Source: Roseococcus microcysteis (GTDB lineage Bacteria > Pseudomonadota > Alphaproteobacteria > Acetobacterales > Acetobacteraceae). Taken from it: a DNA stretch of 64,000 bases. Of the stretch, positions 1 to 64,000 are shown one piece after another (position 1 is the stretch's first letter; every line of letters begins with the position of its first letter). A model generated the notes under the pieces. The model worked only from the letters and a program-made list of their open reading frames with translations. It was not told where the DNA came from and ran no database searches. Location: the NCBI RefSeq assembly GCF_014764365.1, contig NZ_CP061718.1, positions 3,302,501 through 3,366,500 on the forward strand, in the 5' to 3' direction. A program made the position numbers and the translations under genes.

Positions 1-1065
1 CACCAGCGGCGCGGCGCAGGCGGCCCCCAGGAAGCCCACGGTGAAGCGCAGCGAATAGAGCTTGGCGCGGAGTTCGGGCGCGACATAGCGCGCGGTGATG
101 GTCTCGTTCACCGTCACCTGGCCGAAGATGGCCGCCGCCATCAGCCCCGCCAGCGGCAGGACGATCCAGCCATCCAGGAAGGAGAGCGCCAGCATTCCCG
201 GCACCAGCACGATGGCGAGCGGCATGAAGACCGATTTCAGCGTCATCCGGTCAATCATGTGGCCCACGGTGAATTGCGCGAGGCCCCCGCACAGCGTCGC
301 CAGGAAGGCCAGCAGCCCCACCACCGGCAGCAGGTCGGGCGAGGAGGCCAGGCGTTCCTCCATCAGCTTCGGGATCAGCATGGTGTAGGCGTTGAAGACC
401 AGGCCCGAGACGACGGCGATCAGCATCAGGGAAATCACGGCGCGGCGGACGATGGCGCGCGGGATGCGCGGGAAGGGGCGCGTCTGCACGCCCGCGCGGC
501 GCGCGTCATAGGCGGGTTCGCGCAGATAGGCCAACCCGATCACCATGCAGGCCAGCCCCGGCAGCACGAAGGCCCAGCGCCAGCCGAGCTGGGCCGCCAG
601 GAAGGCCGTGACCACCGGGGCCAGCGCCACGCCCAGGTTCCCGAAGACGCCGTTGATGCCCATGGCGCGGCCCACCCGGTTGCCGCCGGCCTCGCTGATG
701 ATGGCGGTGCCGATGGGGTGGTAGATGGCGGAAAAGGCGCCCATCACCGCCAGCGCCACCGCGAGCCCGAGCGGCCCCGAGGTGAAGCCCGCCGCCGCCA
801 TGGCGGCCCCCGAGCCCAGGAAGAAGGCCGCCATCATGGCCTTGCGCCCGAAGCGCGCGGCCAGCCACCCCATGGGCAACGCGCCCAGCCCATAGACCAC
901 GAACATGGCGGTGCCGAGGGCGATGATGGGCCCGTATTCCGTGCCGAAGGGCGCCCCCGGCTCCTGCACCATGGCCAGCACGGCGGTGGCCAGCACCAGC
1001 AGCCCGTAATGGGTGAAGGTGTGCGCGGCGTTGATGAAGCAGATCTGGCGGGTGGTGGAGGTCAT
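1..1065 (-). CDS. MFS transporter, C-terminus cut by window edge
   Basis: The minus strand is open from an ATG at 1065 to the window edge, giving about 355 residues of a hydrophobic protein with repeated membrane segments. It carries major facilitator signatures: an early GWLAARFGRK-type loop between helices 2 and 3 and a YHPIGTA motif reminiscent of the fosmidomycin-resistance (Fsr) branch. The substrate cannot be read from sequence; efflux of a small molecule is the usual role. The gene is divergent from the AraC regulator at 1110, with only 44 bases between the two starts, so that regulator probably controls it. The stop codon lies outside the window. Confidence 0.85.
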   Translation of the reverse strand, partial: MTSTTRQICFINAAHTFTHYGLLVLATAVLAMVQEPGAPFGTEYGPIIALGTAMFVVYGLGALPMGWLAARFGRKAMMAAFFLGSGAAMAAAGFTSGPLGLAVALAVMGAFSAIYHPIGTAIISEAGGNRVGRAMGINGVFGNLGVALAPVVTAFLAAQLGWRWAFVLPGLACMVIGLAYLREPAYDARRAGVQTRPFPRIPRAIVRRAVISLMLIAVVSGLVFNAYTMLIPKLMEERLASSPDLLPVVGLLAFLATLCGGLAQFTVGHMIDRMTLKSVFMPLAIVLVPGMLALSFLDGWIVLPLAGLMAAAIFGQVTVNETITARYVAPELRAKLYSLRFTVGFLGAACAAPLV

Positions 1066-1109
1066 GGCGTTCACGCTAGCCTGTCCTTCCTTCAACGTCC
1101 GGACGGAAG

Positions 1110-1907
1110 ATGTCGGCAGACGGACAAAACCCGCGCACCCTGGCCCAGGAACAGGCCGACCGGCCGCTCACCGCCTATGCGCGCGACTACACCGATGGCG
1201 AGGGCACGGGCTGGCACCACCATGGCCGCGCCCAGCTTCTCTACGCCACGCGGGGCGTCATGCGGGTGGCGACACGGGAATACAACTTCACCGTGCCGCC
1301 GGGCCGCGCGCTGTGGGTTCCGGCCGCCATGCCGCATGCGGTGGCGGTGGAAGGGCCGCTCGCCATGCGCGCCCTGTTCTTCCGGGAGGATGCGGCGGTG
1401 CTGGGCGAGGGCAGGGCGCTGGTGCTGGCCGTCTCGCCCTTGCTGCGCGAACTCATCCTCGCCGCCTGCGCGGAGCCGCTGGAATGGGATGTGCAAGGGC
1501 GGGGCGGGCACCTGGCGGCGCTGATCGCGGAGGAGGTGGCGCGCGCCCCGCAACTGCCCTTCGGCCTGCCCGCCCCGCGCGATGCGCGGCTGCTACGGCT
1601 GGCGCAGGCGCTGGCCGCCGACCCGGCGCGCGACTGGACGCTGGAGGATTGGGCGCAGCGCTGCGGCGCCTCGGCGCGGACGCTCGCCCGGCTGTTCCAG
1701 GCAGAGACGGGCATGGGCTTCGCCCGCTGGCGCCAGGCCCTGCGCCTGACCGAGGCGGCGGCGTTGCTGGCGGGCGGCGCCACGCCGGCGCGGGCCGCGG
1801 CGGCGGTGGGCTATGCCAGCGCGCCGGCCTTCGGTGCCGCCTTCCGGGCGGCCTTCGGCCTCACGCCCGGCGAGGCGCGGCTCATTCGACCGGGGTCATC
1901 GCCTTGA
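1110..1907 (+). CDS. AraC-family transcriptional regulator
   Basis: The 265-residue protein has an N-terminal cupin-like sensor (about residues 35-105, including WHHHGRAQLLYATRG) and a C-terminal pair of helix-turn-helix units (about 165-260) with the family features LEDWAQRCGASARTLARLF and VGYASAPAFGAAFR. This layout resembles the NimR/YeaM type that regulates an adjacent divergent MFS exporter, and here an MFS gene starts 44 bases away in the opposite direction. The gene end overlaps the convergent regulator by about 26 bases. Ligand unknown. Confidence 0.85.
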   Translation: MSADGQNPRTLAQEQADRPLTAYARDYTDGEGTGWHHHGRAQLLYATRGVMRVATREYNFTVPPGRALWVPAAMPHAVAVEGPLAMRALFFREDAAVLGEGRALVLAVSPLLRELILAACAEPLEWDVQGRGGHLAALIAEEVARAPQLPFGLPAPRDARLLRLAQALAADPARDWTLEDWAQRCGASARTLARLFQAETGMGFARWRQALRLTEAAALLAGGATPARAAAAVGYASAPAFGAAFRAAFGLTPGEARLIRPGSSP

Positions 1908-2336
1908 TCAGGTCGAAGACGCGGCGGCGCACCGCGGGGTCCTGGATGCGGTAATAGGCGCGCACCAGTTCCAGCGTCTCGCGCCGGTGCAGGGTGTCGT
2001 CCTCGAAGGGGAGGATTCCTCGGCGAAGCCGGAGACGCGGCGGGCGAAGCCCTGGCTGCCGCCGACCTGGCCCGGCATGTCGTCGAAGAAGAAGCTGATG
2101 GGCACGTCCAGCACGCGGGAGAGGTCGAAGAGGCGGCTGGCGCCGATGCGGTTCACCCCGCGTTCATACTTCTGCACCTGCTGAAAGGTCAGGCCCAGCG
2201 CCTCGCCCAGGCGTTCCTGGCTCATCCCCAGCAGCGTTCGGCGCAGCCGCACGCGGGAGCCGACATGAACGTCAATGGGGCTGGGGCGATGTTCGCGTTC
2301 CGCCTTGGCGTCCTGTCCGGAAACCGGCTCCTTCAT
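1882..2336 (-). CDS. Cro/C1-type (XRE) regulator, frameshifted
   Basis: An HTH_XRE domain occupies about residues 24-82 (SQERLGEALGLTFQQVQKYERG). It is followed by the VPISFFFDD segment typical of small alphaproteobacterial XRE regulators. The reading frame breaks at a G run at 2008-2011 on the + strand. Adding one base restores a C-terminus with the family-like motifs LHRRETLELVRAYYRI and RRRVFDLIKAM, ending at 1882, for a 151-residue protein. I chose the ATG at 2336 because AGGTGG lies eight bases upstream; an upstream in-frame start at 2390 is possible. The tail overlaps the AraC gene. The break is probably a sequencing error. Confidence 0.75.
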
Positions 2337-2566
2337 CGCAACGTCCACCTTTGCACTCCGCCGCTGGCCGCGCTCCGAAGGCGACCACACCCAGGACGGG
2401 CAGGATCGGATGCGCAGGATCGCCCGATTTGGCGCCGCATTCCGGCCACCTTTTTCGCACGATCACGGAACGGTCCTTAACGCAAAAGAAAGAAAGCGTC
2501 AATTCCCGATCTATGGTCTCAATAAATCTACAATTCTGGGTGAGAAAAATGAACGCTCTGGTTGCG
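2337..2566. other. Intergenic gap between lnt and the XRE gene
   Basis: No gene is supported in this 230-base gap. The part at about 2475-2560 is clearly richer in A and T than its surroundings and probably holds the promoter of the XRE gene. No clean -35/-10 pair or terminator hairpin stands out. Confidence 0.4.
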
Positions 2567-4090
2567 TCAATCGGGCCGGCGTCGCCGCAGCGCCATACCC
2601 AGGATGCCCACGCCTAGCAAGGCGCCGAGCGGCACCCAGAGACCCCAGCGGCTGAAGGGCGTGGGGGCGCCGGCGCCGGGCAAGGGGGCGACAGCGAAGC
2701 CCGTTTCGCCCAGTCCGATCCGCGCGCGCTCCCGGCCCGAGGCGTCATAGACGATGGAAATGCCCGTCTGCGCGGCGCGCACCAGGGGCAGGCCTTCCTC
2801 GACCGCGCGCAGGCGGCTCGCGGCCAGATGCTGGTAGGGGCCGGCGGAATGGCCGAACCAGGCATCGTTCGTGATGTTCAGCAGCCAGCCGGGGCGGGTC
2901 GGCCCCGTCACCCGGCCGGGGAAGATCACCTCATAGCAAATCAAGGGGCTGAAGCCCGGAATCCTAGGCAATTCCAGGGTTTGCCGCCCAGGCCCCGCGG
3001 AGAAGTCCACCCCGCCCGTCACCACGCGGATGGGAATCAGCCCCCGCAGCGGCATGTATTCGCCGAAGGGCACGAGGTGCGACTTGTCATAGGCGGGGCC
3101 CATGGTGCCGGCGGCGTCCAGGCTGACCAGGCTGTTCCACAGCCGCGCGATGCGCCCCTCGGGCGACCATTCGGCGCGCACCGTTCCGGCCAGCAGCACC
3201 CCCCGTTCCGGCAGCACCGAGGCCGCGAGGCGCTGCGCATCCGGGTCCTGGGCCAGCAGGAAGGGGCTCGCCGTTTCGGGCCAGATGGCCAGGATGGGCG
3301 CTTCCGGGGCGGCCTGCGCGGCCTCGGCGGTGCCTTCGCGAGTCAACTGGAGGTATCTTTGGAAAATGGCGAGGCGCTGTGTCTCCTCCCATTTGAGATC
3401 CTGCGGAATGTTGCCCTGCACCAGGACCACCTGGGCGGCGCTGTCCTCCGGCGCGGGCTGGCGCAACACCCAGGCGCCCCCGCTGCCCCAGAGGGCCAGG
3501 CCCGAGAGCAGCAGCGGCGTCGCCACCCGCCAGCCCAGCGCGGGCAGGGCGGCCAGCAGGGCCGTCAGCAAGGAAAGCCCATGCACCCCCACAAAGGCGG
3601 CCGGTTGCAGCGGGATTTCGTGGAAGGCCCAGGCGGTGCCCAGCAGGTTCCAGGGGAAGCCCGTGAAGAGGAAGCCGCGCAGCATCTCGGACGCCGTCCA
3701 GGCCGCGGCGAAGACCAGCACGGCGGCCCAGCCCACCCCCGGCCTTCCCCGCCCCGCCCGCCACGCCGCCCAGGCCGGCAGCGCCATGAAGGCGGCCAGC
3801 GGCAGCGCCACCCCGGGGGCGGCCAGCGGCACCAGCCAGAACCAGGTGGCGAGGTCCGTGAACAGCGCGTGCGTCAGCCAGTAGAGGCCGGCCACATGGT
3901 GCCCGAAGCCGAACAGCGCCCCCCACCACAGCGCCTGCCGCGCCCCCCCGGCCCGCGCCAGCACGGAAAGGAAGGCGGGGAAGGTCAGCAGCAGCACCGG
4001 CAACAGGTGCAAGGGCGGCAGCGCGAGGGCCGAGGCGGCGCCGAGCAGCAAGGAAACGAGGCCCGGACGCGCGTTCAGGAAATTCCGCAT
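2567..4090 (-). CDS. lnt: Apolipoprotein N-acyltransferase
   Basis: This 507-residue inner-membrane enzyme transfers the third acyl chain to the N-terminal cysteine of lipoproteins. The N-terminal ~210 residues form several hydrophobic helices. The nitrilase-like domain follows, with the catalytic triad visible as Glu272 (IWPETASP), Lys336 (YDKSHLVPFGEY) and Cys385 (PLICYEVIF). Length matches the family. It is the last gene of a minus-strand run with corC, ybeY, phoH and miaB, the classical lnt neighbourhood in Proteobacteria. The ATG at 4090 directly precedes the first membrane helix. Confidence 0.96.
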   Translation of the reverse strand: MRNFLNARPGLVSLLLGAASALALPPLHLLPVLLLTFPAFLSVLARAGGARQALWWGALFGFGHHVAGLYWLTHALFTDLATWFWLVPLAAPGVALPLAAFMALPAWAAWRAGRGRPGVGWAAVLVFAAAWTASEMLRGFLFTGFPWNLLGTAWAFHEIPLQPAAFVGVHGLSLLTALLAALPALGWRVATPLLLSGLALWGSGGAWVLRQPAPEDSAAQVVLVQGNIPQDLKWEETQRLAIFQRYLQLTREGTAEAAQAAPEAPILAIWPETASPFLLAQDPDAQRLAASVLPERGVLLAGTVRAEWSPEGRIARLWNSLVSLDAAGTMGPAYDKSHLVPFGEYMPLRGLIPIRVVTGGVDFSAGPGRQTLELPRIPGFSPLICYEVIFPGRVTGPTRPGWLLNITNDAWFGHSAGPYQHLAASRLRAVEEGLPLVRAAQTGISIVYDASGRERARIGLGETGFAVAPLPGAGAPTPFSRWGLWVPLGALLGVGILGMALRRRRPD

Positions 4091-4182
4091 GGCGCGGCTT
4101 ATGCCCGGAAAACCGGGCGGTGGATACGCGGCGCCTGCTCCGCCGCGTTCCTTGCCGCCCGACCCTTACTCCGCCGCGCGCT

Positions 4183-5070
4183 CTACTCCGCCGCGCTTCG
4201 GGCGGCGGCGGTCGCGGGCCGCCGCACGCGCAACCGGCGGATGCGTCGCGCATCGGCCTCCAGCACCCGGAATTCCAGGCCCGAGGGGTGCGAGAAGATC
4301 TCGCCCCGCGCCGGCACGCGCTCGGCGAGCGTGAAGACCAGGCCGCCCACCGTGTCTATGTCGGCGCTGCGTTCCTCGGGCGTCAGCACCTCGCCCAGCT
4401 TTTCCTCGAAATCCTCGATGGGGGTGCGGGCGTCGAGTTCATAGACGCCCTCGCCACGCTCGATGATCTGCGGCGCGCCGTCCTCGTCATGCTCGTCGGC
4501 GATGTCGCCCACGATGGTCTCGACCACGTCCTCGATGGTGACGAGGCCATCAATGCCGCCATATTCGTCCACCACCAAAGCGAGGTGCATCCGCTCCTGC
4601 CGCATGCGCAGCAGCAGGTCGAGCACGGGCATGGAGGGCACCACGAAGAGCGGCTTGCGCAGCACGGAGCGCAGGGTGAAATCCCCCTCGCGCCCCATGG
4701 CGGCGATGATGTCCTTGATGTGGACCATGCCCAGCACGTCATCCAGGTGGCCCTGGTAAACCGGATAGCGGCTGTGGCCTTCGCGCTGGATGGCCGCCAT
4801 GGCCTGGCCGAAGGTGAGGCCCACGGGGAGCGCGATGATGTCCGCGCGCGGCACCATCACGTCATTGGCCGTGGCGCCGCGCAGCTTCAGCACGTTGGAG
4901 AGCAAAGCGCGTTCGTGCCGGTCCAGCGCGCGGGCATCGGGCGCGCCCCCGGAATCGGCCGGCGCGCCGATGAGTTCCTCGACGCGGTCGCGCAGGCTGT
5001 CGGTGGCGCGGCGGTGGAAAAGGCCGCGGATGCGGCGGATCAGTTCGGGTTGTTGGCCGTCGCTCGCCAT
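4183..5070 (-). CDS. CBS-domain protein of the CorC/YbeX family
   Basis: The product has 295 residues: two CBS domains (about residues 70-190, with VMVPRADI and VVDEYGGIDGLVTIEDVVE) and a C-terminal CorC_HlyC transporter-associated domain. There is no membrane domain, as in the soluble CorC/YbeX branch linked to Mg/Co efflux and ribosome-related phenotypes. The ATG at 5070 sits in a TGATG overlap with the ybeY stop; a GTG one codon upstream is also possible. It lies between ybeY and lnt, the usual order. Often annotated as a hemolysin-family protein, which is a misleading legacy name. Confidence 0.93.
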   Translation of the reverse strand: MASDGQQPELIRRIRGLFHRRATDSLRDRVEELIGAPADSGGAPDARALDRHERALLSNVLKLRGATANDVMVPRADIIALPVGLTFGQAMAAIQREGHSRYPVYQGHLDDVLGMVHIKDIIAAMGREGDFTLRSVLRKPLFVVPSMPVLDLLLRMRQERMHLALVVDEYGGIDGLVTIEDVVETIVGDIADEHDEDGAPQIIERGEGVYELDARTPIEDFEEKLGEVLTPEERSADIDTVGGLVFTLAERVPARGEIFSHPSGLEFRVLEADARRIRRLRVRRPATAAARSAAE

Positions 5071-5588
5071 CACGCGGCCCCCCGCCAGCGCGTGCGCCAG
5101 GGGTTGCCGACGCCCAGGCGCCGCAGGATGCGTGCCTCGGCGCGTTCCATCAGCATGGCCTCGCCGGCCGAGAGGTGGTCATGGCCCAGCAAATGCAGGG
5201 TGCCGTGGACGACCAGGTGCAGGAAATGGTCCTGGACCGCGCGGCCCTCGGCCAGCGCCTCGCGCCGCACGACGCCGAGCGCCAGAGCCACATCGCCCAG
5301 CGTCAGGCTGCCATAGGGGGCGGGGAAGGAAAGGACGTTGGTGGCCTTCTCCTTGCCGCGGAAGCCGGTGTTGAGACGCCGGATCTCGGCGTCATCGGTC
5401 AGCAGCAAGGTCAGGTGGCCATTGGCGCCCTGGTCGGCCAGCGTGGCGGTGACGGCCCGTCGGGCCAGGGTCTCCACCCGGGGCAGGGCGGCACGCCAAC
5501 CAGGCGCACCCAGCACCACATCCACATCGGCGAGCCCGGCGGCGAGTTCCGCACCGCCGGGCAGGCTACTTCCCGGTTCCATCCACAT
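5070..5588 (-). CDS. ybeY: Endoribonuclease YbeY (rRNA maturation factor)
   Basis: YbeY is a zinc-dependent RNase needed for 16S rRNA 3' end maturation and 70S quality control. The signature HGTLHLLGHDH gives the three metal-binding histidines near the C-terminus. The preceding NTGFRGKEKATNVLSFP segment is also typical. The preferred start is the ATG at 5588 (or 5582), giving about 172 residues and a short overlap with the end of phoH; a start at 5645 would add an atypical N-terminus. It is translationally coupled to corC through TGATG. Confidence 0.93.
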   Translation of the reverse strand: MWMEPGSSLPGGAELAAGLADVDVVLGAPGWRAALPRVETLARRAVTATLADQGANGHLTLLLTDDAEIRRLNTGFRGKEKATNVLSFPAPYGSLTLGDVALALGVVRREALAEGRAVQDHFLHLVVHGTLHLLGHDHLSAGEAMLMERAEARILRRLGVGNPWRTRWRGAA

Positions 5589-6639
5589 CCTTCCCGGCGC
5601 CACGGCGGGGCATGTTGCCGCCGCGCTGCGCCTCCATTGCACCATAGGCCGCGACGATGCGCCCCACGAGGGGGTGCCGCACCACGTCCTTCTCGTCGAA
5701 ATGGGTGAAGCCTATTCCTGGCACCCCACGCAAGATGGAAATGGCCTCGACCAGTCCGGATTTCATCCCCGGCGGCAGGTCCACCTGCGTCGGGTCGCCG
5801 GTGATGGCCATGCGCGTGCCCTCGCCCATGCGGGTCAGGAACATCTTCATCTGGGCGGGGGTGGTGTTCTGCGCCTCGTCCAGGATGGCGAAGGAATGGG
5901 CGAGCGTCCGGCCACGCATGAAGGCGAGCGGCGCGATCTCGATCTCGCCCGCCGCGATGCGGCGCTGGACCTGCTCGGCCGGCAGCATGTCGTGCAGCGC
6001 GTCGTAGAGGGGGCGGAGATAGGGGTCCACCTTCTCCTTCATGTCGCCCGGCAGGAAGCCCAGCCGCTCGCCGGCCTCGACGGCGGGGCGGGAGAGCACG
6101 ATGCGGTCCACCCGCTGCGCCAGCAGCAGCGCCACGCCCTGGGCCACGGCGAGGTAGGTCTTGCCGGTGCCGGCGGGGCCGATGCCGAAGACCATCTCGT
6201 TGCGGGAGAGAGTCTCCATATAGGCGGCCTGGGCCGGGGTGCGGGGGGCGATGGCGCCGCGCCGGGTGCGGATTTGCGGGATGTCCTGGAGCGGCAGGCG
6301 GGGGTCGGCCTCGGCCTCGCCCTCCGCCATGCGGATGGCGGCCTCGACCTCGGCGCCGGTCAGGCTGCCGCCGCGCTCCAGGCTGCGCCAGAGGCCACGC
6401 AGCACCTGTTCGGCCATCTGCGTGCGCTCGGCTGTGCCGCTCAGGGTGATGCGGTTGCCGCGGCAGGCCAGCCGCACGCCGCATCGGCTTTCGATCCGCG
6501 CCAGGTGCTTGTCATGCTCGCCATAGAGCATGGGCAGCAGGGCGTTGTCCTCGAATTGCAGGGTGACGCTGCGGGATTCGGAGGAGGGGGGGCCAGGGGG
6601 GTGACCCTGGCGGGCGCGGAGCGCGAGGGCGTTGCTCAA
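5566..6639 (-). CDS. PhoH-like ATPase (YbeZ)
   Basis: The 357-residue PhoH-family protein has Walker A at residues 154-161 (GPAGTGKT) and Walker B at LDEAQN. The following [10 protein letters not shown] motif is typical of the family, which is thought to be an RNA-associated ATPase that works with YbeY. An N-terminal KH-like part occupies about residues 30-90. The start appears to be a TTG at 6639 overlapping the miaB stop as TTGA. It is second in the miaB-phoH-ybeY-corC-lnt order. Confidence 0.93.
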
Positions 6640-8015
6640 GCGGCGTGTTGCTCCTGGTTCGGAGGTTGGACGAGTTCACCCGAGAGGGAATTGGGATGGC
6701 CCGCGCGGATTCGCAGGGGTTGCACCGTGCCCACCAGTTCCAAACCGGCGACGGCATGCACCGGTTGCAACCAGGGCGTGCGGCCCGACAATTGTCCCGG
6801 ATGGCGGCCGGGGCCCGTGAAGAGCACCTCCACCACCTGTCCCGCCTTGGAGGCGTTGAACGCCGCCTGCTGGTCCCGCAGCAGGGATTGGATCTCCTGC
6901 AGGCGGCGGTCCTTGGTGGCTTCGTCCACATGGCCGGCGGCGCCGGCGGCCGGCGTGCCGGGGCGGGGGGAATATTTGAAGCTGAAGGCCTGGGCGAAGC
7001 CCACGCGCTCGATCAGGCGCAGCGTGGCCTGGTGGTCGGCCTCGGTCTCGCCGGGGTGGCCGGCGATGATGTCGGTGGAGAGGGCGAGGTCGGGCCGCGC
7101 CTCCCGCAGCCGGTCCACGAGGCGGAGGTAGTCCTCCGCCGTGTGGCCGCGGTTCATCGCCGCCAGCACCCGGTCGCTGCCCGACTGGATGGGCAGGTGC
7201 AGGAAGGGCATCACGGCCGGGATGTCGCGGTGGGCGGCGATCAGCGCGTCATCCATGTCGCGGGGGTGGGAGGTGGTGTAGCGCAGCCGGAGCAGGCCGG
7301 GGATTTCCGCCAGCGCCGCCAGCAGCCGCGCCAGCCCCCATTCGGCGCCCGTGGCGTCCTGGCCGTGATAGGCGTTCACGTTCTGGCCGAGCAGCGTGAT
7401 TTCGCGCGCCCCCTGCGCCACGAGGCGCCGCGCCTCGGCCAGCACCGCCTCGGGCGCGCGGGAATATTCGGCGCCGCGGGTGTAGGGCACCACGCAGAAG
7501 GCGCAGAACTTGTCGCAGCCCTCCTGGATGGTGAGGAAGGCGGTGACGCCCTGGGGCGCGCTGGCCTCGGGCAGATGGTCGAATTTTTCCTCCGTCGGGA
7601 ATTCGGTGTCCACCACGGCGCCGGCGGCGCGGGAGATGCGGGCGACCAGTTCCGGCAGCTTGTGGTAGCTCTGCGGGCCCAGCACCAGGTCCACATAGGG
7701 CGCGCGGGCGGTGATCTCCGCGCCCTCGGCCTGGGCCACGCAGCCGGCGACGGCCAGCAGCATGTCCGCGCCCTCGGCGCGGCGGGCGTCCTTCATCACG
7801 CGCAGGCGGCCGAGTTCGGAGAAGAGCTTCTCCGTCGCCTTCTCGCGGATGTGGCAGGTGTTGAGGATGACCATGTCGGCCGCTTCCGGCGCGTCCACCG
7901 GGGCGTAGCCCAGGGGGGCCAGCACATCGGCCATGCGGTGGCTGTCATAGACGTTCATCTGGCAGCCCCAGCTGCGCAGGAAGAGCTTCTTCTTCGGTGT
8001 GGTGGTCTGCGTCAT
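6636..8015 (-). CDS. miaB: tRNA (N6-dimethylallyladenosine-37)-C2 methylthiotransferase
   Basis: The product (459 residues) is a radical-SAM methylthiotransferase acting on i6A37 of tRNAs. The N-terminal UPF0004 domain has cluster cysteines at 18, 54 and 92. The radical-SAM domain has the CxxxCxxC set at 167, 171 and 174 (CDKFCAFC). A C-terminal TRAM domain follows ([11 protein letters not shown]). The ATG at 8015 matches the family N-terminus. This is probably the first gene of the minus-strand operon running to lnt. Confidence 0.96.
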
Positions 8016-8327
8016 GGAGGGGCCTCGCCGGCCGCCGAAGGGGCGGTCCAGCGGGGATAGGTGCGGAACAGTGGCCGCGCGGTCAAGAAGCGCGGCCCCC
8101 GTCCAGGGCGGGGTTCTGACGCATCATCGGCCTGGACGGTTCCAGAACGGGACCGCGCCGGTCAAGGGAATAGCGTGTGACGATGCGGCCGTCGGAGGGA
8201 CTAAGCTTTATATATTTCATTTGATCGGAAAAGCAACTTCTCATAGTGTCGAGGGAGCCAGCGGCCCCGGCGCGGCGGGCGAAGCATGGCCCTCGGCAAG
8301 GGGGCGGCGTCTTTCATGGAGGGCGAA
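8016..8327. other. Intergenic region upstream of miaB and the hydrolase cassette
   Basis: About 310 bases lie between the divergent starts of miaB and the DUF2272 gene. Most is ordinary GC-rich sequence. A sharp AT-rich patch at about 8200-8245 (containing TTTATATATTTCATTTGATC) probably holds the promoter of the two-gene cassette to the right. I see no RNA gene. Confidence 0.45.
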
Positions 8328-8900
8328 ATGCTGTCTCCTTTCGAAGCTGTCCTGGCCAAGACAGCCCAGCAGGAATTTTCCGTCTATGGCGGTCTGGACG
8401 AGGATTTTCCGCCCCTGTCGGACCGCATCCGGCAATACTGGGAGGATTTGGGCTTCACCTTCACGAGTGTCGAGGTGCCGTGGTCGGCCGTTTTCGTGTC
8501 GTGGTGCGTGAAGCAGGCGGGGGCCACCGCCGCGGAATTCCATTTCAACGCGCGGCACTCCCGCTTCGTGCATTGGGCCATCGCGAATGCCGAGGCGAGG
8601 AGGGGCGTCTTCCAGGGGGTCCGCTTCGACGAGGCCGCGCCGCAAGTGGGCGACATCCTCCAGTGGAACCGGGGCAAGGGCACGTTCGATTTCCAGCACG
8701 CGGCCCAGAACAAGGATTACGATTCCCACTCCGCCATCGTCACCACGGTCGGCGAGGACAGCGCGGGGCGCTTCGCACGCACCATCGGTGGGAATGAGAG
8801 CGACACGGTGGGGGTCACGCGCATCAGCCTCGATGAGAACGGCTTCATCAGGCAGCGCTCCAAGTTTCCATTCATCTGCCTGATCCAGACCTTGAAGTGA
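8328..8900 (+). CDS. DUF2272 protein, putative NlpC/CHAP-like hydrolase
   Basis: This 190-residue protein resembles DUF2272 proteins, which look like NlpC/P60-CHAP amidases. PWSAVFVSW at residues 51-59 aligns with the WCAAFVSW nucleophile motif of CHAP enzymes, but the cysteine position is serine. A later SHSAIVTTV (His134) fits the catalytic histidine strand. No signal peptide is visible. I chose the ATG at 8328 because GGAGGG lies at ideal spacing; an in-frame ATG at 8286 lacks this. It is followed after 10 bases by the lysozyme-like gene, so the two are probably one transcript. Confidence 0.7.
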   Translation: MLSPFEAVLAKTAQQEFSVYGGLDEDFPPLSDRIRQYWEDLGFTFTSVEVPWSAVFVSWCVKQAGATAAEFHFNARHSRFVHWAIANAEARRGVFQGVRFDEAAPQVGDILQWNRGKGTFDFQHAAQNKDYDSHSAIVTTVGEDSAGRFARTIGGNESDTVGVTRISLDENGFIRQRSKFPFICLIQTLK

Positions 8901-8910
8901 GGCTCGACGC

Positions 8911-9525
8911 ATGACGCTTCCCCTTCAGCAGGCCGCGGTTCTCAAGGGGCAGGCCTGGCTGCGTGCGCATTTCGAGGCGGCCTTGCAGACGGCGGTGCAG
9001 GGCACGCCGGCCACGGTGCCCATGCTCTGCGCCATCGCCCTCATCGAGACGCATAACATCTGGCTCGGCCGGATCGGAAAGCATTCGCCGGAGACCTTGC
9101 TCCGCTGCTGTGTCGGCGATGCGAGCGGGGATGTACAAGGGCATCCGCGCAGCGCTTTCCCCACGAACACCGCGGCCTTCCGGGAGAGGTTCGGTGACGA
9201 GTTCACGGAGATGTTGATCGGCGAGGCCAACGCCGCGCGGGCGCTGCGCGGCCTGCCCCCGTCGAACATGGTCTATAAGGGCTATGGCATCTTTCAGTAT
9301 GACCTTCAGTACGTCCTGAAAGATCCGGATTTTTTCCGAGAGCGGCAGTGGTACAGCATGGAGGCATGCGCCCGGAAGGCGGTGCAGGAGCTGGTGGTGA
9401 AGTTCAAGGCCTCGGGTGGCGAGGTACGTGGCGCCCTCCGGCGCTACAACGGATCGGGCAAGAAAGCCGAAGCCTATGCCGATGTCGCCATGCAGTTCCT
9501 GGCCTGGTGCGAAGGGGCCGGTTGA
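8911..9525 (+). CDS. Putative lysozyme/transglycosylase-like protein
   Basis: The 204-residue protein is not one I can name. Its plan resembles the lytic transglycosylase fold: a glutamate in ALIETHNIW (Glu46), a YKGYGIFQYD segment at 122-131 comparable to the GxxQ motif, and RRYNGSGKKAEAYA near the end, comparable to the AYNxG...YA block. No signal peptide or membrane segment is present. It is probably co-transcribed with the DUF2272 gene 10 bases upstream, which supports a peptidoglycan role for the pair. Family assignment is inference from motif order. Confidence 0.55.
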   Translation: MTLPLQQAAVLKGQAWLRAHFEAALQTAVQGTPATVPMLCAIALIETHNIWLGRIGKHSPETLLRCCVGDASGDVQGHPRSAFPTNTAAFRERFGDEFTEMLIGEANAARALRGLPPSNMVYKGYGIFQYDLQYVLKDPDFFRERQWYSMEACARKAVQELVVKFKASGGEVRGALRRYNGSGKKAEAYADVAMQFLAWCEGAG

Positions 9526-9526
9526 G

Positions 9527-9543
9527 CCCTGATCGCGGCAGGG
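9527..9543. terminator. Short hairpin between convergent genes
   Basis: CCCTG and CAGGG form a 5-bp stem with a 7-base loop between the convergent ends of the lysozyme-like gene and the methyltransferase gene. No T tract follows on the + strand, so its terminator role is uncertain. Confidence 0.3.
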
Positions 9544-9544
9544 T

Positions 9545-10147
9545 TCAGGCCACGCCGCGGCGGAACAGCACGATGAGGTTGTTGGCCGGCATCTCCACCA
9601 CCCGCTCCAGGGCGAAATCGGGCGCGGCGGCGGCGGCCACATCCTCCAGCGCCCGGATTCCCCATTCCGGGTTGCGCGCCCGCAGGTCCGCGTCGAAGGC
9701 GATGTTGCCCGGCGCCGTCTCCACGCCCGCCCGCAGATAGGGGCCATACAGGATCAAGGGCGCCCCTGCCGGCAGCGCCGCCGCCGCGTGGCGCAGCAGC
9801 CCCAGCGCGGCGTTCCAGGGCGCGATATGGATCATGTTGATGCAGAGCACCGCCTGGGCGGGCGGGAAGGGCGCGTCCTCCAGCACATCCAGGCGGAGCG
9901 GCGGCAGCAGGTTGGCCGGGCCTTCCGCCTCCCGCCAGGCCGCGATGGAGGCCAGCGCCTCGGCCGAGGGGTCGGTGGGCTGGAAGCGCAGCGCGGGGTA
10001 GGCGCGGGCCAGATGCAGCGCATGCTCCCCGCTGCCCGAGGCGATCTCCAGCACCAGCCCCGAACCCGGCAGCATGTCCCTGAGCGTGGCGGCGATGGGG
10101 TCCCGGTTGCGCGCCACGGCGGGCGCGAACAGCCGGGCGTCGGTCAC
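9545..10147 (-). CDS. DUF938 SAM-dependent methyltransferase
   Basis: A 200-residue class I methyltransferase-like protein with the SAM-binding loop LEIASGSGEHALHLA near residue 35, an LCINMIHIAPW motif and a PLILYGPY strand, as in the DUF938 family. Substrate unknown. The start is a GTG at 10147 that overlaps the stop of the upstream reductase gene as GTGA, so translation of the two is probably coupled. Confidence 0.85.
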   Translation of the reverse strand: MTDARLFAPAVARNRDPIAATLRDMLPGSGLVLEIASGSGEHALHLARAYPALRFQPTDPSAEALASIAAWREAEGPANLLPPLRLDVLEDAPFPPAQAVLCINMIHIAPWNAALGLLRHAAAALPAGAPLILYGPYLRAGVETAPGNIAFDADLRARNPEWGIRALEDVAAAAAPDFALERVVEMPANNLIVLFRRGVA

Positions 10148-11157
10148 GCCGGCACGCCCTTGCTGGTGGAATATTCGAAGTGCAGCGCCTCGCCCGGAAA
10201 GACGCGGGGGTGGATGGCGTGGGCGGCCATGGCGGCCTCGGAAAAGCCCTGCAGGATGAGCTTCAGCTTGCCCGGATAGGTCGCGATGTCGCCGATGGCG
10301 TGCACGCCCGGAATGTTGGTGGCGCAGGTGGCGGGCTCGACGGTGATGTGGCTGCGCTCCAGCCCCAGCCCCCATTCGGCGATGGGGCCGAGCTCCATGG
10401 AAAGGCCGAAGAAGGCCAGCAGGTGGTCGGCCTCGACGCGCTTCTCCTCGCCCTTCAGCGTGGCCAGCACCACGGCGGAAAGGCGGCTGCCATCGCCCTC
10501 CAGCCCGTGCAGCTGGTAGGGGATGGCCATCTCGATTTCGCCCCGCGCGGCGGCGGCGGTGAGCTGGGCGGCGGTCTCGGGCGCGGCGCGGAACTTGTCG
10601 CGGCGATGGACGACGATGACCTTGGCCGCCACATCCTTCAGCGACAAAGCCCAATCCACCGCGCTGTCGCCGCCGCCCGCGATGACGACGCGCTTGCCGC
10701 GGAATTCCTCGCGCTTCGTGACCATGTAGCGCACGGCGCCCGAGGCCTCGTAGCCCGGCAGATCATTCAGCGGCGGGCGGTTGGGCCCGAAGGCGCCGGC
10801 GCCAGCGGCCAGGATCACGGCCTTGGCGCGCACCACCCGGCCGGCGCTGGTGGTCAGGGTGAAGCCGCCCTCCTCCGGCCGCAGGGCCTCGACGCGCTGG
10901 GCCAGGAGGTAGTTGGGCGAGAAGGGCGCGGCCTGTTCCTCCAGCGCGCGGATCAGCGCGGCGCCATCAATCCGGGGGTGGGCCGGGATGTCGAAGATGG
11001 GCTTCTCGGGATAGAGGGCGGCGCATTGGCCGCCGATCTCCTCCAGCGTGTCGATCACGGTGCAGGACATCTTCAGCATCCCGCACTCGAAGACGGCGAA
11101 GAGCCCCACGGGCCCGGCGCCGATGATGGCCACGTCGGTGGTGATGGTCTCGGTCAT
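10144..11157 (-). CDS. Thioredoxin-reductase-like ferredoxin-NADP reductase
   Basis: The 337-residue flavoprotein has the FAD-binding GAGPVG at residues 13-18 and an NADPH-binding GGGDSAVDWA near residue 160. The CxxC redox pair of true thioredoxin reductases is absent. This matches the type 2 ferredoxin-NADP+ reductases (YumC-like), which pass electrons between NADPH and ferredoxin or flavodoxin in the cytoplasm. It is coupled to the following methyltransferase gene by a GTGA overlap and divergent from tsaE. Confidence 0.92.
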   Translation of the reverse strand: MTETITTDVAIIGAGPVGLFAVFECGMLKMSCTVIDTLEEIGGQCAALYPEKPIFDIPAHPRIDGAALIRALEEQAAPFSPNYLLAQRVEALRPEEGGFTLTTSAGRVVRAKAVILAAGAGAFGPNRPPLNDLPGYEASGAVRYMVTKREEFRGKRVVIAGGGDSAVDWALSLKDVAAKVIVVHRRDKFRAAPETAAQLTAAAARGEIEMAIPYQLHGLEGDGSRLSAVVLATLKGEEKRVEADHLLAFFGLSMELGPIAEWGLGLERSHITVEPATCATNIPGVHAIGDIATYPGKLKLILQGFSEAAMAAHAIHPRVFPGEALHFEYSTSKGVPA

Positions 11158-11222
11158 GGCGCTGGGATGCCCGGCTTCGCGACGCCCGTCCAGTCTGGCG
11201 GAGGGCAGGGCAGGGGGCCAGA

Positions 11223-11662
11223 ATGCGGGGGATGAACTTCACCGTTTCCACCCTGGCCGAGACCGAGGCCCTGGCCGCCCGCCTGGCCGACCTGGCCAGC
11301 CCCGGCGACGTGATCCTGCTGCGCGGCCCGCTGGGGGCGGGCAAGTCGGCCCTGGCCCGCGCCTTCCTGCGCGCCGCGTCCGGCGATCCGGCGCTGGAGG
11401 TGCCCAGCCCCACCTTCACCCTGGTGCAATCCTACCCGCTGCCGGGGGGCGTCGTGGCGCACCATTATGACCTCTATCGGCTGGACGGGCCCGGGGGCTG
11501 ATGGAGCTGGGCTGGGACGAGGCGCGGGAGGGGATCGTGCTGGTGGAATGGCCCGAACGCCTGGGCGCGCTGGCCCCCGACACCGCGCTGGAGGTCACCC
11601 TGGAACCGCTCGACGAGGACGCACGCCGCATCACCCTGGCGGGTTGGGGGGGACGGCTGTGA
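11223..11662 (+). CDS. tsaE: tRNA threonylcarbamoyl-adenosine ATPase TsaE, frameshifted
   Basis: TsaE supports t6A37 synthesis with TsaB, TsaC and TsaD. Walker A (GPLGAGKSALARAFL) and the SPTFTLVQ and HHYDLYRL motifs are intact in the first part. The frame then stops prematurely after LDGPGG at 11501. Adding one G to the run at 11493-11497 restores the typical LMELGWDEA and LVEWPERL continuation to the TGA at 11660, for a normal length of about 146 residues. The start is the ATG at 11223 (11232 possible). It overlaps amgK as GTGA. An essential gene broken this way is most likely a sequencing error. Confidence 0.88.
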
Positions 11663-12594
11663 AGCTTCTGGAAAACCACGGCTTCGCCGCCGCCCGCGCC
11701 GAGACCCTGCCCGGCGATGCCTCCAAGCGCTACACCCGCCTGCATGGCGGCCCGCGCCCTGCCTTGGTGATGCAGACGCCGGAGGCCGGCTACCTCGACG
11801 CCTTCCTGCGCGTGGCCGAGCACCTCCGCGCCATCGGCGTGGCGACGCCCGAGGTGCTGGCGGTGGACCGGCCCGGGCTGACGGCGCTGGTGGAGGATCT
11901 CGGCCCCGCCAGCATGGCGGATGCGCTGGATGCGGGCGCCGACCCGGGCCCCCTCTATGCCGAAGCGGTCGCAAGCCTGGCCCGCGCCGCCGCCGCCCCG
12001 CCCCCGCCCGGCCTGCCGGCCTGGGATGCGGCGGCGATGTCGCGCACGGCGGCGGCCACCTTTCTCGACTGGTGGTGGCCCGCCCGCTTCGGGGCTCCGC
12101 CCGGTGATGCCGTGCGCGCGGGGCTGGACGCCGCCATCCGCGAGATGCTGGCGCCCTTCGCGGCGTCAGGCTTCGTCCACCGCGACTATTTCCCGGCCAA
12201 CCTCATGCCCACCCCGCGCGGCATGGCGCTGATTGACGTGCAGGACGCGGCCCTCGGCCACCCGGCCTATGACCTCGTCTCGCTGGTGGAGGATGCGCGG
12301 CGGGACGTGGCCCCCGCCCTGCGCGAGGCCGCGCTGCGGCAATACCTGGCGGCCCGGCCGGAACTGGACGCCGGCGACTTCGCCGCCGCCATGGCCGCCT
12401 GCGCGGCGCAGCGGCATCTGCGCGTGGCGGCGCTCTGGGTGCGGCTCGACCGGCGGGACGGCAAGCCGCACTACCTCCAGCACGGCCCGCGCTGCTGGGC
12501 GCTGCTGGGCCGGGCGCTCTCCCACCCCGCCACAGCGCCGCTGGCACGCTTCCTGGACGCGCATGTGCCGCCCGCGCTCCGGGGGAATCCGTGA
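11659..12594 (+). CDS. amgK: AmgK-like cell-wall amino sugar kinase
   Basis: The 311-residue aminoglycoside-phosphotransferase-fold kinase starts at a GTG overlapping the tsaE stop. The catalytic loop VHRDYFPANLM and the metal-binding LIDVQDA are visible. In the AmgK family the substrate is MurNAc or GlcNAc, phosphorylated at the anomeric position during peptidoglycan recycling. The next gene, murU, overlaps it and encodes the following step, and the tsaE-amgK-murU order is known from other alphaproteobacteria. This context supports AmgK over a generic phosphotransferase. Confidence 0.87.
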   Translation: MKLLENHGFAAARAETLPGDASKRYTRLHGGPRPALVMQTPEAGYLDAFLRVAEHLRAIGVATPEVLAVDRPGLTALVEDLGPASMADALDAGADPGPLYAEAVASLARAAAAPPPPGLPAWDAAAMSRTAAATFLDWWWPARFGAPPGDAVRAGLDAAIREMLAPFAASGFVHRDYFPANLMPTPRGMALIDVQDAALGHPAYDLVSLVEDARRDVAPALREAALRQYLAARPELDAGDFAAAMAACAAQRHLRVAALWVRLDRRDGKPHYLQHGPRCWALLGRALSHPATAPLARFLDAHVPPALRGNP

Positions 12595-13319
12595 AGCGCG
12601 GGATGGTGCTGGCGGCCGGCCTCGGCACGCGGATGCGGCCCTTGACCGCCACCACGGCCAAGCCGCTGCTGCGGGTGCGGGGGCGCTCCCTGCTCGACCA
12701 CGCGCTGGACCGGCTGGCGGAGGCGGGCGTGGAGCAGGTGGTCGTCAACGCCCATTGGCGGGCCGAGCGGGTGGCCGAGGCGCTCTCCGCCCGCACCGCG
12801 CCGCCCCAAACCCGGCTGCAACTGGAACCGGACCTGCTGGAAACGGGCGGGGGCGTCCGCCGCGCCCTGCCCCTGCTGGGCGAGGCGCCCTTCGCCGTGG
12901 TGAATGGCGATGCCTTCTGGCTGGACGGGCCGCGCCCCGCCTTGCTGCGCCTGCGCGACGCCTTCGACCCGGAGCGCATGGACGCGCTGCTGCTGATGGT
13001 CCGCACCTCCACCATCGAGGGCGAGGTGGGGCGCGGCGATTTCCACATGGACCCCATGGGCCGGCTGCGGCGGCCCGATCCGCACGAACAGGCGCCCTAT
13101 CTGTTCGGCGGCGTGCAAGTCATGGCGCCCGCGCTGGTGGCGCCGGAGCCCCAGGGCCGGTTCAGCCTGAACCGCTGCTTCGACCGGGCGCTGGCGGCGG
13201 GGCGGCTCTACGGGCTGGTGCATGATGGGTGGTGGTTCCACCTCTCCACCCCGCCCGATCTGGCGCGGACCGAACGGCACCTGGCGGCCATGACCGCGCC
13301 TGACGCGTCGGGGCGGTAG
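12591..13319 (+). CDS. murU: N-acetylmuramate 1-phosphate uridylyltransferase
   Basis: The 242-residue nucleotidyltransferase carries the signature AAGLGTRMRPLTATTAKPLL at its N-terminus and VNGDAFWLD as the metal-binding strand. MurU makes UDP-MurNAc from MurNAc-1-phosphate, closing the recycling route that bypasses de novo, fosfomycin-sensitive MurA. The GTG start at 12591 overlaps the amgK stop. Substrate identity is inferred from linkage with amgK. Confidence 0.88.
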   Translation: MKRGMVLAAGLGTRMRPLTATTAKPLLRVRGRSLLDHALDRLAEAGVEQVVVNAHWRAERVAEALSARTAPPQTRLQLEPDLLETGGGVRRALPLLGEAPFAVVNGDAFWLDGPRPALLRLRDAFDPERMDALLLMVRTSTIEGEVGRGDFHMDPMGRLRRPDPHEQAPYLFGGVQVMAPALVAPEPQGRFSLNRCFDRALAAGRLYGLVHDGWWFHLSTPPDLARTERHLAAMTAPDASGR

Positions 13320-13327
13320 AAGGGGGC

Positions 13328-16309
13328 ATGCGCCTCTTCACCATCGCCCCCGGCATGCCCTTCCTGCCCGCGCTGGCGCGCGGCGCCCTGGCCCGGCTGG
13401 GCGTGGGCGAGGAATTGGCCGCCGCCACCATCCTGCTGCCCACGCGCCGCGCGGCCCGGGCACTCCAGGCCGCCTTCCTGCACGAGGCGGATTCGCCCGC
13501 CCTGCTGCTGCCCCGGCTGCGGCCGCTGGCGGGGCTCTCGGTGGAGGATGCGGACGAGCTGGCCCTGCCCGCCCTGCTCGACCTGCCGCCCGCGGTGGAC
13601 CCGCTGCGCCGCCAGGCGGTGCTGGCGGGTTTCGCGGCCAAATGGCCCCCCCGCTTCGGCGGCCCCCCCACGGCCGAGCACGCCTGGGCGCTGGGCGGCG
13701 AACTCGCCAAGCTGCTGGACGAGATCGCGCTGGAGGAGGCGGAGACCCTCCCGGACGACCCCGCCCTGCTGGAACATCGCTGGCTGGAAAAGCTGGACGG
13801 GCTGGCGCCCGAGCATCTGGCGAGCCATTGGCAGATCACGACCACCTTCCTCCGCGCCGCGGTCGTGGAATGGCAGTCCTGGCTGCACGCCCAGGGGCTG
13901 CTGGATGTGGGGGTGCGCCGCGTGATGGCGCTGCGCGCCCAGCGCCGCGCCTGGGAGGAGGCCCCGCCCGAGGGCGCCGTCATCGCCGCCGGCATCGGCA
14001 TGGGCGGCACCATCCCCGCGGCGGCCGACCTGCTGCGGGTGGTGGCGACGCGGCTGCCCCAGGGCTTCGTGGTGCTGACGGGCGAGGATGCCGCCACCGC
14101 CGCCCTGCCCGAATCGGCGCTGCGCGAGGCCCCCACCCACCCCTTCGCCGGGCAGCGCGCGATGCTGGCCCGCATGGGCGCGACCCTGGCCGATGCCACG
14201 CCCTGGGTGGATGGCGAGGCCACGCCGCGCGCGCATCTGCTCGGCACGGCGCTGCTGCCGGCCGGGCATCTGGCGCCCTGGCTGGAACCCGGCCTGCGGC
14301 CGCAGGCGCTGGACGGCGTCACGCGGCTTTCGGCCGGTGATTCCCAGCACGAGGCGACTTCCATCGCGCTCGCCTTGCGGGGTGCCCTGGAAACCCCCGG
14401 CGCGCGGGCGGCGCTGGTGACGCCCGACCGGGATCTGGCGCGGCGCGTGGCGGCGGAATTGCCGCGCCATGGCATCCTGGCCGATGACAGCGCGGGGCAG
14501 CCGCTCTCCGACACGCCGCCCGGTGCCTTTTTGCGCCTCATCGCCAAGCTGGCGGCGGGGGAGATGGGGCCGGTCGCGCTGCTCGCCCTGCTCAAGCACC
14601 CGCTCTGCGCGGCGGGAATGGCGCGGGCGGAATTGCTGGAAGCGGCGCGGCTGCTGGAGGCGAAGGCCCTGCGCGGCCCGGCCCCTGCGCCCGGCTTCGC
14701 GGGGCTGCGGGCGCTCGCGCTGGCCGAAGCCGCGCCGCTGCTGGACGCGCTGGAAGCCTGCCTGGACGGCTTCACCGCCTTGCCGGAACTGGCCGAACCC
14801 CGCCCCCCCGCCGATCTGCTGGAAGCCCAGCTGCGCGCCGCGGAAGCCCTGGCCACCACGCCCGAATTGCCCGGCGGCCTGCGCCTCTACGCCCAGGCCG
14901 AGGGCGAGGCTTTGGCCCGGCACCTGGCCGCCCTGCCGCCGGCGCTCGCGGAACTGCCGCCCATCGCGCCCGCCGAATGGCCGGGCCTGTTCGAGGCGCT
15001 GCTGGCCGCCGGCACCACCCGCGCGGCCCGCGTGGCGCGCGGCCGCACGGGGGCCGCGCTGCACCCGCAGGTGGAGATTCTGGGCCTGCTGGAAGCGCGG
15101 CTGCTCGATTTCGACCTGGTGGTGCTGGGGGCGCTGGACGAGACCATCTGGCCCCAGGCCGCCGACCCCGGCCCCTGGATGAGCCGCCCCATGCGGCGCG
15201 AATTCGGCCTGCCCTCGCCGGAATTGCGGATCGGCCGCGTCGCGGCGGATTTTTTCCAGTTCGGCGCGGGCTCGCGGCGGGTGGTGCTGTCACGCGCCGC
15301 CCGGCGCGGCGGCAGCCCCACCGTGCCGGCGCGCTGGCTGACGCGGCTCGACACGCTGCTGAAGGGGCAGGGGCTGTCCATGGCCGCCGCCCCCGAGGCG
15401 CATTGGGCGCGTCTGCTGGACTTGCCCGCCCAGGTGCGCCCGCAGGAACGCCCCGCGCCCTGCCCGCCGGCCCGCGCCCGCCCGCACCGCGTCACGGTCA
15501 GTGACGTGCAGATGCTGCTCTCGGACCCCTATGCCTTCCATGCGAAGCATGTGCTGGGGCTCCGCGCCCTGCCGCCGCTGGAGCAGGAGGCGGATGCGGC
15601 CGACTACGGCAACCTCGTCCACACGGCCATGCACCGTTTCCTGGCGCAGCTCGGCGCCTCCTGGCCCGGCGAGGCCATGGCGCGCCAGATGTGGGAGGCG
15701 GCGATGGCCGAGGCCCTTTCCCGCGCCGCGCCCCGCCCCGCCGTCGCCGCCATCTGGGCGCCGCGGCTGGCGCGCATCGGCGCCGAGGTGATCCGGCTGG
15801 AGGCCGAGGCGCGGCCCGTGCTGGCGCGCAGCCTTGCCGAGGTGAAGGGGCGGCTCGAGTTGCGCCGGCCTGGCGGCGTGCTGCGCCTCGATGCCCGCGC
15901 GGACCGGCTGGACCTATTCCAGAACGGGAACCTCCGCCTCGTGGACTACAAGACCGGCACCACCCCTTCCGGCACCGCGGTGGAGCGCGGCGATTTCCCG
16001 CAACTCCCGCTGGAAGCCCTGATCGCGGAGCGCGGCGGCTTCGAGGGGATGGAGGGCGGCCCCGTCACCGCGCTGGAATACTGGCGCCTGACCGGTGCGC
16101 TGGAGCCGAGCGAGGTGACGAAGCTGAAGCTCGACATCGCCGAGGCCATCGAGCGCGCGCATGCCGCGCTGGCGCGCCTCGCGGACCGGTTCCTGTTCGG
16201 CACGGCGCCCTTCGCCGCCCATCCGCACCCGCGCCGCCGCGCCGCGCCGGATTACCGGCATTTGTCGCGCGCCGATGAATGGTCGGCGGGCGAGGGAGGC
16301 GAGGTATGA
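13328..16309 (+). CDS. addB: Double-strand break repair protein AddB
   Basis: The 993-residue alphaproteobacterial AddB is the partner of AddA in the helicase-nuclease that processes double-strand ends for RecA loading. The N-terminus has LLPTRRAARALQAAFL, typical of the family's degenerate helicase part. A RecB-type nuclease domain lies at the C-terminus, with LRLVDYKTGT near residue 875. The stop overlaps the addA start as ATGA. Only eight bases separate it from murU, so it is probably in the same transcript. Confidence 0.94.
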   Translation: MRLFTIAPGMPFLPALARGALARLGVGEELAAATILLPTRRAARALQAAFLHEADSPALLLPRLRPLAGLSVEDADELALPALLDLPPAVDPLRRQAVLAGFAAKWPPRFGGPPTAEHAWALGGELAKLLDEIALEEAETLPDDPALLEHRWLEKLDGLAPEHLASHWQITTTFLRAAVVEWQSWLHAQGLLDVGVRRVMALRAQRRAWEEAPPEGAVIAAGIGMGGTIPAAADLLRVVATRLPQGFVVLTGEDAATAALPESALREAPTHPFAGQRAMLARMGATLADATPWVDGEATPRAHLLGTALLPAGHLAPWLEPGLRPQALDGVTRLSAGDSQHEATSIALALRGALETPGARAALVTPDRDLARRVAAELPRHGILADDSAGQPLSDTPPGAFLRLIAKLAAGEMGPVALLALLKHPLCAAGMARAELLEAARLLEAKALRGPAPAPGFAGLRALALAEAAPLLDALEACLDGFTALPELAEPRPPADLLEAQLRAAEALATTPELPGGLRLYAQAEGEALARHLAALPPALAELPPIAPAEWPGLFEALLAAGTTRAARVARGRTGAALHPQVEILGLLEARLLDFDLVVLGALDETIWPQAADPGPWMSRPMRREFGLPSPELRIGRVAADFFQFGAGSRRVVLSRAARRGGSPTVPARWLTRLDTLLKGQGLSMAAAPEAHWARLLDLPAQVRPQERPAPCPPARARPHRVTVSDVQMLLSDPYAFHAKHVLGLRALPPLEQEADAADYGNLVHTAMHRFLAQLGASWPGEAMARQMWEAAMAEALSRAAPRPAVAAIWAPRLARIGAEVIRLEAEARPVLARSLAEVKGRLELRRPGGVLRLDARADRLDLFQNGNLRLVDYKTGTTPSGTAVERGDFPQLPLEALIAERGGFEGMEGGPVTALEYWRLTGALEPSEVTKLKLDIAEAIERAHAALARLADRFLFGTAPFAAHPHPRRRAAPDYRHLSRADEWSAGEGGEV

Positions 16310-19300
16310 ACGTCCCTCATGACGCGCGCGCCGAGGCCAATGCGCGGCAGCGCGCGGCGTCGGACCCGATGGCCTCCTGCTTCGTCACGGCCTCGGCCGG
16401 GTCGGGCAAGACCAAGCTGCTGACCGACCGGCTGCTGCGGCTGATGCTGGGCGGGGCGGCGCCCGAACGCTTGTTGTGTCTCACCTTCACCAAGGCGGCG
16501 GCGGCGGAGATGGCCTCGCGCCTCAATGCGCGCCTCGGCGAATGGGCGGTGGCCGATGCGGCGAAGCTGCGCGCCGAACTGACCGACCTGCTGGGCCGCG
16601 CGCCCGCGGGCGATGAGGTGGAACGCGCCCGCGACGCCTTCGCCCGTGTGCTGGAACTGCCCGGCGGCATGCGGATCGCGACCCTGCACGCCTTCGCCCA
16701 ATCCCTGCTGCGCGGCTTCCCGCTGGAGGCGGGCCTCGCCCCCGGCTTCGCCGTGATGGAGGAGATGGACGCCGCCGCCCGCATGGCCGAGGCGCGGGAG
16801 GCGGAACTGCCCGCAAGCCCCGCCACGGGGCACCTCGCGACGCTGGTGGATGCGCGCGGCATGCAGGCCCTGCTGCGCGCCCTGCGCGATGAGGAGGCGG
16901 CGCTGGAGGCGGCCGTCACGGCCTCCGGCGGCAGTCTTTCCGGGCTGCGGAAGCGGCTGGCGGCGCGGCTGGGCCTCGACCCCCATGCCGATGCCGAGGC
17001 GCTGGCCATGGAGGCCGCGACGGGCGGCGATGACGGCGCGCTGTCCCGCGCCGCGGCCGCCCTGCTGCTGAGCGGCAATGGCAATGACGTGACGCGGGGC
17101 GAGGGCATCCGCGGCTTCCTCACCCTCGGCCCCGCCGCGCGGCTGGTGAAGCTGCCGGGCTGGGTGGACATTTTCCTGACGGACAAGGGCACGGTCCGGA
17201 AGAGCCTCGCCACCAAGGGCTGCGGCGCGGCCCAGGCGATGATCCAGGCCGCCCTCACCACCGAGGGCGAGCGGCTGCTGGACATCGAGACGCGCCGCTG
17301 CGCCCTGGCCCTGCTGGACGCCACCATGGCGGCGCTGACGCTGGGGCGCCCCGTACTCGGCCATTTCGCGGCGGCCAAGCGGCGGGTCGGGCGGCTGGAT
17401 TATGACGACCTCATCGCCTCGGCCCGCGCGCTGCTGGACAATCCGGGCGCGGCCTGGGTGCTCTACAAGCTCGATGGCGGGCTCGACCACGTGCTGCTGG
17501 ACGAGGCGCAGGACAGCAACCCGGAGCAGTGGGGCATCGCCGGCGCGCTGACGGCCGAATTCACCACGGGCGAGGGCAGCAACGACGCCCCCCGCACCCT
17601 GTTTGCCGTGGGCGATGTGAAGCAGTCCATCTTCGGCTTCCAGGGCGCGGACGCGACGGGGTTGCCGCGTGCCGCCACGCGCTTCGGGGCGCGGGCAGAG
17701 GCGGCGGGGCAGGAATTCCGGCGGGTGGAGCTGAATGTCTCCTTCCGCTCCGCGCCCCCCGTGCTGGCGCTGGTGGATGCCGTCTTCGCCGATGGCGCGG
17801 CGCGCGCGGGCGTGGTGGGCGAGGGCGAGACGCTGCGCCACAACCCCGACCGCGCGGGCATGGCGGGCTGCGTGGAGATCTGGCCCCTGCTGGCTGCCGG
17901 CGAGGCCGAGGAAGCCCCCGAATGGGAGGTCCCCGAGACCCCCATGGGCGAAACCGGCCCCGATTCCCGCCTGGCCCAGGTGCTGGCCCGGCGCATCCGC
18001 CACATGCTGGACCACGAGCGCCTGCCCGCCCGGCACGAGGGCGACCCCGCGCAGGGCCGGCCCATCCGCGCGGGCGACATCCTGGTGCTGGTCCGCAAGC
18101 GCGACGCCTTCCTGGCGCAGCTCGTCCGCGCGCTGAAGGAGCTGGACGTGCCGGTGGGCGGCGTGGACCGCATGGTGCTGGTGGAACAGCTGGCCGTGCT
18201 GGACGTGCTGGCCACGCTGGACGCCATCCTGCTGCCGGAGGACGACCTGCAACTGGCGGCGGCGCTGAAATCGCCGATCTTCGGGCTGGAGGAGGAGGAT
18301 CTCTTCGCGCTCGCCCATGACCGCAAGGGGTCGCTGCACGCGCGGCTGATGGCGCGGCGGGGCGAGGGCGGGCGCGTGGGGGCCGCGGCCGATCTTTTCG
18401 CGGAGCTTTCCATCCGCGCGGACCACCTGCCGCCGCACGCGCTGATCGCGGAAATCCTCTCCGAGCGCGGCGGGCGGGCCAGGCTGCTGGCGCGCCTCGG
18501 GCCGGACGCCGCCGACCCGCTGGACGAGTTGCTGACGGCCGCCCTGGCCCATGAACGCGCCCACCCGGCCAGCCTCCAGCACTTCCTGCACTGGCTGCGC
18601 CGCGCCGCCACCGAGGTGAAGCGCGAACCCGAGAACAGCGCCGATCGCGTGCGGGTGATGACGGTGCATGGCGCCAAGGGCTTGCAGGCGCCCATCGTCA
18701 TCCTGCCCGACACGGCCTCGGCGCCGCCCAACCGCTCCGGCCTGCGCTGGACGGAGGACGACCTGCCGCTCTGGGCGCCGCGCAGCACGGGCTTCGCCGC
18801 GCCCGTTTGGACCGCCGCGCAGTCGAGCGAGGCCCAGCGCGAGGCGGAGGAGGCCAACCGCCTGCTCTATGTCGCGCTGACGCGCGCCGAGGACCGGCTG
18901 CTGGTCTGCGGCTGGTATCGCAAGAAGAAGGCCCCGGCCTGCTGGCATGACAAGGTGGTGGAGGGCTTCCGTCGCCTGCCCGGCGTGGAGGAGGTGCAAT
19001 TCGACCCCGGCGCCTGGGGCGCGGAGGCTGCGGGCTTCCTGGACAGCCCCATGCTGCGCCTGGAAACGCCGCAGGAGGGCGCGCGCCAGGCGGAACGCCT
19101 CGCCAACACCGCCGCCGATGCGCCCCCCTTGCCCGCCTGGGCGCGCAGCCCCGCGCCGGAGGTGGAGGGCCTGCGCATCGCCACCCCCTCGCACATGGAG
19201 GATGAGGAGGTGGAGGGGGCGGCCGCCCCCCCGCACGCCCCCGGCGACCCGCTGGGCACGCGCTTCCGCCGCGGCAATTTGATCCACGCCTTGCTGCAAT

Positions 19301-19758
19301 CCCTGCCCGAACTGCCGGAGCCGCAGCGCGAGGCGGCGGGGGCGCGATACCTGGCGCGGCCCGGCCATGGGCTGGACCTCGCGCAGCAGGCCGAAATCCT
19401 GGCCGAGGCGCTGGGCGTGCTCGCCCACCCCGACATCGCCGCCGCCTTCGGGCGCGGCAGCCTGGCGGAGGCGCCCATCGCCGGGCGCATCGGTGCGCGG
19501 CTGATCCTGGGCGTGGTGGACCGGCTGCTTGTCGCGCCCGACGCCGTGCTGATCCTGGACTTCAAGACCAACCGCCCGCCGCCTTTGCGGCCGGAGGATG
19601 CGCCGGCCGGTTACCTGCGGCAGATGGCGGCCTATCGGGCCGTGCTGCGCCTCGCTTATCCGGGGCGGGAGGTGCGCTGCGCCCTGGTCTGGACCTATGG
19701 CGCGCGGGTGATGCCGCTGCCGTCAGCCTTGCTGGACACGCATGCCCCGACCGCTTGA
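16306..19758 (+). CDS. addA: Double-strand break repair helicase AddA
   Basis: This UvrD/RecB-type helicase-nuclease has 1150 residues. Walker A is TASAGSGKTKLL (about 28-39) and Walker B is LLDEAQDSNPEQW near residue 398. Helicase motifs VGDVKQSIFGFQGAD and VMTVHGAKGLQAPIVILPD are intact. The C-terminal nuclease has LILDFKTNRPP. The ATG at 16306 overlaps the addB stop as ATGA; an upstream in-frame start at 16279 lacks family support. It forms the AddAB complex with AddB. Confidence 0.96.
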   Translation: MNVPHDARAEANARQRAASDPMASCFVTASAGSGKTKLLTDRLLRLMLGGAAPERLLCLTFTKAAAAEMASRLNARLGEWAVADAAKLRAELTDLLGRAPAGDEVERARDAFARVLELPGGMRIATLHAFAQSLLRGFPLEAGLAPGFAVMEEMDAAARMAEAREAELPASPATGHLATLVDARGMQALLRALRDEEAALEAAVTASGGSLSGLRKRLAARLGLDPHADAEALAMEAATGGDDGALSRAAAALLLSGNGNDVTRGEGIRGFLTLGPAARLVKLPGWVDIFLTDKGTVRKSLATKGCGAAQAMIQAALTTEGERLLDIETRRCALALLDATMAALTLGRPVLGHFAAAKRRVGRLDYDDLIASARALLDNPGAAWVLYKLDGGLDHVLLDEAQDSNPEQWGIAGALTAEFTTGEGSNDAPRTLFAVGDVKQSIFGFQGADATGLPRAATRFGARAEAAGQEFRRVELNVSFRSAPPVLALVDAVFADGAARAGVVGEGETLRHNPDRAGMAGCVEIWPLLAAGEAEEAPEWEVPETPMGETGPDSRLAQVLARRIRHMLDHERLPARHEGDPAQGRPIRAGDILVLVRKRDAFLAQLVRALKELDVPVGGVDRMVLVEQLAVLDVLATLDAILLPEDDLQLAAALKSPIFGLEEEDLFALAHDRKGSLHARLMARRGEGGRVGAAADLFAELSIRADHLPPHALIAEILSERGGRARLLARLGPDAADPLDELLTAALAHERAHPASLQHFLHWLRRAATEVKREPENSADRVRVMTVHGAKGLQAPIVILPDTASAPPNRSGLRWTEDDLPLWAPRSTGFAAPVWTAAQSSEAQREAEEANRLLYVALTRAEDRLLVCGWYRKKKAPACWHDKVVEGFRRLPGVEEVQFDPGAWGAEAAGFLDSPMLRLETPQEGARQAERLANTAADAPPLPAWARSPAPEVEGLRIATPSHMEDEEVEGAAAPPHAPGDPLGTRFRRGNLIHALLQSLPELPEPQREAAGARYLARPGHGLDLAQQAEILAEALGVLAHPDIAAAFGRGSLAEAPIAGRIGARLILGVVDRLLVAPDAVLILDFKTNRPPPLRPEDAPAGYLRQMAAYRAVLRLAYPGREVRCALVWTYGARVMPLPSALLDTHAPTA

Positions 19759-19810
19759 CCTGGGCACCGCGTGATCCGACTTATCGCGCAATGTGCAAGG
19801 ATCGCATGCA

Positions 19811-20140
19811 ATGAGCGAACTGACCAAGGCCGTGAGCGACGAGACCTTCCAGCAGGATGTGCTGGAGGCGAAGGGCGCCGTGCTGGTGGATTTCTGGGCC
19901 GAATGGTGCGGCCCCTGCCGTATGGTGGCCCCCATCCTGGACGAGATCGCCCAGGAATATCAGGGCAAGCTGACCATCGCGAAGGTCAACATTGACGACA
20001 ACCCGGAGACGCCCAGCGCCTATGCGGTGCGCGGCATCCCCACCATGATCCTGTTCCAGGATGGCAAGCCGGTGGACACCAAGGTGGGCGCCATGCCGAA
20101 GAGCCAGATGAAGGACTGGATCGCGTCCAAGCTGGCGTGA
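19811..20140 (+). CDS. trxA: Thioredoxin
   Basis: The 109-residue cytoplasmic thioredoxin has the redox motif WCGPC (Cys33, Cys36), the preceding VDFWAEW strand and the cis-proline RGIPTMILF. It reduces protein disulfides and serves ribonucleotide reductase. It follows addA by 52 bases, an order common in alphaproteobacteria. A hairpin after its stop probably ends transcription. Confidence 0.96.
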   Translation: MSELTKAVSDETFQQDVLEAKGAVLVDFWAEWCGPCRMVAPILDEIAQEYQGKLTIAKVNIDDNPETPSAYAVRGIPTMILFQDGKPVDTKVGAMPKSQMKDWIASKLA

Positions 20141-20148
20141 TGTCTGGG

Positions 20149-20177
20149 GCTGGAGTGAGGTCTAACCTCGCTCCAGC
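20149..20177. terminator. Bidirectional hairpin between trxA and JmjC gene
   Basis: GCTGGAGTGAGGT (20149-20161) pairs with ACCTCGCTCCAGC (20165-20177): 13 bp with one G-T wobble and a 3-base loop. The loop is the stop codon of the convergent JmjC gene. The position between convergent ends fits a two-way terminator, although no T tract follows. Confidence 0.6.
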
Positions 20178-21355
20178 ATCCCATGCCGCCAGAGATGCGC
20201 CGCGAAGTCGCGGTCCCGCGGGATGGCGCCATCGGCGAGCGCCGTGAGGTCGTCCATCTGTTCCGCGGTCAGGATGTCCACGCCGCCGGGCCAGTGCAGC
20301 GCCACCACCCCATCTTCGCCCTGCACCACATGGTGGTGCATGCCGTCGGCCAGCCGCAGCTTGCCTTCCGGCATGCGGTCCATCAGGCCCCGCGCCGGCA
20401 GGGGCTGGCGGTCCTGCGGCAGGTGGGACAGCAGCAGGTTTTGCAGGCGCTCCGCGAGGCCCGGCGCGGCCAGCCGCGCCAGGGCGCCTTCCAGCGCCGG
20501 GTGCAGGTCATCCTCGCCGATGCGCCAGGTGGGGACGGATTCGCGCAGCGCGGGGTCGGTCGCCTCCACATCATCCAGCAATTGCCGCAGCGCCTCGGCC
20601 CAGGAGGGTTCGAGGAAGCCCAGCGTGATGTGCAGCGAGGTCTCGCCCGGCTCGGTCGCCGCGTCGTGGAAGACGCCGCGCGGGATGTAGAGGGCGTCGC
20701 CGGGTTCCAGCAGCAGGGTGTGGGGTTCGCCCTCGGGGGCGAGCTTGCCGGTCCAGCCGGTGCGGCGGGTGGGGCGGGGCAGGGGCTCGCCATCCCAGAC
20801 GCGCCAGCGCTTGCGGCCCTCGACTTGCAGCACCAGCACGTCATGCGTGTCGTAATGGGTGCGGAAGCCCTGGGCGGCGGGCGGCGTCAGGTAGAGATTG
20901 GCCTGGACGGCGTGGAGGAACAGCTTTTCCAGCCCCCGGCAGAGGCGTTGCAGGGGCGGATGCGTCTCGTCGAACTGGGAGACGACCAGCGAGGCGCCGG
21001 CGTCGAAGCGCGCCAACAGGCGCGGCAGGTCCACGCGCCCGTCATCGAGGGTGAATTCCTCGTGCGGCACGCCCGCGCTGCCGCGCTGGCTTTCATCGGC
21101 CATGGCGATGCGCGGCGTGCGCGCGGCGTCGGTGCGGAGATGCGCGTCAATGGCGGCGGTGGAGAGCACCTCGGCGAAGCGGTTCACGCCATGGCCGGGC
21201 AGGAAGCGCCAGTTGCGGGATTCCCGCATGGACAGCGCCTCGCTGACGCCCAGCCTGCCATAGGTCACGCCGAAGGCCCATTCGCCGAGGGTTTCGGCGG
21301 TGGGGGGGCGGAGGCTGCCCTTTTGGCTCCCCGATTGGCTGCCCTCTGGGCTCAC
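20162..21355 (-). CDS. JmjC-domain (cupin-4) ribosomal oxygenase-like protein
   Basis: The 397-residue protein belongs to the RoxA/YcfD-MINA type of Fe(II)/2-oxoglutarate oxygenases, which hydroxylate ribosomal proteins. Iron ligands fit His167 and Asp169 (HYDTHDVLVLQ) and His230 (YIPRGVFHDA), with the spacing seen in YcfD. The exact substrate is not readable. The start is a GTG at 21355 overlapping the stop of the upstream tandem-repeat lipoprotein as GTGA, an unusual pairing. It converges on trxA. Confidence 0.85.
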   Translation of the reverse strand: MSPEGSQSGSQKGSLRPPTAETLGEWAFGVTYGRLGVSEALSMRESRNWRFLPGHGVNRFAEVLSTAAIDAHLRTDAARTPRIAMADESQRGSAGVPHEEFTLDDGRVDLPRLLARFDAGASLVVSQFDETHPPLQRLCRGLEKLFLHAVQANLYLTPPAAQGFRTHYDTHDVLVLQVEGRKRWRVWDGEPLPRPTRRTGWTGKLAPEGEPHTLLLEPGDALYIPRGVFHDAATEPGETSLHITLGFLEPSWAEALRQLLDDVEATDPALRESVPTWRIGEDDLHPALEGALARLAAPGLAERLQNLLLSHLPQDRQPLPARGLMDRMPEGKLRLADGMHHHVVQGEDGVVALHWPGGVDILTAEQMDDLTALADGAIPRDRDFAAHLWRHGMLERG

Positions 21356-21816
21356 CAGCGGCGGCCCCCGCGCCCATAGCCCACGCCATCATTGGGGTCG
21401 CTGTCGGTCAGCCCGGTGCGGATGCGGTTGCCGCCATAGCCGCCGCGATACCCGCCGCGGCCATAGCCCGCGCCATCATTGGGGTCGCTGTCGGTGATGC
21501 CGGTGCGGACGCGGTTGCCGCTGTAGCCGCCACGATAGCCGCCGCGCCCATAGCCGGCGCCGTCATTGGGGTCGGCGTCGGTCAGGCCGGTGCGGACGCG
21601 GTTGCCGGAATAGCCGCCGCGATACCCGCCGCGCCCATAGCCCACGCCGTCATTGGGGTCGGCGTCGGTCAGGCCGGTGCGGATGCGGCCGGTGGCCATG
21701 GGCGCCACATAGACGGGGCCGGGCTGGGCGGGCACGCAGGCGGCCAGGGTTGCGCCAGCGGCACTGAGTGCGGCCACGCGGAGCACCAGCAGGCGTCGGG
21801 ACAGGCGTTCGGTCAT
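21352..21816 (-). CDS. DPND tandem-repeat lipoprotein
   Basis: I do not recognise a named family. The 154-residue product begins with a basic stretch, a hydrophobic segment and a lipobox-like TLAAC (Cys at about residue 27), so it is probably an exported lipoprotein. The mature part consists of four copies of a 29-residue unit with the core RTGLTDADPNDGVGYGRGG and a GYRGGYSGN spacer. The acidic TDxDPND core resembles a Ca2+-binding loop, but binding is speculative. The ATG at 21816 has AAGGAAA just upstream. Its stop overlaps the JmjC start. A paralog lies 31 bases upstream. Confidence 0.75.
   Translation of the reverse strand: MTERLSRRLLVLRVAALSAAGATLAACVPAQPGPVYVAPMATGRIRTGLTDADPNDGVGYGRGGYRGGYSGNRVRTGLTDADPNDGAGYGRGGYRGGYSGNRVRTGITDSDPNDGAGYGRGGYRGGYGGNRIRTGLTDSDPNDGVGYGRGGRRW
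21361..21685 (-). repeat. 87-bp coding tandem repeat (4 copies)
   Basis: Four near-identical units within the lipoprotein gene each encode RTG(L/I)TD(A/S)DPND(G)xGYGRGG plus a Gly/Tyr-rich linker; the last copy is shortened. Periodicity is 29 codons. Confidence 0.85.
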
Positions 21817-21847
21817 TTTCCTTGGGCTCCGTTGAGCGCGGCGCGGA

Positions 21848-22333
21848 TCACTTGCGCCCGCCACCGCGGCCATGGCCCGCGGTGTCATTGGGGTCGGAAT
21901 CGGTCAGGCCGGTGCGGGGGCGCCCGCCACCACGGCCGTAACCGGGGCTGTCATTGGGGTCGGAATCGGTCAGGCCAGTGCGGGGACGGCCACCGCCACG
22001 GCCGTAACCGGGGCTGTCGTTCGGGTCGCTGTCGGTCAGGCCGGTGCGGGGGCGCCCGCCACCACGGCCATAGCCGGGGCTGTCATTGGGGTCGCTGTCG
22101 GTCAGGCCGGTGCGGGGGCGGCCACCACGGCCATAGCCCGGGCTGTCATTCGGGTCGCTGTCGGTGATGCCGGTGCGGTATTGCGCGCGGGCGGGCGCGG
22201 CGGCCAGGCCGCCCAGCAGCAGCGCGGCGCCCGAGGCCACCCGGGTCACGAAGAGGCGACGGCCAAGCCGGGCCCGCGCGACCTGCGTCCCGTCTTCCCT
22301 GCCTGGACCCTCCGTGGGGTCTGGGTGGGACAT
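21848..22333 (-). CDS. DPND tandem-repeat exported protein (paralog)
   Basis: The product has 161 residues with a basic RLGRRLFVTRVA stretch, a hydrophobic core and APARAQ, which reads as a signal peptide with an AxA cleavage site, possibly Tat-dependent because of the paired arginines. The mature part is five copies of a 22-residue unit, RTGLTDSDPNDSPGYGRGG plus GRP. It is paralogous to the lipoprotein gene downstream, which uses the same core with a longer linker. The ATG at 22333 follows GGAGGAAGG. Function unknown. Confidence 0.75.
   Translation of the reverse strand: MSHPDPTEGPGREDGTQVARARLGRRLFVTRVASGAALLLGGLAAAPARAQYRTGITDSDPNDSPGYGRGGRPRTGLTDSDPNDSPGYGRGGGRPRTGLTDSDPNDSPGYGRGGGRPRTGLTDSDPNDSPGYGRGGGRPRTGLTDSDPNDTAGHGRGGGRK
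21851..22177 (-). repeat. 66-bp coding tandem repeat (5 copies)
   Basis: Five units of 22 codons each encode RTG(L/I)TDSDPND followed by (S)PGYGRGGGRP. The last copy diverges to TAGHGRGGGRK. The repeats are in frame and protein-level, not CRISPR-like. Confidence 0.88.
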
Positions 22334-22451
22334 GGCCTTCCTCCACTTCTTCGTGTCGTTGTGGCATTCTGGATGCACGATGTTACGGACGCAAGCTTTC
22401 GTGCATCACAGATGACAGTTGCGCGCCATCAGAGCCAACAGGGGTTTAACA

Positions 22452-23177
22452 ATGTCCGAAGCTGCCTCCCCGCTGCCGCCGCTCTATGGCGGGCTGGTGC
22501 CCCTGAACCAGATGCAGCACGCCCATTGGCGCGTGCGCGATGTGGGCTTCGGCTTCGCCGCCGGCATTCCCGCCGTGCCGCTGGCGCTGGAGGAGTTCCC
22601 GCTCGCCGCCCGCCACATGGGCGTGGTCTTCGCCACCGGCGCGCCGCACATGCCGCTCGCCATCCTGGGCGGCGGGCCTGGCCGCAACCTCTTCATCAAT
22701 GAGGCGGGGGAGTGGCGGCAGGGCGTCTATGTCCCCGCCTATCTCCGCCGCTACCCTTTCCTGCTGGCCCGCACCGCGCCGGGCAGCGAGGAGCTGGCGC
22801 TCTGCCTCGACCCCGGCGCGCCCCAATTCTCCGAGGCCGAGGGCGAACCCCTCTTCGACGCCGAGGGCAAGCCCACCGCCATGGCCAGCCGCGCCTTCGA
22901 ATTCACCCGCGCGGTGGAGGGCAGTTTCCTCCGCACCCAGGACTTCGTGGCCGCCTTGGCGGAGTTGAAACTGCTCGGCCCCGCCGCCGTGCAGTTCGAG
23001 CAGGGCGGCCGCAACCTGCGCGTGGACGGCTTCCACGCCGTGCAGCGCGAGGCCTTCAACGCGCTGACCGGCGAACAGCTCGTCATGCTGCGCGACAAGG
23101 GCTGGCTGGAGGCCATCCACGCGCATCTGTTCTCGGTGGCGGCGCTTCCCTCCATCGTGCAGCAGGCGGCGGCCTGA
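22452..23177 (+). CDS. SapC family protein
   Basis: The 241-residue protein matches the SapC family: a YGGLVPLN start, WRVRDVGFGFA, VYVPAYLRRYPF in the middle and LPSIVQQ near the end. SapC was named from an S-layer-linked locus in Campylobacter, but its role in alphaproteobacteria is unsettled. No signal peptide is seen. The ATG at 22452 gives the family-typical N-terminus. It precedes the histidine kinase by only five bases and probably shares its transcript. Confidence 0.85.
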   Translation: MSEAASPLPPLYGGLVPLNQMQHAHWRVRDVGFGFAAGIPAVPLALEEFPLAARHMGVVFATGAPHMPLAILGGGPGRNLFINEAGEWRQGVYVPAYLRRYPFLLARTAPGSEELALCLDPGAPQFSEAEGEPLFDAEGKPTAMASRAFEFTRAVEGSFLRTQDFVAALAELKLLGPAAVQFEQGGRNLRVDGFHAVQREAFNALTGEQLVMLRDKGWLEAIHAHLFSVAALPSIVQQAAA

Positions 23178-23181
23178 GCCT

Positions 23182-24845
23182 GTGCCCGAAGCGCCGCTGC
23201 TGAAGCCCGAGGCCCCGCCGCGCCCGCGCCGGCGGCGCGCCTGGGGCTCGCCCCTGCTGCGGCGCATCCTGCTGGTGAACGCCCTACCGCCGGCGCTGCT
23301 GGCCGTGGCGCTTCTCTACCTGGACCAGTACCAGGACGGGCTTCTCGCCGCCGAGGTCGAGGCCATGCGCACCCAGGCGCGCATCTATGCCGGCGGCATC
23401 AGCGAGGCCGCGGTCCGCATCCAGGATGACCGCGCGGTGCTGGTGCCCGAAGCCGCGCGGCCCCTGCTGCGGCGCCTGGTGGAGCCCTCGCCCAACACCC
23501 AGGCGCGCCTGTTCGACACGGCCGGCCTGGTGGTGGCCGACAGCCGCGTGCGCGAGAGCGTGGGCGGTGCCGTCGTCACCGAACCTTTGCCGCCGCCCGC
23601 CCCGCGCGGCGTGTTCTCGCAGGGGGTGGGGGGGTCTATGAATGGCTGCTGGGGCTGCTGCCCAGCGCCTCCCGCAACCCGGTGGTGCTGGACACGACGC
23701 CGGACGCGCAGAGCTTCGACTGGCAGCCCGACCTCGGCCCCGAGCGCCAGGCGGAGCTGCGGCTGGCACTCGAAGGCGGCGTCACCCCCTATATCCGCCG
23801 CACGCCGGATGGGCGGCTGCTGGTGAGCGTCGCCGAACCCGCGCGGCGCGGCGCGCAGGCCGTGGGCATCGTGCTGCTGACGCGCGAGGCGCGGGAGGTG
23901 GATGCGCGGCTTCTCGAAATCCGCGCCAGCGTGCTGGGGCTGTTCCTGCTGGCGCTGGCGCTGACCGTCGCCGTCTCCTTCTATCTGGCGCAGACGCTGG
24001 CGAGCCCGATCCTGCGCCTGGCGGATGCGGCGGCGGAGATGCGGCAGGGCAAGGGGCGCGGCGGCTCGGTGCCCGAGGACCTTTTGGCGCGTCGGGATGA
24101 GATCGGCATTCTCGCGCGGGATTTGCGGGCGGCGGCGCTGGCGCTCTGGGCGCGGATTGACGCCAATGAACGCTTCGCGGCCGATGTGGCGCATGAGCTG
24201 AAGAACCCGCTGACCAGCGTGCGCAGCGCCATCGAGACGCTGCGGCGGGTGGAGGATGTGGAGCAGCAACGCAGGCTGCTCGGCATCATCGCCAATGACG
24301 CGGTGCGGATGGACCGGCTGATCACGGATATCGCGGATTCCTCGCGCGTGGATGCCGAGCTTTCGCGCGTGATCGCGGAGCCGGTGGACATCGCGCCCAT
24401 CCTGGCCGTGCTGGTGGAGCTGAACAACACCATCCGCCAGCCGGGTGAGCCGGAAATGATCCTGGAGGCGCCGGAACACCTGGTGGCAATGGGGGTGGAG
24501 GACCGGCTGGTGCAGGTGTTCCGCAACCTGCTGGGCAATGCCGTCAGCTTCAGCCCGGAGGGCGGGCGCGTCTGGCTGCGCGCGCGCGCGGCGGGGCCGG
24601 AGGTGGAGGTGATTGTGGAGGATGAGGGGCCGGGGATTCCGGAGGCGCGTCTGGAGGGGATTTTTGACCGCTTCTACTCCGAACGGCCGCGGGGGGAGCG
24701 GTTCGGGCAGCATTCGGGGCTGGGGCTTTCCATTTCGCGCCAGATCATTGAGGGGCTGCGGGGGAGGATTGCGGCGGAGAATAGGAGGGATGCGGAGGGG
24801 AAGGTGATTGGGGCAAGGTTTTTGGTGCGGTTGCCGGTGGGCTAG
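23182..24845 (+). CDS. ChvG-like sensor histidine kinase, frameshifted
   Basis: Two membrane helices flank a periplasmic sensing domain. HAMP follows (near LASPILRLADAAAEM), then DHp with the phospho-acceptor His in DVAHELKNPLTS, then a GHKL catalytic domain (NLLGNAVSF, VEDEGPGIPE, GLGLSISRQII). The frame breaks at the G7 run 23628-23634. One added G joins the two parts into a normal 554-residue protein with the continuation VYEWLLGLLPSAS. The start is a GTG at 23182. No response regulator gene is adjacent. The last ~80 codons use G- and T-ending codons much more than the rest. Confidence 0.85.
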
Positions 24846-24870
24846 CAACTGGCAGTGAACCTAGACACCT

Positions 24871-24881
24871 GGATAGTCACC
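24871..24881 (+). repeat. Left direct repeat flanking AT-rich gene
   Basis: GGATAGTCACC lies just outside the stop of the GHKL gene. A near copy, GGATTAGTCACC, lies at 26813-26824 on the other side. Eight bases (TAGTCACC) are identical. It could mark an insertion, but chance is not excluded. Confidence 0.3.
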
Positions 24882-26715
24882 GCAATTTTTGTTTTGCATT
24901 AAATTGCAGCACCTCCTCAAAGACCCGGTTCCGAGCCTTTGCATCGATCAAAAATGAGGAAGCAGGCATAACATAAAAATGTAGCGGAACGTCATTTTCA
25001 CTGCCAATTTGAAAATCATTATATAAGACTTTTTCGTTTAGTGAAAACACGTCTTTGAAATTCGTTTGCTTCATATCCGCATAAAATTCGTCGTCAATTT
25101 CGACGACAGCAAATGCGAACACTTCGCGCAGCGTTGGAACGCGTTTTACCAACTCATTTGCGTAGAATCGGCATTGAAGCAAAGCCTTGTTATTTTCAAA
25201 TATATCAGCGCCAGGCTTTTTAAATTCGACGATGACTAATTTATTCGGGTGACCAGAATTATCTTTGGAGAAAAATCCTGCGATATCTGGACGGCGCTGC
25301 TGCTTAGATTCAGTTTGTTCGTTGACTTCTTTGACAACTTTCGCAAGCGCTTCGTCGCTAAAAATGTTGTTATAAGATAGAAACTTATCGTCAATTAGCC
25401 AAACATTATTCTCTCGAATATCGTTGCCGTCGCTGTGTTTCTTCAGTATTGCGTTGTGCAGCGCCTCTTCGGCCGCGTCGCGCGGCATCTTCGCCAGCGA
25501 CTCGATTACCAGCGCTCTATGAACTATAAATCGCGCGAGGTCGTCGCTCGCAAGATGCGAAATGTCGTCAAATGCAATGGGAGCTCCAACCTCCATAGCT
25601 TCGACAAGGGTATCTTCCCGTCGTGCGAGTTGAGCTCGATACGTTTTTACAATTTCGTCAGCATCTAGCAATCCTACTTCACCATTAAGAGAGTCTATTT
25701 GGATAAATGGATAATATGTAACGAGTTTTTTGACATTTGTTTGCTTGAATTCTTGTATTTCATTTTGTGCGGCCGCATTAATAATTGACAGGCATTCCGC
25801 TCGAATTCGCGGCATCAAGCTTTCTCTACTGATTGGAGAAATTAAGTCAGAATCGGCGCTGGTTGCAGGGATCTCCAGCCGCTTCCGCTCCATGTTTGCG
25901 CGCCCGCTCAGATAGCCTGAGGTGACAGATATGACGTAGCGGCATATGTCGAAGCGCTTGCTTATCGGCATTTCTTCTACGCATATTTCGTCGGCGCACA
26001 GCATCGCCGTGATGCCCTTCAAGGGCGGCTCGTCACGAAATAAATAACAATCAAACCTCTCTCCCTCGAACTCAAAAGCATGCGTCGCATAAGCTTCAAT
26101 GGACTGCCCCCCAAAGATAACATGCTCGGGGAAAGGTTGCTGCGAGTTGTGCGTAAATTCGATCTCGACGCTTTTTCCTGCCTGCTTCTTTAAAAAAAGA
26201 AGAAGCCTAAGGTCATCACAAATTGAGTTAACCAATTTGGTGACTTGACTGTTGACTCGATCTTTTATTTTACTTATTGTGATAACTGTAGAATTCGGCC
26301 CAGTTCTTTCGATTTTTTCGACATCATCAAGCTTAAAGTCTGGAGTATAAAAGAATTGAACTTTTTTGCTTGGCAACTGGCTTTCGATTTTTACCGAATC
26401 GGCAAATTTCAAGAATGAAAGGCGGCCTACACCTTTGCCTCCCAGATGATCTTTATGATTGGTGTAGACTTCATCGAAATAATTTAAATTGTCGTCCGTA
26501 AATCCTTCGCCATTATCCGAAATTCTTATACTGTGCAGTGCGCTTCGAGCGTCGTCACCGAACAGCGTCGGGTGGCGATCAAATTGCAGATCCACCGAAA
26601 TGGAGGTCGCGCTCGCATGAATTGAATTCGTTACTGCTTCGCGGATGACGTCGCGTGCAGTTACGCCCCCTTTGTAGTGTTCATTTAAGAATTTTCGGAG
26701 ATTAATGCGAGCCAT
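24877..26715 (-). CDS. GHKL ATPase with C-terminal PD-(D/E)XK-like nuclease
   Basis: The 612-residue product is encoded by DNA far richer in A and T than any other gene here. The N-terminus is a Bergerat ATP-binding domain: N-box EAVTNSIHA (Glu26, Asn30), G1 ISDNGEGF (67-71) and G2 LGGKGVGRLSFLK (91-103), closest in style to MORC/MutL-like prokaryotic ATPases. The C-terminal part (about 437-540) has VWLIDDKFLSY, then PDIAGFF (Asp477) and VIVEFKKPG (Glu497, Lys499), a PD-(D/E)XK layout. A role in anti-phage defence is inference. It stands alone, with no partner gene. No Shine-Dalgarno is evident. Confidence 0.8.
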   Translation of the reverse strand: MARINLRKFLNEHYKGGVTARDVIREAVTNSIHASATSISVDLQFDRHPTLFGDDARSALHSIRISDNGEGFTDDNLNYFDEVYTNHKDHLGGKGVGRLSFLKFADSVKIESQLPSKKVQFFYTPDFKLDDVEKIERTGPNSTVITISKIKDRVNSQVTKLVNSICDDLRLLLFLKKQAGKSVEIEFTHNSQQPFPEHVIFGGQSIEAYATHAFEFEGERFDCYLFRDEPPLKGITAMLCADEICVEEMPISKRFDICRYVISVTSGYLSGRANMERKRLEIPATSADSDLISPISRESLMPRIRAECLSIINAAAQNEIQEFKQTNVKKLVTYYPFIQIDSLNGEVGLLDADEIVKTYRAQLARREDTLVEAMEVGAPIAFDDISHLASDDLARFIVHRALVIESLAKMPRDAAEEALHNAILKKHSDGNDIRENNVWLIDDKFLSYNNIFSDEALAKVVKEVNEQTESKQQRRPDIAGFFSKDNSGHPNKLVIVEFKKPGADIFENNKALLQCRFYANELVKRVPTLREVFAFAVVEIDDEFYADMKQTNFKDVFSLNEKVLYNDFQIGSENDVPLHFYVMPASSFLIDAKARNRVFEEVLQFNAKQKLR

Positions 26716-26812
26716 GATCGCATCTTATGGAAAGGCATCGGCGGCGGCAATGTCTCTTTCCTAGCGGACGCTTGCGGTTAGGGGGGCAATCGGCTGCCTC
26801 GAATGACGGCCC

Positions 26813-26824
26813 GGATTAGTCACC
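26813..26824 (+). repeat. Right direct repeat flanking AT-rich gene
   Basis: GGATTAGTCACC is the partner of 24871-24881, differing by one extra T. It sits immediately before the rimP promoter, so insertion here would leave the rimP operon intact. Confidence 0.3.
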
Positions 26825-26826
26825 CC

Positions 26827-26856
26827 TTGCACCCCCCTCCCAAAAAGCGCATATCT
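26827..26856 (+). promoter_or_regulatory. Candidate promoter of the rimP-nusA operon
   Basis: TTGCAC at 26827-26832 is a good -35 box. After 17-18 bases comes an AT-rich CATATCT as a weaker -10. It would start a transcript near 26862, leading into the terminator-like hairpin and rimP. Confidence 0.45.
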
Positions 26857-26885
26857 CCTCCATTCACACCATCTGAACCATCAGG

Positions 26886-26919
26886 GGGGTGGCCTTCCGG
26901 GGCCGCCTTTTTTGTTTTT
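26886..26919 (+). terminator. Terminator-like hairpin at the rimP start (possible attenuator)
   Basis: GGTGGCC (26888-26894) pairs with GGCCGCC (26901-26907) around a 6-base loop and is followed by TTTTTTGTTTTT, the classic shape of an intrinsic terminator. The T tract runs directly into the rimP start region. Transcription from the promoter at 26827 would have to read through it, so it may act as an attenuator. Confidence 0.65.
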
Positions 26920-27445
26920 GACGATCGAACGTCCCCGCCATGAAGGGCTCGACGCCCGCATCGCCGACCTCGTGGCGCCGACCATCGAGCACATGGGCTA
27001 TGAGCTCGTGCGCGTGCAGGTCAGCGGCAAGGAACGCCCCACCGTGCAGATCATGGCGGACCGTGCCGATGGCGCGGCCTTCACGGTCGAGGATTGCACC
27101 GAGATCAGCCACGCCATCGGCGCCGTGCTCGACGTGGCGGACCCCATCAAGGCCGAATGGATGCTGGAAGTCTCCAGCCCCGGCATTGACCGCCCGCTGA
27201 CGCGCACCAAGGATTGGGAGCGTTACGCCGGCCACATCGCCACCGTCGAAATGCTGGTGCCCTTCGAAGGCCGCAAGCGCTTCCGCGGCGTGGTGCTGGG
27301 CGCCGACATGGAAGCCGCCCGCCTGCGCCTGGACGAAGGCGGCGAAATCACCCTCCCGCGCGACCAGATGCGCCGCGCCAAGCTCGTGCTGACCGACGAA
27401 CTCATCGCCGCCACCGCGGCCTCCCAACCCGAGACGAGGAACTGA
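26918..27445 (+). CDS. rimP: Ribosome maturation factor RimP
   Basis: RimP assists 30S subunit assembly. The 175-residue product has the family landmarks [26 protein letters not shown] and KRFRGVVLG in order. The start is uncertain: in-frame TTG codons lie at 26912 and 26918, and the only nearby ATG (26940) is in another frame. No Shine-Dalgarno precedes it because a terminator-like hairpin and T tract fill that space. It is the first gene of rimP-nusA-ylxR-infB, the standard bacterial order. Confidence 0.9.
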
Positions 27446-27450
27446 CACCC

Positions 27451-28980
27451 ATGGCCCTCGACACCGCCATCCCGCGGCCCGAATTCCTCCAGGTGGCCGA
27501 CGCCGTCGCCCGCGAGAAGATGATCGAGCGCGAGGAGGTGCTGGAGGCCATGGAAATGGCCATGGGCAAGGCCGGGCGCCAGACCTATGGCCAGAACAAG
27601 GACATCCGCGCCGAGATTGATCGCCGCACGGGCGCCGTGAAGCTCTCCCGCTGGACCCTCATCGTCGAGGATGACGCGGTCGAGGACGAAGAGACGCAGA
27701 TGCCCATCCGCATCGCGCAGAAGATCAAGCCCGGCATCGCGGTCGGCGAATACATCGTGGACCCCCTGCCGCCGATCGATTTTGGCCGCATCGGCGCGCA
27801 GACGGCCAAGCAGGTCATCGTGCAGCGCGTGCGCGAGGTGGAGCGGAAGAAGCAGTTCGAGGAATACAAGGACCGCGTGGGCGAGATCATCAACGGCACG
27901 GTCAAGCGCACCGAGTACGGCAACCTGATGGTGGACCTCGGCCGGGCCGAGGCGCTGCTGCGGCGTGACGAATGCATCGCGCGCGAGGCTTTCAAGAATG
28001 GCGACCGCGTGCGCGCCTACATCTACGACGTGCGCGAGGAACCGCGCGGCCCGCAGATCTTCCTCAGCCGCACGCATCCGGGCTTCCTGGCGAAGCTCTT
28101 CGCGCAGGAGGTGCCGGAAATCTACGACGGCATCATCGAAATCAAGGCGGTGGCGCGCGACCCTGGCAGCCGCGCCAAGATGGCCGTGATCAGCCGCGAC
28201 AGCAGCATTGATCCGGTCGGCGCCTGCGTCGGCATGCGCGGCAGCCGCGTGCAGGCGGTGGTGGCGGAGCTTCAGGGCGAGAAGATCGACATCATCCCCT
28301 GGAGCAACGACATCGCGACCTTCATCGTGAACGCCATGGCGCCCGCCGAGGTGTCCAAGGTGGTGCTGGATGATGACGACAAGCGCGTGGAAGTGGTGGT
28401 GCCCGATGAGCAGTTGTCGCTCGCCATCGGCCGGCGCGGGCAGAATGTGCGCCTCGCTTCGCAGCTGACGCGCTACGACATTGATATCCTGACCGAGGCC
28501 GGCGAGAGCGAGCGCCGCCAGGAGGATTTCCGCAAGCGCAGCGGCCTCTTCGTCGAGGGTCTCGACGTGGACGACGTGATCGCCGGCCTGCTGGTGACCG
28601 AGGGCTACGGCTCGATCGAGGAGATCGTGGACGTGGACGACGAGGAGCTGGCCGGCATCGAGGGCTTCGACGAGAACATCGCGGCCGAGCTGAAGCGCCG
28701 CGCCATGGCCTTCCTGGAGCAGAAGGACGCGGAGCTGGCGCAGAAGCGCACCGATCTCGGCGTGGAAGATGGCGTGGTGGACCTCGGCTACTTCACCAAC
28801 GCGCAGCTCGTGTCACTGGGCGAGGCGGGCGTGAAGTCGCTGGACGATGTGGCGGACCTGGCTTCCGACGAACTCATCGAAATCCTCGGCGAGGGCGCGA
28901 TGGACGAGGAGACGGCGAACGCCGTCATCATGGCCGCCCGCGCCCATTGGTTCGGCGAGGAGGGTGGGCAGCCTGGCTGA
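27451..28980 (+). CDS. nusA: Transcription termination/antitermination factor NusA
   Basis: The 509-residue RNA-polymerase-binding protein contains an N-terminal domain, an S1 domain ([20 protein letters not shown]), two KH domains ([13 protein letters not shown] and [14 protein letters not shown]) and C-terminal acidic helical repeats ([16 protein letters not shown] and [14 protein letters not shown]). All are intact. The ATG at 27451 follows rimP by five bases. In enterobacteria NusA represses its own operon; the rimP leader hairpin makes similar control plausible here. Confidence 0.97.
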
Positions 28981-29608
28981 CGCCGCCGAACAGGACGAGG
29001 ACCTGCCCGACGACGCCATCGCCCGCGAACGCGGCCCGCTTCGGCGCTGCATCGTCACGCGGCAGGTGTTGCCGAAGGAGGCGATGCTCCGCTTCGTCAT
29101 AGGACCCGCGCGCGAACTCATCCCCGATCCGGGTGGACGTTTGCCGGGCAGGGGCCTATGGTTGGCCGCGCAGGACGGGGTTCTTCGCAAGGCGTTGAAG
29201 CAGGGGGCGTTCGCACGGGCAGCGCGGGGGCAAGTCATTGTCCCGGCGGACCTGGGCGCCTTCGTCGTTTCCGCGCTGCGGCAGCGGGTGAAGGATTTCC
29301 TCGGTTTCGCGCGCCGTGGCGGTGAGGCCGTGGCGGGGCGGGAGGCGGTGCTGGAATGGCTCCGCGCCGGGCGGGTGGCGCTGGTGGTCCAGGCCTCCGA
29401 CGGCAGCCCGGCCGAGCGGGAGCGCCTGCTGGGCCGCCGGGAATTGCCGGTGCTGGCGCCGCTCTCCGGCGAGGCGCTGGGCGCGGTCTTCGGCCGGGAT
29501 CGGGTGGTCCATGTCGCGGTGGCGCCCGGGAAGCTGGCGCAGGGTTTGCTGGTCGAGGCGGAACGCCTGGCCGGCTTTGAAATGGACGCGGGCCATGGCC
29601 CCGCGTGA
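28964..29608 (+). CDS. YlxR-L7Ae RNA-binding protein
   Basis: The 214-residue protein combines an N-terminal YlxR/DUF448 domain (RRCIVTRQVLPKEAMLRFV, GRGLWLAA) with a C-terminal L7Ae-like fold (about 95-195, FLGFARRGGEAVAGREAV). This fused form is usual in alphaproteobacteria and sits between nusA and infB. The role is probably RNA binding linked to transcription or translation. The GTG start at 28964 overlaps the 3' end of nusA and is preceded by GAGGAGG. Confidence 0.88.
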   Translation: MGSLADAAEQDEDLPDDAIARERGPLRRCIVTRQVLPKEAMLRFVIGPARELIPDPGGRLPGRGLWLAAQDGVLRKALKQGAFARAARGQVIVPADLGAFVVSALRQRVKDFLGFARRGGEAVAGREAVLEWLRAGRVALVVQASDGSPAERERLLGRRELPVLAPLSGEALGAVFGRDRVVHVAVAPGKLAQGLLVEAERLAGFEMDAGHGPA

Positions 29609-29719
29609 GGAACGCGCCCCCGGACAGGTGTCGGGGCGTGACGGTGCAGCGGCCGCGGGCCGCGTGTTTTTCAGGTGCCCCTGGGCGGTGACGCCCGCGG
29701 GACGAGTTCGGAACGGCGG

Positions 29720-32554
29720 ATGAGCGACCAGAACGATCAAGATGCGGCGAAGAACCGGCTGAGCCTCCGCCCCGCGGGGCGGCTCGAGCTCGGCAAGACG
29801 GTGGACGCCGGAAGCGTGCGGCAGAGCTTCAGCCACGGCCGCAGCAAGGTGGTGCAGGTCGAGGTGGTGAAGAAGCGCGCGCCCGCGCCGGCCGCGCCCA
29901 CGGGTGCCACGCGCCCGACCGGTGCCACGCCCACGGCCCCGCGCGCGTCCGGCGCCGCGCCGCCGGCGGCGTCGCGCAGCGGTGCGCCCGCGCGCCCCGG
30001 CAGCGGCCCCGCCCGCAGCGGCGGCGGCGCCCCCACCGTGGGCCGCCCGCTGACCGCGGCCGAGATGGCCACGCGCCAGCGCGTGCTGGAAGAGCAGCGC
30101 CGCGTCGAGGCCGCGCGTGAGCGTGAGCAGCGTGAGCGCCAGGCCCTCATGGTCCGCAGCGCCGCCGAGGAAGCGGCCCGCCGCGCCGAGGAAGAAGCCC
30201 GCGCCGCCGAGGAAGCCCGGGAAGCCGCCCGCCAGGCCGAGGCCGAAGCGGCCGCCGCCGCGCGCGAGGCCGCCCGCGCGCCCGCCGCCCCGGAGCCCGA
30301 ACCCGCCCCCGCGCCGGCCCCTGCCGCCGCCCGTGCGCCCGAGCGCGCCCCGGCGCCCGCATCCCGTCCCGCGCCGCGCGCCCCGCAGCAGCCGGCCCCC
30401 GGCATGCCCGGCAGCACCGTGCGCCCCGGCGCCCAGCGCGTGACGCCTCTCGCGGCCCGCGCCCAGCCTGGCCCGGCGCTGCGGCCCAGCCCCTCGGCCA
30501 CCACGCCGGCGGCCAAGCTCAGCCTCGGCCCGCCGCGCGTGCGCGAGGAGGATGACGACCGCCGCGGTCCCGCCCGCCGCACCGGCCCGCCGGGCCCTGG
30601 CGGCGCGCGCCGCGTCGTGGCCGCGCCCGTCAAGAAGACCCCGCTGGCCGGCCCCCGACGTGAAGGCCGCATCGACGTCGCCGCCGCGATGGATGGCGAT
30701 GACGATCGCAGCCGCTCGATGGCCTCGGTCCGCCGTGCGCGCGAGCGTGAGCGGCGGCAGCAGGAACTGGCCCGGCTGCGCGCCGGCCAGGAGCGCGTGG
30801 TGCGCGACGTCATCATCCCCGAGACCATCACGGTCCAGGAACTCGCCAACCGCATGGCGTCCCGCGCGGGCGAGGTGGTGAAGGCGCTGTTCCGCATGGG
30901 CGTGATGGCGACCATCACGCAGTCCATCGACGCCGACACGGCCGAGCTGGTGGCGCAGGAATTCGGCCACCGCGTGAAGCGCGTCTCCGAGGATGACGTG
31001 GAAGTGGGGCTGGAAGGCGCCGTGGACGAGGAGGGGACGCAGGTGCCCCGCCCGCCCGTGGTGACCATCATGGGCCATGTGGACCACGGCAAGACCAGCC
31101 TGCTGGACGCGCTGCGCAAGACCGACGTGGTGGCGAAGGAGGCGGGTGGCATCACCCAGCACATCGGCGCCTACCAGGTGCAGACGCCCTCTGGCGTCGT
31201 CACCTTCATCGACACCCCGGGCCATGAGGCCTTCACGGCCATGCGCGCCCGTGGCGCGTCGGTGACGGACATGGTGGTGCTGGTGGTGGCCGCCGATGAC
31301 GGCGTGATGCCGCAGACCATCGAGGCCATCAAGCACGCCCGCGCGGCGAACGTTCCGCTGATCGTGGCCGTCAACAAGATCGACAAGCCGGGCATCAACC
31401 TCGACCGCGTGCGCAATGAGTTGCTGCAGCACGAGATCGTGGTGGAGAGCCTGGGCGGTGAGACGCAGGAAATCCAGGTTTCGGCCACCAAGGGCACGAA
31501 CCTCGACAAGCTGCTGGAAGCCATCCTGCTGCAGGCGGAAATCCTCGACCTGCGCGCCAATCCGGACCGCGCCGGCGAGGGCACCGTGATCGAGAGCAAG
31601 CTCGACCGCGGGCGTGGCCCCGTGGCCACCGTGCTGGTGCAGAAGGGCACGCTGAAGCAGGGCGACATCGTGGTGGCCGGCGCCGAATGGGGCCGCGTGC
31701 GCGCCCTGGTGGACGACAAGGGCAAGCAGATCAAGACGGCTGGCCCTTCGGCCCCCGTCGAGATCCTGGGCCTTTCGGGCGTGCCGGCGGCCGGCGAGAA
31801 CTTCGTCGCGGTCGAGAACGAAATCCGCGCGCGGGAGGTCAGCGAATTCCGCCAGCGCCGCGCCCGCGACAAGGCGGCCGCGGCGCTCGGTGCCGGCCGT
31901 GGCACGCTGAACGACATGCTGGCGCGCATCCAGGCGGGCCAGCAGAAGGAAGTGGCCGTCGTCGTGAAGGCGGACGTGCAGGGCTCCGCCGAGGCGATCA
32001 ACGTCACGCTCGGCAAGCTCGGCAATGACGAGGTGAAGGTCCGGGTGCTGCACTCCGCCGTGGGTCAGATCACCGAGAGCGACATCCAGCTCGCCAAGGC
32101 GTCCAATGCGGTGGTGGTGGCCTTCAATGTCCGCGCCACCAGCCAGGCGCGCGAGATGGCGCAGCGCGACGGCGTGGATATCCGCTACTACTCGATCATC
32201 TACCAGGTGTCGGACGACATCGAGGCGATCTTCAAGTCGCGCCTCGCCCCCGTCCAGCGCGAGAACTTCCTGGGCTACGCGCAGATCCTGCAGGTCTTCG
32301 AGGTCAAGCGCATCGGCAAGGTGGCCGGCTGCCGCGTGACCGAGGGCGTGGTGAAGCGCGGCTGCGGCTTCCGCCTGATCCGCGACGGCGTGGTGATCCA
32401 CGAGGGCGAGCTTTCCACGCTGCGCCGCTTCAAGGACGACGTGAAGGAAGTCACGAACGGCTACGAATGCGGCATGGGCTTCCGGAACTTCGATGACATC
32501 CGCGTGGATGACCAGATCGAATGCTTCGAGACGGAAACCGTCGCCGCGGCGTGA
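29720..32554 (+). CDS. infB: Translation initiation factor IF-2
   Basis: The 944-residue product has a long, low-complexity N-terminal half rich in Ala, Pro, Arg and Glu, with a charged helical stretch around residues 115-200. The GTPase core follows: GHVDHGKTS near residue 450, [10 protein letters not shown], and NKIDKPG. IF-2 then has its beta-barrel domains and the fMet-tRNA-binding C-terminus. The ATG at 29720 gives the typical MSDQNDQDA start. It belongs to the rimP operon. Confidence 0.97.
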
Positions 32555-32559
32555 TGTGA

Positions 32560-33027
32560 ATGGAGACGGACGGGGCACGGCGCGATGAGGAGGTCTCCCT
32601 CCTCCTCGAAGCCATTCATGACGGGGTGATGCAGATCCGCTTCAATGTGACGGAGCTGAACACCCCTGGGCGCCCCACCCATTCCTATCGGGACAACTGG
32701 CTGGTGATGGGCGCGCCCTTCGTCATCGCCCTGCTGTTCTATCCCATCGCCTGGTGGCTGGCGCTGGGGTTCCTGGCCACGGGCTTCGCCTATGTGGCGA
32801 AGCTGGGCCGCCCCTGGATCTTCGGGCGCTGCATGAAGCGGGCCATGGCGCTGCTGGAAGCGGACCATCGCCGCTTCAACGAATTCTGGCGCGAGGGCAT
32901 GTTCATGCTGGTACACAACCCCACCGGCGACAGCTGCCCCGCCCGCCAGCCCGAGGTGCGGGGCTTCATCCGCCACCATCTGGCACCCATTCCGCGGGCC
33001 CCCATTCCCCCGGCACAGGAGGCCTGA
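32560..33027 (+). CDS. Hypothetical membrane protein between infB and rbfA
   Basis: I do not recognise this 155-residue product. It has one or two adjacent hydrophobic segments (about residues 48-82, FVIALLFYPIAWWLALGFL) flanked by charged ends, and a Pro-rich C-terminus. The ATG is five bases after the infB stop, and rbfA starts five bases after its own stop, so it is co-transcribed with translation genes. Nothing in it suggests a direct ribosomal role. Confidence 0.7.
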   Translation: METDGARRDEEVSLLLEAIHDGVMQIRFNVTELNTPGRPTHSYRDNWLVMGAPFVIALLFYPIAWWLALGFLATGFAYVAKLGRPWIFGRCMKRAMALLEADHRRFNEFWREGMFMLVHNPTGDSCPARQPEVRGFIRHHLAPIPRAPIPPAQEA

Positions 33028-33031
33028 GACC

Positions 33032-33460
33032 ATGGCCCGTTCATCCTCCCGGGGGGCTGGCGCCGCCGCCGGCCCCTCGCAGCGGCAATTGCGCGTGGCC
33101 GAGGAAATCCGCCACGCCCTGGCCGCGCTCTTCGAACGCGCGGATTTCCGCGACCCGGACCTCGCCAATGCGCGCATCACGGTGACGGAGGTCCGCGCCT
33201 CGCCGGACCTCAAGCACATGACGGCCTTCGTCAGCGGCCTGGGCCGGGATTTGCCGCCGGAGCAGTTCGCGGCGCTGAAGCGCGCGGCACCCTTCCTGCG
33301 CAGCCAGATCGCCAAGGCGGTGCGGCTGAAATACGCGCCGGACCTGCATTTCCAGCCCGATACCGCGCTGGACTACGCCCTGCACATGACGCGGGTGCTG
33401 CGCCAGCCCGAGGTGGCGCGCGACCTGACCCCCCGCCCGGATTCCGACGAAGAGGGCTGA
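33032..33460 (+). CDS. rbfA: Ribosome-binding factor A
   Basis: The 142-residue KH-like protein aids late 16S rRNA maturation and cold adaptation. The landmarks RQLRVAEEIRHALAALF, ITVTEVRASPDLKHMTAFV and LRSQIAKAVRLKYAPDLHF are all present in the right order. It lies between infB and truB, as in most bacteria. The C-terminal tail is short and acidic. Confidence 0.95.
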   Translation: MARSSSRGAGAAAGPSQRQLRVAEEIRHALAALFERADFRDPDLANARITVTEVRASPDLKHMTAFVSGLGRDLPPEQFAALKRAAPFLRSQIAKAVRLKYAPDLHFQPDTALDYALHMTRVLRQPEVARDLTPRPDSDEEG

Positions 33461-33480
33461 CCCGCCCTCAAGGATTGCAC

Positions 33481-34437
33481 ATGCCCCGCCAATTCAAGAA
33501 AAAGCCCCGCGGCCGTGACATCAACGGCTGGTTGATCGTGGACAAGCCCAGCGGGATCGGAAGCACCGATGTCGTGAACAAGGTGAAGCGCGCCTTCGAC
33601 GCGCAGAAGGCGGGCCATGGCGGCACGCTGGACCCGCTGGCGACCGGCCTGCTGCCCATCGCCTTCGGCGCCGCCACCAAGACCGTGCCCTATGTGATGG
33701 ACGGCACCAAGGTCTATCACTTCACGCTCCGCTTCGGCGAAGCCCGCGATTCCGACGATGCCGATGGCGCGGTGACGGAAACGAGCGAGGCCCGCCCCAC
33801 GGACGAGGCCATCCGCGCGGCGCTGCCGGCCTTCACCGGCGACATCATGCAGATCCCGCCCATCTATTCCGCCATCAAGATCAATGGCGAGCGCGCCTAT
33901 GACCTGGCGCGCGACGGGCAGGAGGTGGTGCTGGAAGCCCGCCCCGCCCGGGTGGACCGCTTCGAGCTGATCGCGCGGCCCGATGCCGACACCGCCATCT
34001 TCGAGGTGCAGTCGGGCAAGGGCGTCTACATGCGCAGCCTGGCGCGGGACCTGGCGCGCGCGGTCGGCACGGTGGGCCACATCGCCGCCCTGCGCCGCCT
34101 GCGGGTCGGCCCCTTCCTGGAGGCGCATGCCGTGCCCCTGGACAAGATCGCGGGAAGCGGCGATACGCCTCCTCCTTCACTGGACGTCCTGCTTCCGTTC
34201 GCGACCGCGCTGGCCGACATCCCGGCACTGGCCGTCACGGAAGGGGAGGCCGCCCGTCTCGGCTTCGGCCAGGCCTTGAGCCTGGTGGAATTCATGGGAC
34301 GGGTTCCGCCCGACGCCGACCCCGATGGGGGCTTGGTGCGCGTGGTGGCAGGGGAGCGGTTCGTGGGCCTGTGCCGTCTCGAGGAAGGGATGCTCAGGCC
34401 CGAAAGGCTGATGGCCGACGCCATTCGGGCGGCCTGA
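33481..34437 (+). CDS. truB: tRNA pseudouridine-55 synthase
   Basis: The 318-residue TruB forms pseudouridine 55 in the T loop of tRNAs. The catalytic motif [17 protein letters not shown] contains the nucleophilic Asp. The opening [13 protein letters not shown] and [12 protein letters not shown] are family-typical. The ATG at 33481 is preceded by AAGGA at suitable spacing; a TTG two codons earlier is less likely. It lies in the conserved rbfA-truB-rpsO order. Confidence 0.96.
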
Positions 34438-34484
34438 CACCGGCGCGCCGTCGCATCCCTCAAGACCCCATAAGGAACACGCCG

Positions 34485-34754
34485 ATGTCGATCACCGCCG
34501 AGCGCCGCAGCGCGCTCATCCAGGAATACGCCCAGAAGCCGGGCGATACGGGCAGCCCCGAGGTGCAGGTCGCGATCCTGAGCGAGCGCATCTCCAACCT
34601 GACCGAGCACCTCAAGACCCACGCCAAGGATTTCCACAGCCGCCGCGGCCTGCTGGTGCTGGTTGGCCAGCGCCGTGGCCTGCTGGACTATGTGAAGCGC
34701 AAGGACCGGGCCCGCTACGAAGCGCTGATCGGGCGGCTCGGCCTGCGCCGGTGA
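34485..34754 (+). CDS. rpsO: 30S ribosomal protein S15
   Basis: The 89-residue S15 matches the family over its full length ([44 protein letters not shown]). S15 binds 16S rRNA in the central domain early in assembly. An AAGGA Shine-Dalgarno lies 9 bases before the ATG at 34485. Its TGA overlaps the start of the next gene as TGATG. Confidence 0.98.
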
Positions 34755-35215
34755 TGCGGCGCCGCCCGCCGGTTCTGCTCTTCGAGTCGAACCGCGGGCG
34801 CGTCATGTGGGTGTTGAGCGTCATCGCCTGGGGCTGCGTGCTTGGCATGGCGGCGGCGCTCTACGCCAGCCTGGACGAGGTGGTGCCAGGGGGCGACAGC
34901 CCCACCATCCTCTTCCTGGCCCAGCTCCTGCTGCTGCTGGTGGCGATCCTGACCGATCGTCGTCGCCGGGCGACCATCGCGCGGATCTGGCGCGTGCCCG
35001 AGGGCCTGGTCTTCGAGATGCAGGGGCTGTTCCGGCCCTTTCGTCGCTATGCCGCCCAGGCCGATCTGGGGCGCATCCGTGCCTATCCGCCCGACACCCA
35101 TGGGAGGATGGGCCTGCGCCTGCCCGATGGCGGGCCGCGGCTGGTGATGCACACGGGGTTCCAGGAGTTGAACCTTGGCCTGCCCGAGCCCGAGCACAAG
35201 AAGAAGCGGCGCTGA
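34754..35215 (+). CDS. Hypothetical membrane protein between rpsO and pnp
   Basis: The 153-residue product is unknown to me. Two hydrophobic helices (about residues 18-38 and 50-66) precede a cytosolic C-terminal domain of PH/YdbT-like appearance (IWRVPEGLVFEMQGLFRPF) and a basic tail. The TGATG overlap with rpsO implies coupled expression. It interrupts the common rpsO-pnp adjacency. Confidence 0.65.
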   Translation: MRRRPPVLLFESNRGRVMWVLSVIAWGCVLGMAAALYASLDEVVPGGDSPTILFLAQLLLLLVAILTDRRRRATIARIWRVPEGLVFEMQGLFRPFRRYAAQADLGRIRAYPPDTHGRMGLRLPDGGPRLVMHTGFQELNLGLPEPEHKKKRR

Positions 35216-35547
35216 GACTCGCCGCCTGTCGACTTTCCCCTGGTGTCCCGGCCTTATCCGGTCCATAAGGGGGCCTGCCTCACCGGAGCCTCCGGCGCGG
35301 CATAACCGACCGCGTCCGCGGCGGGTTGTCAGAGCCACCGGGCATTCCTGACGGAAGATGGGTCGGCGGCGCCTCCGGCCACATGGCCTTGCCGCGGGTG
35401 CGCGCACCCCGGCCCCATGTCCCCCGAGACGCCGAGAGCCTCCCCTTCTGCAGGGCGGCCGGGTGGATGGACTGCCTTCCTGCCGCGTCGCGCACATCCA
35501 TGCCCCGCACGGGCCCATTCGGGGCCGGGGGCAAGCTAGGACGACGC
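35216..35547 (+). other. Long untranslated leader before pnp
   Basis: About 330 bases separate the membrane-protein gene from pnp. The stretch is GC-rich with several local inverted repeats (for instance CCGGAGCCTCCGG near 35284) but no convincing gene or terminator. In other bacteria the pnp leader folds for RNase III-dependent autoregulation, which would fit a long structured leader here; that is inference. Confidence 0.45.
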
Positions 35548-37748
35548 ATGTTCGACAACTACTTCCGCAAGGACATTCCCTGGGGCGGCCAGATCCTGAC
35601 GCTCGAGACGGGCAAGATCGCCCGCCAGGCCGATGGCGCCGTGATGGCCCGCCTGGGCGACACCATCGTGCTCTGCACCGTGGTCGGCAGCCGCAGCGTG
35701 AAGCCCGGCCAGGACTTCTTCCCGCTGACCGTGAACTACCAGGAAAAGGCCTTCGCGGCCGGCAAGATTCCCGGCGGCTTCTTCAAGCGCGAAGGCCGGC
35801 CCAGCGAGAGCGAGACGCTGATCTCGCGCCTCATTGACCGCCCCATCCGCCCGCTGTTCCCCGAGGGGTTCCGCAACGAGGTGCAGGTGATCGCGACCGT
35901 GCTGTCGCATGACCTGGAGAATGACCCGGACATGGTGGCGCTGGTGGGCTGCTCCGCCGCGCTGACGCTGTCGGGCATTCCCTTCTTCGGCCCGGTGGGC
36001 GGGGCGCGCGTGGGCTTCATTGACGGCCAGTTCGTGCTGAACCCGACGGCGGCGCAACGCAAGCTGTCGAAGCTGGACCTCGTCATCGCCGGCACCGCCG
36101 AGGGCGTGCTGATGGTGGAGAGCGAGGCGCATGAGCTGAGCGAGGAGCAGATGCTGGCCGCGCTCGAATTCGGCCACAAAGGCTTCCAGCCGGTCATCGA
36201 GGGCATCATCGCGCTGGCCGAGGTGGCCGCGAAGGAGCCCTGGGACCTGGCCGAGGCCGACCCCGCCCTGGAAGCGCTGAAGGCCCGCATCGCGGAACTC
36301 GGCACCGCCCAGATGGCCGAGGCCTACAAGATCACCGACAAGCAGGCGCGCCAGAAGGCCGTCTCCGAGGCGAAGAAGGCCGTGATGGCCGCCCTCGAGG
36401 CCGAGGGCGCCAACACCGACGCCGCCAAGGGCATGATGAAGGCGCTGGAGGCGGATGTGGTCCGCGGCGCCATCCTCGACACCGGCATCCGCATTGACGG
36501 CCGCGACACCAAGACCGTCCGCCCCATCATGGCGGAGGTGGGCGTGCTGCCGCGCGCCCATGGCTCGGCGCTGTTCACGCGCGGCGAGACCCAGGCGCTC
36601 TGCGTCGCCACGCTCGGCACCGGCCAGGACGAGCAGGTGATTGACGCGCTGGCGGGCGAGTACCGCGAGAACTTCATGCTGCACTACAACTTCCCCCCTA
36701 TTCGGTGGGTGAGACGGGCCGCATGGGCAGCCCCGGCCGGCGTGAGATCGGCCATGGCAAGCTGGCCTGGCGCGCCATGCACCCGGTGCTGCCGGAGAAG
36801 GAGAAGTTCCCGTACACGATGCGCATCGTGTCCGAGATCACGGAGAGCAACGGCTCCTCCTCGATGGCGACCGTCTGCGGCACCTCGCTGGCGCTGATGG
36901 ATGCGGGCTGCCCGCTGGCGCGGCCGGTGGCGGGCATCGCCATGGGCCTCATCAAGGAGGACCGCGGCTTCGCGGTGCTGAGCGACATCCTGGGCGACGA
37001 GGACCACCTCGGCGACATGGACTTCAAGGTGGCGGGGACCGAGGCGGGCATCACCAGCCTGCAGATGGACATCAAGATCACGTCCATCACCTTCGAGATC
37101 ATGAAGACCGCCCTGGCCCAGGCCAAGGAAGGCCGCATCCACATCCTGGGCGAGATGGCCAAGGCCATCACCGGCGCGCGGACGGAGATGGCGGCGACGG
37201 CGCCGCGCATCACCATCATCAACGTGCCCAAGGACAAGATCCGCGAAGTGATCGGCACCGGCGGCAAGGTGATCCGCGAGATCGTGGAGCAGACCGGCAC
37301 GAAGATCGACATCGAGGATGACGGGACGATCAAGATCGCCTCCTCCAACCCCGAGGCGACGCAGGCGGCCATTGACCGGATCAAGGGCATCACCGCCGAG
37401 GCCGAGATCGGTCAGATCTACAATGGCAAGGTGGTCAAGACCGCCGAATTCGGCGCCTTCGTGAACTTCCTGGGCGCCAAGGACGGGCTGGTCCACATCT
37501 CCGAACTGGCCAATGAGCGGGTGAACCGCACCACCGACGTCGTCAAGGAAGGCGACCAGGTCAAGGTGAAGGTCATCGGCTTCGACGACCGCGGCAAGGT
37601 AAAGCTGTCCATGCGGGTTGTGGATCAGGCCACGGGTGCCGATATCACGGAGCAGGTGGGCGAGCGCCGCCCCCGCGAAGGTGGCGAGGGCGAGGACCGT
37701 CCCCGCCGCGAGGGCCGCGACCGCGGCCCGCGCCGCGACCGCGACTGA
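35548..37748 (+). CDS. pnp: Polynucleotide phosphorylase, frameshifted
   Basis: PNPase degrades RNA 3'-5' with phosphate. Both RNase PH domains, the KH domain ([20 protein letters not shown]) and the S1 domain ([20 protein letters not shown]) are present, but the frame breaks at the C6 run 36693-36698, near codon 383. One added C restores the invariant [14 protein letters not shown] and a 733-residue protein. The second part alone carries the catalytic GIAMGLI and [15 protein letters not shown] motifs. The ATG at 35548 follows AGGA. The C-terminal tail is Arg/Glu-rich. The break is almost certainly a sequencing error. Confidence 0.93.
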
Positions 37749-37759
37749 ATCACGGCCAA

Positions 37760-37788
37760 CCCGGCCGGAGCCTCTTGCGCCGGCCGGG
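37760..37788 (+). terminator. Stem-loop after pnp
   Basis: CCCGGCCGG (37760-37768) and CCGGCCGGG (37780-37788) form a perfect 9-bp stem with an 11-base loop, 12 bases after the pnp stop. There is no T tract, so it may be an RNA 3' end stabiliser or a factor-assisted terminator. Confidence 0.5.
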
Positions 37789-37839
37789 ATCGTGGTAACG
37801 TAACCTCACCGTCATCGTTTTCTGTCAGGGTGGATCGCC

Positions 37840-39240
37840 GTGAAGGCCATCAACACTATCCGCATGGGCGGCGTGGACGTGCTGCCCCTGGTCGAGGGCG
37901 GCAAGGGCGTCGCCGTCAGCAATGGGCTGACCGCCGGCGCCTGGGCGGCGGCCGGAGGTGTTGGCACCTTCTCGGCCGTCAATGCCGACAGCTATGACGC
38001 GGAAGGCCGGACCATCCGGCAGGTCTACCACGGCACCACCCGCCGCGACCGGCACGAGGAACTCGTGGCCTATGGCATCGCCGGCGGCATCGCCCAGGCG
38101 CGCGAGGCGCGGGATGTGGGCGGCAAGGATGCCCGCATCCACGCCAACATCCTGTGGGAGATGGGCGGCGCCGAGCGCGTGATCCGCGGCGTGCTGGAGG
38201 GGGCGAAGGGCCTCGTCAACGGCATCACCTGCGGCGCGGGCATGCCCTACAAGCTGGCCGACATCGCGCGCGATTTCGGCGTTCACTACTACCCCATCGT
38301 GTCCTCCGCCCGCGCCTTCTCGGCGCTGTGGAAGCGCAGCTATTCCAAGGTGAGCGAATGGCTGGGCGGCGTGGTCTATGAGGACCCCTGGCTGGCCGGT
38401 GGCCATAACGGGCTGTCCAACAGCGAGGACCCCCGCAAGCCTGAGGCCCCCTATGAGCGCGTCCGCAAGCTGCGCGAGCAGATGCGCGCCTTCGGCCTCG
38501 ACGCCACCCCCATCATCATGGCCGGCGGCGTCTGGTGGCTGGAGGAGTGGGAGGACTGGATCGACAACCCCGAGCTCGGCCCCATCGCCTTCCAGTTCGG
38601 CACCCGCCCGCTGCTGACCAAGGAATCGCCCATCAGCGACGCCTGGAAGAAGCGCCTGACGGAGCTCCAGCCCGGCGACGTGCTGCTGCAGCCCTTCTCG
38701 CCGACCGGCTTCTATTCCAGCGCCGTCCGCAACGACTTCCTGGCCGAGCTGGAAGCCCGCAACGAGCGCCAGGTGGCCTACACCATGGAGCCTGTGGGCG
38801 AGCACACGGCCGAGCTCGGCATCGGGCCGCGCAAGCGCCTGGTCTGGCTGACCCCCGGGGACCGCGCCCGTGCCGAGGCCTGGCTGGCGGCGGGCTACAC
38901 CGAGGCGATGCGGACGCCGGACAGCACGCTCATCTTCGTGACGCCCGAGAAGTCGCGCGAGATCGTGGCCGATCAGGTGGCCTGCATGGGCTGCCTCAGC
39001 CATTGCCGCTTCAGCAACTGGACGCAGATCGAGCCCGACTATTCCACGGGCAAGAAGGCCGACCCGCGCAGCTTCTGCATCCAGAAGACCCTGCAGGACA
39101 TCGCCCATGACGGCAGCCTGCAGGACAACCTGATGTTCGCGGGCCACAACGCCTATCGCTTCGGCAGCGACCCCTTCTACTCCAACGGCTTCGTGCCGAC
39201 GGTCCGCCAGCTGGTGGACCGGATCATGACGGGGCGTTGA
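37840..39240 (+). CDS. Nitronate monooxygenase family flavin oxidoreductase
   Basis: The 466-residue TIM-barrel flavoprotein is of the NMO/enoyl-reductase-II type. The FMN-phosphate-binding region is around IIMAGGVWWLEEW and IAFQFGTRPLLT. The C-terminal ~100 residues are an extension with a clustered cysteine motif, CMGCLSHC, that could bind a metal or iron-sulfur cluster. The start is a GTG at 37840. True substrate unknown; members oxidise nitronates or reduce unsaturated acyl compounds. Confidence 0.8.
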   Translation: MKAINTIRMGGVDVLPLVEGGKGVAVSNGLTAGAWAAAGGVGTFSAVNADSYDAEGRTIRQVYHGTTRRDRHEELVAYGIAGGIAQAREARDVGGKDARIHANILWEMGGAERVIRGVLEGAKGLVNGITCGAGMPYKLADIARDFGVHYYPIVSSARAFSALWKRSYSKVSEWLGGVVYEDPWLAGGHNGLSNSEDPRKPEAPYERVRKLREQMRAFGLDATPIIMAGGVWWLEEWEDWIDNPELGPIAFQFGTRPLLTKESPISDAWKKRLTELQPGDVLLQPFSPTGFYSSAVRNDFLAELEARNERQVAYTMEPVGEHTAELGIGPRKRLVWLTPGDRARAEAWLAAGYTEAMRTPDSTLIFVTPEKSREIVADQVACMGCLSHCRFSNWTQIEPDYSTGKKADPRSFCIQKTLQDIAHDGSLQDNLMFAGHNAYRFGSDPFYSNGFVPTVRQLVDRIMTGR

Positions 39241-39333
39241 TCCGCATCAAGGCGCGGGGCGCCCGCTTCCATCAGCCTTCGCGCAGATAAGGCGGCGGGC
39301 CTCTCCGCCGCCCTGGCGAAGGGGATGAGGGCG

Positions 39334-39534
39334 ATGTTCGCAACCAATGTGGGCGGCGTGGACCGGATGCTGCGGGTCGCGGTGGGGCTGGCGCTGATCA
39401 TCGCCACCCTGGCCGGGCTCATCGGCCTCTGGGGCTGGGTGGGCATGGTGCCGCTGGCCACGGGGCTGTTGCGGACCTGCCCGCTCTACACGCTTTTGGG
39501 CATTCGGACCTGCCCAGTGGCAAAAGGGGCCTGA
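39334..39534 (+). CDS. DUF2892 (YgaP-type) small membrane protein
   Basis: The 66-residue protein matches DUF2892: TNVGGVDRMLRVAVGLALI, a second hydrophobic stretch, and CPLYTLLGIRTC at the end. This domain forms the membrane part of the YgaP rhodanese and often occurs alone in sulfur-stress loci. An ArsR-type regulator gene follows after 32 bases, which fits a sulfide- or persulfide-responsive pair. The start could be nine bases upstream at 39325. Confidence 0.85.
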   Translation: MFATNVGGVDRMLRVAVGLALIIATLAGLIGLWGWVGMVPLATGLLRTCPLYTLLGIRTCPVAKGA

Positions 39535-39545
39535 CGCGCTGCGAA

Positions 39546-39568
39546 ATTCCGCGTAATGATCGCGGAAT
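39546..39568. promoter_or_regulatory. Candidate ArsR-family operator
   Basis: ATTCCGCG (39546-39553) and CGCGGAAT (39561-39568) are perfect inverted 8-mers with a 7-base TAATGAT spacer. The right arm overlaps the ATG of the ArsR-type gene. Such a palindrome at the start codon suggests autorepression. Confidence 0.6.
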
Positions 39569-39914
39569 GGACTTCCAGGCCAACCCAGACCCCGGGACCA
39601 TGCTCCCCGCCGCGCTGCCGCCTGAGATGGAGGCGCGCGCGGGCGAGGCCGCGCAATTGCTGCGCCTGCTGGCCAATGAACGTCGGTTGCTGCTGCTCTG
39701 CCACCTCATCACCGAGGGCGAGGTGACCGTGGGGCGGCTGGCCGAGATGGTGGGGCTGTCGCAGCCCGCCATTTCCCAGCATTTGGCGCGGCTCAGGGCC
39801 GATGGGCTGGTGGCCACGCGCCGTGCGGCCACCACCATCCATTACCGCGTGGCCGACCCGCGGGTGGGCCGCATCATCCTGACCCTGCGGGACATCTTCT
39901 GCCCGCCGGGCTGA
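39567..39914 (+). CDS. ArsR-family transcriptional regulator
   Basis: The 115-residue winged-helix protein has the recognition region VGRLAEMVGLSQPAISQHLARLRADGLV and the wing TTIHYRVAD. A cysteine lies near the C-terminus (IFCPPG) and another in the first half (LLLCHLI). Two such cysteines are the sulfide-sensing pair in BigR/SqrR repressors, and the DUF2892 neighbour supports that reading. A perfect palindrome overlaps its start codon. Confidence 0.87.
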   Translation: MDFQANPDPGTMLPAALPPEMEARAGEAAQLLRLLANERRLLLLCHLITEGEVTVGRLAEMVGLSQPAISQHLARLRADGLVATRRAATTIHYRVADPRVGRIILTLRDIFCPPG

Positions 39915-40007
39915 GGCCGCGTGCCATGCACGCCTGGGTTGAGTATGTTCTTGCCCGAGCATCTTTCGCGGGCATATCTTGCGCGCCTTGCCGACCAGGG
40001 GCGCGCC

Positions 40008-40664
40008 ATGACGCGGTTCACCACCCAACAGACCTTCAGCGCCGGCACCGGCCAGCTGGTGGTCATGACGCGGCCCTCGACCCCCATCGCCGTCTTTGCC
40101 AGCGCGAAGACGGCGCTGAGCCTGGCCCGCACCTTCCTGCGACGCACCACGGCGGCGCTGCAGACCACCAACGGCCCGCGTGACCATGCGGCGCTGGCCG
40201 CGCGGTATTTCCTGACGCCGCCCACGCGGATCGACGCCGCTTCGCTCGGCACCATCCTGCAGATCCTGACCCAGACGAAGACGGGGCTGGCGGCGGACGT
40301 CACCATCAAGACCGGCGACCTGGTGGGCAGCGGCGATGATGACGTGAATGGCGAGGTGAGCGCCCTGACCGGCGGCGTCGCCACCAAGCCCTACCACAAC
40401 ACCGTGACCGACCTCAGCACCGGCACGAGCGACCTGATGGGCGCCATCAAGATCGAGGATGCGCGGCTGATGTCGGGCAAGTTCGGCGTGAAGACGCTGA
40501 TCCATGAGGCCACGCACAAATATGCCGGCACGGACGACTACTGCTATTTCAAGGATGACGGGGTGACGCCGGATGGCCCGTTCAACAGCCAGGCACAGGC
40601 CCTGATCAATGCCGACAGCTACGCCTGGTTCACGGTGCAGCTCGGCAGCAGCCTGAAGGGGTAG
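40008..40664 (+). CDS. Putative aspzincin-type metallopeptidase
   Basis: The 218-residue protein has HEATH at 166-170, then GTDDYCY at 174-180 and NADSYAWF at 201-208. This HExxH + GTxDxxY set is the aspzincin (M35/lysine-specific endopeptidase) signature, with the Asp as third zinc ligand. No signal peptide is visible, unlike typical secreted members. I chose the ATG at 40008 because AGGGG lies upstream; an in-frame ATG at 39945 has no such site. Substrate and purpose unknown. Confidence 0.65.
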   Translation: MTRFTTQQTFSAGTGQLVVMTRPSTPIAVFASAKTALSLARTFLRRTTAALQTTNGPRDHAALAARYFLTPPTRIDAASLGTILQILTQTKTGLAADVTIKTGDLVGSGDDDVNGEVSALTGGVATKPYHNTVTDLSTGTSDLMGAIKIEDARLMSGKFGVKTLIHEATHKYAGTDDYCYFKDDGVTPDGPFNSQAQALINADSYAWFTVQLGSSLKG

Positions 40665-40700
40665 CGGGGCGTGGCGCCACCCCGCTACCGATGAAGGGAC

Positions 40701-41024
40701 CTAGCCCGGCCAGGCCTTGACCTCGGTCTCCACGAAGCTCAGCGGGCCGGGGCCGGCATTGACCACATTGTGCTCCACCCCGGCCGGGCGGCTATAGGCC
40801 ACCCCGGCCTTGAGCTGCGCCTCGGTGGTGCTGCCATCGGGGAATTCGATGTGCAGCGTGCCATCCATCATCGGCACCACGACATAAAGCCAGCCATGGC
40901 GGTGGAAGCCCGTTTCCGCGCCGGGCTCGAAATCCCAGCGGATGACGCGGACCTTGTCGTCATCCAGCTGGGGCACGGGCACGGCCGGGGGGCGGCAGCG
41001 CAGAGGTTCGCCTGATTTCGCCAT
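40701..41024 (-). CDS. Cupin-domain protein
   Basis: The 107-residue single-domain cupin has a metal-site motif in GAETGFHRHGWLYVVV and a second cupin motif near YSRPAGVEHNVVN. Enzymatic function is unknown. It follows the DapA-family gene on the same strand by about 20 bases, and the two may act in one carbohydrate or keto-acid pathway. The ATG at 41024 is preceded by GGAGG. Confidence 0.82.
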   Translation of the reverse strand: MAKSGEPLRCRPPAVPVPQLDDDKVRVIRWDFEPGAETGFHRHGWLYVVVPMMDGTLHIEFPDGSTTEAQLKAGVAYSRPAGVEHNVVNAGPGPLSFVETEVKAWPG

Positions 41025-41044
41025 CGGATTCACGCCTCCGGTGT

Positions 41045-41980
41045 TCACTCCGCCGCCTGCTTCATCAGCCCCGGCAGGGGCAGGGCGCCGGCGGCTTCCC
41101 AGGCGGCCCAGGCCTTGTCGGCATCGGCCTGGGACAGCGGCAGGTGCGGCGGGCGGATGGTGCGCCAGCCGGCATCGCCGGTGCTGCGCGCGATGATTTC
41201 GCGCAGGCCCGGGATGAGGGCCACGCTGGTCGCGGCCTTGCGGGTGGCGGTCAGCATGGCCTGGGCCGCGTCGGCCTCGGGCCCCGTGCGCTTGGCGTAG
41301 ACGATGCCACCCCAATGGGAATTGCCGTTGGAGGCGGCGGTGATGCAGCCCGCCCCGCCCTCGGCCAGGATCTTCTGCAGGAATTCGTCGCTGCCCGAAT
41401 AGACCTCGAAGCCGCGCGACGCGAAGGCATCAATCATGGCCTTCATGTTCGCGTAGTCGCCCGAGCTGTCCTTCACGCCCTTGAACACGCCCGGATGCGC
41501 GTCCAGCAGGCGGCCGATCACGTTCAGGCTGAAGGGCACGGCCGATTGCTGCGGGAAGTTGTAGAGATAGAGCGCGATGCCGCCGCCCACGCGCTTCGCC
41601 ACCTCGTCGAAGAAGGCGAAGATGCCGTCATCGGAGGGGTTCTTGTAGTAGAAGGGCGGCAGCAGCAGCACGCCGCGGCAGCCCTGGGCGCGGGCATGCT
41701 GGGTCAGCTCCACCGTCTCGGTGATGGAGGAGACGCCGGCCCCCGGCATCATGGTGGAGGCCGGCACGCCGCGCGCGATCAGCCCTTCCAGGATGGCCAT
41801 GCGCTCCTTCGCGGAGAAGCTGTTGGCCTCGCCCGTGGTGCCGAGGATGCCGAGGCCATTGCAGCCATTGGCCAGCAGCCACTTGGCATGCGCGGCCATG
41901 CGGTCGAGGTCGGGCGAGAAATCCTCGCGCATCGCGGTCAGCACCGCGGCGTTCACGCCGCCGAACAGGGCATCCTTCAT
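41045..41980 (-). CDS. Dihydrodipicolinate synthase/NAL family aldolase
   Basis: The 311-residue TIM-barrel lyase has [14 protein letters not shown] near residue 48, YLYNFPQQS with the catalytic Tyr, and GVKDSSGDY with the Schiff-base Lys. These fit class I aldolases of the DapA/NanA family. The divergence and the neighbours (cupin, sugar isomerase) suggest a catabolic keto-acid aldolase instead of lysine synthesis. Its ATG overlaps the stop of the upstream cysteine-cluster gene as ATGA. Confidence 0.87.
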
Positions 41981-42480
41981 GGGGCAGTTTCCTCTGTGAG
42001 TGAGCCGGGCAGGGGCCTTGGCCCCGCCCGGCGTGGCCAGTCGCCCGGCCAGGTGGTGATGTGGTCCTCGAGCGCGCCCGCCTCGCGCTCCGCCACCGTG
42101 CGGCCGCGCACGGAGACGCCGGCCCGCACCACGCTCTCCGGGTCGCCGGAGCGGAGCGGGTGCCAGTCCGGCAAATCCCGCCCCTCGGCCAGCAGGCGGT
42201 AGGCGCAGGTGGGCGGCAGCCAGTCCATGCCCGCCAGCCGCTTGGGCGTGAGGCGGATGCAATCCGGCACGCGGGCGCGGCGGTTGGCGTAGTCGGTGCA
42301 GCGGGCCGTGGCGCGGTCCAGCAGCCGGCAGGCCACGTCGGTGTGGTGGAGTTCCTCCGTGTCGGCGTCGCGCAGCTTGTGCAGGCAGCAGCGGCCGCAG
42401 CCATCGCACAGGCTTTCCCACTGGGCGCGCGTCATGCGCTCCAGCGGGACGGTCTTCCAGAAAGGCGGTTCGGAGGCCAC
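41977..42480 (-). CDS. YcgN family cysteine cluster protein
   Basis: The 167-residue UPF0153/YcgN protein has [12 protein letters not shown] near residue 25 and further conserved cysteines at [26 protein letters not shown] and LPPTCAYR, probably coordinating a metal or cluster. Function in the family is unknown. It overlaps the aldolase gene by ATGA. Upstream lies a 118-base gap with strong hairpins. Confidence 0.9.
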
Positions 42481-42519
42481 GCCCCCTTTGTAGATCAGAA
42501 TGCGGGCCGGCGTCAGATC

Positions 42520-42543
42520 GCCCTCGGTGGAATCACCGAGGGC
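42520..42543. terminator. Perfect hairpin A upstream of ycgN-like gene
   Basis: GCCCTCGGTG (42520-42529) and CACCGAGGGC (42534-42543) form a perfect 10-bp stem with a GAAT loop. No T tract is present on either side. It is one of three stacked hairpins in this gap. Confidence 0.55.
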
Positions 42544-42570
42544 GTGAATCTGCCGCCCAAAGGCAGCTGG

Positions 42571-42598
42571 ATCGTGACCGAGCTGGCTCGGTCACGAT
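42571..42598. terminator. Perfect hairpin C after sugar isomerase gene
   Basis: ATCGTGACCGAGC (42571-42583) pairs perfectly with GCTCGGTCACGAT (42586-42598), a 13-bp stem with only two unpaired bases. It begins one base after the isomerase stop on the minus strand, so it probably marks that transcript's end. A smaller CTGCC/GGCAG stem lies at 42550-42566 between the two larger hairpins. Confidence 0.6.
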
Positions 42599-43438
42599 TC
42601 AGCGCGCCAGCCCTGCCGCCGCGAGGAAGGCCGCGCCCTCGCGGATGCGGGCATTCTCCTTCAGTTCCAGCTTCAGGCGGGGCGTGGTGCCGTGGGCTGC
42701 CATGACGCCCGCGATGGCGCGGAAGACGGCGGGCCAGGCGATGTTGCCCTCGCCCGGCACCCAGTGGCGGTCGCCATAGCCGTCCGTGTCCTGGAGGTGG
42801 ACATGGTCCAGCAGCTCGCCGGCGGCGGTGATGTAGTGGTCCACCGGGGGCGCGCCGGTGCTGCCATGGGCGTAGTTGGCATGGCCCGTGTCCACCGAGA
42901 CGCGCACCTGGGCGCTGGCGAAGCTGCGGGCGAGGAGCACGCGCTCCATCGGGTCCTTGTCCTCGATATTCTCGATGACGAGGACGACGCCCAGGCTTTC
43001 CGCGCGCCGTACGGCGGCGCCCATGGTGTCGTGGCAAAGGTCCAGCACCTGCTGCCGCGCCGCCTGGTCATGGCCGAGATTGTTGTAGCCCCAGGTGGTG
43101 TAGGGGCTGTGGACCACCATCATGGTCGCACCCAGTTCGGCGCAGGCATCGAGGCCCTGGTCCAGCCGTCGCCGCACCACGGCGCGGATCTCGGGGTCCT
43201 TGGAGGCGATGGTGAAGCCCCAGAAGGGGCCATGGATGCCGAGCCGGCCCTTGTGTCCCTCCAGCAGCGCCTTGGCGCGGGCGGCGCGGGCGCGCCAGTC
43301 GCTGTCCAGCACCTCGCTGCGGCAGAAATCCTGGAGTTCGAGGTCGCGTGGCTGCTCCAGCAGCCAGTCGCGGTGGTCGGGCAGGTCCTCGACGTTGAGG
43401 CAGGCGCCGAGGAGGGGAAGGGCGGGCGTGTTCGACAT
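42599..43438 (-). CDS. Sugar phosphate isomerase/epimerase (AP endonuclease 2 fold)
   Basis: The 279-residue xylose-isomerase-like TIM barrel has metal-binding strands visible as MMVVHSPY, VLVIENIED (Glu), VSVDTGHANY (Asp, His) and DHVHLQDTDGYGDRHW. Members isomerise or epimerise sugars and inositols. The substrate is not determinable. It lies near the aldolase and cupin genes on the same strand but is separated from them by strong hairpins. Confidence 0.85.
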   Translation of the reverse strand: MSNTPALPLLGACLNVEDLPDHRDWLLEQPRDLELQDFCRSEVLDSDWRARAARAKALLEGHKGRLGIHGPFWGFTIASKDPEIRAVVRRRLDQGLDACAELGATMMVVHSPYTTWGYNNLGHDQAARQQVLDLCHDTMGAAVRRAESLGVVLVIENIEDKDPMERVLLARSFASAQVRVSVDTGHANYAHGSTGAPPVDHYITAAGELLDHVHLQDTDGYGDRHWVPGEGNIAWPAVFRAIAGVMAAHGTTPRLKLELKENARIREGAAFLAAAGLAR

Positions 43439-43450
43439 GCCGCCGAGCCT

Positions 43451-43491
43451 CCGTCACCCTCGCCCGCCGCGCAAGGCGGGGGGCGTGACGG
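43451..43491. terminator. Stem-loop between SYLF gene and sugar isomerase
   Basis: CCGTCAC (43451-43457) pairs with GTGACGG (43485-43491), enclosing a second GC-rich pairing (CGCCCGCC with GGCGGGGG). It probably ends transcription of the SYLF gene on the minus strand. Confidence 0.45.
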
Positions 43492-43534
43492 GGGGATGAA
43501 ATCCGCGCCTGATCGGATCAGCCGACCAGACAGA

Positions 43535-44407
43535 TCACCGCGCGATGGGCGCCAGCGGCGCGCGGCCCACCCCGCTCGGCGCGGGGCCGGGGGCGGGGTT
43601 CACGAAGCCGGGATCGGTCGGCGGCGGGGTGAAGCCCGGGCTGGGCGCGGGGGCGCGGGTCTGGCTGCCCGCGCGCAGCAGCGCGGCCCGCAGCGGGTCG
43701 GCGCCCGGATTGTGCACCGTCATGTTCCGCACGATGTCGCGCGCCACCACGGCGCGGCCGTAATAGGCCTGGTCCCATTCGGGCTGGGGCTGCAGCACCG
43801 TGCCGTCCAGCGCCACGCCGGCATAGAGCCCGCGCGAGCGGGAGAAGGCCACGAGGTCCGCCCCCAGCGCCGTGGTGATGGCGCCTTCCACCGCGCCGCC
43901 CACATGCAGCACGGCCAGCGAGGCATCGGCGCCCAGCGTGAATTGCCGGTTGATCATGGCGTCCAGCGCGCGGTCGTTCATCACCAGGATCAGCGTCTGG
44001 CTGTCGCGGATGCCGGCCTGGAGGCCGAAGCTGGCCGAGCCGAGCACATAGAAGGCGGGCGAGGACCAGGACCCCGCGGCGTCACGCCCCAGCAGCACGC
44101 AGCCCCCGCCCTCGCCGCCCGCGAAGAAGGCGGCGCGGAAGCGGCGCGGGCAGACCACGGCGCCGCGGGCGCGCGGCAGCAGGGTCGCGGCGTTCAGCCG
44201 GTCATTCTCGGATGAGAGGATGTCCTGCACGGACAGGGCCGAATTGTCCACGAGGCGCTGCGGCCCGGTGGCGCCGGGCGGGCCGGCGCAGGCGGCAAGC
44301 GCCATCAAGCCCACCGTCGCAAGCTTGGGGCCAAGCCCCAGCTTATGCAGGATATTCCGGCCCTGAAGGCACGGCGAAACCAGGTTCCGCCAGATGAGGT
44401 TCCGCAT
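43535..44407 (-). CDS. SYLF-domain (YSC84-like) lipoprotein
   Basis: The 290-residue product has a hydrophobic segment ending in a lipobox, LMALAAC (Cys40), so it is probably lipidated in the envelope. The SYLF domain covers about residues 60-230, with FYVLGSASFGLQAGI, TLILVMNDRALDAMI and DLVAFSRSRGLYAGVALDG. The domain binds phosphoinositides in eukaryotes; its bacterial role is unclear. The tail is Pro/Gly-rich. The n-region before the lipobox is long, so the start (ATG 44407) is not secure. Confidence 0.85.
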   Translation of the reverse strand: MRNLIWRNLVSPCLQGRNILHKLGLGPKLATVGLMALAACAGPPGATGPQRLVDNSALSVQDILSSENDRLNAATLLPRARGAVVCPRRFRAAFFAGGEGGGCVLLGRDAAGSWSSPAFYVLGSASFGLQAGIRDSQTLILVMNDRALDAMINRQFTLGADASLAVLHVGGAVEGAITTALGADLVAFSRSRGLYAGVALDGTVLQPQPEWDQAYYGRAVVARDIVRNMTVHNPGADPLRAALLRAGSQTRAPAPSPGFTPPPTDPGFVNPAPGPAPSGVGRAPLAPIAR

Positions 44408-44485
44408 GAGTTTCCCCCGATAACCCGTGCTGCGATCAGCATTCCTAACCGCAAACATGGCGGCACGAAAGCCGTTTCGCGGCGA

Positions 44486-45115
44486 TCAGGAGACGCCGGG
44501 GAAGGGCCAGGGCTCCTCATTCACCCCCGCGACGCGCCAATGCGCCCCATGCTTCTCCAGCGTGGTGAGGGAAAGGTTCTTCACCGAGAAGGCCAGCGCC
44601 TGCTGCGCCGAGAGCCCCATGGCATGCATGATGGCCGCGCGGATGCTGCCGCCATGGGCCACCACCACCGCGTCGCTCGCCTCCGCCGCCAGGCGCTCGA
44701 TGACGGGGCCGACGCGGCCGCGCACATCATCGAGGCTCTCGCCGCCCGGTGGGCGGGTGTCGGCGGCGTGGGGCCAGAAGGGGTGGGGCGGTTCCCGCAG
44801 GCGTTCGGTCAGCGCCTCATGCGTGATGCCCTGCCATTCGCCGAGATGCTGTTCCGCGAGGTCGGGCTCCACCGCCACCTCCTGTTCCGGATAGCCGGCG
44901 GCGAAGATGGCGGCCGCCGTGGCGCGCGTGCGGGCCAGCGGCGTGGCCACCCAGCGCGCCGGGCGGGGCAGGCGGGCGGCGAGCCAGCGGTAGAGCGCGG
45001 CTTCCGCCGCCAGCTGCGCCTCGCACAGGCGCACATCCATGTCGCCATAGAGGATGGCGCGGGCCGAGGGCTCCACCAGGGCATGGCGGACGAGGAAGAG
45101 GCGCGAGACGGACAT
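44486..45115 (-). CDS. Histidine phosphatase family protein
   Basis: The 209-residue phosphoglycerate-mutase-like enzyme has the phospho-acceptor His in LFLVRHALVEP and the second catalytic His in VVVAHGGSIRAA. PDLAEQHLGEWQG is the family's third motif. It is similar to CobC/GpmB-type phosphatases. The substrate is unknown, and no cobalamin genes lie nearby. It is divergent from the AmpG-like gene with 45 bases between. Confidence 0.88.
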   Translation of the reverse strand: MSVSRLFLVRHALVEPSARAILYGDMDVRLCEAQLAAEAALYRWLAARLPRPARWVATPLARTRATAAAIFAAGYPEQEVAVEPDLAEQHLGEWQGITHEALTERLREPPHPFWPHAADTRPPGGESLDDVRGRVGPVIERLAAEASDAVVVAHGGSIRAAIMHAMGLSAQQALAFSVKNLSLTTLEKHGAHWRVAGVNEEPWPFPGVS

Positions 45116-45160
45116 GCGCGCGATGTAGCGGAGCGGCCGCGCGCCTGATAGCCAGGGCGG

Positions 45161-46438
45161 ATGCGCGCCTTGCTCCGTGACCGCCGATTCCTCGTGATGC
45201 TGGCCCTGGGCTTCTCGGCCGGGGTGCCCCTGCCGCTGACGGGCTTCGTGCTGCGGCAATGGTTCGCGGAGGCGGAGATCCCGCTGGCCGCCATCGGCTT
45301 CACGGCGCTGATCGGCCTGTCCTATTCGCTGAAATTCCTCTGGGCGCCGGTGCTGGACCATGCGCCGCCGCCCTTCTTCGCCTGGCTGGGGCGGCGGCGG
45401 GGCTGGCTGCTCTCCATCCAGCCGCCGCTGATGCTGGCCATCGTGGCGCTGGGCTGGACCAACCCGGCGACCGCCGCGGCGGTGACGGCGGCGGTGGCGG
45501 TGGTGGTGGCCTTCCTCTCGGCCAGCCAGGACATCGTGATTGATGCCTACCGCATCGAGATCCTGGGCGAGGAGGAGCAGGGCTATGGCTTCGCCTGCTA
45601 TGTCTGGGGCTATCGCTTCGCCATGCTGGCGGCCAATGCCGGCGCGCTGGGCATGGTGGGGCTGGTGGGGTGGGACGGCGCCTTCCTCTATTGCGCGGCG
45701 CTGGTGGGGGTGGGCCTCATCGCCGCGCTGCTGGCGCCGGAGCCGGAGGCGCCGCCGCGCGTGAAGCTGGCCCCTCTTTCAAATACCTGGGGCGCGCGCC
45801 TCAAGCTCGCCGTCGTGGACCCGTTCCGCGACTTCATGCAGCGCCGGTACTGGCTGGCCATCCTGCTCTTCATCGCACTGTTCAAGCTGGGCGAGGCGCT
45901 GGCGGGCATCATGACCGCGCCCTTCTACCGCTCCCTCGGCTTCACGCGGGGCGAAGTGGCCGCCGTGGCCAGCGTCTTCGGGCTGATGATGACGCTGCTC
46001 GGCGTGCTGGCCGGCGGCTGGTTCGTGGCGAAGATTGGCGTGGGGCGGGCGCTGATCATCACCGGCATCCTGCAGATGGTCTCGAACCTGATGTATGTGG
46101 CGCTGAACGAGGTGGGGCGCGACATGGGCATGCTCTACGCCCAGGTCGGCGTCGAGAACTTCACGGATGGCCTGGCCGACGCCGCCTTCGTGGCCTACCT
46201 GACCAGCCTGACCAACCGCGCCTTCAGCGCCACGCAATACGCGCTGCTCTCCTCGCTGGCGGCGGTGCCGCTGCGCTTCCTGGGCGGCTGGTCGGGCCAG
46301 CTGGCGGAAAGCATGGGCTGGACGCCCTTCTTCCTGCTGACCACGGTGGCCGCGCTGCCCGCGCTGTGCATCATGCTGTTCCTGCTGAAGCGCCTGCCGC
46401 CGCCGTCGCGCGCCCCGGCCGCCGTCGCGACGGGGTGA
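45161..46438 (+). CDS. AmpG-like muropeptide permease
   Basis: The 425-residue MFS protein has 12 predicted helices and the AmpG-type features LGFSAGVPLPLTGFVL, DIVIDAYRIEIL and ENFTDGLADAAFVAYLTSL. AmpG imports anhydromuropeptides for cell-wall recycling. AmgK and MurU in the same window supply later steps of a recycling route, which supports this role. The name ampG is likely but not proven. Confidence 0.87.
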   Translation: MRALLRDRRFLVMLALGFSAGVPLPLTGFVLRQWFAEAEIPLAAIGFTALIGLSYSLKFLWAPVLDHAPPPFFAWLGRRRGWLLSIQPPLMLAIVALGWTNPATAAAVTAAVAVVVAFLSASQDIVIDAYRIEILGEEEQGYGFACYVWGYRFAMLAANAGALGMVGLVGWDGAFLYCAALVGVGLIAALLAPEPEAPPRVKLAPLSNTWGARLKLAVVDPFRDFMQRRYWLAILLFIALFKLGEALAGIMTAPFYRSLGFTRGEVAAVASVFGLMMTLLGVLAGGWFVAKIGVGRALIITGILQMVSNLMYVALNEVGRDMGMLYAQVGVENFTDGLADAAFVAYLTSLTNRAFSATQYALLSSLAAVPLRFLGGWSGQLAESMGWTPFFLLTTVAALPALCIMLFLLKRLPPPSRAPAAVATG

Positions 46439-46496
46439 GGCTGGCCTCGGCGCGGCCGGGGGTGAGAGAGTGGGCGGGCGTTTCGGAGCCCGCCGC

Positions 46497-46853
46497 ATGT
46501 CCCTGCTGACCTCCCCCTTCCTCGCCACCCCGCTGCTGCTGGTGGCGAGCAACATCATGATGACCTTCGCCTGGTATGGGCATTTGAAGGCGCCGCACTG
46601 GCCGCTCTGGGTGGCGGTGATGGTGTCCTGGGGCATCGCCTTCTTCGAATACTGGCTGGCGGTGCCGGCCAACCGCATCGGCTACGGCACCTTCACCGGG
46701 CAGCAGCTGAAGGTGATGCAGGAGGTGATCACCCTCTCCGTCTTCGCCGTGTTCAGCGTGATGTTCCTGGGCGAGGCGCTGCGCTGGACCTATTTCGCGG
46801 CCATGGCCTGCCTGGTCGCGGCCGTCATCTTCATCTTTTTGCCGGTGGATTAG
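46497..46853 (+). CDS. DUF486 membrane protein (DMT-like)
   Basis: The 118-residue protein has four hydrophobic helices and matches DUF486: FAWYGHLK near residue 26, FFEYWLAVPANRIGY and QLKVMQEVITLSVF. This is a half-size relative of drug/metabolite transporters with unknown substrate. The ATG at 46497 is preferred over an upstream start, which would add a soluble arm. Confidence 0.9.
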   Translation: MSLLTSPFLATPLLLVASNIMMTFAWYGHLKAPHWPLWVAVMVSWGIAFFEYWLAVPANRIGYGTFTGQQLKVMQEVITLSVFAVFSVMFLGEALRWTYFAAMACLVAAVIFIFLPVD

Positions 46854-47145
46854 GTCAGCGGCGTGAAATTCCTGGGGAAAACCCCCTGGCGGACGCATGG
46901 CGGCCCCACCCGGGCCCCGTAAGGGGTTGCGGCGCGGGAATCCGGTGCCATACCCTATCCGTGGTGGCGCTGCGCCGCCTGGACCCCCACCGCTTGCGTC
47001 AAGGGCGCGGTGGCCGGGCCGGACCCACGGGGGAGGGTTCGTCACGGGGCCAGGCCGCCCACGGGCACGATGAGGCCCCCACCCGCACCGCCGCGCCGCC
47101 CGGGCCGGAGGTGCGTTCCTGACCGGGTTCCAGGGGGAGTGCCAC
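46854..47145 (+). other. Intergenic gap before the YbjN gene
   Basis: This 292-base GC-rich gap holds no gene I can support. It contains a weak imperfect stem (GGGGCCCC-like bases around 46893-46926), with no T tract and no clear promoter boxes. Confidence 0.35.
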
Positions 47146-47649
47146 ATGTCCGGAATGCTGGCCGAGGTGACCGAGCGCGCGACAAACCCGCTCGATGTTC
47201 TGGAACAGATCGTCAACGCCCATGACTGGACCTTCGAGCGCCGTTCCGACCACGAGATGGCCGCCGAGGCGCCGGGGAAATGGTGCAACTACACCCTGTT
47301 CTTTTCCTGGGCGCCGGAGATCAGCGCCATGCACTTTTCCTGCGCCTTCGACGTGAAGGTGCCCACCGGCCATCGCGCACCACTGTTCGAATTGCTGGCC
47401 ATGGCGAATGAGCGCCTCTGGATCGGCCATTTCGGGCTGGAGGTGGAGGAGGGCGTACCCGTCTTCCGCCACGCCGTGCTGCTGCGCGGCGCGCCGGGCG
47501 CCAGCGCGGAAAGCCTGGAGGACATGGTGGACATCGCGCTGACCGAATGCGAGCGGTTCTTTCCGGCCTTCCAGTTCGTGCTCTGGGGCGGGAAGAAGCC
47601 CGGCGAGGCGCTGGATGCGGCCATGCTGGACTGCGTCGGAGAGGCTTAG
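47146..47649 (+). CDS. YbjN domain-containing protein
   Basis: The 167-residue YbjN-family protein opens with NPLDVLEQIVNAHDWTFERR and has the conserved core WCNYTLFFSW and LFELLAMANERLWIGHF. YbjN resembles the secretion-chaperone fold, and its bacterial role is unclear. The GGGGGA before the ATG is a fair ribosome site. The stop codon lies inside the left copy of the inverted 115-base repeat. Confidence 0.85.
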   Translation: MSGMLAEVTERATNPLDVLEQIVNAHDWTFERRSDHEMAAEAPGKWCNYTLFFSWAPEISAMHFSCAFDVKVPTGHRAPLFELLAMANERLWIGHFGLEVEEGVPVFRHAVLLRGAPGASAESLEDMVDIALTECERFFPAFQFVLWGGKKPGEALDAAMLDCVGEA

Positions 47650-47759
47650 TTTACGCCCTCAAACGCCGGGCGCGGCCTCCGGCCGCTTGGCTTGCGGCGC
47701 GCGGCGGGAGTGCTGGCTGCGCGGGTGAGTGGGCGCCGCCGGCCGCGTTGCGGCCGGAT
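47646..47759 (+). repeat. 115-base intergenic repeat, copy A
   Basis: This copy starts at the YbjN stop and reads CGCCCTC, then CGCCGGGCGCG, CGCTTGGC, TGCGGCGCGCG and GGGCGCCGCCGGCCGC. It recurs in inverted orientation at 47876-47992 with small differences. Confidence 0.7.
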
Positions 47760-47875
47760 GCTGTGAGGGGGCGCTGATGCTCCCGGGGCGTGCTTGCCCG
47801 ACGCCAGCTTGGTGAGGGACCGCCTGCTGCCCGTCCATCCGACGCAACCGGGCATGGCCCGCGCGCCTTCCCCAC

Positions 47876-47992
47876 GCTCCGGCCGCAAAGCGGCCGGCGG
47901 CGCCCATGCTCCCTTCCCACCTGCGCATCCGTCGCGCGCCGCAGCCAAGCGCGCGGAGCGCGCGCCCGGCGCCTGAGGGCGAAAAAAACTAG
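47876..47992 (-). repeat. 115-base intergenic repeat, copy B (inverted)
   Basis: Read on the minus strand this copy gives CTAGTTT, CGCCCTC, CGCCGGGCGCG, CGCTTGGC, TGCGGCGCGCG and GGGCGCCGCCGGCCGC, the same block order as copy A. The two copies are separated by about 116 bases and could fold into a very large hairpin. Confidence 0.7.
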
Positions 47993-48074
47993 CATTGCGG
48001 GGCCCAACCGCCGCCACCGGTCAGAAACGGTGCCCGTTCGCAACCCGCTTTGCCCCAACGCCCCGCAATGCTAG
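47989..48074. repeat. 86-base unit with 14-bp perfect inverted ends
   Basis: CTAGCATTGCGGGG (47989-48002) is exactly complementary to CCCCGCAATGCTAG (48061-48074). The 58-base interior includes an ACCG/CGGT mini-hairpin. It ends 61 bases before the dnaN ATG, so it lies in the probable promoter or leader of dnaN. Role unknown. Confidence 0.65.
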
Positions 48075-48134
48075 GGACAGGTTTGCCCGCGGCGCGAATC
48101 GCCGCGGAGGCCGGACGTTTTGGGGACCAGAGAG

Positions 48135-49265
48135 ATGAAGTTCAGCGTCGAGCGCGCCATCCTGCTCAAGGCCCTGGCCCATACGCAATCCGTGGTGGAG
48201 CGGCGCAACACCATCCCCATCCTGGCCAATATCCTGCTCGACGCCTCGGCCGAGGGCGTGCTGCGCCTGACCGCCACCGACATGGAAATCGCCATCGTCG
48301 AGGAAGTGCCCGGCGTGCAGGTGGCCCGCCCCGGCCGCACCACGGCGCCGGCCGCGACGCTGTATGAGATCGTCCGCAAGCTGCCCGACGGCGCCACCAT
48401 CGAGCTGGACCACAAGGGCGGCGACGCGCCCCTGGCGCTGCGCGCCGGCAAGTTCAACACCACGCTCCAGGTGCTGCCGGTGGAGGACTTCCCCTCGATG
48501 ACCGAGGGCAGCCTGCCGCACCAGTTCAAGATCGAGGCCGCCCGCCTGCGCGGCATGATCGACCGCACGCGCTTCGCCATCTCCACCGAGGAGACGCGCT
48601 ACTACCTCAACGGCATCTATTTCCACGTCGCGGAACATGACGGCCGGAAGGTGATGCGCGCCGCCGCCACGGACGGCCACCGCCTGGCCCGCGTGGAGGA
48701 GGACCTGCCGGACGGGGCGGCCGGGATGCCCGGCGTCATCATCCCGCGCAAGACCATCAACGAGCTGCGCAAGCTGGCCGAGGAGACGCGCGACGAGATT
48801 GAGATGCGGCTGTCCGACACCAAGGTCAGCTTCCGCATCGGGCCCGTCTCCCTCACCTCCAAGCTGATTGACGGCACCTTCCCGGATTATGAGCGCGTGA
48901 TCCCGCGCGGGAACGACAAGGTGATGGAGGTGGCGCGCCAGGCCTTCGCCGATGCGGTGGGGCGCGTGGCGGCCATTTCCTCGGAGCGGTCGCGGCCGGT
49001 GAAGCTCTCCATCGGGCGGAACCATCTGCTGCTGACGGCCTCCTCGGCCGAGCAGGGCTCCGCGCAGGAGGAGCTGGACGAGGATGTGGTGACCTACGCC
49101 GCCGCCCCCATCGAGATCGGCTTCCAGGCGCGCTACCTGGCGGACATCACCGACCAGGTGGGCGACATGCTGCGGTTCAAGTTCTCGGACGGCAGCGCGC
49201 CGACCGTGGTGCAGGATGCGGGCGATGAGGGTGCGCTCTACGTCCTGATGCCGATGCGGGTTTGA
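48135..49265 (+). CDS. dnaN: DNA polymerase III beta subunit (sliding clamp)
   Basis: The 376-residue clamp has three repeated domains. It opens MKFSVERAILLKAL, and contains NTIPILANILLDA, TRFAISTEETRYYLNGIYFH and ends VLMPMRV. It tethers polymerase III to DNA and binds many repair proteins in its hydrophobic pocket. The ATG at 48135 gives the family-typical start; an ATG five codons earlier is possible. recF and gyrB follow, but dnaA, the usual upstream neighbour in many bacteria, is absent. Confidence 0.97.
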   Translation: MKFSVERAILLKALAHTQSVVERRNTIPILANILLDASAEGVLRLTATDMEIAIVEEVPGVQVARPGRTTAPAATLYEIVRKLPDGATIELDHKGGDAPLALRAGKFNTTLQVLPVEDFPSMTEGSLPHQFKIEAARLRGMIDRTRFAISTEETRYYLNGIYFHVAEHDGRKVMRAAATDGHRLARVEEDLPDGAAGMPGVIIPRKTINELRKLAEETRDEIEMRLSDTKVSFRIGPVSLTSKLIDGTFPDYERVIPRGNDKVMEVARQAFADAVGRVAAISSERSRPVKLSIGRNHLLLTASSAEQGSAQEELDEDVVTYAAAPIEIGFQARYLADITDQVGDMLRFKFSDGSAPTVVQDAGDEGALYVLMPMRV

Positions 49266-49354
49266 TCCCCACGAAATCGCCTGCGGCGCTTTCGCGGGGG
49301 CCCCGATTAATCCCCACAAAACCGCTTCGCAGTTTTGCGGGGGCCCCGGTTTGG
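49264..49354. repeat. Two REP-like palindromes after dnaN
   Basis: Two successive units share the form CCCCACGAAATCGCC..GGCG..TTTCGCGGGGGCCCCG. Each can form a stem closed by CCCC/GGGG. The same units occur after purH at 59836-59958. Confidence 0.75.
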
Positions 49355-49368
49355 TGTTGATCCCGCGC

Positions 49369-49416
49369 GCGGGGCTCCGCCTCGCAGGGCAAAGCCCCGC
49401 GAGGGCACCGGGGGGC
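49369..49416. repeat. Third hairpin of the dnaN-side repeat block
   Basis: GGGGCTCCGCCTCGC..GGCAAAGCC..GCGAGGGCACCGGGGGGC is a stem-loop with flanks CTCCGCCT and AGGGCACCGGGGGGC identical to the block at 59978-60022. Confidence 0.7.
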
Positions 49417-49485
49417 TGAGGGCGCTTCGCGCTTGGGCGGGTTGAGCCGGTTTCCCTCCTCGCGGGGGCGGGGTAGGGGTTTCCG

Positions 49486-50598
49486 GTGCTGCGTCTCTCG
49501 CGCCTTCGCCTCACCCGCTTTCGCAACCACGCGGCGCTCGATCTGCGCTTTGGCGGGCGGGCCGTCGTGCTCACGGGGCCCAATGGCGCGGGCAAGACCA
49601 ATGTGCTGGAGGCCATCTCGCTGCTCGGCGCCGGGCGCGGCCTGCGCGGGGCGCGGGGGGCGGAGATGGCCATGGAGGGCGCGCCGCCCTGGGCCGTCTC
49701 GGGCCATTTCGAGGATGGCGCGGGCGGCTTCGAGATCGGCACCGGCAGCGAGGAGGGCAACCCCGACCGCCGCGCCTGGCGCCTGGATGGCGAGAAGCTG
49801 CGCGGCCAGGCGGAACTGGCCGAGCGCGTGGCCACCGTCTGGATCACCCCGCAGATGGACCGGCTGTTCCAGGACAGCGCGGGCGGGCGGCGGCGCTTCC
49901 TGGACCGGCTGGTGCTGGCCCTCGAACCCCACCACGCGCGCGAAGTGGCGGCCTATGAGACCGCCATGGCCCACCGCAACCGCCTGCTGGCCGATGCCCG
50001 CCGCGCCGACCCCGCCTGGCTCAACGCGGTGGAGGACGCGATGGCGCGGCACGGGATCGCGGCCGCCGCCTCCCGCCGCGCGCTGCTGGCGCGGCTGAAT
50101 GCGGCGCTGGAGGGCGGCGTGGCCGGGGCCTTCCCCGCGGCGCAACTGGCCCTGCAATGCCCGGCGAATGCGCTGCTCGACACCATGCCCGCGCTGGCGG
50201 CGGAGGAGGCGTTGCGCCAGGCCCTGCGCGCCGCCCGCCCGCGCGATGCGGCGGCGGGCGCCAGCCTGTCGGGGCCCCACCGCGCCGATCTGCTGTTCAC
50301 CCACGCGGCCAAGGGCATGCCCGCCGCCCAATGCTCGACCGGGGAGCAGAAGGCGCTGCTGGTCTCGACCGTGCTGGCCCATGCGGCGCTGATCGCCCGC
50401 GCGCGGGGCTTCGCGCCGCTGCTGCTGCTGGATGAGGTGCCGGCGCATCTGGACGCCGCCCGCCGCGCGGCGCTGTTCGAGGCCCTGGCCGCCCTGCCGG
50501 GCCAGGCCTTCCTGACGGGCACCGATGCGGCGCTGTTCGCGCCCCTGGCGGGGGGCGAATATTTCACCCTGGAAGAGAGCGAAATCCGCCCCGCCCCC

Positions 50599-50607
<9 letters not shown>
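49486..50607 (+). CDS. recF: DNA replication/repair protein RecF
   Basis: The 373-residue SMC-like ATPase helps load RecA at gaps. Walker A is GPNGAGKTNVLEAISLL near residue 30. Toward the C-terminus are LSGPHRADLLF, STGEQKALL (signature) and LLLLDEVPAHLDAARR (Walker B and D-loop). The start is a GTG at 49486, supported by the typical LRLSRLRLTRFRNH opening. It lies between dnaN and gyrB, as is common. Confidence 0.95.
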
Positions 50608-53165
<2,558 letters not shown>

Positions 53166-53170
53166 CGCTG

Positions 53171-53617
53171 ATGTCTGAATACGGCGCGCCCCCGCGCGGC
53201 GGCTGGGCGCGCTTCATCGTGGAACTCCATGTGAACGACCTCGACGCCAGTCTGGATTTCTGGCGCGGCGTGCTGGGCTTCACCACCGCCTATGCGCGGC
53301 CGTCCGAGGGCTTTCACTACCTCGAACACGCGGCGGGGATGCAGGTGATGCTCTGCCGCCGCAATGGCCGCTTCGAGACAGGGCCGATGCAGGCGCCGCT
53401 CGGCCAGGGAGCGATGTTCCAGCTCTATTTCGACAGCCTGGCCCCGGTGCTGGACGCGCTGGCGGCGCGGTCCTGGCCCGTCCATACGGCGCTGCGCGAC
53501 ATCTGGCGCCGCACCGGGGATGTGGAACTCGGCCAGCGCGAAATCTTCGTGCAGGACCCGGATGGCTACCTGCTGATGCTGGCGCAGAATATCGGCACGC
53601 GACAGATCACCGCCTGA
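53171..53617 (+). CDS. Glyoxalase/bleomycin resistance (VOC) family protein
   Basis: The 148-residue vicinal-oxygen-chelate protein has FIVELHVNDLDASLDFW at the start and IFVQDPDGYLLMLAQ at the end. The latter lacks the canonical metal-binding Glu of DPxGxxxE, so it may be binding-only rather than catalytic. It starts five bases after gyrB, and its end overlaps the convergent amidohydrolase by about ten bases. Function unknown. Confidence 0.82.
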   Translation: MSEYGAPPRGGWARFIVELHVNDLDASLDFWRGVLGFTTAYARPSEGFHYLEHAAGMQVMLCRRNGRFETGPMQAPLGQGAMFQLYFDSLAPVLDALAARSWPVHTALRDIWRRTGDVELGQREIFVQDPDGYLLMLAQNIGTRQITA

Positions 53618-54713
53618 CGATCACGGCCACGGGCCCGCCGCCATCGGGCCCCTGGTGCTCCGCCCCGCCCGACACAAAGAGGTCCGTCCGCCCCGTGGCC
53701 GCCGCCACCACGCCGCCCACCAGCGCGCGGGCGTGGCGGGTCGCGTTGATGTCGCTGTCATCCCACATGATGTGGCGGCGGCCGCGGATCAGGCCGGTGG
53801 CGCTGGGCTCGGCCTTGCACAGCAGGGCGACAAGGCGCGCGGCGTCCTCGGCCGGCAACTGGCCAGCCGAAGCATCCAGCCCGGCGGCGGACAGCGCACG
53901 CTGCACGGCCGGGAGATCAATGGCGTCGCGCATCACGGCATGCGCGATGGTCAGGTCGCCGCCCCAGTCAGGAGAATTGCCCAGCACCACCACCTCGTTG
54001 CGCGTCAGTTCCACGCCCGCCGAACAGCTCGCGCGGCCGGAAAACAGGCTCCAGTCGCGCCCCACCACGCCGTCATCCAGCGCCGCGCGCGGCACCTCGC
54101 CCAGCGCCAGCGCCACCCCCAGCGCCGAGGCCCCGCGCGAGAGGCCCATGGAGGCATAGGTGTCGTCGGTGGCGCAGGTCGCACCCCGCGCGCGGGCCTC
54201 GGCCATGCGCTCGCTGGTCAGGAGCGGGCATTTGACCTGGACGTAGTGGACATCACGCGGGTCGCGGATGCCGGCCTGCGCCATCGCCTCGCGCAGGGCG
54301 GCGGCGGTGGCGTCCACCTGCGCCATGCGGCCCAGCGCCTCGGGCGGGAATTCGGGGGTGAAGGCCACGCCCAGCGCCAGGGCGGGGGCAGGGGCGGGTG
54401 CCGCACCCTCGCGCACCCCCAGCACGAGGAAATGCGGCGACAGCCCGCCCTCGGTGCCGCCCGACATGACCATGGCGACGCGGCCCAGCACGGTGGGCAG
54501 GTCGGTGCCCAGCCGCGCGGCCAGCATGTGGCCCAGCGCCTCCACGGCATAGGCGCGGGTGAAGTCGTTCACGCAGCCATTGCCCTCGGTCTTGCCCAGG
54601 ATGGCCACCACCTCCTCCGGTCGGATCATCACCTGGTCGAACAGTGCGGCCACGGCGGCGGCGTCACCGGGGTGGCGGGCGGGGACGAGGAAGGCGAGGG
54701 CCTGACGGGGCAT
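53607..54713 (-). CDS. Cyanuric acid/barbiturate ring-opening amidohydrolase
   Basis: The 368-residue protein belongs to the AtzD/TrzD/barbiturase family, known for a threefold fold with three Lys-Ser pairs. All three are visible: Lys41 (GKTEGNG) with Ser84 (VMSGGTEGG), Lys161 (QVKCPLL) with Ser231 (SCSAGVEL), Lys300 (LLCKAEP) with Ser348 (VSGGAEHQGP). The C-terminal GPDGGGPVAVI loop is the metal-site region. It could open cyanuric acid, barbiturate or a similar ring; no other triazine genes are nearby. The length is typical. Confidence 0.88.
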   Translation of the reverse strand: MPRQALAFLVPARHPGDAAAVAALFDQVMIRPEEVVAILGKTEGNGCVNDFTRAYAVEALGHMLAARLGTDLPTVLGRVAMVMSGGTEGGLSPHFLVLGVREGAAPAPAPALALGVAFTPEFPPEALGRMAQVDATAAALREAMAQAGIRDPRDVHYVQVKCPLLTSERMAEARARGATCATDDTYASMGLSRGASALGVALALGEVPRAALDDGVVGRDWSLFSGRASCSAGVELTRNEVVVLGNSPDWGGDLTIAHAVMRDAIDLPAVQRALSAAGLDASAGQLPAEDAARLVALLCKAEPSATGLIRGRRHIMWDDSDINATRHARALVGGVVAAATGRTDLFVSGGAEHQGPDGGGPVAVIVRR

Positions 54714-54844
54714 GGATCACCATGGGTTGCGGCGGGGCGGGAGATGCCCCCTGCCACGCCCTTGCGAGGTTTTCAACGCGGCATGGATCGGCTAACCGAA
54801 GCCCCTTGGCCCGATGAGGCAGGGCCGTGACAGATAAGGATGCC

Positions 54845-55504
54845 ATGCGCCCCGTCAGGATCGCCCCCTCGCTGCTCGCCGCCGATTTCTCGCGCCTGGG
54901 CGAGGAGGTGCGCGCCATCGAGGCCGCGGGCGCCGACTGGCTGCACCTCGACATCATGGACGGGCATTTCGTGCCCAATATCAGCTTCGGGCCGGGCCTG
55001 GTGCGCGCGCTGAAGCCGCATTGCGGGCTGTTCTTCGACGTCCATCTGATGATCGCCCCGGCCGACCCCTACCTCGCCGCCTTCGCGGAGGCGGGTGCCG
55101 ACCTCATCAGCCTGCATCCGGAGGCCGGGCCGCATCTTCATCGCTCGCTGCAGACGATCAAGGCGCTGGGGAAGAAGTGCGGCGTGGTGCTGAACCCCGC
55201 CACGCCCGTGCAATCCGTGGCCCATGTGATGGATTTGGTGGACCTGATCCTCGTCATGGCGGTGAACCCGGGTTTCGGCGGGCAATCCTTCCTGGACAGC
55301 CAATTGGCCAAGATCACGGCGCTGCGCGGCATGATCAACGAGAGCGGGCGTGACATCGCGCTGCAGGTGGATGGCGGCGTGACGGCCGCCACCGCGCCGC
55401 GCTGCGTGGCGGCGGGGGCGGATGTGCTGGTGGCGGGCACGGCGGTCTTTGGTGCCAAGGACTATGCCGCGGCCATCCGCGGCCTGCGGGGCGAGCCGGC
55501 ATGA
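54845..55504 (+). CDS. rpe: Ribulose-phosphate 3-epimerase
   Basis: The 219-residue TIM-barrel enzyme interconverts ribulose 5-phosphate and xylulose 5-phosphate. Metal and catalytic residues lie in APSLLAADFSRL, HLDIMDGHFVPN, DVHLMIAP and QVDGGVT. AAGGA before the ATG at 54845 decides the start over a GTG six codons earlier. The stop overlaps the heparinase gene as ATGA. Confidence 0.96.
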   Translation: MRPVRIAPSLLAADFSRLGEEVRAIEAAGADWLHLDIMDGHFVPNISFGPGLVRALKPHCGLFFDVHLMIAPADPYLAAFAEAGADLISLHPEAGPHLHRSLQTIKALGKKCGVVLNPATPVQSVAHVMDLVDLILVMAVNPGFGGQSFLDSQLAKITALRGMINESGRDIALQVDGGVTAATAPRCVAAGADVLVAGTAVFGAKDYAAAIRGLRGEPA

Positions 55505-57135
55505 GCGACGTGTTCCGCAACGCCCGCCGCCTCTTCTCGCGCATCAAGCCCGTGCGGGTGCCGGAGGCGCCGGCGCGTTCCTTCCGCGACCTCTGGCCGG
55601 GCGATGCCAATCGCGGCGCCGCCCTGCTGCGCGGTGAGATGGAGGTGCTGGGCAGCACCCGCATGCTCGATGGCTGGAGCCCCGAATCCGGGCCGTTGTT
55701 GTGGCGCCAGGCCGCGCATGGCTTCGCCTGGCTGCGCGACCTCCGCAGCCTGGGCAGCGACGCGGCGCGCGTCGAGGCGCGGGATTTGACGGAAGCCTGG
55801 CTCGGCCAGGGGGCCAATGAGCCGCTGGCGAACCTGCCCGAGGTGGCGGCCGCGCGCGTCTCCGCCTGGCTGGGGCATTGGGATTTCTTCGCCGCCTCGG
55901 CCGAGGAGGGGTTTCGCCGCGCGCTGATGCAGCGCCTGGCGCATGACGGGCGCAGGCTCGCCGCCTCCCTGCCGGACGAGGCCGCGCATCGTGGCGCGCT
56001 GATGGTGCTGAAGGGCACCATCGCCGCCGCCGTGGCCCTGGGCGAGGAGGCCTGGATGGTCCGCGCCCTGAAATTCCTGCCGGCCGAGCTGGAGCGCCAA
56101 TTCCACCCCGATGGCGGCCATGTGGAGCGCAGCCCCGCCGTGCAGCTCCTGGCCTTCCAGGATCTGATCGAGCTCAGGAACCTGCTGAACGGCAGCGGCG
56201 TCACGGCGCCGCCGCAGCTCGCCACCGTGATTGATCGCGCGGGGCAGGCGTTGCGGCTGTTCCGCCATGGCGATGGCACGCTCGCGCTGTTCAACGGCAC
56301 CCGGGAGGAGCCGGCCTCGCTGGTGGACCTGGTGCTGACCCAGGGCCAGGCCAAGGGCCGCGCGCCACTGCTGCTGCAGGAGACGGGGTTCCATCGGCTG
56401 GCCGCGAGCCGCACCCTGGTCATCGCCGATTGCGGCGCGCCGCCGCCGGGCCGCGGCGCCGACCCCGCCACGGGCGCCCCGCGCGGCGCGGACCGCTTCG
56501 CCCATGCCGGCGCGCTTTCCTTCGAGATGTCCGTGGGGCGCGACCGGCTGATCGTGAATTGCGGCGCCTCGCCCGCCGGTGATCCGGCCTGGCGGGACGC
56601 GCTGCGTTCCACCGCCGCGCATTCCACCCTCACGCTGGCCGACACCAACAGCGCCGAACTCCGCCCCGAAGGCCTGGGCCGCCGGCCGGAGCGCGTGGAG
56701 GTGGAACGCTTCGAGGCCAATGGCGCGCAATGGCTGGAAGCCACGCATGACGGCTATCGCCGCACGCACAACGCCATCCACAAGCGCCGCCTCTACCTCT
56801 CCGAGAATGGCGACGACCTGCGCGGCGAGGATGTGCTGGAACCGCAGGGCACGGTGGACCAGCCCTGCGTGGTGCGCTTCCACCTCCACCCCGGCGTGAA
56901 GGCCGTGCTGCAGGAGGAGGAGGGCGGGGTGCTCATGCGCCTGCCCACCGGCCAGGGCTGGCGCCTGCGCGCGCGGGGTGCGGCCATCGCGCTGGAGGAC
57001 AGCGTCTATCTCGGCCTCGGCGTCGAGGCGCGGCGGACCAGCCAGATCGTCCTCACCTCGCAGGGCGAGCCGGAGGGCATCCAATGGGCCATCACCCGCG
57101 TGGCCCCGGCCGAGCCCGCGGCACCCCCCGCCTGA
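55501..57135 (+). CDS. Heparinase II/III family protein
   Basis: The 544-residue protein has an N-terminal alpha-helical part and a C-terminal heparinase II/III-like beta domain (about 320-530), with NCGASPAGDPAWRDALRSTA and AAHSTLTLADTNSAE as landmarks. In many alphaproteobacteria such a gene sits beside rpe/purH, and it is thought to act on an envelope polysaccharide. No signal peptide is evident. It is coupled to rpe, and a glycosyltransferase gene follows by five bases. Confidence 0.87.
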   Translation: MSDVFRNARRLFSRIKPVRVPEAPARSFRDLWPGDANRGAALLRGEMEVLGSTRMLDGWSPESGPLLWRQAAHGFAWLRDLRSLGSDAARVEARDLTEAWLGQGANEPLANLPEVAAARVSAWLGHWDFFAASAEEGFRRALMQRLAHDGRRLAASLPDEAAHRGALMVLKGTIAAAVALGEEAWMVRALKFLPAELERQFHPDGGHVERSPAVQLLAFQDLIELRNLLNGSGVTAPPQLATVIDRAGQALRLFRHGDGTLALFNGTREEPASLVDLVLTQGQAKGRAPLLLQETGFHRLAASRTLVIADCGAPPPGRGADPATGAPRGADRFAHAGALSFEMSVGRDRLIVNCGASPAGDPAWRDALRSTAAHSTLTLADTNSAELRPEGLGRRPERVEVERFEANGAQWLEATHDGYRRTHNAIHKRRLYLSENGDDLRGEDVLEPQGTVDQPCVVRFHLHPGVKAVLQEEEGGVLMRLPTGQGWRLRARGAAIALEDSVYLGLGVEARRTSQIVLTSQGEPEGIQWAITRVAPAEPAAPPA

Positions 57136-57139
57136 TGGC

Positions 57140-58249
57140 GTGCGGGTCCTGGAAGTCACCAATGTGGATTTCTCGCTGCGGCACTTCCTGCTGCCGCTGA
57201 TGCGCGCGGCCCGCGCGCGCGGGCATGAGGTGGTGGGGATGTGCGCGGAGGGCCCGCTGCTGGAGGTGGCGCGGGCCGAGGGGTTCCGCATCATTCCCGT
57301 GCCCATGGCGCGCAGCCTGTCGCCCCGCGCGAACCTCGCCGCCTGGCGCGCCATCCGTGCCGCCCTGCGCGATGAACGCTTCGACCTGGTGCACGCGCAC
57401 ATGCCCATCTCGGGCATGCTGGCGCGGCTGGCGGCGCGGGCGGCCGGCGTGCCGCGCGTGGCCTATACCTGCCACGGTTTCCTGTTCAACCAGCCGGGGC
57501 CGCTGTGGCGGCGGGGGCTTTCGCTCGGCATGGAGTGGCTGGGCGGGCGGATGACCGACCGCTTCCTCACCGTCAGCGAGGAGGAGGCGGCGGATGCGCG
57601 GCGCCTCTTCATCCATCGCGGCGCGGTCGCCTTCGGCAATGGGCGGGACCCGGCGATCTTCCACCCGGACCCTGCCGCGCGCGCCACGATCCGCGCGGAG
57701 CTGGGCGTGCCGGAGGAGGCCGTGGTGGTGGTGGCCGTGGCGCGGCTGGTGCGCCACAAGGGCTGGCCGGAATTGCTGGAGGCCATGGCGCGCGTGCCCG
57801 GCGCCCATCTCTGGGTGGTGGGGGAACGCCTGCCCTCCGACCATGGCGCGGACATGGAGCCGCATTTCGCCCGGGCCGAGGCCGCGATGGGCCCGCGCCT
57901 GCACCGCCTGGGCTATCGGCGCGACGTGGCGCGGGTCATGGCGGCGGCCGACATCTTCTGCCTGCCCAGCCATTTCGAGGGCCTGCCGATGAGCGGCATC
58001 GAGGCCATGCTGACCGGCCTGCCCGTGGTCGCCACCGACATCCGCGGCTGCCGCGAGCTGGTGCGGGATGGCGAGAGCGGCCTGCTGGTCCCGCCCATGC
58101 AGGCCGCGCCGCTGGCCGATGCGCTTTCGCGTCTGGCCGCCGACGCGCAACTGCGCCACAGCATGGGGCAGGCGGGCCTGGCCCGCGCCCTTTCGCACTA
58201 CACCGAGGCCCGCGTGCTGGCGCGCACCCTCGACCATCTGGGACTTTGA
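57140..58249 (+). CDS. Glycosyltransferase family 4 protein
   Basis: The 369-residue GT-B enzyme has an N-terminal donor-fold start (VLEVTNVDFSLRHFLLPL), a mid-region VVVVAVARLVRHKGWPELLEAM and the C-terminal nucleotide-sugar site FCLPSHFEGLPMSGIEAMLTG. The GTG start at 57140 gives the right N-terminus. It lies between the heparinase-like gene and purH, so a role in envelope polysaccharide synthesis is likely. Acceptor unknown. Confidence 0.87.
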   Translation: MRVLEVTNVDFSLRHFLLPLMRAARARGHEVVGMCAEGPLLEVARAEGFRIIPVPMARSLSPRANLAAWRAIRAALRDERFDLVHAHMPISGMLARLAARAAGVPRVAYTCHGFLFNQPGPLWRRGLSLGMEWLGGRMTDRFLTVSEEEAADARRLFIHRGAVAFGNGRDPAIFHPDPAARATIRAELGVPEEAVVVVAVARLVRHKGWPELLEAMARVPGAHLWVVGERLPSDHGADMEPHFARAEAAMGPRLHRLGYRRDVARVMAAADIFCLPSHFEGLPMSGIEAMLTGLPVVATDIRGCRELVRDGESGLLVPPMQAAPLADALSRLAADAQLRHSMGQAGLARALSHYTEARVLARTLDHLGL

Positions 58250-58252
58250 CGC

Positions 58253-59830
58253 ATGACCGACCGCCTGCCCATTCGCCGCGCCCTGCTCTCCGTCTCGGAC
58301 AAGACGGGCATCGTGGATTTCGCCCGGATGCTGGCGGGGATGGGGGCCGAGATCCTCTCCACCGGCGGCACCGCCCAGGCCATCCGCGCGGCCGGCATCC
58401 CCGTGAAGGATGTCTCGGAGCACACGGGCTTCCCCGAGGTGCTGGACGGCCGCGTGAAGACGCTGGTGCCGCAGGTGCATGGCGGGCTGCTGGGGCGGCG
58501 CGACCTGTCGGCGCATCTCCAGCAGATGGAGCAGCACGGGCTGGCGCCCATCGATCTGCTGGCGGTGAGCCTCTACCCCTTCGAGGCCACCGTGGCGAAG
58601 GGCGCCGAGTTCGACGACTGCATCGAGAACATTGATATCGGCGGGCCGGCCATGATCCGCTCCGCCGCCAAGAACCACGCCCATGTGGTCGTCTGCACCG
58701 AGCCCCTGCACCTGCTGCGCGTCACCGAGGAGCTGGCGACGCAGGGCGGCACCAGCCTCGCGCTGCGGCGCGAATTGGCGGCCGCCGCCTATGCGCGCAC
58801 CGCGTCCTATGACGCGGCCATCAGCACCTGGTTCGCGGGGCAGGTGGGGCAGGAATTCCCGCCGCGCCTGGCTTTCGCGGGGCAACTCGCGCAGACGCTG
58901 CGCTATGGCGAGAACCCGCACCAGAAGGCAGGCTTCTACCTGGACGGCACGGGGCGGCCCGGCATCGCCACCGCGCGCCAGGCGCAGGGCAAGGAGCTGA
59001 GCTTCAACAATCTGAACGACACGGACGCCGCCTTCGAATGCGTGGCGGAGTTCGAGCGCCCGGCCATCGTCATCGTGAAGCACGCCAACCCCTGCGGCGT
59101 GGCGGAGGGCGAGGACCTCGCTTCGGCCTGGGATGCGGCTTTGCGTTGTGATCCGGTCTCGGCCTTCGGGGGCATCGTCGCCGCCAACCGCGTGCTGGAT
59201 GCCGCAGCGGCGGAGCGCATCAGCGCCATCTTCACCGAGGTCGTCATCGCGCCCGATGCCGATGAGGCCGCGCGTGCCATCTTCGCCCGCAAGAAGAACC
59301 TACGCCTGCTGCTGACGGGCGGGCTGCCGGACCCGGCCGCGCCGGGCATGGTGTTCCGCAGCGTGGGCGGCGGCTTCCTCGCGCAGTCGCGCGATGCGGG
59401 GCGCGTGGCGGAGGCGGGGCTGCGCGTGGTCACGCAGCGGGCGCCGACCGCGCAGGAAATGGCGGACCTGCTCTTTGCCTTCCGCGTCTGCAAGCATGTG
59501 AAGTCCAACGCCATCATCTACGCCAAGGGCGGCGCCACGGTCGGCATCGGCGCGGGGCAGATGAGCCGGGTGGATTCGGCGCGCATCGCCGCATGGAAAT
59601 CCGCGGAAGCCGCGCGTGCGTCCGGTTCCGACACGCCCCTGGCGCAGGGTTCGGTCGTGGCGTCCGACGCCTTCTTCCCCTTCGCCGATGGGCTGGAGGC
59701 GGCGGCGGCGGCGGGGGCCACGGCGGTGATCCAGCCGGGGGGTTCGATGCGCGACAACGAGGTGATTGCCGCCGCCGATGCCGCCGGGCTGGCCATGGTG
59801 TTCACGGGGATGCGGCACTTCCGGCACTGA
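58253..59830 (+). CDS. purH: Bifunctional AICAR transformylase/IMP cyclohydrolase
   Basis: The 525-residue enzyme carries out the last two steps of IMP synthesis. The N-terminal cyclohydrolase has [15 protein letters not shown] and [13 protein letters not shown]. The C-terminal transformylase has [33 protein letters not shown] and the GMRHFRH end. Length matches. It starts three bases after the glycosyltransferase stop. Confidence 0.97.
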
Positions 59831-59835
59831 CGTGT

Positions 59836-59958
59836 TCCCCACGAAGTTTTCGCCGCCGTGCACGCCGTTCCGGCGTGGACGGCGGCGAAACCTTCGCGGG
59901 GGCCCCGGTGAGTTTCCCACGAAATCGCCTTCGGCGTTCTCGCGGGGGCCCCGGTTTG
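59836..59958. repeat. Two REP-like palindromes after purH
   Basis: Two units related to those after dnaN. The first has an enlarged loop with GTTTTCGCCGCCGT..ACGGCGGCGAAAC pairing. The second closely matches CCCACGAAATCGCC..GGCG..TCGCGGGGGCCCCGGTTTGG. The first one probably terminates purH. Confidence 0.75.
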
Positions 59959-59977
59959 GCGCCGTGTCCGGCTGGGT

Positions 59978-60022
59978 GGGCTCCGCCTGCCGTGGCGAAG
60001 CCACGGCAGGGCACCGGGGGGC
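59978..60022. repeat. Third hairpin of the purH-side repeat block
   Basis: GGGCTCCGCCT, then TGCCGTGGC/GCCACGGCA as a perfect stem, then GGGCACCGGGGGGC. Its flanks match the block at 49369-49416 while the stem differs, the pattern of compensating change in a structured repeat. Confidence 0.7.
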
Positions 60023-60049
60023 GGATTTTCCTGTTGGGGGGCGTGGGTG

Positions 60050-61531
60050 ATGTCGGTGGAAGTGGTTCTGCTGGGGCTGGTGGTCCTGCTGCTGCTCGGG
60101 GTGCTGGCCGTGCTGTTGGCGCGCAAGCCCGGCGCTGATCCCGGCGTGGCGCTGCTCCAGGCGGCGCAGGAACGGCAGGGGGAGCGGCTGGGCGCGCTGG
60201 CGGGTGAGGTGAAGGCCGCGCTCTCCGCCAGCGAGGCCGCGTTGGGCCGCGAAATCCAGGGCTTTTCCGTCGAGCAGACGAAGGTGCTCAGCGAGGGCCT
60301 GACGCGCCTCGCCCAGGGCACCGGCACGCTCCAGACCGACCTCGCCGGCAAGCTGGAGGCGATGCGCGCGGGCCTCGCGGAAGGCCAGGCGGAAGCGGCC
60401 AAGGCCCTGCGCGCCGAGATGTCCGAAAAGCTGGCCGCCATGAACGTGATGGTCGAGCAGGTGCGCGCGGCACTTACGGAATCCCAGGCCGCCATGCGCG
60501 CCGCCATCGCCCTGGAGATGACCACGGCGCGTGACCTGATTGATCGCAAGGCCCTCGAAGCCCGCGCCGAGATCGAGGCCCGCCTCAAGGAAATGCGCGA
60601 GGCGAATGACAAGCGCCTCACCGACATCCAGGCCAGCGTGAATGAGAAGCTGGGCGAGGCGGTCGAGAAGCAGATGACGGAAAGCTTCACCCGCGTCATT
60701 GACCAGTTCAACGCCATCCAGGCCATGATGGGCAATGTGCAGTCGGTGGCGACGCAGGTGGGGGACCTGAAGCGCCTCTTCTCCAATGTGAAGACGCGCG
60801 GCGGCTGGGGCGAGGCCCAGGTGAAGGCCATGCTGGACGATTTCCTGCCCGAGGGCAGCTACGACACCAACATCAAGCTGCGCGAGGACAGCAACGAGGT
60901 GGTGGAATTCGCCATCCGCATGCCGACCAGCGGCGAGTCCATCGTGCGCCTGCCCGTGGACGCGAAGTTCCCCGTGGAGGATTACGAACGCCTGCTGGCC
61001 GCGCATGACGCGGGCGACGTGGCGGCCGAGGCCCAGGCCCGCCGCGCCCTGGAAACCCGCATCCGCGCCGAGGCCCAGAAGATCCGGCAGAAATACGTCC
61101 ACCCGCCGCTGACCACGGAATTCGCCGTCCTCTACCTGCCCACCGAAGGCCTCTATGCCGAGGTCGCGCGCATCCCGGGCCTGATTGACGAGGTGGGGCG
61201 CAACGCGCGCGTCTTCATCGCCGGCCCTTCCTTGTTGCCGGCCATGCTGCGGACCATCCAGCTCGGCCATGTCACGCTCGCGCTGTCCAAGAATGCGGAA
61301 GGCGTGCGGGATTTGCTTGCCGCCACCAAGGCCGAGATGGCCAAGATGGATGGCGTTCTGGAGAAGCTGGGCAAGCAGGTGGGCACGGTGAACAACACGA
61401 TCGGCGATGCGCGCACGCGCACCCGCGCCATCGCGCGCAAGCTGAAGGGCGTGGAGGCCATGCCGGGCGAGCAATCGGCCGCCGCCCTCGGCCTCGACAT
61501 GCCGGAGCCCGACGAGGACGAACCCGCTTGA
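60050..61531 (+). CDS. rmuC: DNA recombination protein RmuC
   Basis: The 493-residue product has a single N-terminal membrane helix (about 4-24), a long coiled coil (about 30-220) and the RmuC nuclease-like domain (about 225-440), with [31 protein letters not shown] and [16 protein letters not shown]. RmuC limits inversions at short repeats. The ATG at 60050 is chosen over the GTG one codon before. The stop overlaps the nucleoside transporter start as TTGA. Confidence 0.95.
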
Positions 61532-62762
61532 GCGCGCTGCAATGGCAGTCGCTCGCCGGCATGGGCGCGCTCTGCCTGCTGGCCTGGGTGCTGGGAGGCT
61601 GCCGGCGGGGTGTCTCGGCGCGGGTGGTGGTGGCGGGGCTGGCCTCGGTGCTGGGCCTGGCGGCGCTGCTGTTGAACATCGCCTGGCTGCGGACGGGCTT
61701 TGGCTGGATCGGGCAGGGGGTGGAGGCGCTGGCGCGGGCCACGCGGGCGGGCACCTCGCTTGTGTTCGGCTATCTGGGCGGCGGGCCGCTGCCCTTTCCG
61801 GAGCCTTTCCCGGGTGCCGGCTTCATCCTCTTCTTCCAGGCGCTGCCGCTGGTGCTGGTGGTGGGCGCGCTCTCGGCCGTGCTGTTCCATTGGGGGTGCT
61901 GGGCTTCTGCGTGCGGCTGCTGGCGCGCGGGCTGCGGCGCGTCTTCGGCCTGGGCGGGGCCAGCGGCTTCGGCGTGGGCGCCAATGTCTTCGTGGGCATG
62001 GTCGAGGCGCCGCTGATGATCCGCCCCTGGCTGGCGCGGATGAACTCCACCGAATTGTTCGTGGTGATGGTCGCGGGCATGGCCACCATCGCGGGCAACA
62101 TGTTCGTGGTCTATGCGCTGGTCATCGCGCCCGTGGTGCCGGATGCGGCGGGGCAGCTGCTGACGGCCTCGCTGATTTCCGCCCCCGCGGCCGTGCTGGT
62201 GGCGCTGCTGATGCGCCCGGGCGACACCTCCACCACCGCCGAGGAAGCCCCCGTGCTGCGCTATTCCAGCACCATGGAGGCGCTGGTGCAGGGAATCGGC
62301 GACGGTTTGCAGCTCATGCTCGGCGTCATGGCCGCGCTGATCGTCTTTGTGGCGCTGGTGGCGCTGGCCAATGAGGTGCTGCAGCCGCTGCTGGGCGTGA
62401 CGCTGCAGGAGATGGCGGGCTGGCTGTTCCGCCCGCTCGCCTGGGCCATGGGTGTCGCGCCCGAGCATGCGGCGCGGGCTGGCGAGTTGCTGGGCGTGAA
62501 GGTGGTGGTCAACGAATTCGTCTCCTACCTGGCGCTGGCGCAGGAGGGGGCGGCGATGGACCCCCGCACCCGGTTGATCCTGGCCTATGCCATGTGCGGC
62601 TTCGCCAATCTGGGCTCGGTCGGCATCATGCTGGGCGGCATGTCGGCCATGGTGCCGGAACGCCGGGCGGAAATCGCGCGGCTGGGTTTCCCCGCCCTGG
62701 CGGCGGGCACCATCGCCTGCTGCCTCACCGGGGCGGCGGTCGGGGTGCTGACGGCACCTTAA
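61528..62762 (+). CDS. NupC-type nucleoside transporter, frameshifted
   Basis: The protein is a concentrative nucleoside transporter (CNT/NupC). The N-terminal helices read in one frame up to LFHWG. The remainder, with GGASGFGVGANVFVGMVEAPLM, MVAGMATIAGNMF and YAMCGFANLGSVGI, lies in another frame. One added G in the run 61892-61896 joins them as HWGVLGFCVRLLARG for a 411-residue protein of normal length. The start is a TTG at 61528 overlapping rmuC. The break is probably a sequencing error. Confidence 0.88.
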
Positions 62763-62784
62763 ACGCGAGATACGCTTTCGCCCC

Positions 62785-64000
62785 ATGACCCATCTCGTCC
62801 ATCGCAGCCTGCGCGCCGCACCCCCCATCGCCGTCTCGGGCCAGGGCATCTGGCTGCGCGAGAAGGGCGGACATGCCGTGATGGATGCGAGCGGGGGCGC
62901 GGCCGTGGCCTGCCTCGGCCATGGCCACCCGCATGTGCTGGGGGCCATGCGCGCGCAGCTGGAACAGCTGACCTACGCGCACACGGCGCTCTTCTCCTGC
63001 GAGAGCGCGGAGCAGCTCGCCGACATGCTGGTGGGCCATGCCCCGGGCGGGCTGACCCATGCCTATTTCTGCTCCTCCGGCAGCGAGGGGATGGAGGCCG
63101 CGCTCAAGATGGCGCGGCAGCATTTCGTGGAGGCCGGGCAGCCGCAGCGCCGCAACTTCATCGCGCGCCGGCAGAGCTACCACGGCAACACGCTCGGCGC
63201 GCTGGCGGCCGGCGGCAACATGATGCGGCGCGCGACTTACCTGCCCATTCTCAGCGACGCCTTCCACCATGTCTCTCCCTGCTACGCCTATCGCGACCGG
63301 CGCGATGACGAGAGCGACGCCGACTATGTGCAGCGCCTGGCGGACGAACTCGAAGCCGAGTTCCAGCGCCTCGGCCCCGACACCGTCATCGCCTTCTGCG
63401 CGGAGACCGTGGTGGGCGCGACACTCGGCTGCGTGACGGCCCTGCCGGGCTATTTCGAAAAGATGCGCGAGGTCTGCGACCGCCACGGCGCGCTGCTCAT
63501 CCTGGACGAGGTCATGTCCGGCATGGGCCGCACCGGCACCCAGCACGCCTGGGAGGCGGAGGGCGTGGCACCCGACATCCAGGTCATCGCCAAGGGGCTG
63601 GGCGGGGGCTACCAGCCCATCGGCGGCATATTGGTGAATGACCGCGTGCTGGCGCCGCTGCGGGATGGCACGGGCGGCTTCATGCACGGCCACACCTACC
63701 AGGCGCACCCGCTGGCCTGCGCGGCGGCTGTCGCGGTGCAGGAGGTGATCCGCGCGGAAAACCTTCTGGCCAATGTCCAGGCCATGGGGGCGAAGCTGGA
63801 ACAGGGCCTGACCGAGCGCCTGGGCAACCACGCCCATGTGGGCGACATCCGCGGGCGCGGCCTCTTCTGGGCGGTGGAACTGGTGGCCGACCGTGCCAGC
63901 AAGGCCGTCTTCGACCCGGCCCTGCGGATGAATGAGCGCGTGAAGCAGGCGGCCTATGCGCGGGGCCTGGGCTGCTACCCCATGGGCGGCACCATTGACG
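62785..64000 (+). CDS. Class III aminotransferase, cut by window edge
   Basis: 405 codons are present of a PLP-dependent class III (omega) aminotransferase. Landmarks are VACLGHGHPHV, FCSSGSEGMEAALKMAR, SYHGNTLGAL, LILDEVMSGMGRTG (Asp binds the pyridine N) and VIAKGLGGGYQPIGG, with Lys forming the Schiff base. The amino donor and acceptor are not readable. The C-terminal end lies outside the window. Confidence 0.9.
   Translation, partial: MTHLVHRSLRAAPPIAVSGQGIWLREKGGHAVMDASGGAAVACLGHGHPHVLGAMRAQLEQLTYAHTALFSCESAEQLADMLVGHAPGGLTHAYFCSSGSEGMEAALKMARQHFVEAGQPQRRNFIARRQSYHGNTLGALAAGGNMMRRATYLPILSDAFHHVSPCYAYRDRRDDESDADYVQRLADELEAEFQRLGPDTVIAFCAETVVGATLGCVTALPGYFEKMREVCDRHGALLILDEVMSGMGRTGTQHAWEAEGVAPDIQVIAKGLGGGYQPIGGILVNDRVLAPLRDGTGGFMHGHTYQAHPLACAAAVAVQEVIRAENLLANVQAMGAKLEQGLTERLGNHAHVGDIRGRGLFWAVELVADRASKAVFDPALRMNERVKQAAYARGLGCYPMGGTID

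Follow-up and report, generated by a model that had tools for sequence, protein, structure and literature searches.

What does a solitary AT-rich gene do in the gap between a sensor kinase gene and the rimP operon of a GC-rich chromosome, and how did it get there? Our study analyzed a 64-kb stretch of DNA (hereafter, the window) in which an open reading frame on the minus strand (24877..26715), with an ATG start and zero internal stops, encodes a protein of 612 amino acids. We consider, with a probability of roughly 0.8, that this gene encodes an anti-phage nuclease of the paraMORC3/GHKL-Shedu (VcSduA) kind that stands alone and was acquired horizontally, phage restriction being what we infer from its relatives and its location. 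This reading builds on the domains of the protein, its invariant catalytic residues, its homology to the VcSduA-like family, its sparse presence and foreign composition, and the finding that a sister genome carries a Dazbog system in the same slot.

A single AT-rich gene between a sensor kinase and rimP

The ATPase-nuclease gene, which Pfam and hhalign assign to the GHKL type and to the likeness of paraMORC3 and VcSduA, has a GC content of 44.2%, versus 71.1% in the rest of the window. The 1,168 gene-sized windows found elsewhere in the 64 kb have a mean GC of 71.2% (sd 2.5, minimum 64.9%), which places the gene at a z of -10.6 and bears out a preliminary description of this DNA, made from the sequence, that had called the gene AT-rich inside a GC-rich chromosome. 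All 19 of the 500-bp windows (step 100) with less than 55% GC overlap one AT-rich cargo block of 45.1% GC, which was delimited at 24846..26820 (no strand assigned) by blast of the window against two sister genomes, G003 and G010, with a left breakpoint at 24842-24846 and a right one at 26820-26824. The block consists of a single gene and holds no methyltransferase, and neither a methyltransferase nor a specificity gene was found adjoining it among the cargo and flanking ORFs; the absence of a partner gene had been correctly noted from the sequence. The gene has one copy in its own genome.

On the left, the block is flanked by a ChvG-type sensor kinase (23182..24845, plus strand), whose reading frame is split in the window into two overlapping ORFs (23182-23826 and 23682-24845) and forms a single 554-aa ORF in G003 and G010. 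The Pfam matches of these ORFs are Sensor_TM1 and Stimulus_sens_1, together with HAMP (just under the cut-off), HisKA and HATPase_c, a domain set that we take to be that of ChvG. On the right lies rimP (26912..27445, plus strand; RimP_N, 3.4e-22), followed by nusA, ylxR and infB, with Pfam matches to NusA, YlxR and IF-2. Pfam thus supports the described location on both flanks, with ChvG as our presumed name for the kinase. Terminal repeats or target duplications linking the two cargo ends were not seen by eye, and a repeat search of positions 24700-27000 returned short matches only, the pair between the left cargo end and the right flank being a T-rich 16-mer; a move of the insertion sequence type is therefore unsupported. 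An Rfam scan of the 21 kb around the gene gave zero matches at gathering score.

The gene is sparse at every level surveyed. It is present in 1 of 21 genomes of the genus, and its own genome was the only positive among 100 genomes (E 1e-10). At the family level, the same threshold returned 2 of 200 genomes, the second with a distant relative of 27% identity, and at the phylum level we found 5 of 398, with the close form in two of them (the own genome and G139).

Content of the kinase-rimP slot in the genus

The slot could be scored, with both flanks facing each other on one contig, in 11 of the 20 other genus genomes; in the remaining nine, the flanks are on different contigs or far apart, or one of them is missing, and the five of these that were inspected have the rimP side only. 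Four of the 11 slots are nearly empty (90 bp in G001, 106 bp in G006, 183 bp in G005 and 196 bp in G009), and five contain 0.9-4.2 kb of GC-rich sequence (G004, G007, G012, G018 and G014). The slots of G003 (1,213 bp, 41% GC) and G010 (2,432 bp, 43% GC) lie between flanks that are 96-97% identical to those of the window, and the breakpoints of the AT-rich cargoes fall within 4 bp of each other. The cargo of G003 is one gene of 346 aa with a PIN_12 domain (1.5e-26), which had zero PADLOC matches and is present in 1 of the 21 genus genomes. The cargo of G010 comprises two genes that match nearly the whole PADLOC profiles of DzbA (5.2e-113) and DzbB (1.5e-56) and is, by these profile matches, a Dazbog system; its DzbA-like gene was present in 1 of 60 genomes. 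Dazbog is listed among the anti-phage systems in PMC10952713. As a control, the alignment of the window with G010 over 63 kb contains five gaps of more than 150 bp, of which the slot alone has less than 50% GC; the comparison with G003 is less clean, as there the slot is merged into a larger gap (22050-26820).

Presence in a single genus genome, foreign GC and the near-empty slots of 90-196 bp in 4 of 11 relatives support the earlier suggestion that the gene was recently acquired. The gene appears to have entered, as a small cassette, an intergenic slot that sister lineages filled differently, although the direction of the swap is a matter of inference. Because a known anti-virus system occupies the same slot of a sister, the window gene is most likely anti-virus as well. 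The Dazbog swap might also be due to chance, the kinase-rimP gap being a tolerant intergenic site that takes any gene. We regard this as unlikely: the GC-rich sequence in five of the scorable relatives speaks for it, but both sisters with nearly identical flanks carry AT-rich cargo with breakpoints within 4 bp, and no other AT-rich gap occurs in the 63 kb aligned with G010.

Domain architecture and predicted structure

Three Pfam families matched the protein above their cut-offs: HATPase_c_3 (1.7e-9), HATPase_c (4e-6) and HSDR_N (8.8e-6), the last over residues 355-538 and narrowly (26.1 versus 25.1 bits). VRR_NUC, Internalin_N and SduA_C matched below the cut-off. The matches from PADLOC and NCBIfam (REase_II, BbrUII/HgiDII, MutL and a sacsin-type domain) are confined to the ATPase part, the PADLOC match being weak.

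Four regions can be distinguished, all on the minus strand. The Bergerat (GHKL) ATPase domain (residues 21-118; 26362..26655) was identified by Pfam and contains E26, N30, DNGEG at 67-71 and GGKGVG at 92-97. It is followed by an S5/transducer-like domain (about residues 180-300; 25816..26178), recognized by its strand-helix pattern in the model and by Foldseek, with an invariant R277 that is a candidate arginine finger. A helical linker (about residues 300-408; 25492..25818) is modelled mostly at lower confidence (10-residue means of 53-91) and leads to a PD-(D/E)XK nuclease domain (about residues 410-605; 24901..25488), for which the evidence is HSDR_N, the residues E416, D477, E497, K499, Q514 and Y518, and a remote match to Shedu. 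The ATPase motifs, as well as D477, E497 and K499, stand exactly where they had been placed from the sequence.

The structure model depended on the depth of its input: the 12 close sequences alone gave a poor result (pLDDT 53, pTM 0.38), and the addition of 32 distant rows (44 in total) gave the model used here (pLDDT 78.2, pTM 0.58). It contains a GHKL fold, an S5-like domain (strands within 184-266), the helical linker and the C-terminal domain. In the latter, helix 412-423 (with E416) is followed by strand 478-484 (with D477 just before it), strand 490-498 (with E497), helix 505-525 (with Q514 and Y518) and strand 531-537. Helix-strand-strand-helix-strand is the core order of PD-(D/E)XK enzymes, and in the model D477, E497 and K499 are positioned as in these enzymes. 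With the whole model as query, the top Foldseek matches were chains of Hsp90, GyrB and MLH1 (TM-scores 0.25-0.53), the alignments to GyrB ATPase fragments and MLH1 spanning about 340-450 columns. The best 50 rows each from PDB and BFVD were ATPases (Hsp90, GyrB, MLH1, RIIA-like and others), with zero nucleases among them, because the ATPase half dominates a whole-protein search. The structure check proposed in the preliminary description therefore succeeded for the GHKL/S5 fold and for the modelled order of the nuclease core, and no nuclease appeared among those best 50 rows. A sequence search of solved structures, with a single query or a profile, gave zero matches. The N-terminal half is thus alike in fold to the GyrB, MLH1 and Hsp90 ATPases, and MORC has the same fold; to our knowledge, none of the MORC, MutL, GyrB and Hsp90 ATPases has a C-terminal nuclease of the type found here.

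Homologs and conservation of the catalytic residues

A scan of genome contigs identified 12 loci, 11 of them with full-length homologs of 63-70% identity; in the twelfth (L013), near the end of the available sequence, only residues 386-611 are covered (76% identity). The hosts are Sphingomonas, a Caulobacterales MAG, Ensifer, Xanthobacter, Burkholderia, Zoogloea, Roseateles, a Burkholderiales MAG and a MAG labelled Mesoflavibacter. Judging from the composition of gene and flanks and from general background, we do not believe the Bacteroidota label of locus L007. Over the 12 loci, the GC of the gene ranges from 42 to 63% and follows no host rule: it is at least 10 points under both flanks in L005, L007 and L009, and differs from them by no more than about 6 points in L002, L003, L004, L010 and L011.

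In addition, tblastn identified 21 plasmid records, five of them with 22-24% identity over 80% or more of the query, and gave zero matches among phage records with the window protein. Among IMG/VR viral contigs, no relative was found when the window protein or the close alignment was the query; a query built from the plasmid families identified 32 loci encoding relatives, and a second plasmid-family query 11 loci, some on the same contigs as the first set. The plasmid sequences match the close form over nearly the whole length: hhalign of the 12 close sequences versus six plasmid sequences gave 99.9% (2.5e-33) for residues 24-604, at an identity of about 22% between the window protein and the plasmid family.

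We aligned the window protein, the 11 close homologs and 32 of 34 stop-checked translations (L081, 91% like L080, and L087, 99% like L086, were left out), and the resulting 44 rows represent 43 genes, given that L097 and L112 are the same gene. Twenty-four columns are invariant in 44 of 44 rows, including E26, N30, D67, G69, G71, G92, G95, G97 and R277 and, in the C-terminal part, E416, H420, W439, D442, D477, E497 and K499. Among the ATPase motif positions, G93, K94 and V96 vary, as do N68 and E70 within DNGEG. The PD-(D/E)XK-like character that had been ascribed to the C-terminus is upheld by HSDR_N above its cut-off, by the modelled core order and by E416, D477, E497 and K499 in every row.

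As a separate observation, the nuclease motif extends beyond the residues first described, with a fourth invariant acid (E416) and a QxxxY pair, of which Q514 is found in 43 and Y518 in 42 of the 44 rows.

In a tree of 54 rows, in which some distant rows are long and of unsure placement, the window protein, the 11 close homologs and one further homolog (63% identity) form a single clade of 13 rows (support 100/100), set apart by a branch of 4.16 changes per site. Within this clade, the tree broadly separates alpha- from betaproteobacterial hosts, a pattern that ancient vertical inheritance combined with extensive loss could likewise produce.

Relation to paraMORC3 and to Shedu

Proteins of this layout have been described before. 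Iyer, Abhiman and Aravind (2008; PMC2292703) defined paraMORC3 as a GHKL domain joined to an S5 domain and an RE-fold domain with E-D-ExK, sporadic in proteobacteria, and according to the same source a subset stands alone, without conserved neighbours. The window protein has each of these elements: a GHKL domain with intact ATP-binding motifs, an S5-fold domain behind the ATPase with a conserved basic residue (R277), and a C-terminal RE-fold nuclease with E-D-ExK (E416, D477, E497 and K499). Judged by the near-whole-length profile match and E-D-ExK, it is a paraMORC3 protein, the 2008 members having been compared by description.

VcSduA of Vibrio cholerae WASA strains, reported in 2025 as a one-gene anti-phage system (PMC12137116), is a GHKL-type Shedu (type I-D) whose layout its authors liken to paraMORC3 and to which they assign DUF4263. 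According to that work, it protects E. coli from T1-like phages and V. cholerae from phage X29, and E27A and K557A each abolish protection in E. coli. The plasmid family has E27/K556 in Salinivibrio and E27/K558 in Acinetobacter, and as these agree with E27/K557 of VcSduA we take it to be VcSduA-like, an assignment that depends on the residue numbers in PMC12137116; SduA_C had no match up to E 1 in the plasmid proteins scanned, which counts against it. The window protein resembles VcSduA in being encoded by one gene, in its N-terminal GHKL motifs I-IV and C-terminal PD-(D/E)XK, in having a catalytic Glu close to position 27 and a catalytic Lys in the nuclease, and in its patchy spread; it differs in length (612 aa versus about 660-690), in its identity of about 22% to the VcSduA-like family and in its separate deep clade.

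SduA_C itself (DUF4263, PF14082) scored 13.1 bits in the window protein against a Pfam cut-off of 27, and in three close homologs scanned it scored 16.7 and 13.1 bits (below the cut-off) and was not found in the third; PF14082 had no match in the own genome at E 1e-5. The nuclease domain is nevertheless remotely like that of canonical Shedu (SduA), with hhalign giving 90.7% (1.2e-6) over 143 columns in which ExK and a downstream Gln are aligned, and the nuclease half of the whole family versus one GHKL-SduA_C protein reached 93.2%. The comparison proteins (a GTPase, a PIN protein and one type I restriction subunit) scored 0.2-1.3%; as the restriction subunit is likely a member of the nuclease superfamily, hhalign evidently misses some true relatives when given single sequences. 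A GHKL domain is not a defining feature of canonical SduA, whose N-terminal parts are diverse and which senses DNA ends, according to the review PMC12904381.

This gene is therefore not of a new kind, paraMORC3 having been known since 2008 and VcSduA defence since 2025; it is a deep-branching member. The single-gene defence module envisaged in the preliminary description is the most likely role in view of homology and slot. Neither PADLOC (2023 models) nor the Shedu Pfam model recognizes the clade of 13, and the number of such genes is probably underestimated as a result. The open-access literature, to which our search was confined, yielded paraMORC3 and VcSduA, and the passages retrieved describe neither this clade nor, as far as searches aimed at other terms can tell, the kinase-rimP slot.

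Two other roles were also considered: the targets of the protein might be plasmids or other mobile DNA instead of phages, or its function might be DNA repair of the MutL type. The N-terminal half does resemble MLH1 among others, and relatives are located on plasmids. We nonetheless judge this highly improbable, for the gene is sparse, solitary and AT-rich, unlike a repair gene, its nuclease fold differs from the MutL endonuclease as described in PMC2292703, and its relative in layout, VcSduA, restricts phages (PMC12137116).

Genomic neighborhoods of the homologs

Among the close homologs, known defence genes could be pinned to 1 of 12 loci: L008, where a type III R-M system and a DrmD-like helicase are neighbors. 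Locus L004 has a suggestive HEPN_Toprim_N neighbor and L002 an integrase-family protein. In L010, blastp identified a methyltransferase-like gene at a distance of 1.6 kb from the homolog, with a 76% counterpart in L011. HflX, ClpB and DUF748 are found next to the homologs of L005, L009 and L012, and several homologs sit among housekeeping genes. Blocks of neighbors are held in common by the pairs L002/L003 and L010/L011 only. Loci L004 and L003 have about 86 codons directly upstream in common (81%); the other common neighbors are single ORFs, such as one of L008 and L010 (47% alike, over 5 kb away from the gene) and the ABC-type ORFs in the neighborhoods of L006, L007 and L012.

A PADLOC tally was made of 84 neighbor ORFs, a selection made by hand from a ranking by length and codon GC and not the full set of neighbors, and it gave single matches to MADS, AriA, RtcR-CARF, HNH and SduA models, without locus assignment. 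Among 27 of these ORFs that were scanned again one by one (14 of 45 and 13 of 39 in two sets), only three ORFs of L008 matched, and a home-made Shedu profile had zero matches among the 84 at E 0.01. The methyltransferase models listed in the tally matched only two members, L008 (the type III part) and, by blastp, L010.

These data bear on whether the protein could be the restriction part of an R-M system, a sequence-specific GHKL enzyme like HgiDII/BbrUII, with its methyltransferase elsewhere in the genome. NCBIfam BbrUII/HgiDII and PADLOC REase_II do match the ATPase part, the own genome has eight N6_N4_Mtase and three N6_Mtase matches elsewhere (and no match for a C5-type methyltransferase), and the gene 1.6 kb from the L010 homolog, with its counterpart in L011, would suit such a system. 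The likeness to the BbrUII/HgiDII enzymes is, however, one of the GHKL-type N-terminus only (residues 20-132): NF050001 scored 28.2 bits over residues 23-119 against a cut-off of 550, so that its whole-length match is lacking. Given also a cargo free of methyltransferases and only L008 and L010 matching among 84 neighbor ORFs, we consider an unlinked R-M system very unlikely.

Of the distant plasmid relatives, eight regions were read, one of which (L016) was without annotation. On plasmid L020, a type I R-M system lies directly beside the gene; the Rhodococcus plasmids L015 and L019, which have the same arrangement, carry one within 2.4 kb; and on plasmid L018, there is a 4-bp overlap between the gene and the end of an annotated restriction endonuclease gene. 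Given the few defence neighbors of the close homologs, the defence-island argument draws mainly on the slot in the own genus and on these plasmid relatives: the survey that had been suggested favors it through Dazbog and the plasmid R-M genes, and favors it less among the close homologs, with known defence genes pinned at 1 of 12 loci. Vertical inheritance with constant synteny, never near defence genes, had been named as the pattern that speaks against a defence role; we found instead sparse presence, differing neighborhoods and Dazbog in a sister's slot.

Proposed mode of action

For a solitary anti-phage nuclease of the paraMORC3/VcSduA kind, we propose that two copies would dimerize through their ATP-bound GHKL domains, with E26 activating water and R277 of the S5 domain touching phosphate. 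The closed dimer could form, with its S5 and linker parts, a clamp that captures invading DNA, and closure or hydrolysis would then free the C-terminal PD-(D/E)XK nuclease (E416, D477, E497 and K499), so that phage DNA is cut. Since there is neither a partner gene nor a linked methyltransferase, foreign DNA would be told from own DNA by its form, ends or replication state and not by a neighboring modification gene, and self-protection is probably of another sort than linked methylation.

The same parts are compatible with abortive infection, in which a phage cue would make the sensor close and the nuclease would degrade the host's DNA as well; many one-gene defence systems act in this way. We think this quite unlikely here, as VcSduA protects cultures at all tested multiplicities of infection, which its authors read as direct restriction (PMC12137116). 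It is important to note that several points weigh against our main reading of a solitary anti-phage nuclease of the VcSduA kind: the identity of about 22% to the VcSduA-like family, the branch of 4.16 changes per site, SduA_C below its cut-off, the weak PADLOC match, the few defence neighbors, the broad split of the clade by host class and the GC-rich content of 5 of 11 slots.

A wider proposal, which we offer tentatively and at somewhat less than even odds, has two parts that would hold together. First, the clade of 13 may be a separate defence subtype that present defence finders miss: a stand-alone, ATP-gated DNA clamp that carries its own nuclease and responds to a particular trigger, and not to DNA ends as canonical Shedu does. 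Second, the kinase-rimP gap may be a slot where whole systems (the window gene, Dazbog and the PIN-domain gene) swap by recombination of the flanks, without an integrase. With its likely catalytic residues mapped, a one-gene system lends itself to a clean experiment on the way in which a GHKL clamp drives a nuclease, which VcSduA raised as a question and left unanswered, and the kinase-rimP slot is a place in which to seek further defence cassettes in the genus.

Insertion site and flanking genes

The AT-rich cargo lies between the stop codon of the ChvG-type kinase gene and a terminator-like hairpin (26883-26912), the sequence of which is also present in the sister genomes; this hairpin is a strong one and directly follows the cargo. 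On the left flank, the kinase is encoded in the window (23182-24845) by two overlapping ORFs of 214 and 387 aa in different frames, and in both sister genomes, G003 and G010, by a single 554-aa ORF. The split represents either a real frameshift adjoining the insertion or an assembly error. In five other genomes of the genus (L050, L051, L052, L053, and L140), the slot between the kinase gene and rimP contains 0.9-4.2 kb of GC-rich sequence.

Observations on related proteins

We identified a stand-alone relative of the C-terminal domain on a Bosea plasmid (L017, 8010-8687), a 225-aa protein with 39% identity and without the ATPase. Because a motif pattern search of this protein found no ExK, the corresponding stretch reading IEARA, it may be an inactive copy. 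In addition, the GHKL protein encoded at L077 (184-1944) has a partial SduA_C match whose score, 27.5 bits, is barely above the cut-off; it perhaps represents a second, separate GHKL-Shedu lineage. The close homolog at L007 comes from a metagenome-assembled genome labelled Mesoflavibacter, a record that is probably mislabelled, since the GC content around the gene (62-66%) is too high for this genus.

A further stretch absent from both sister genomes

Elsewhere in the window, a 1.36-kb stretch with 63% GC (8196-9553) is absent from both sister genomes and includes an ORF (8286-8900) with a DUF2272/CHAP-like domain.
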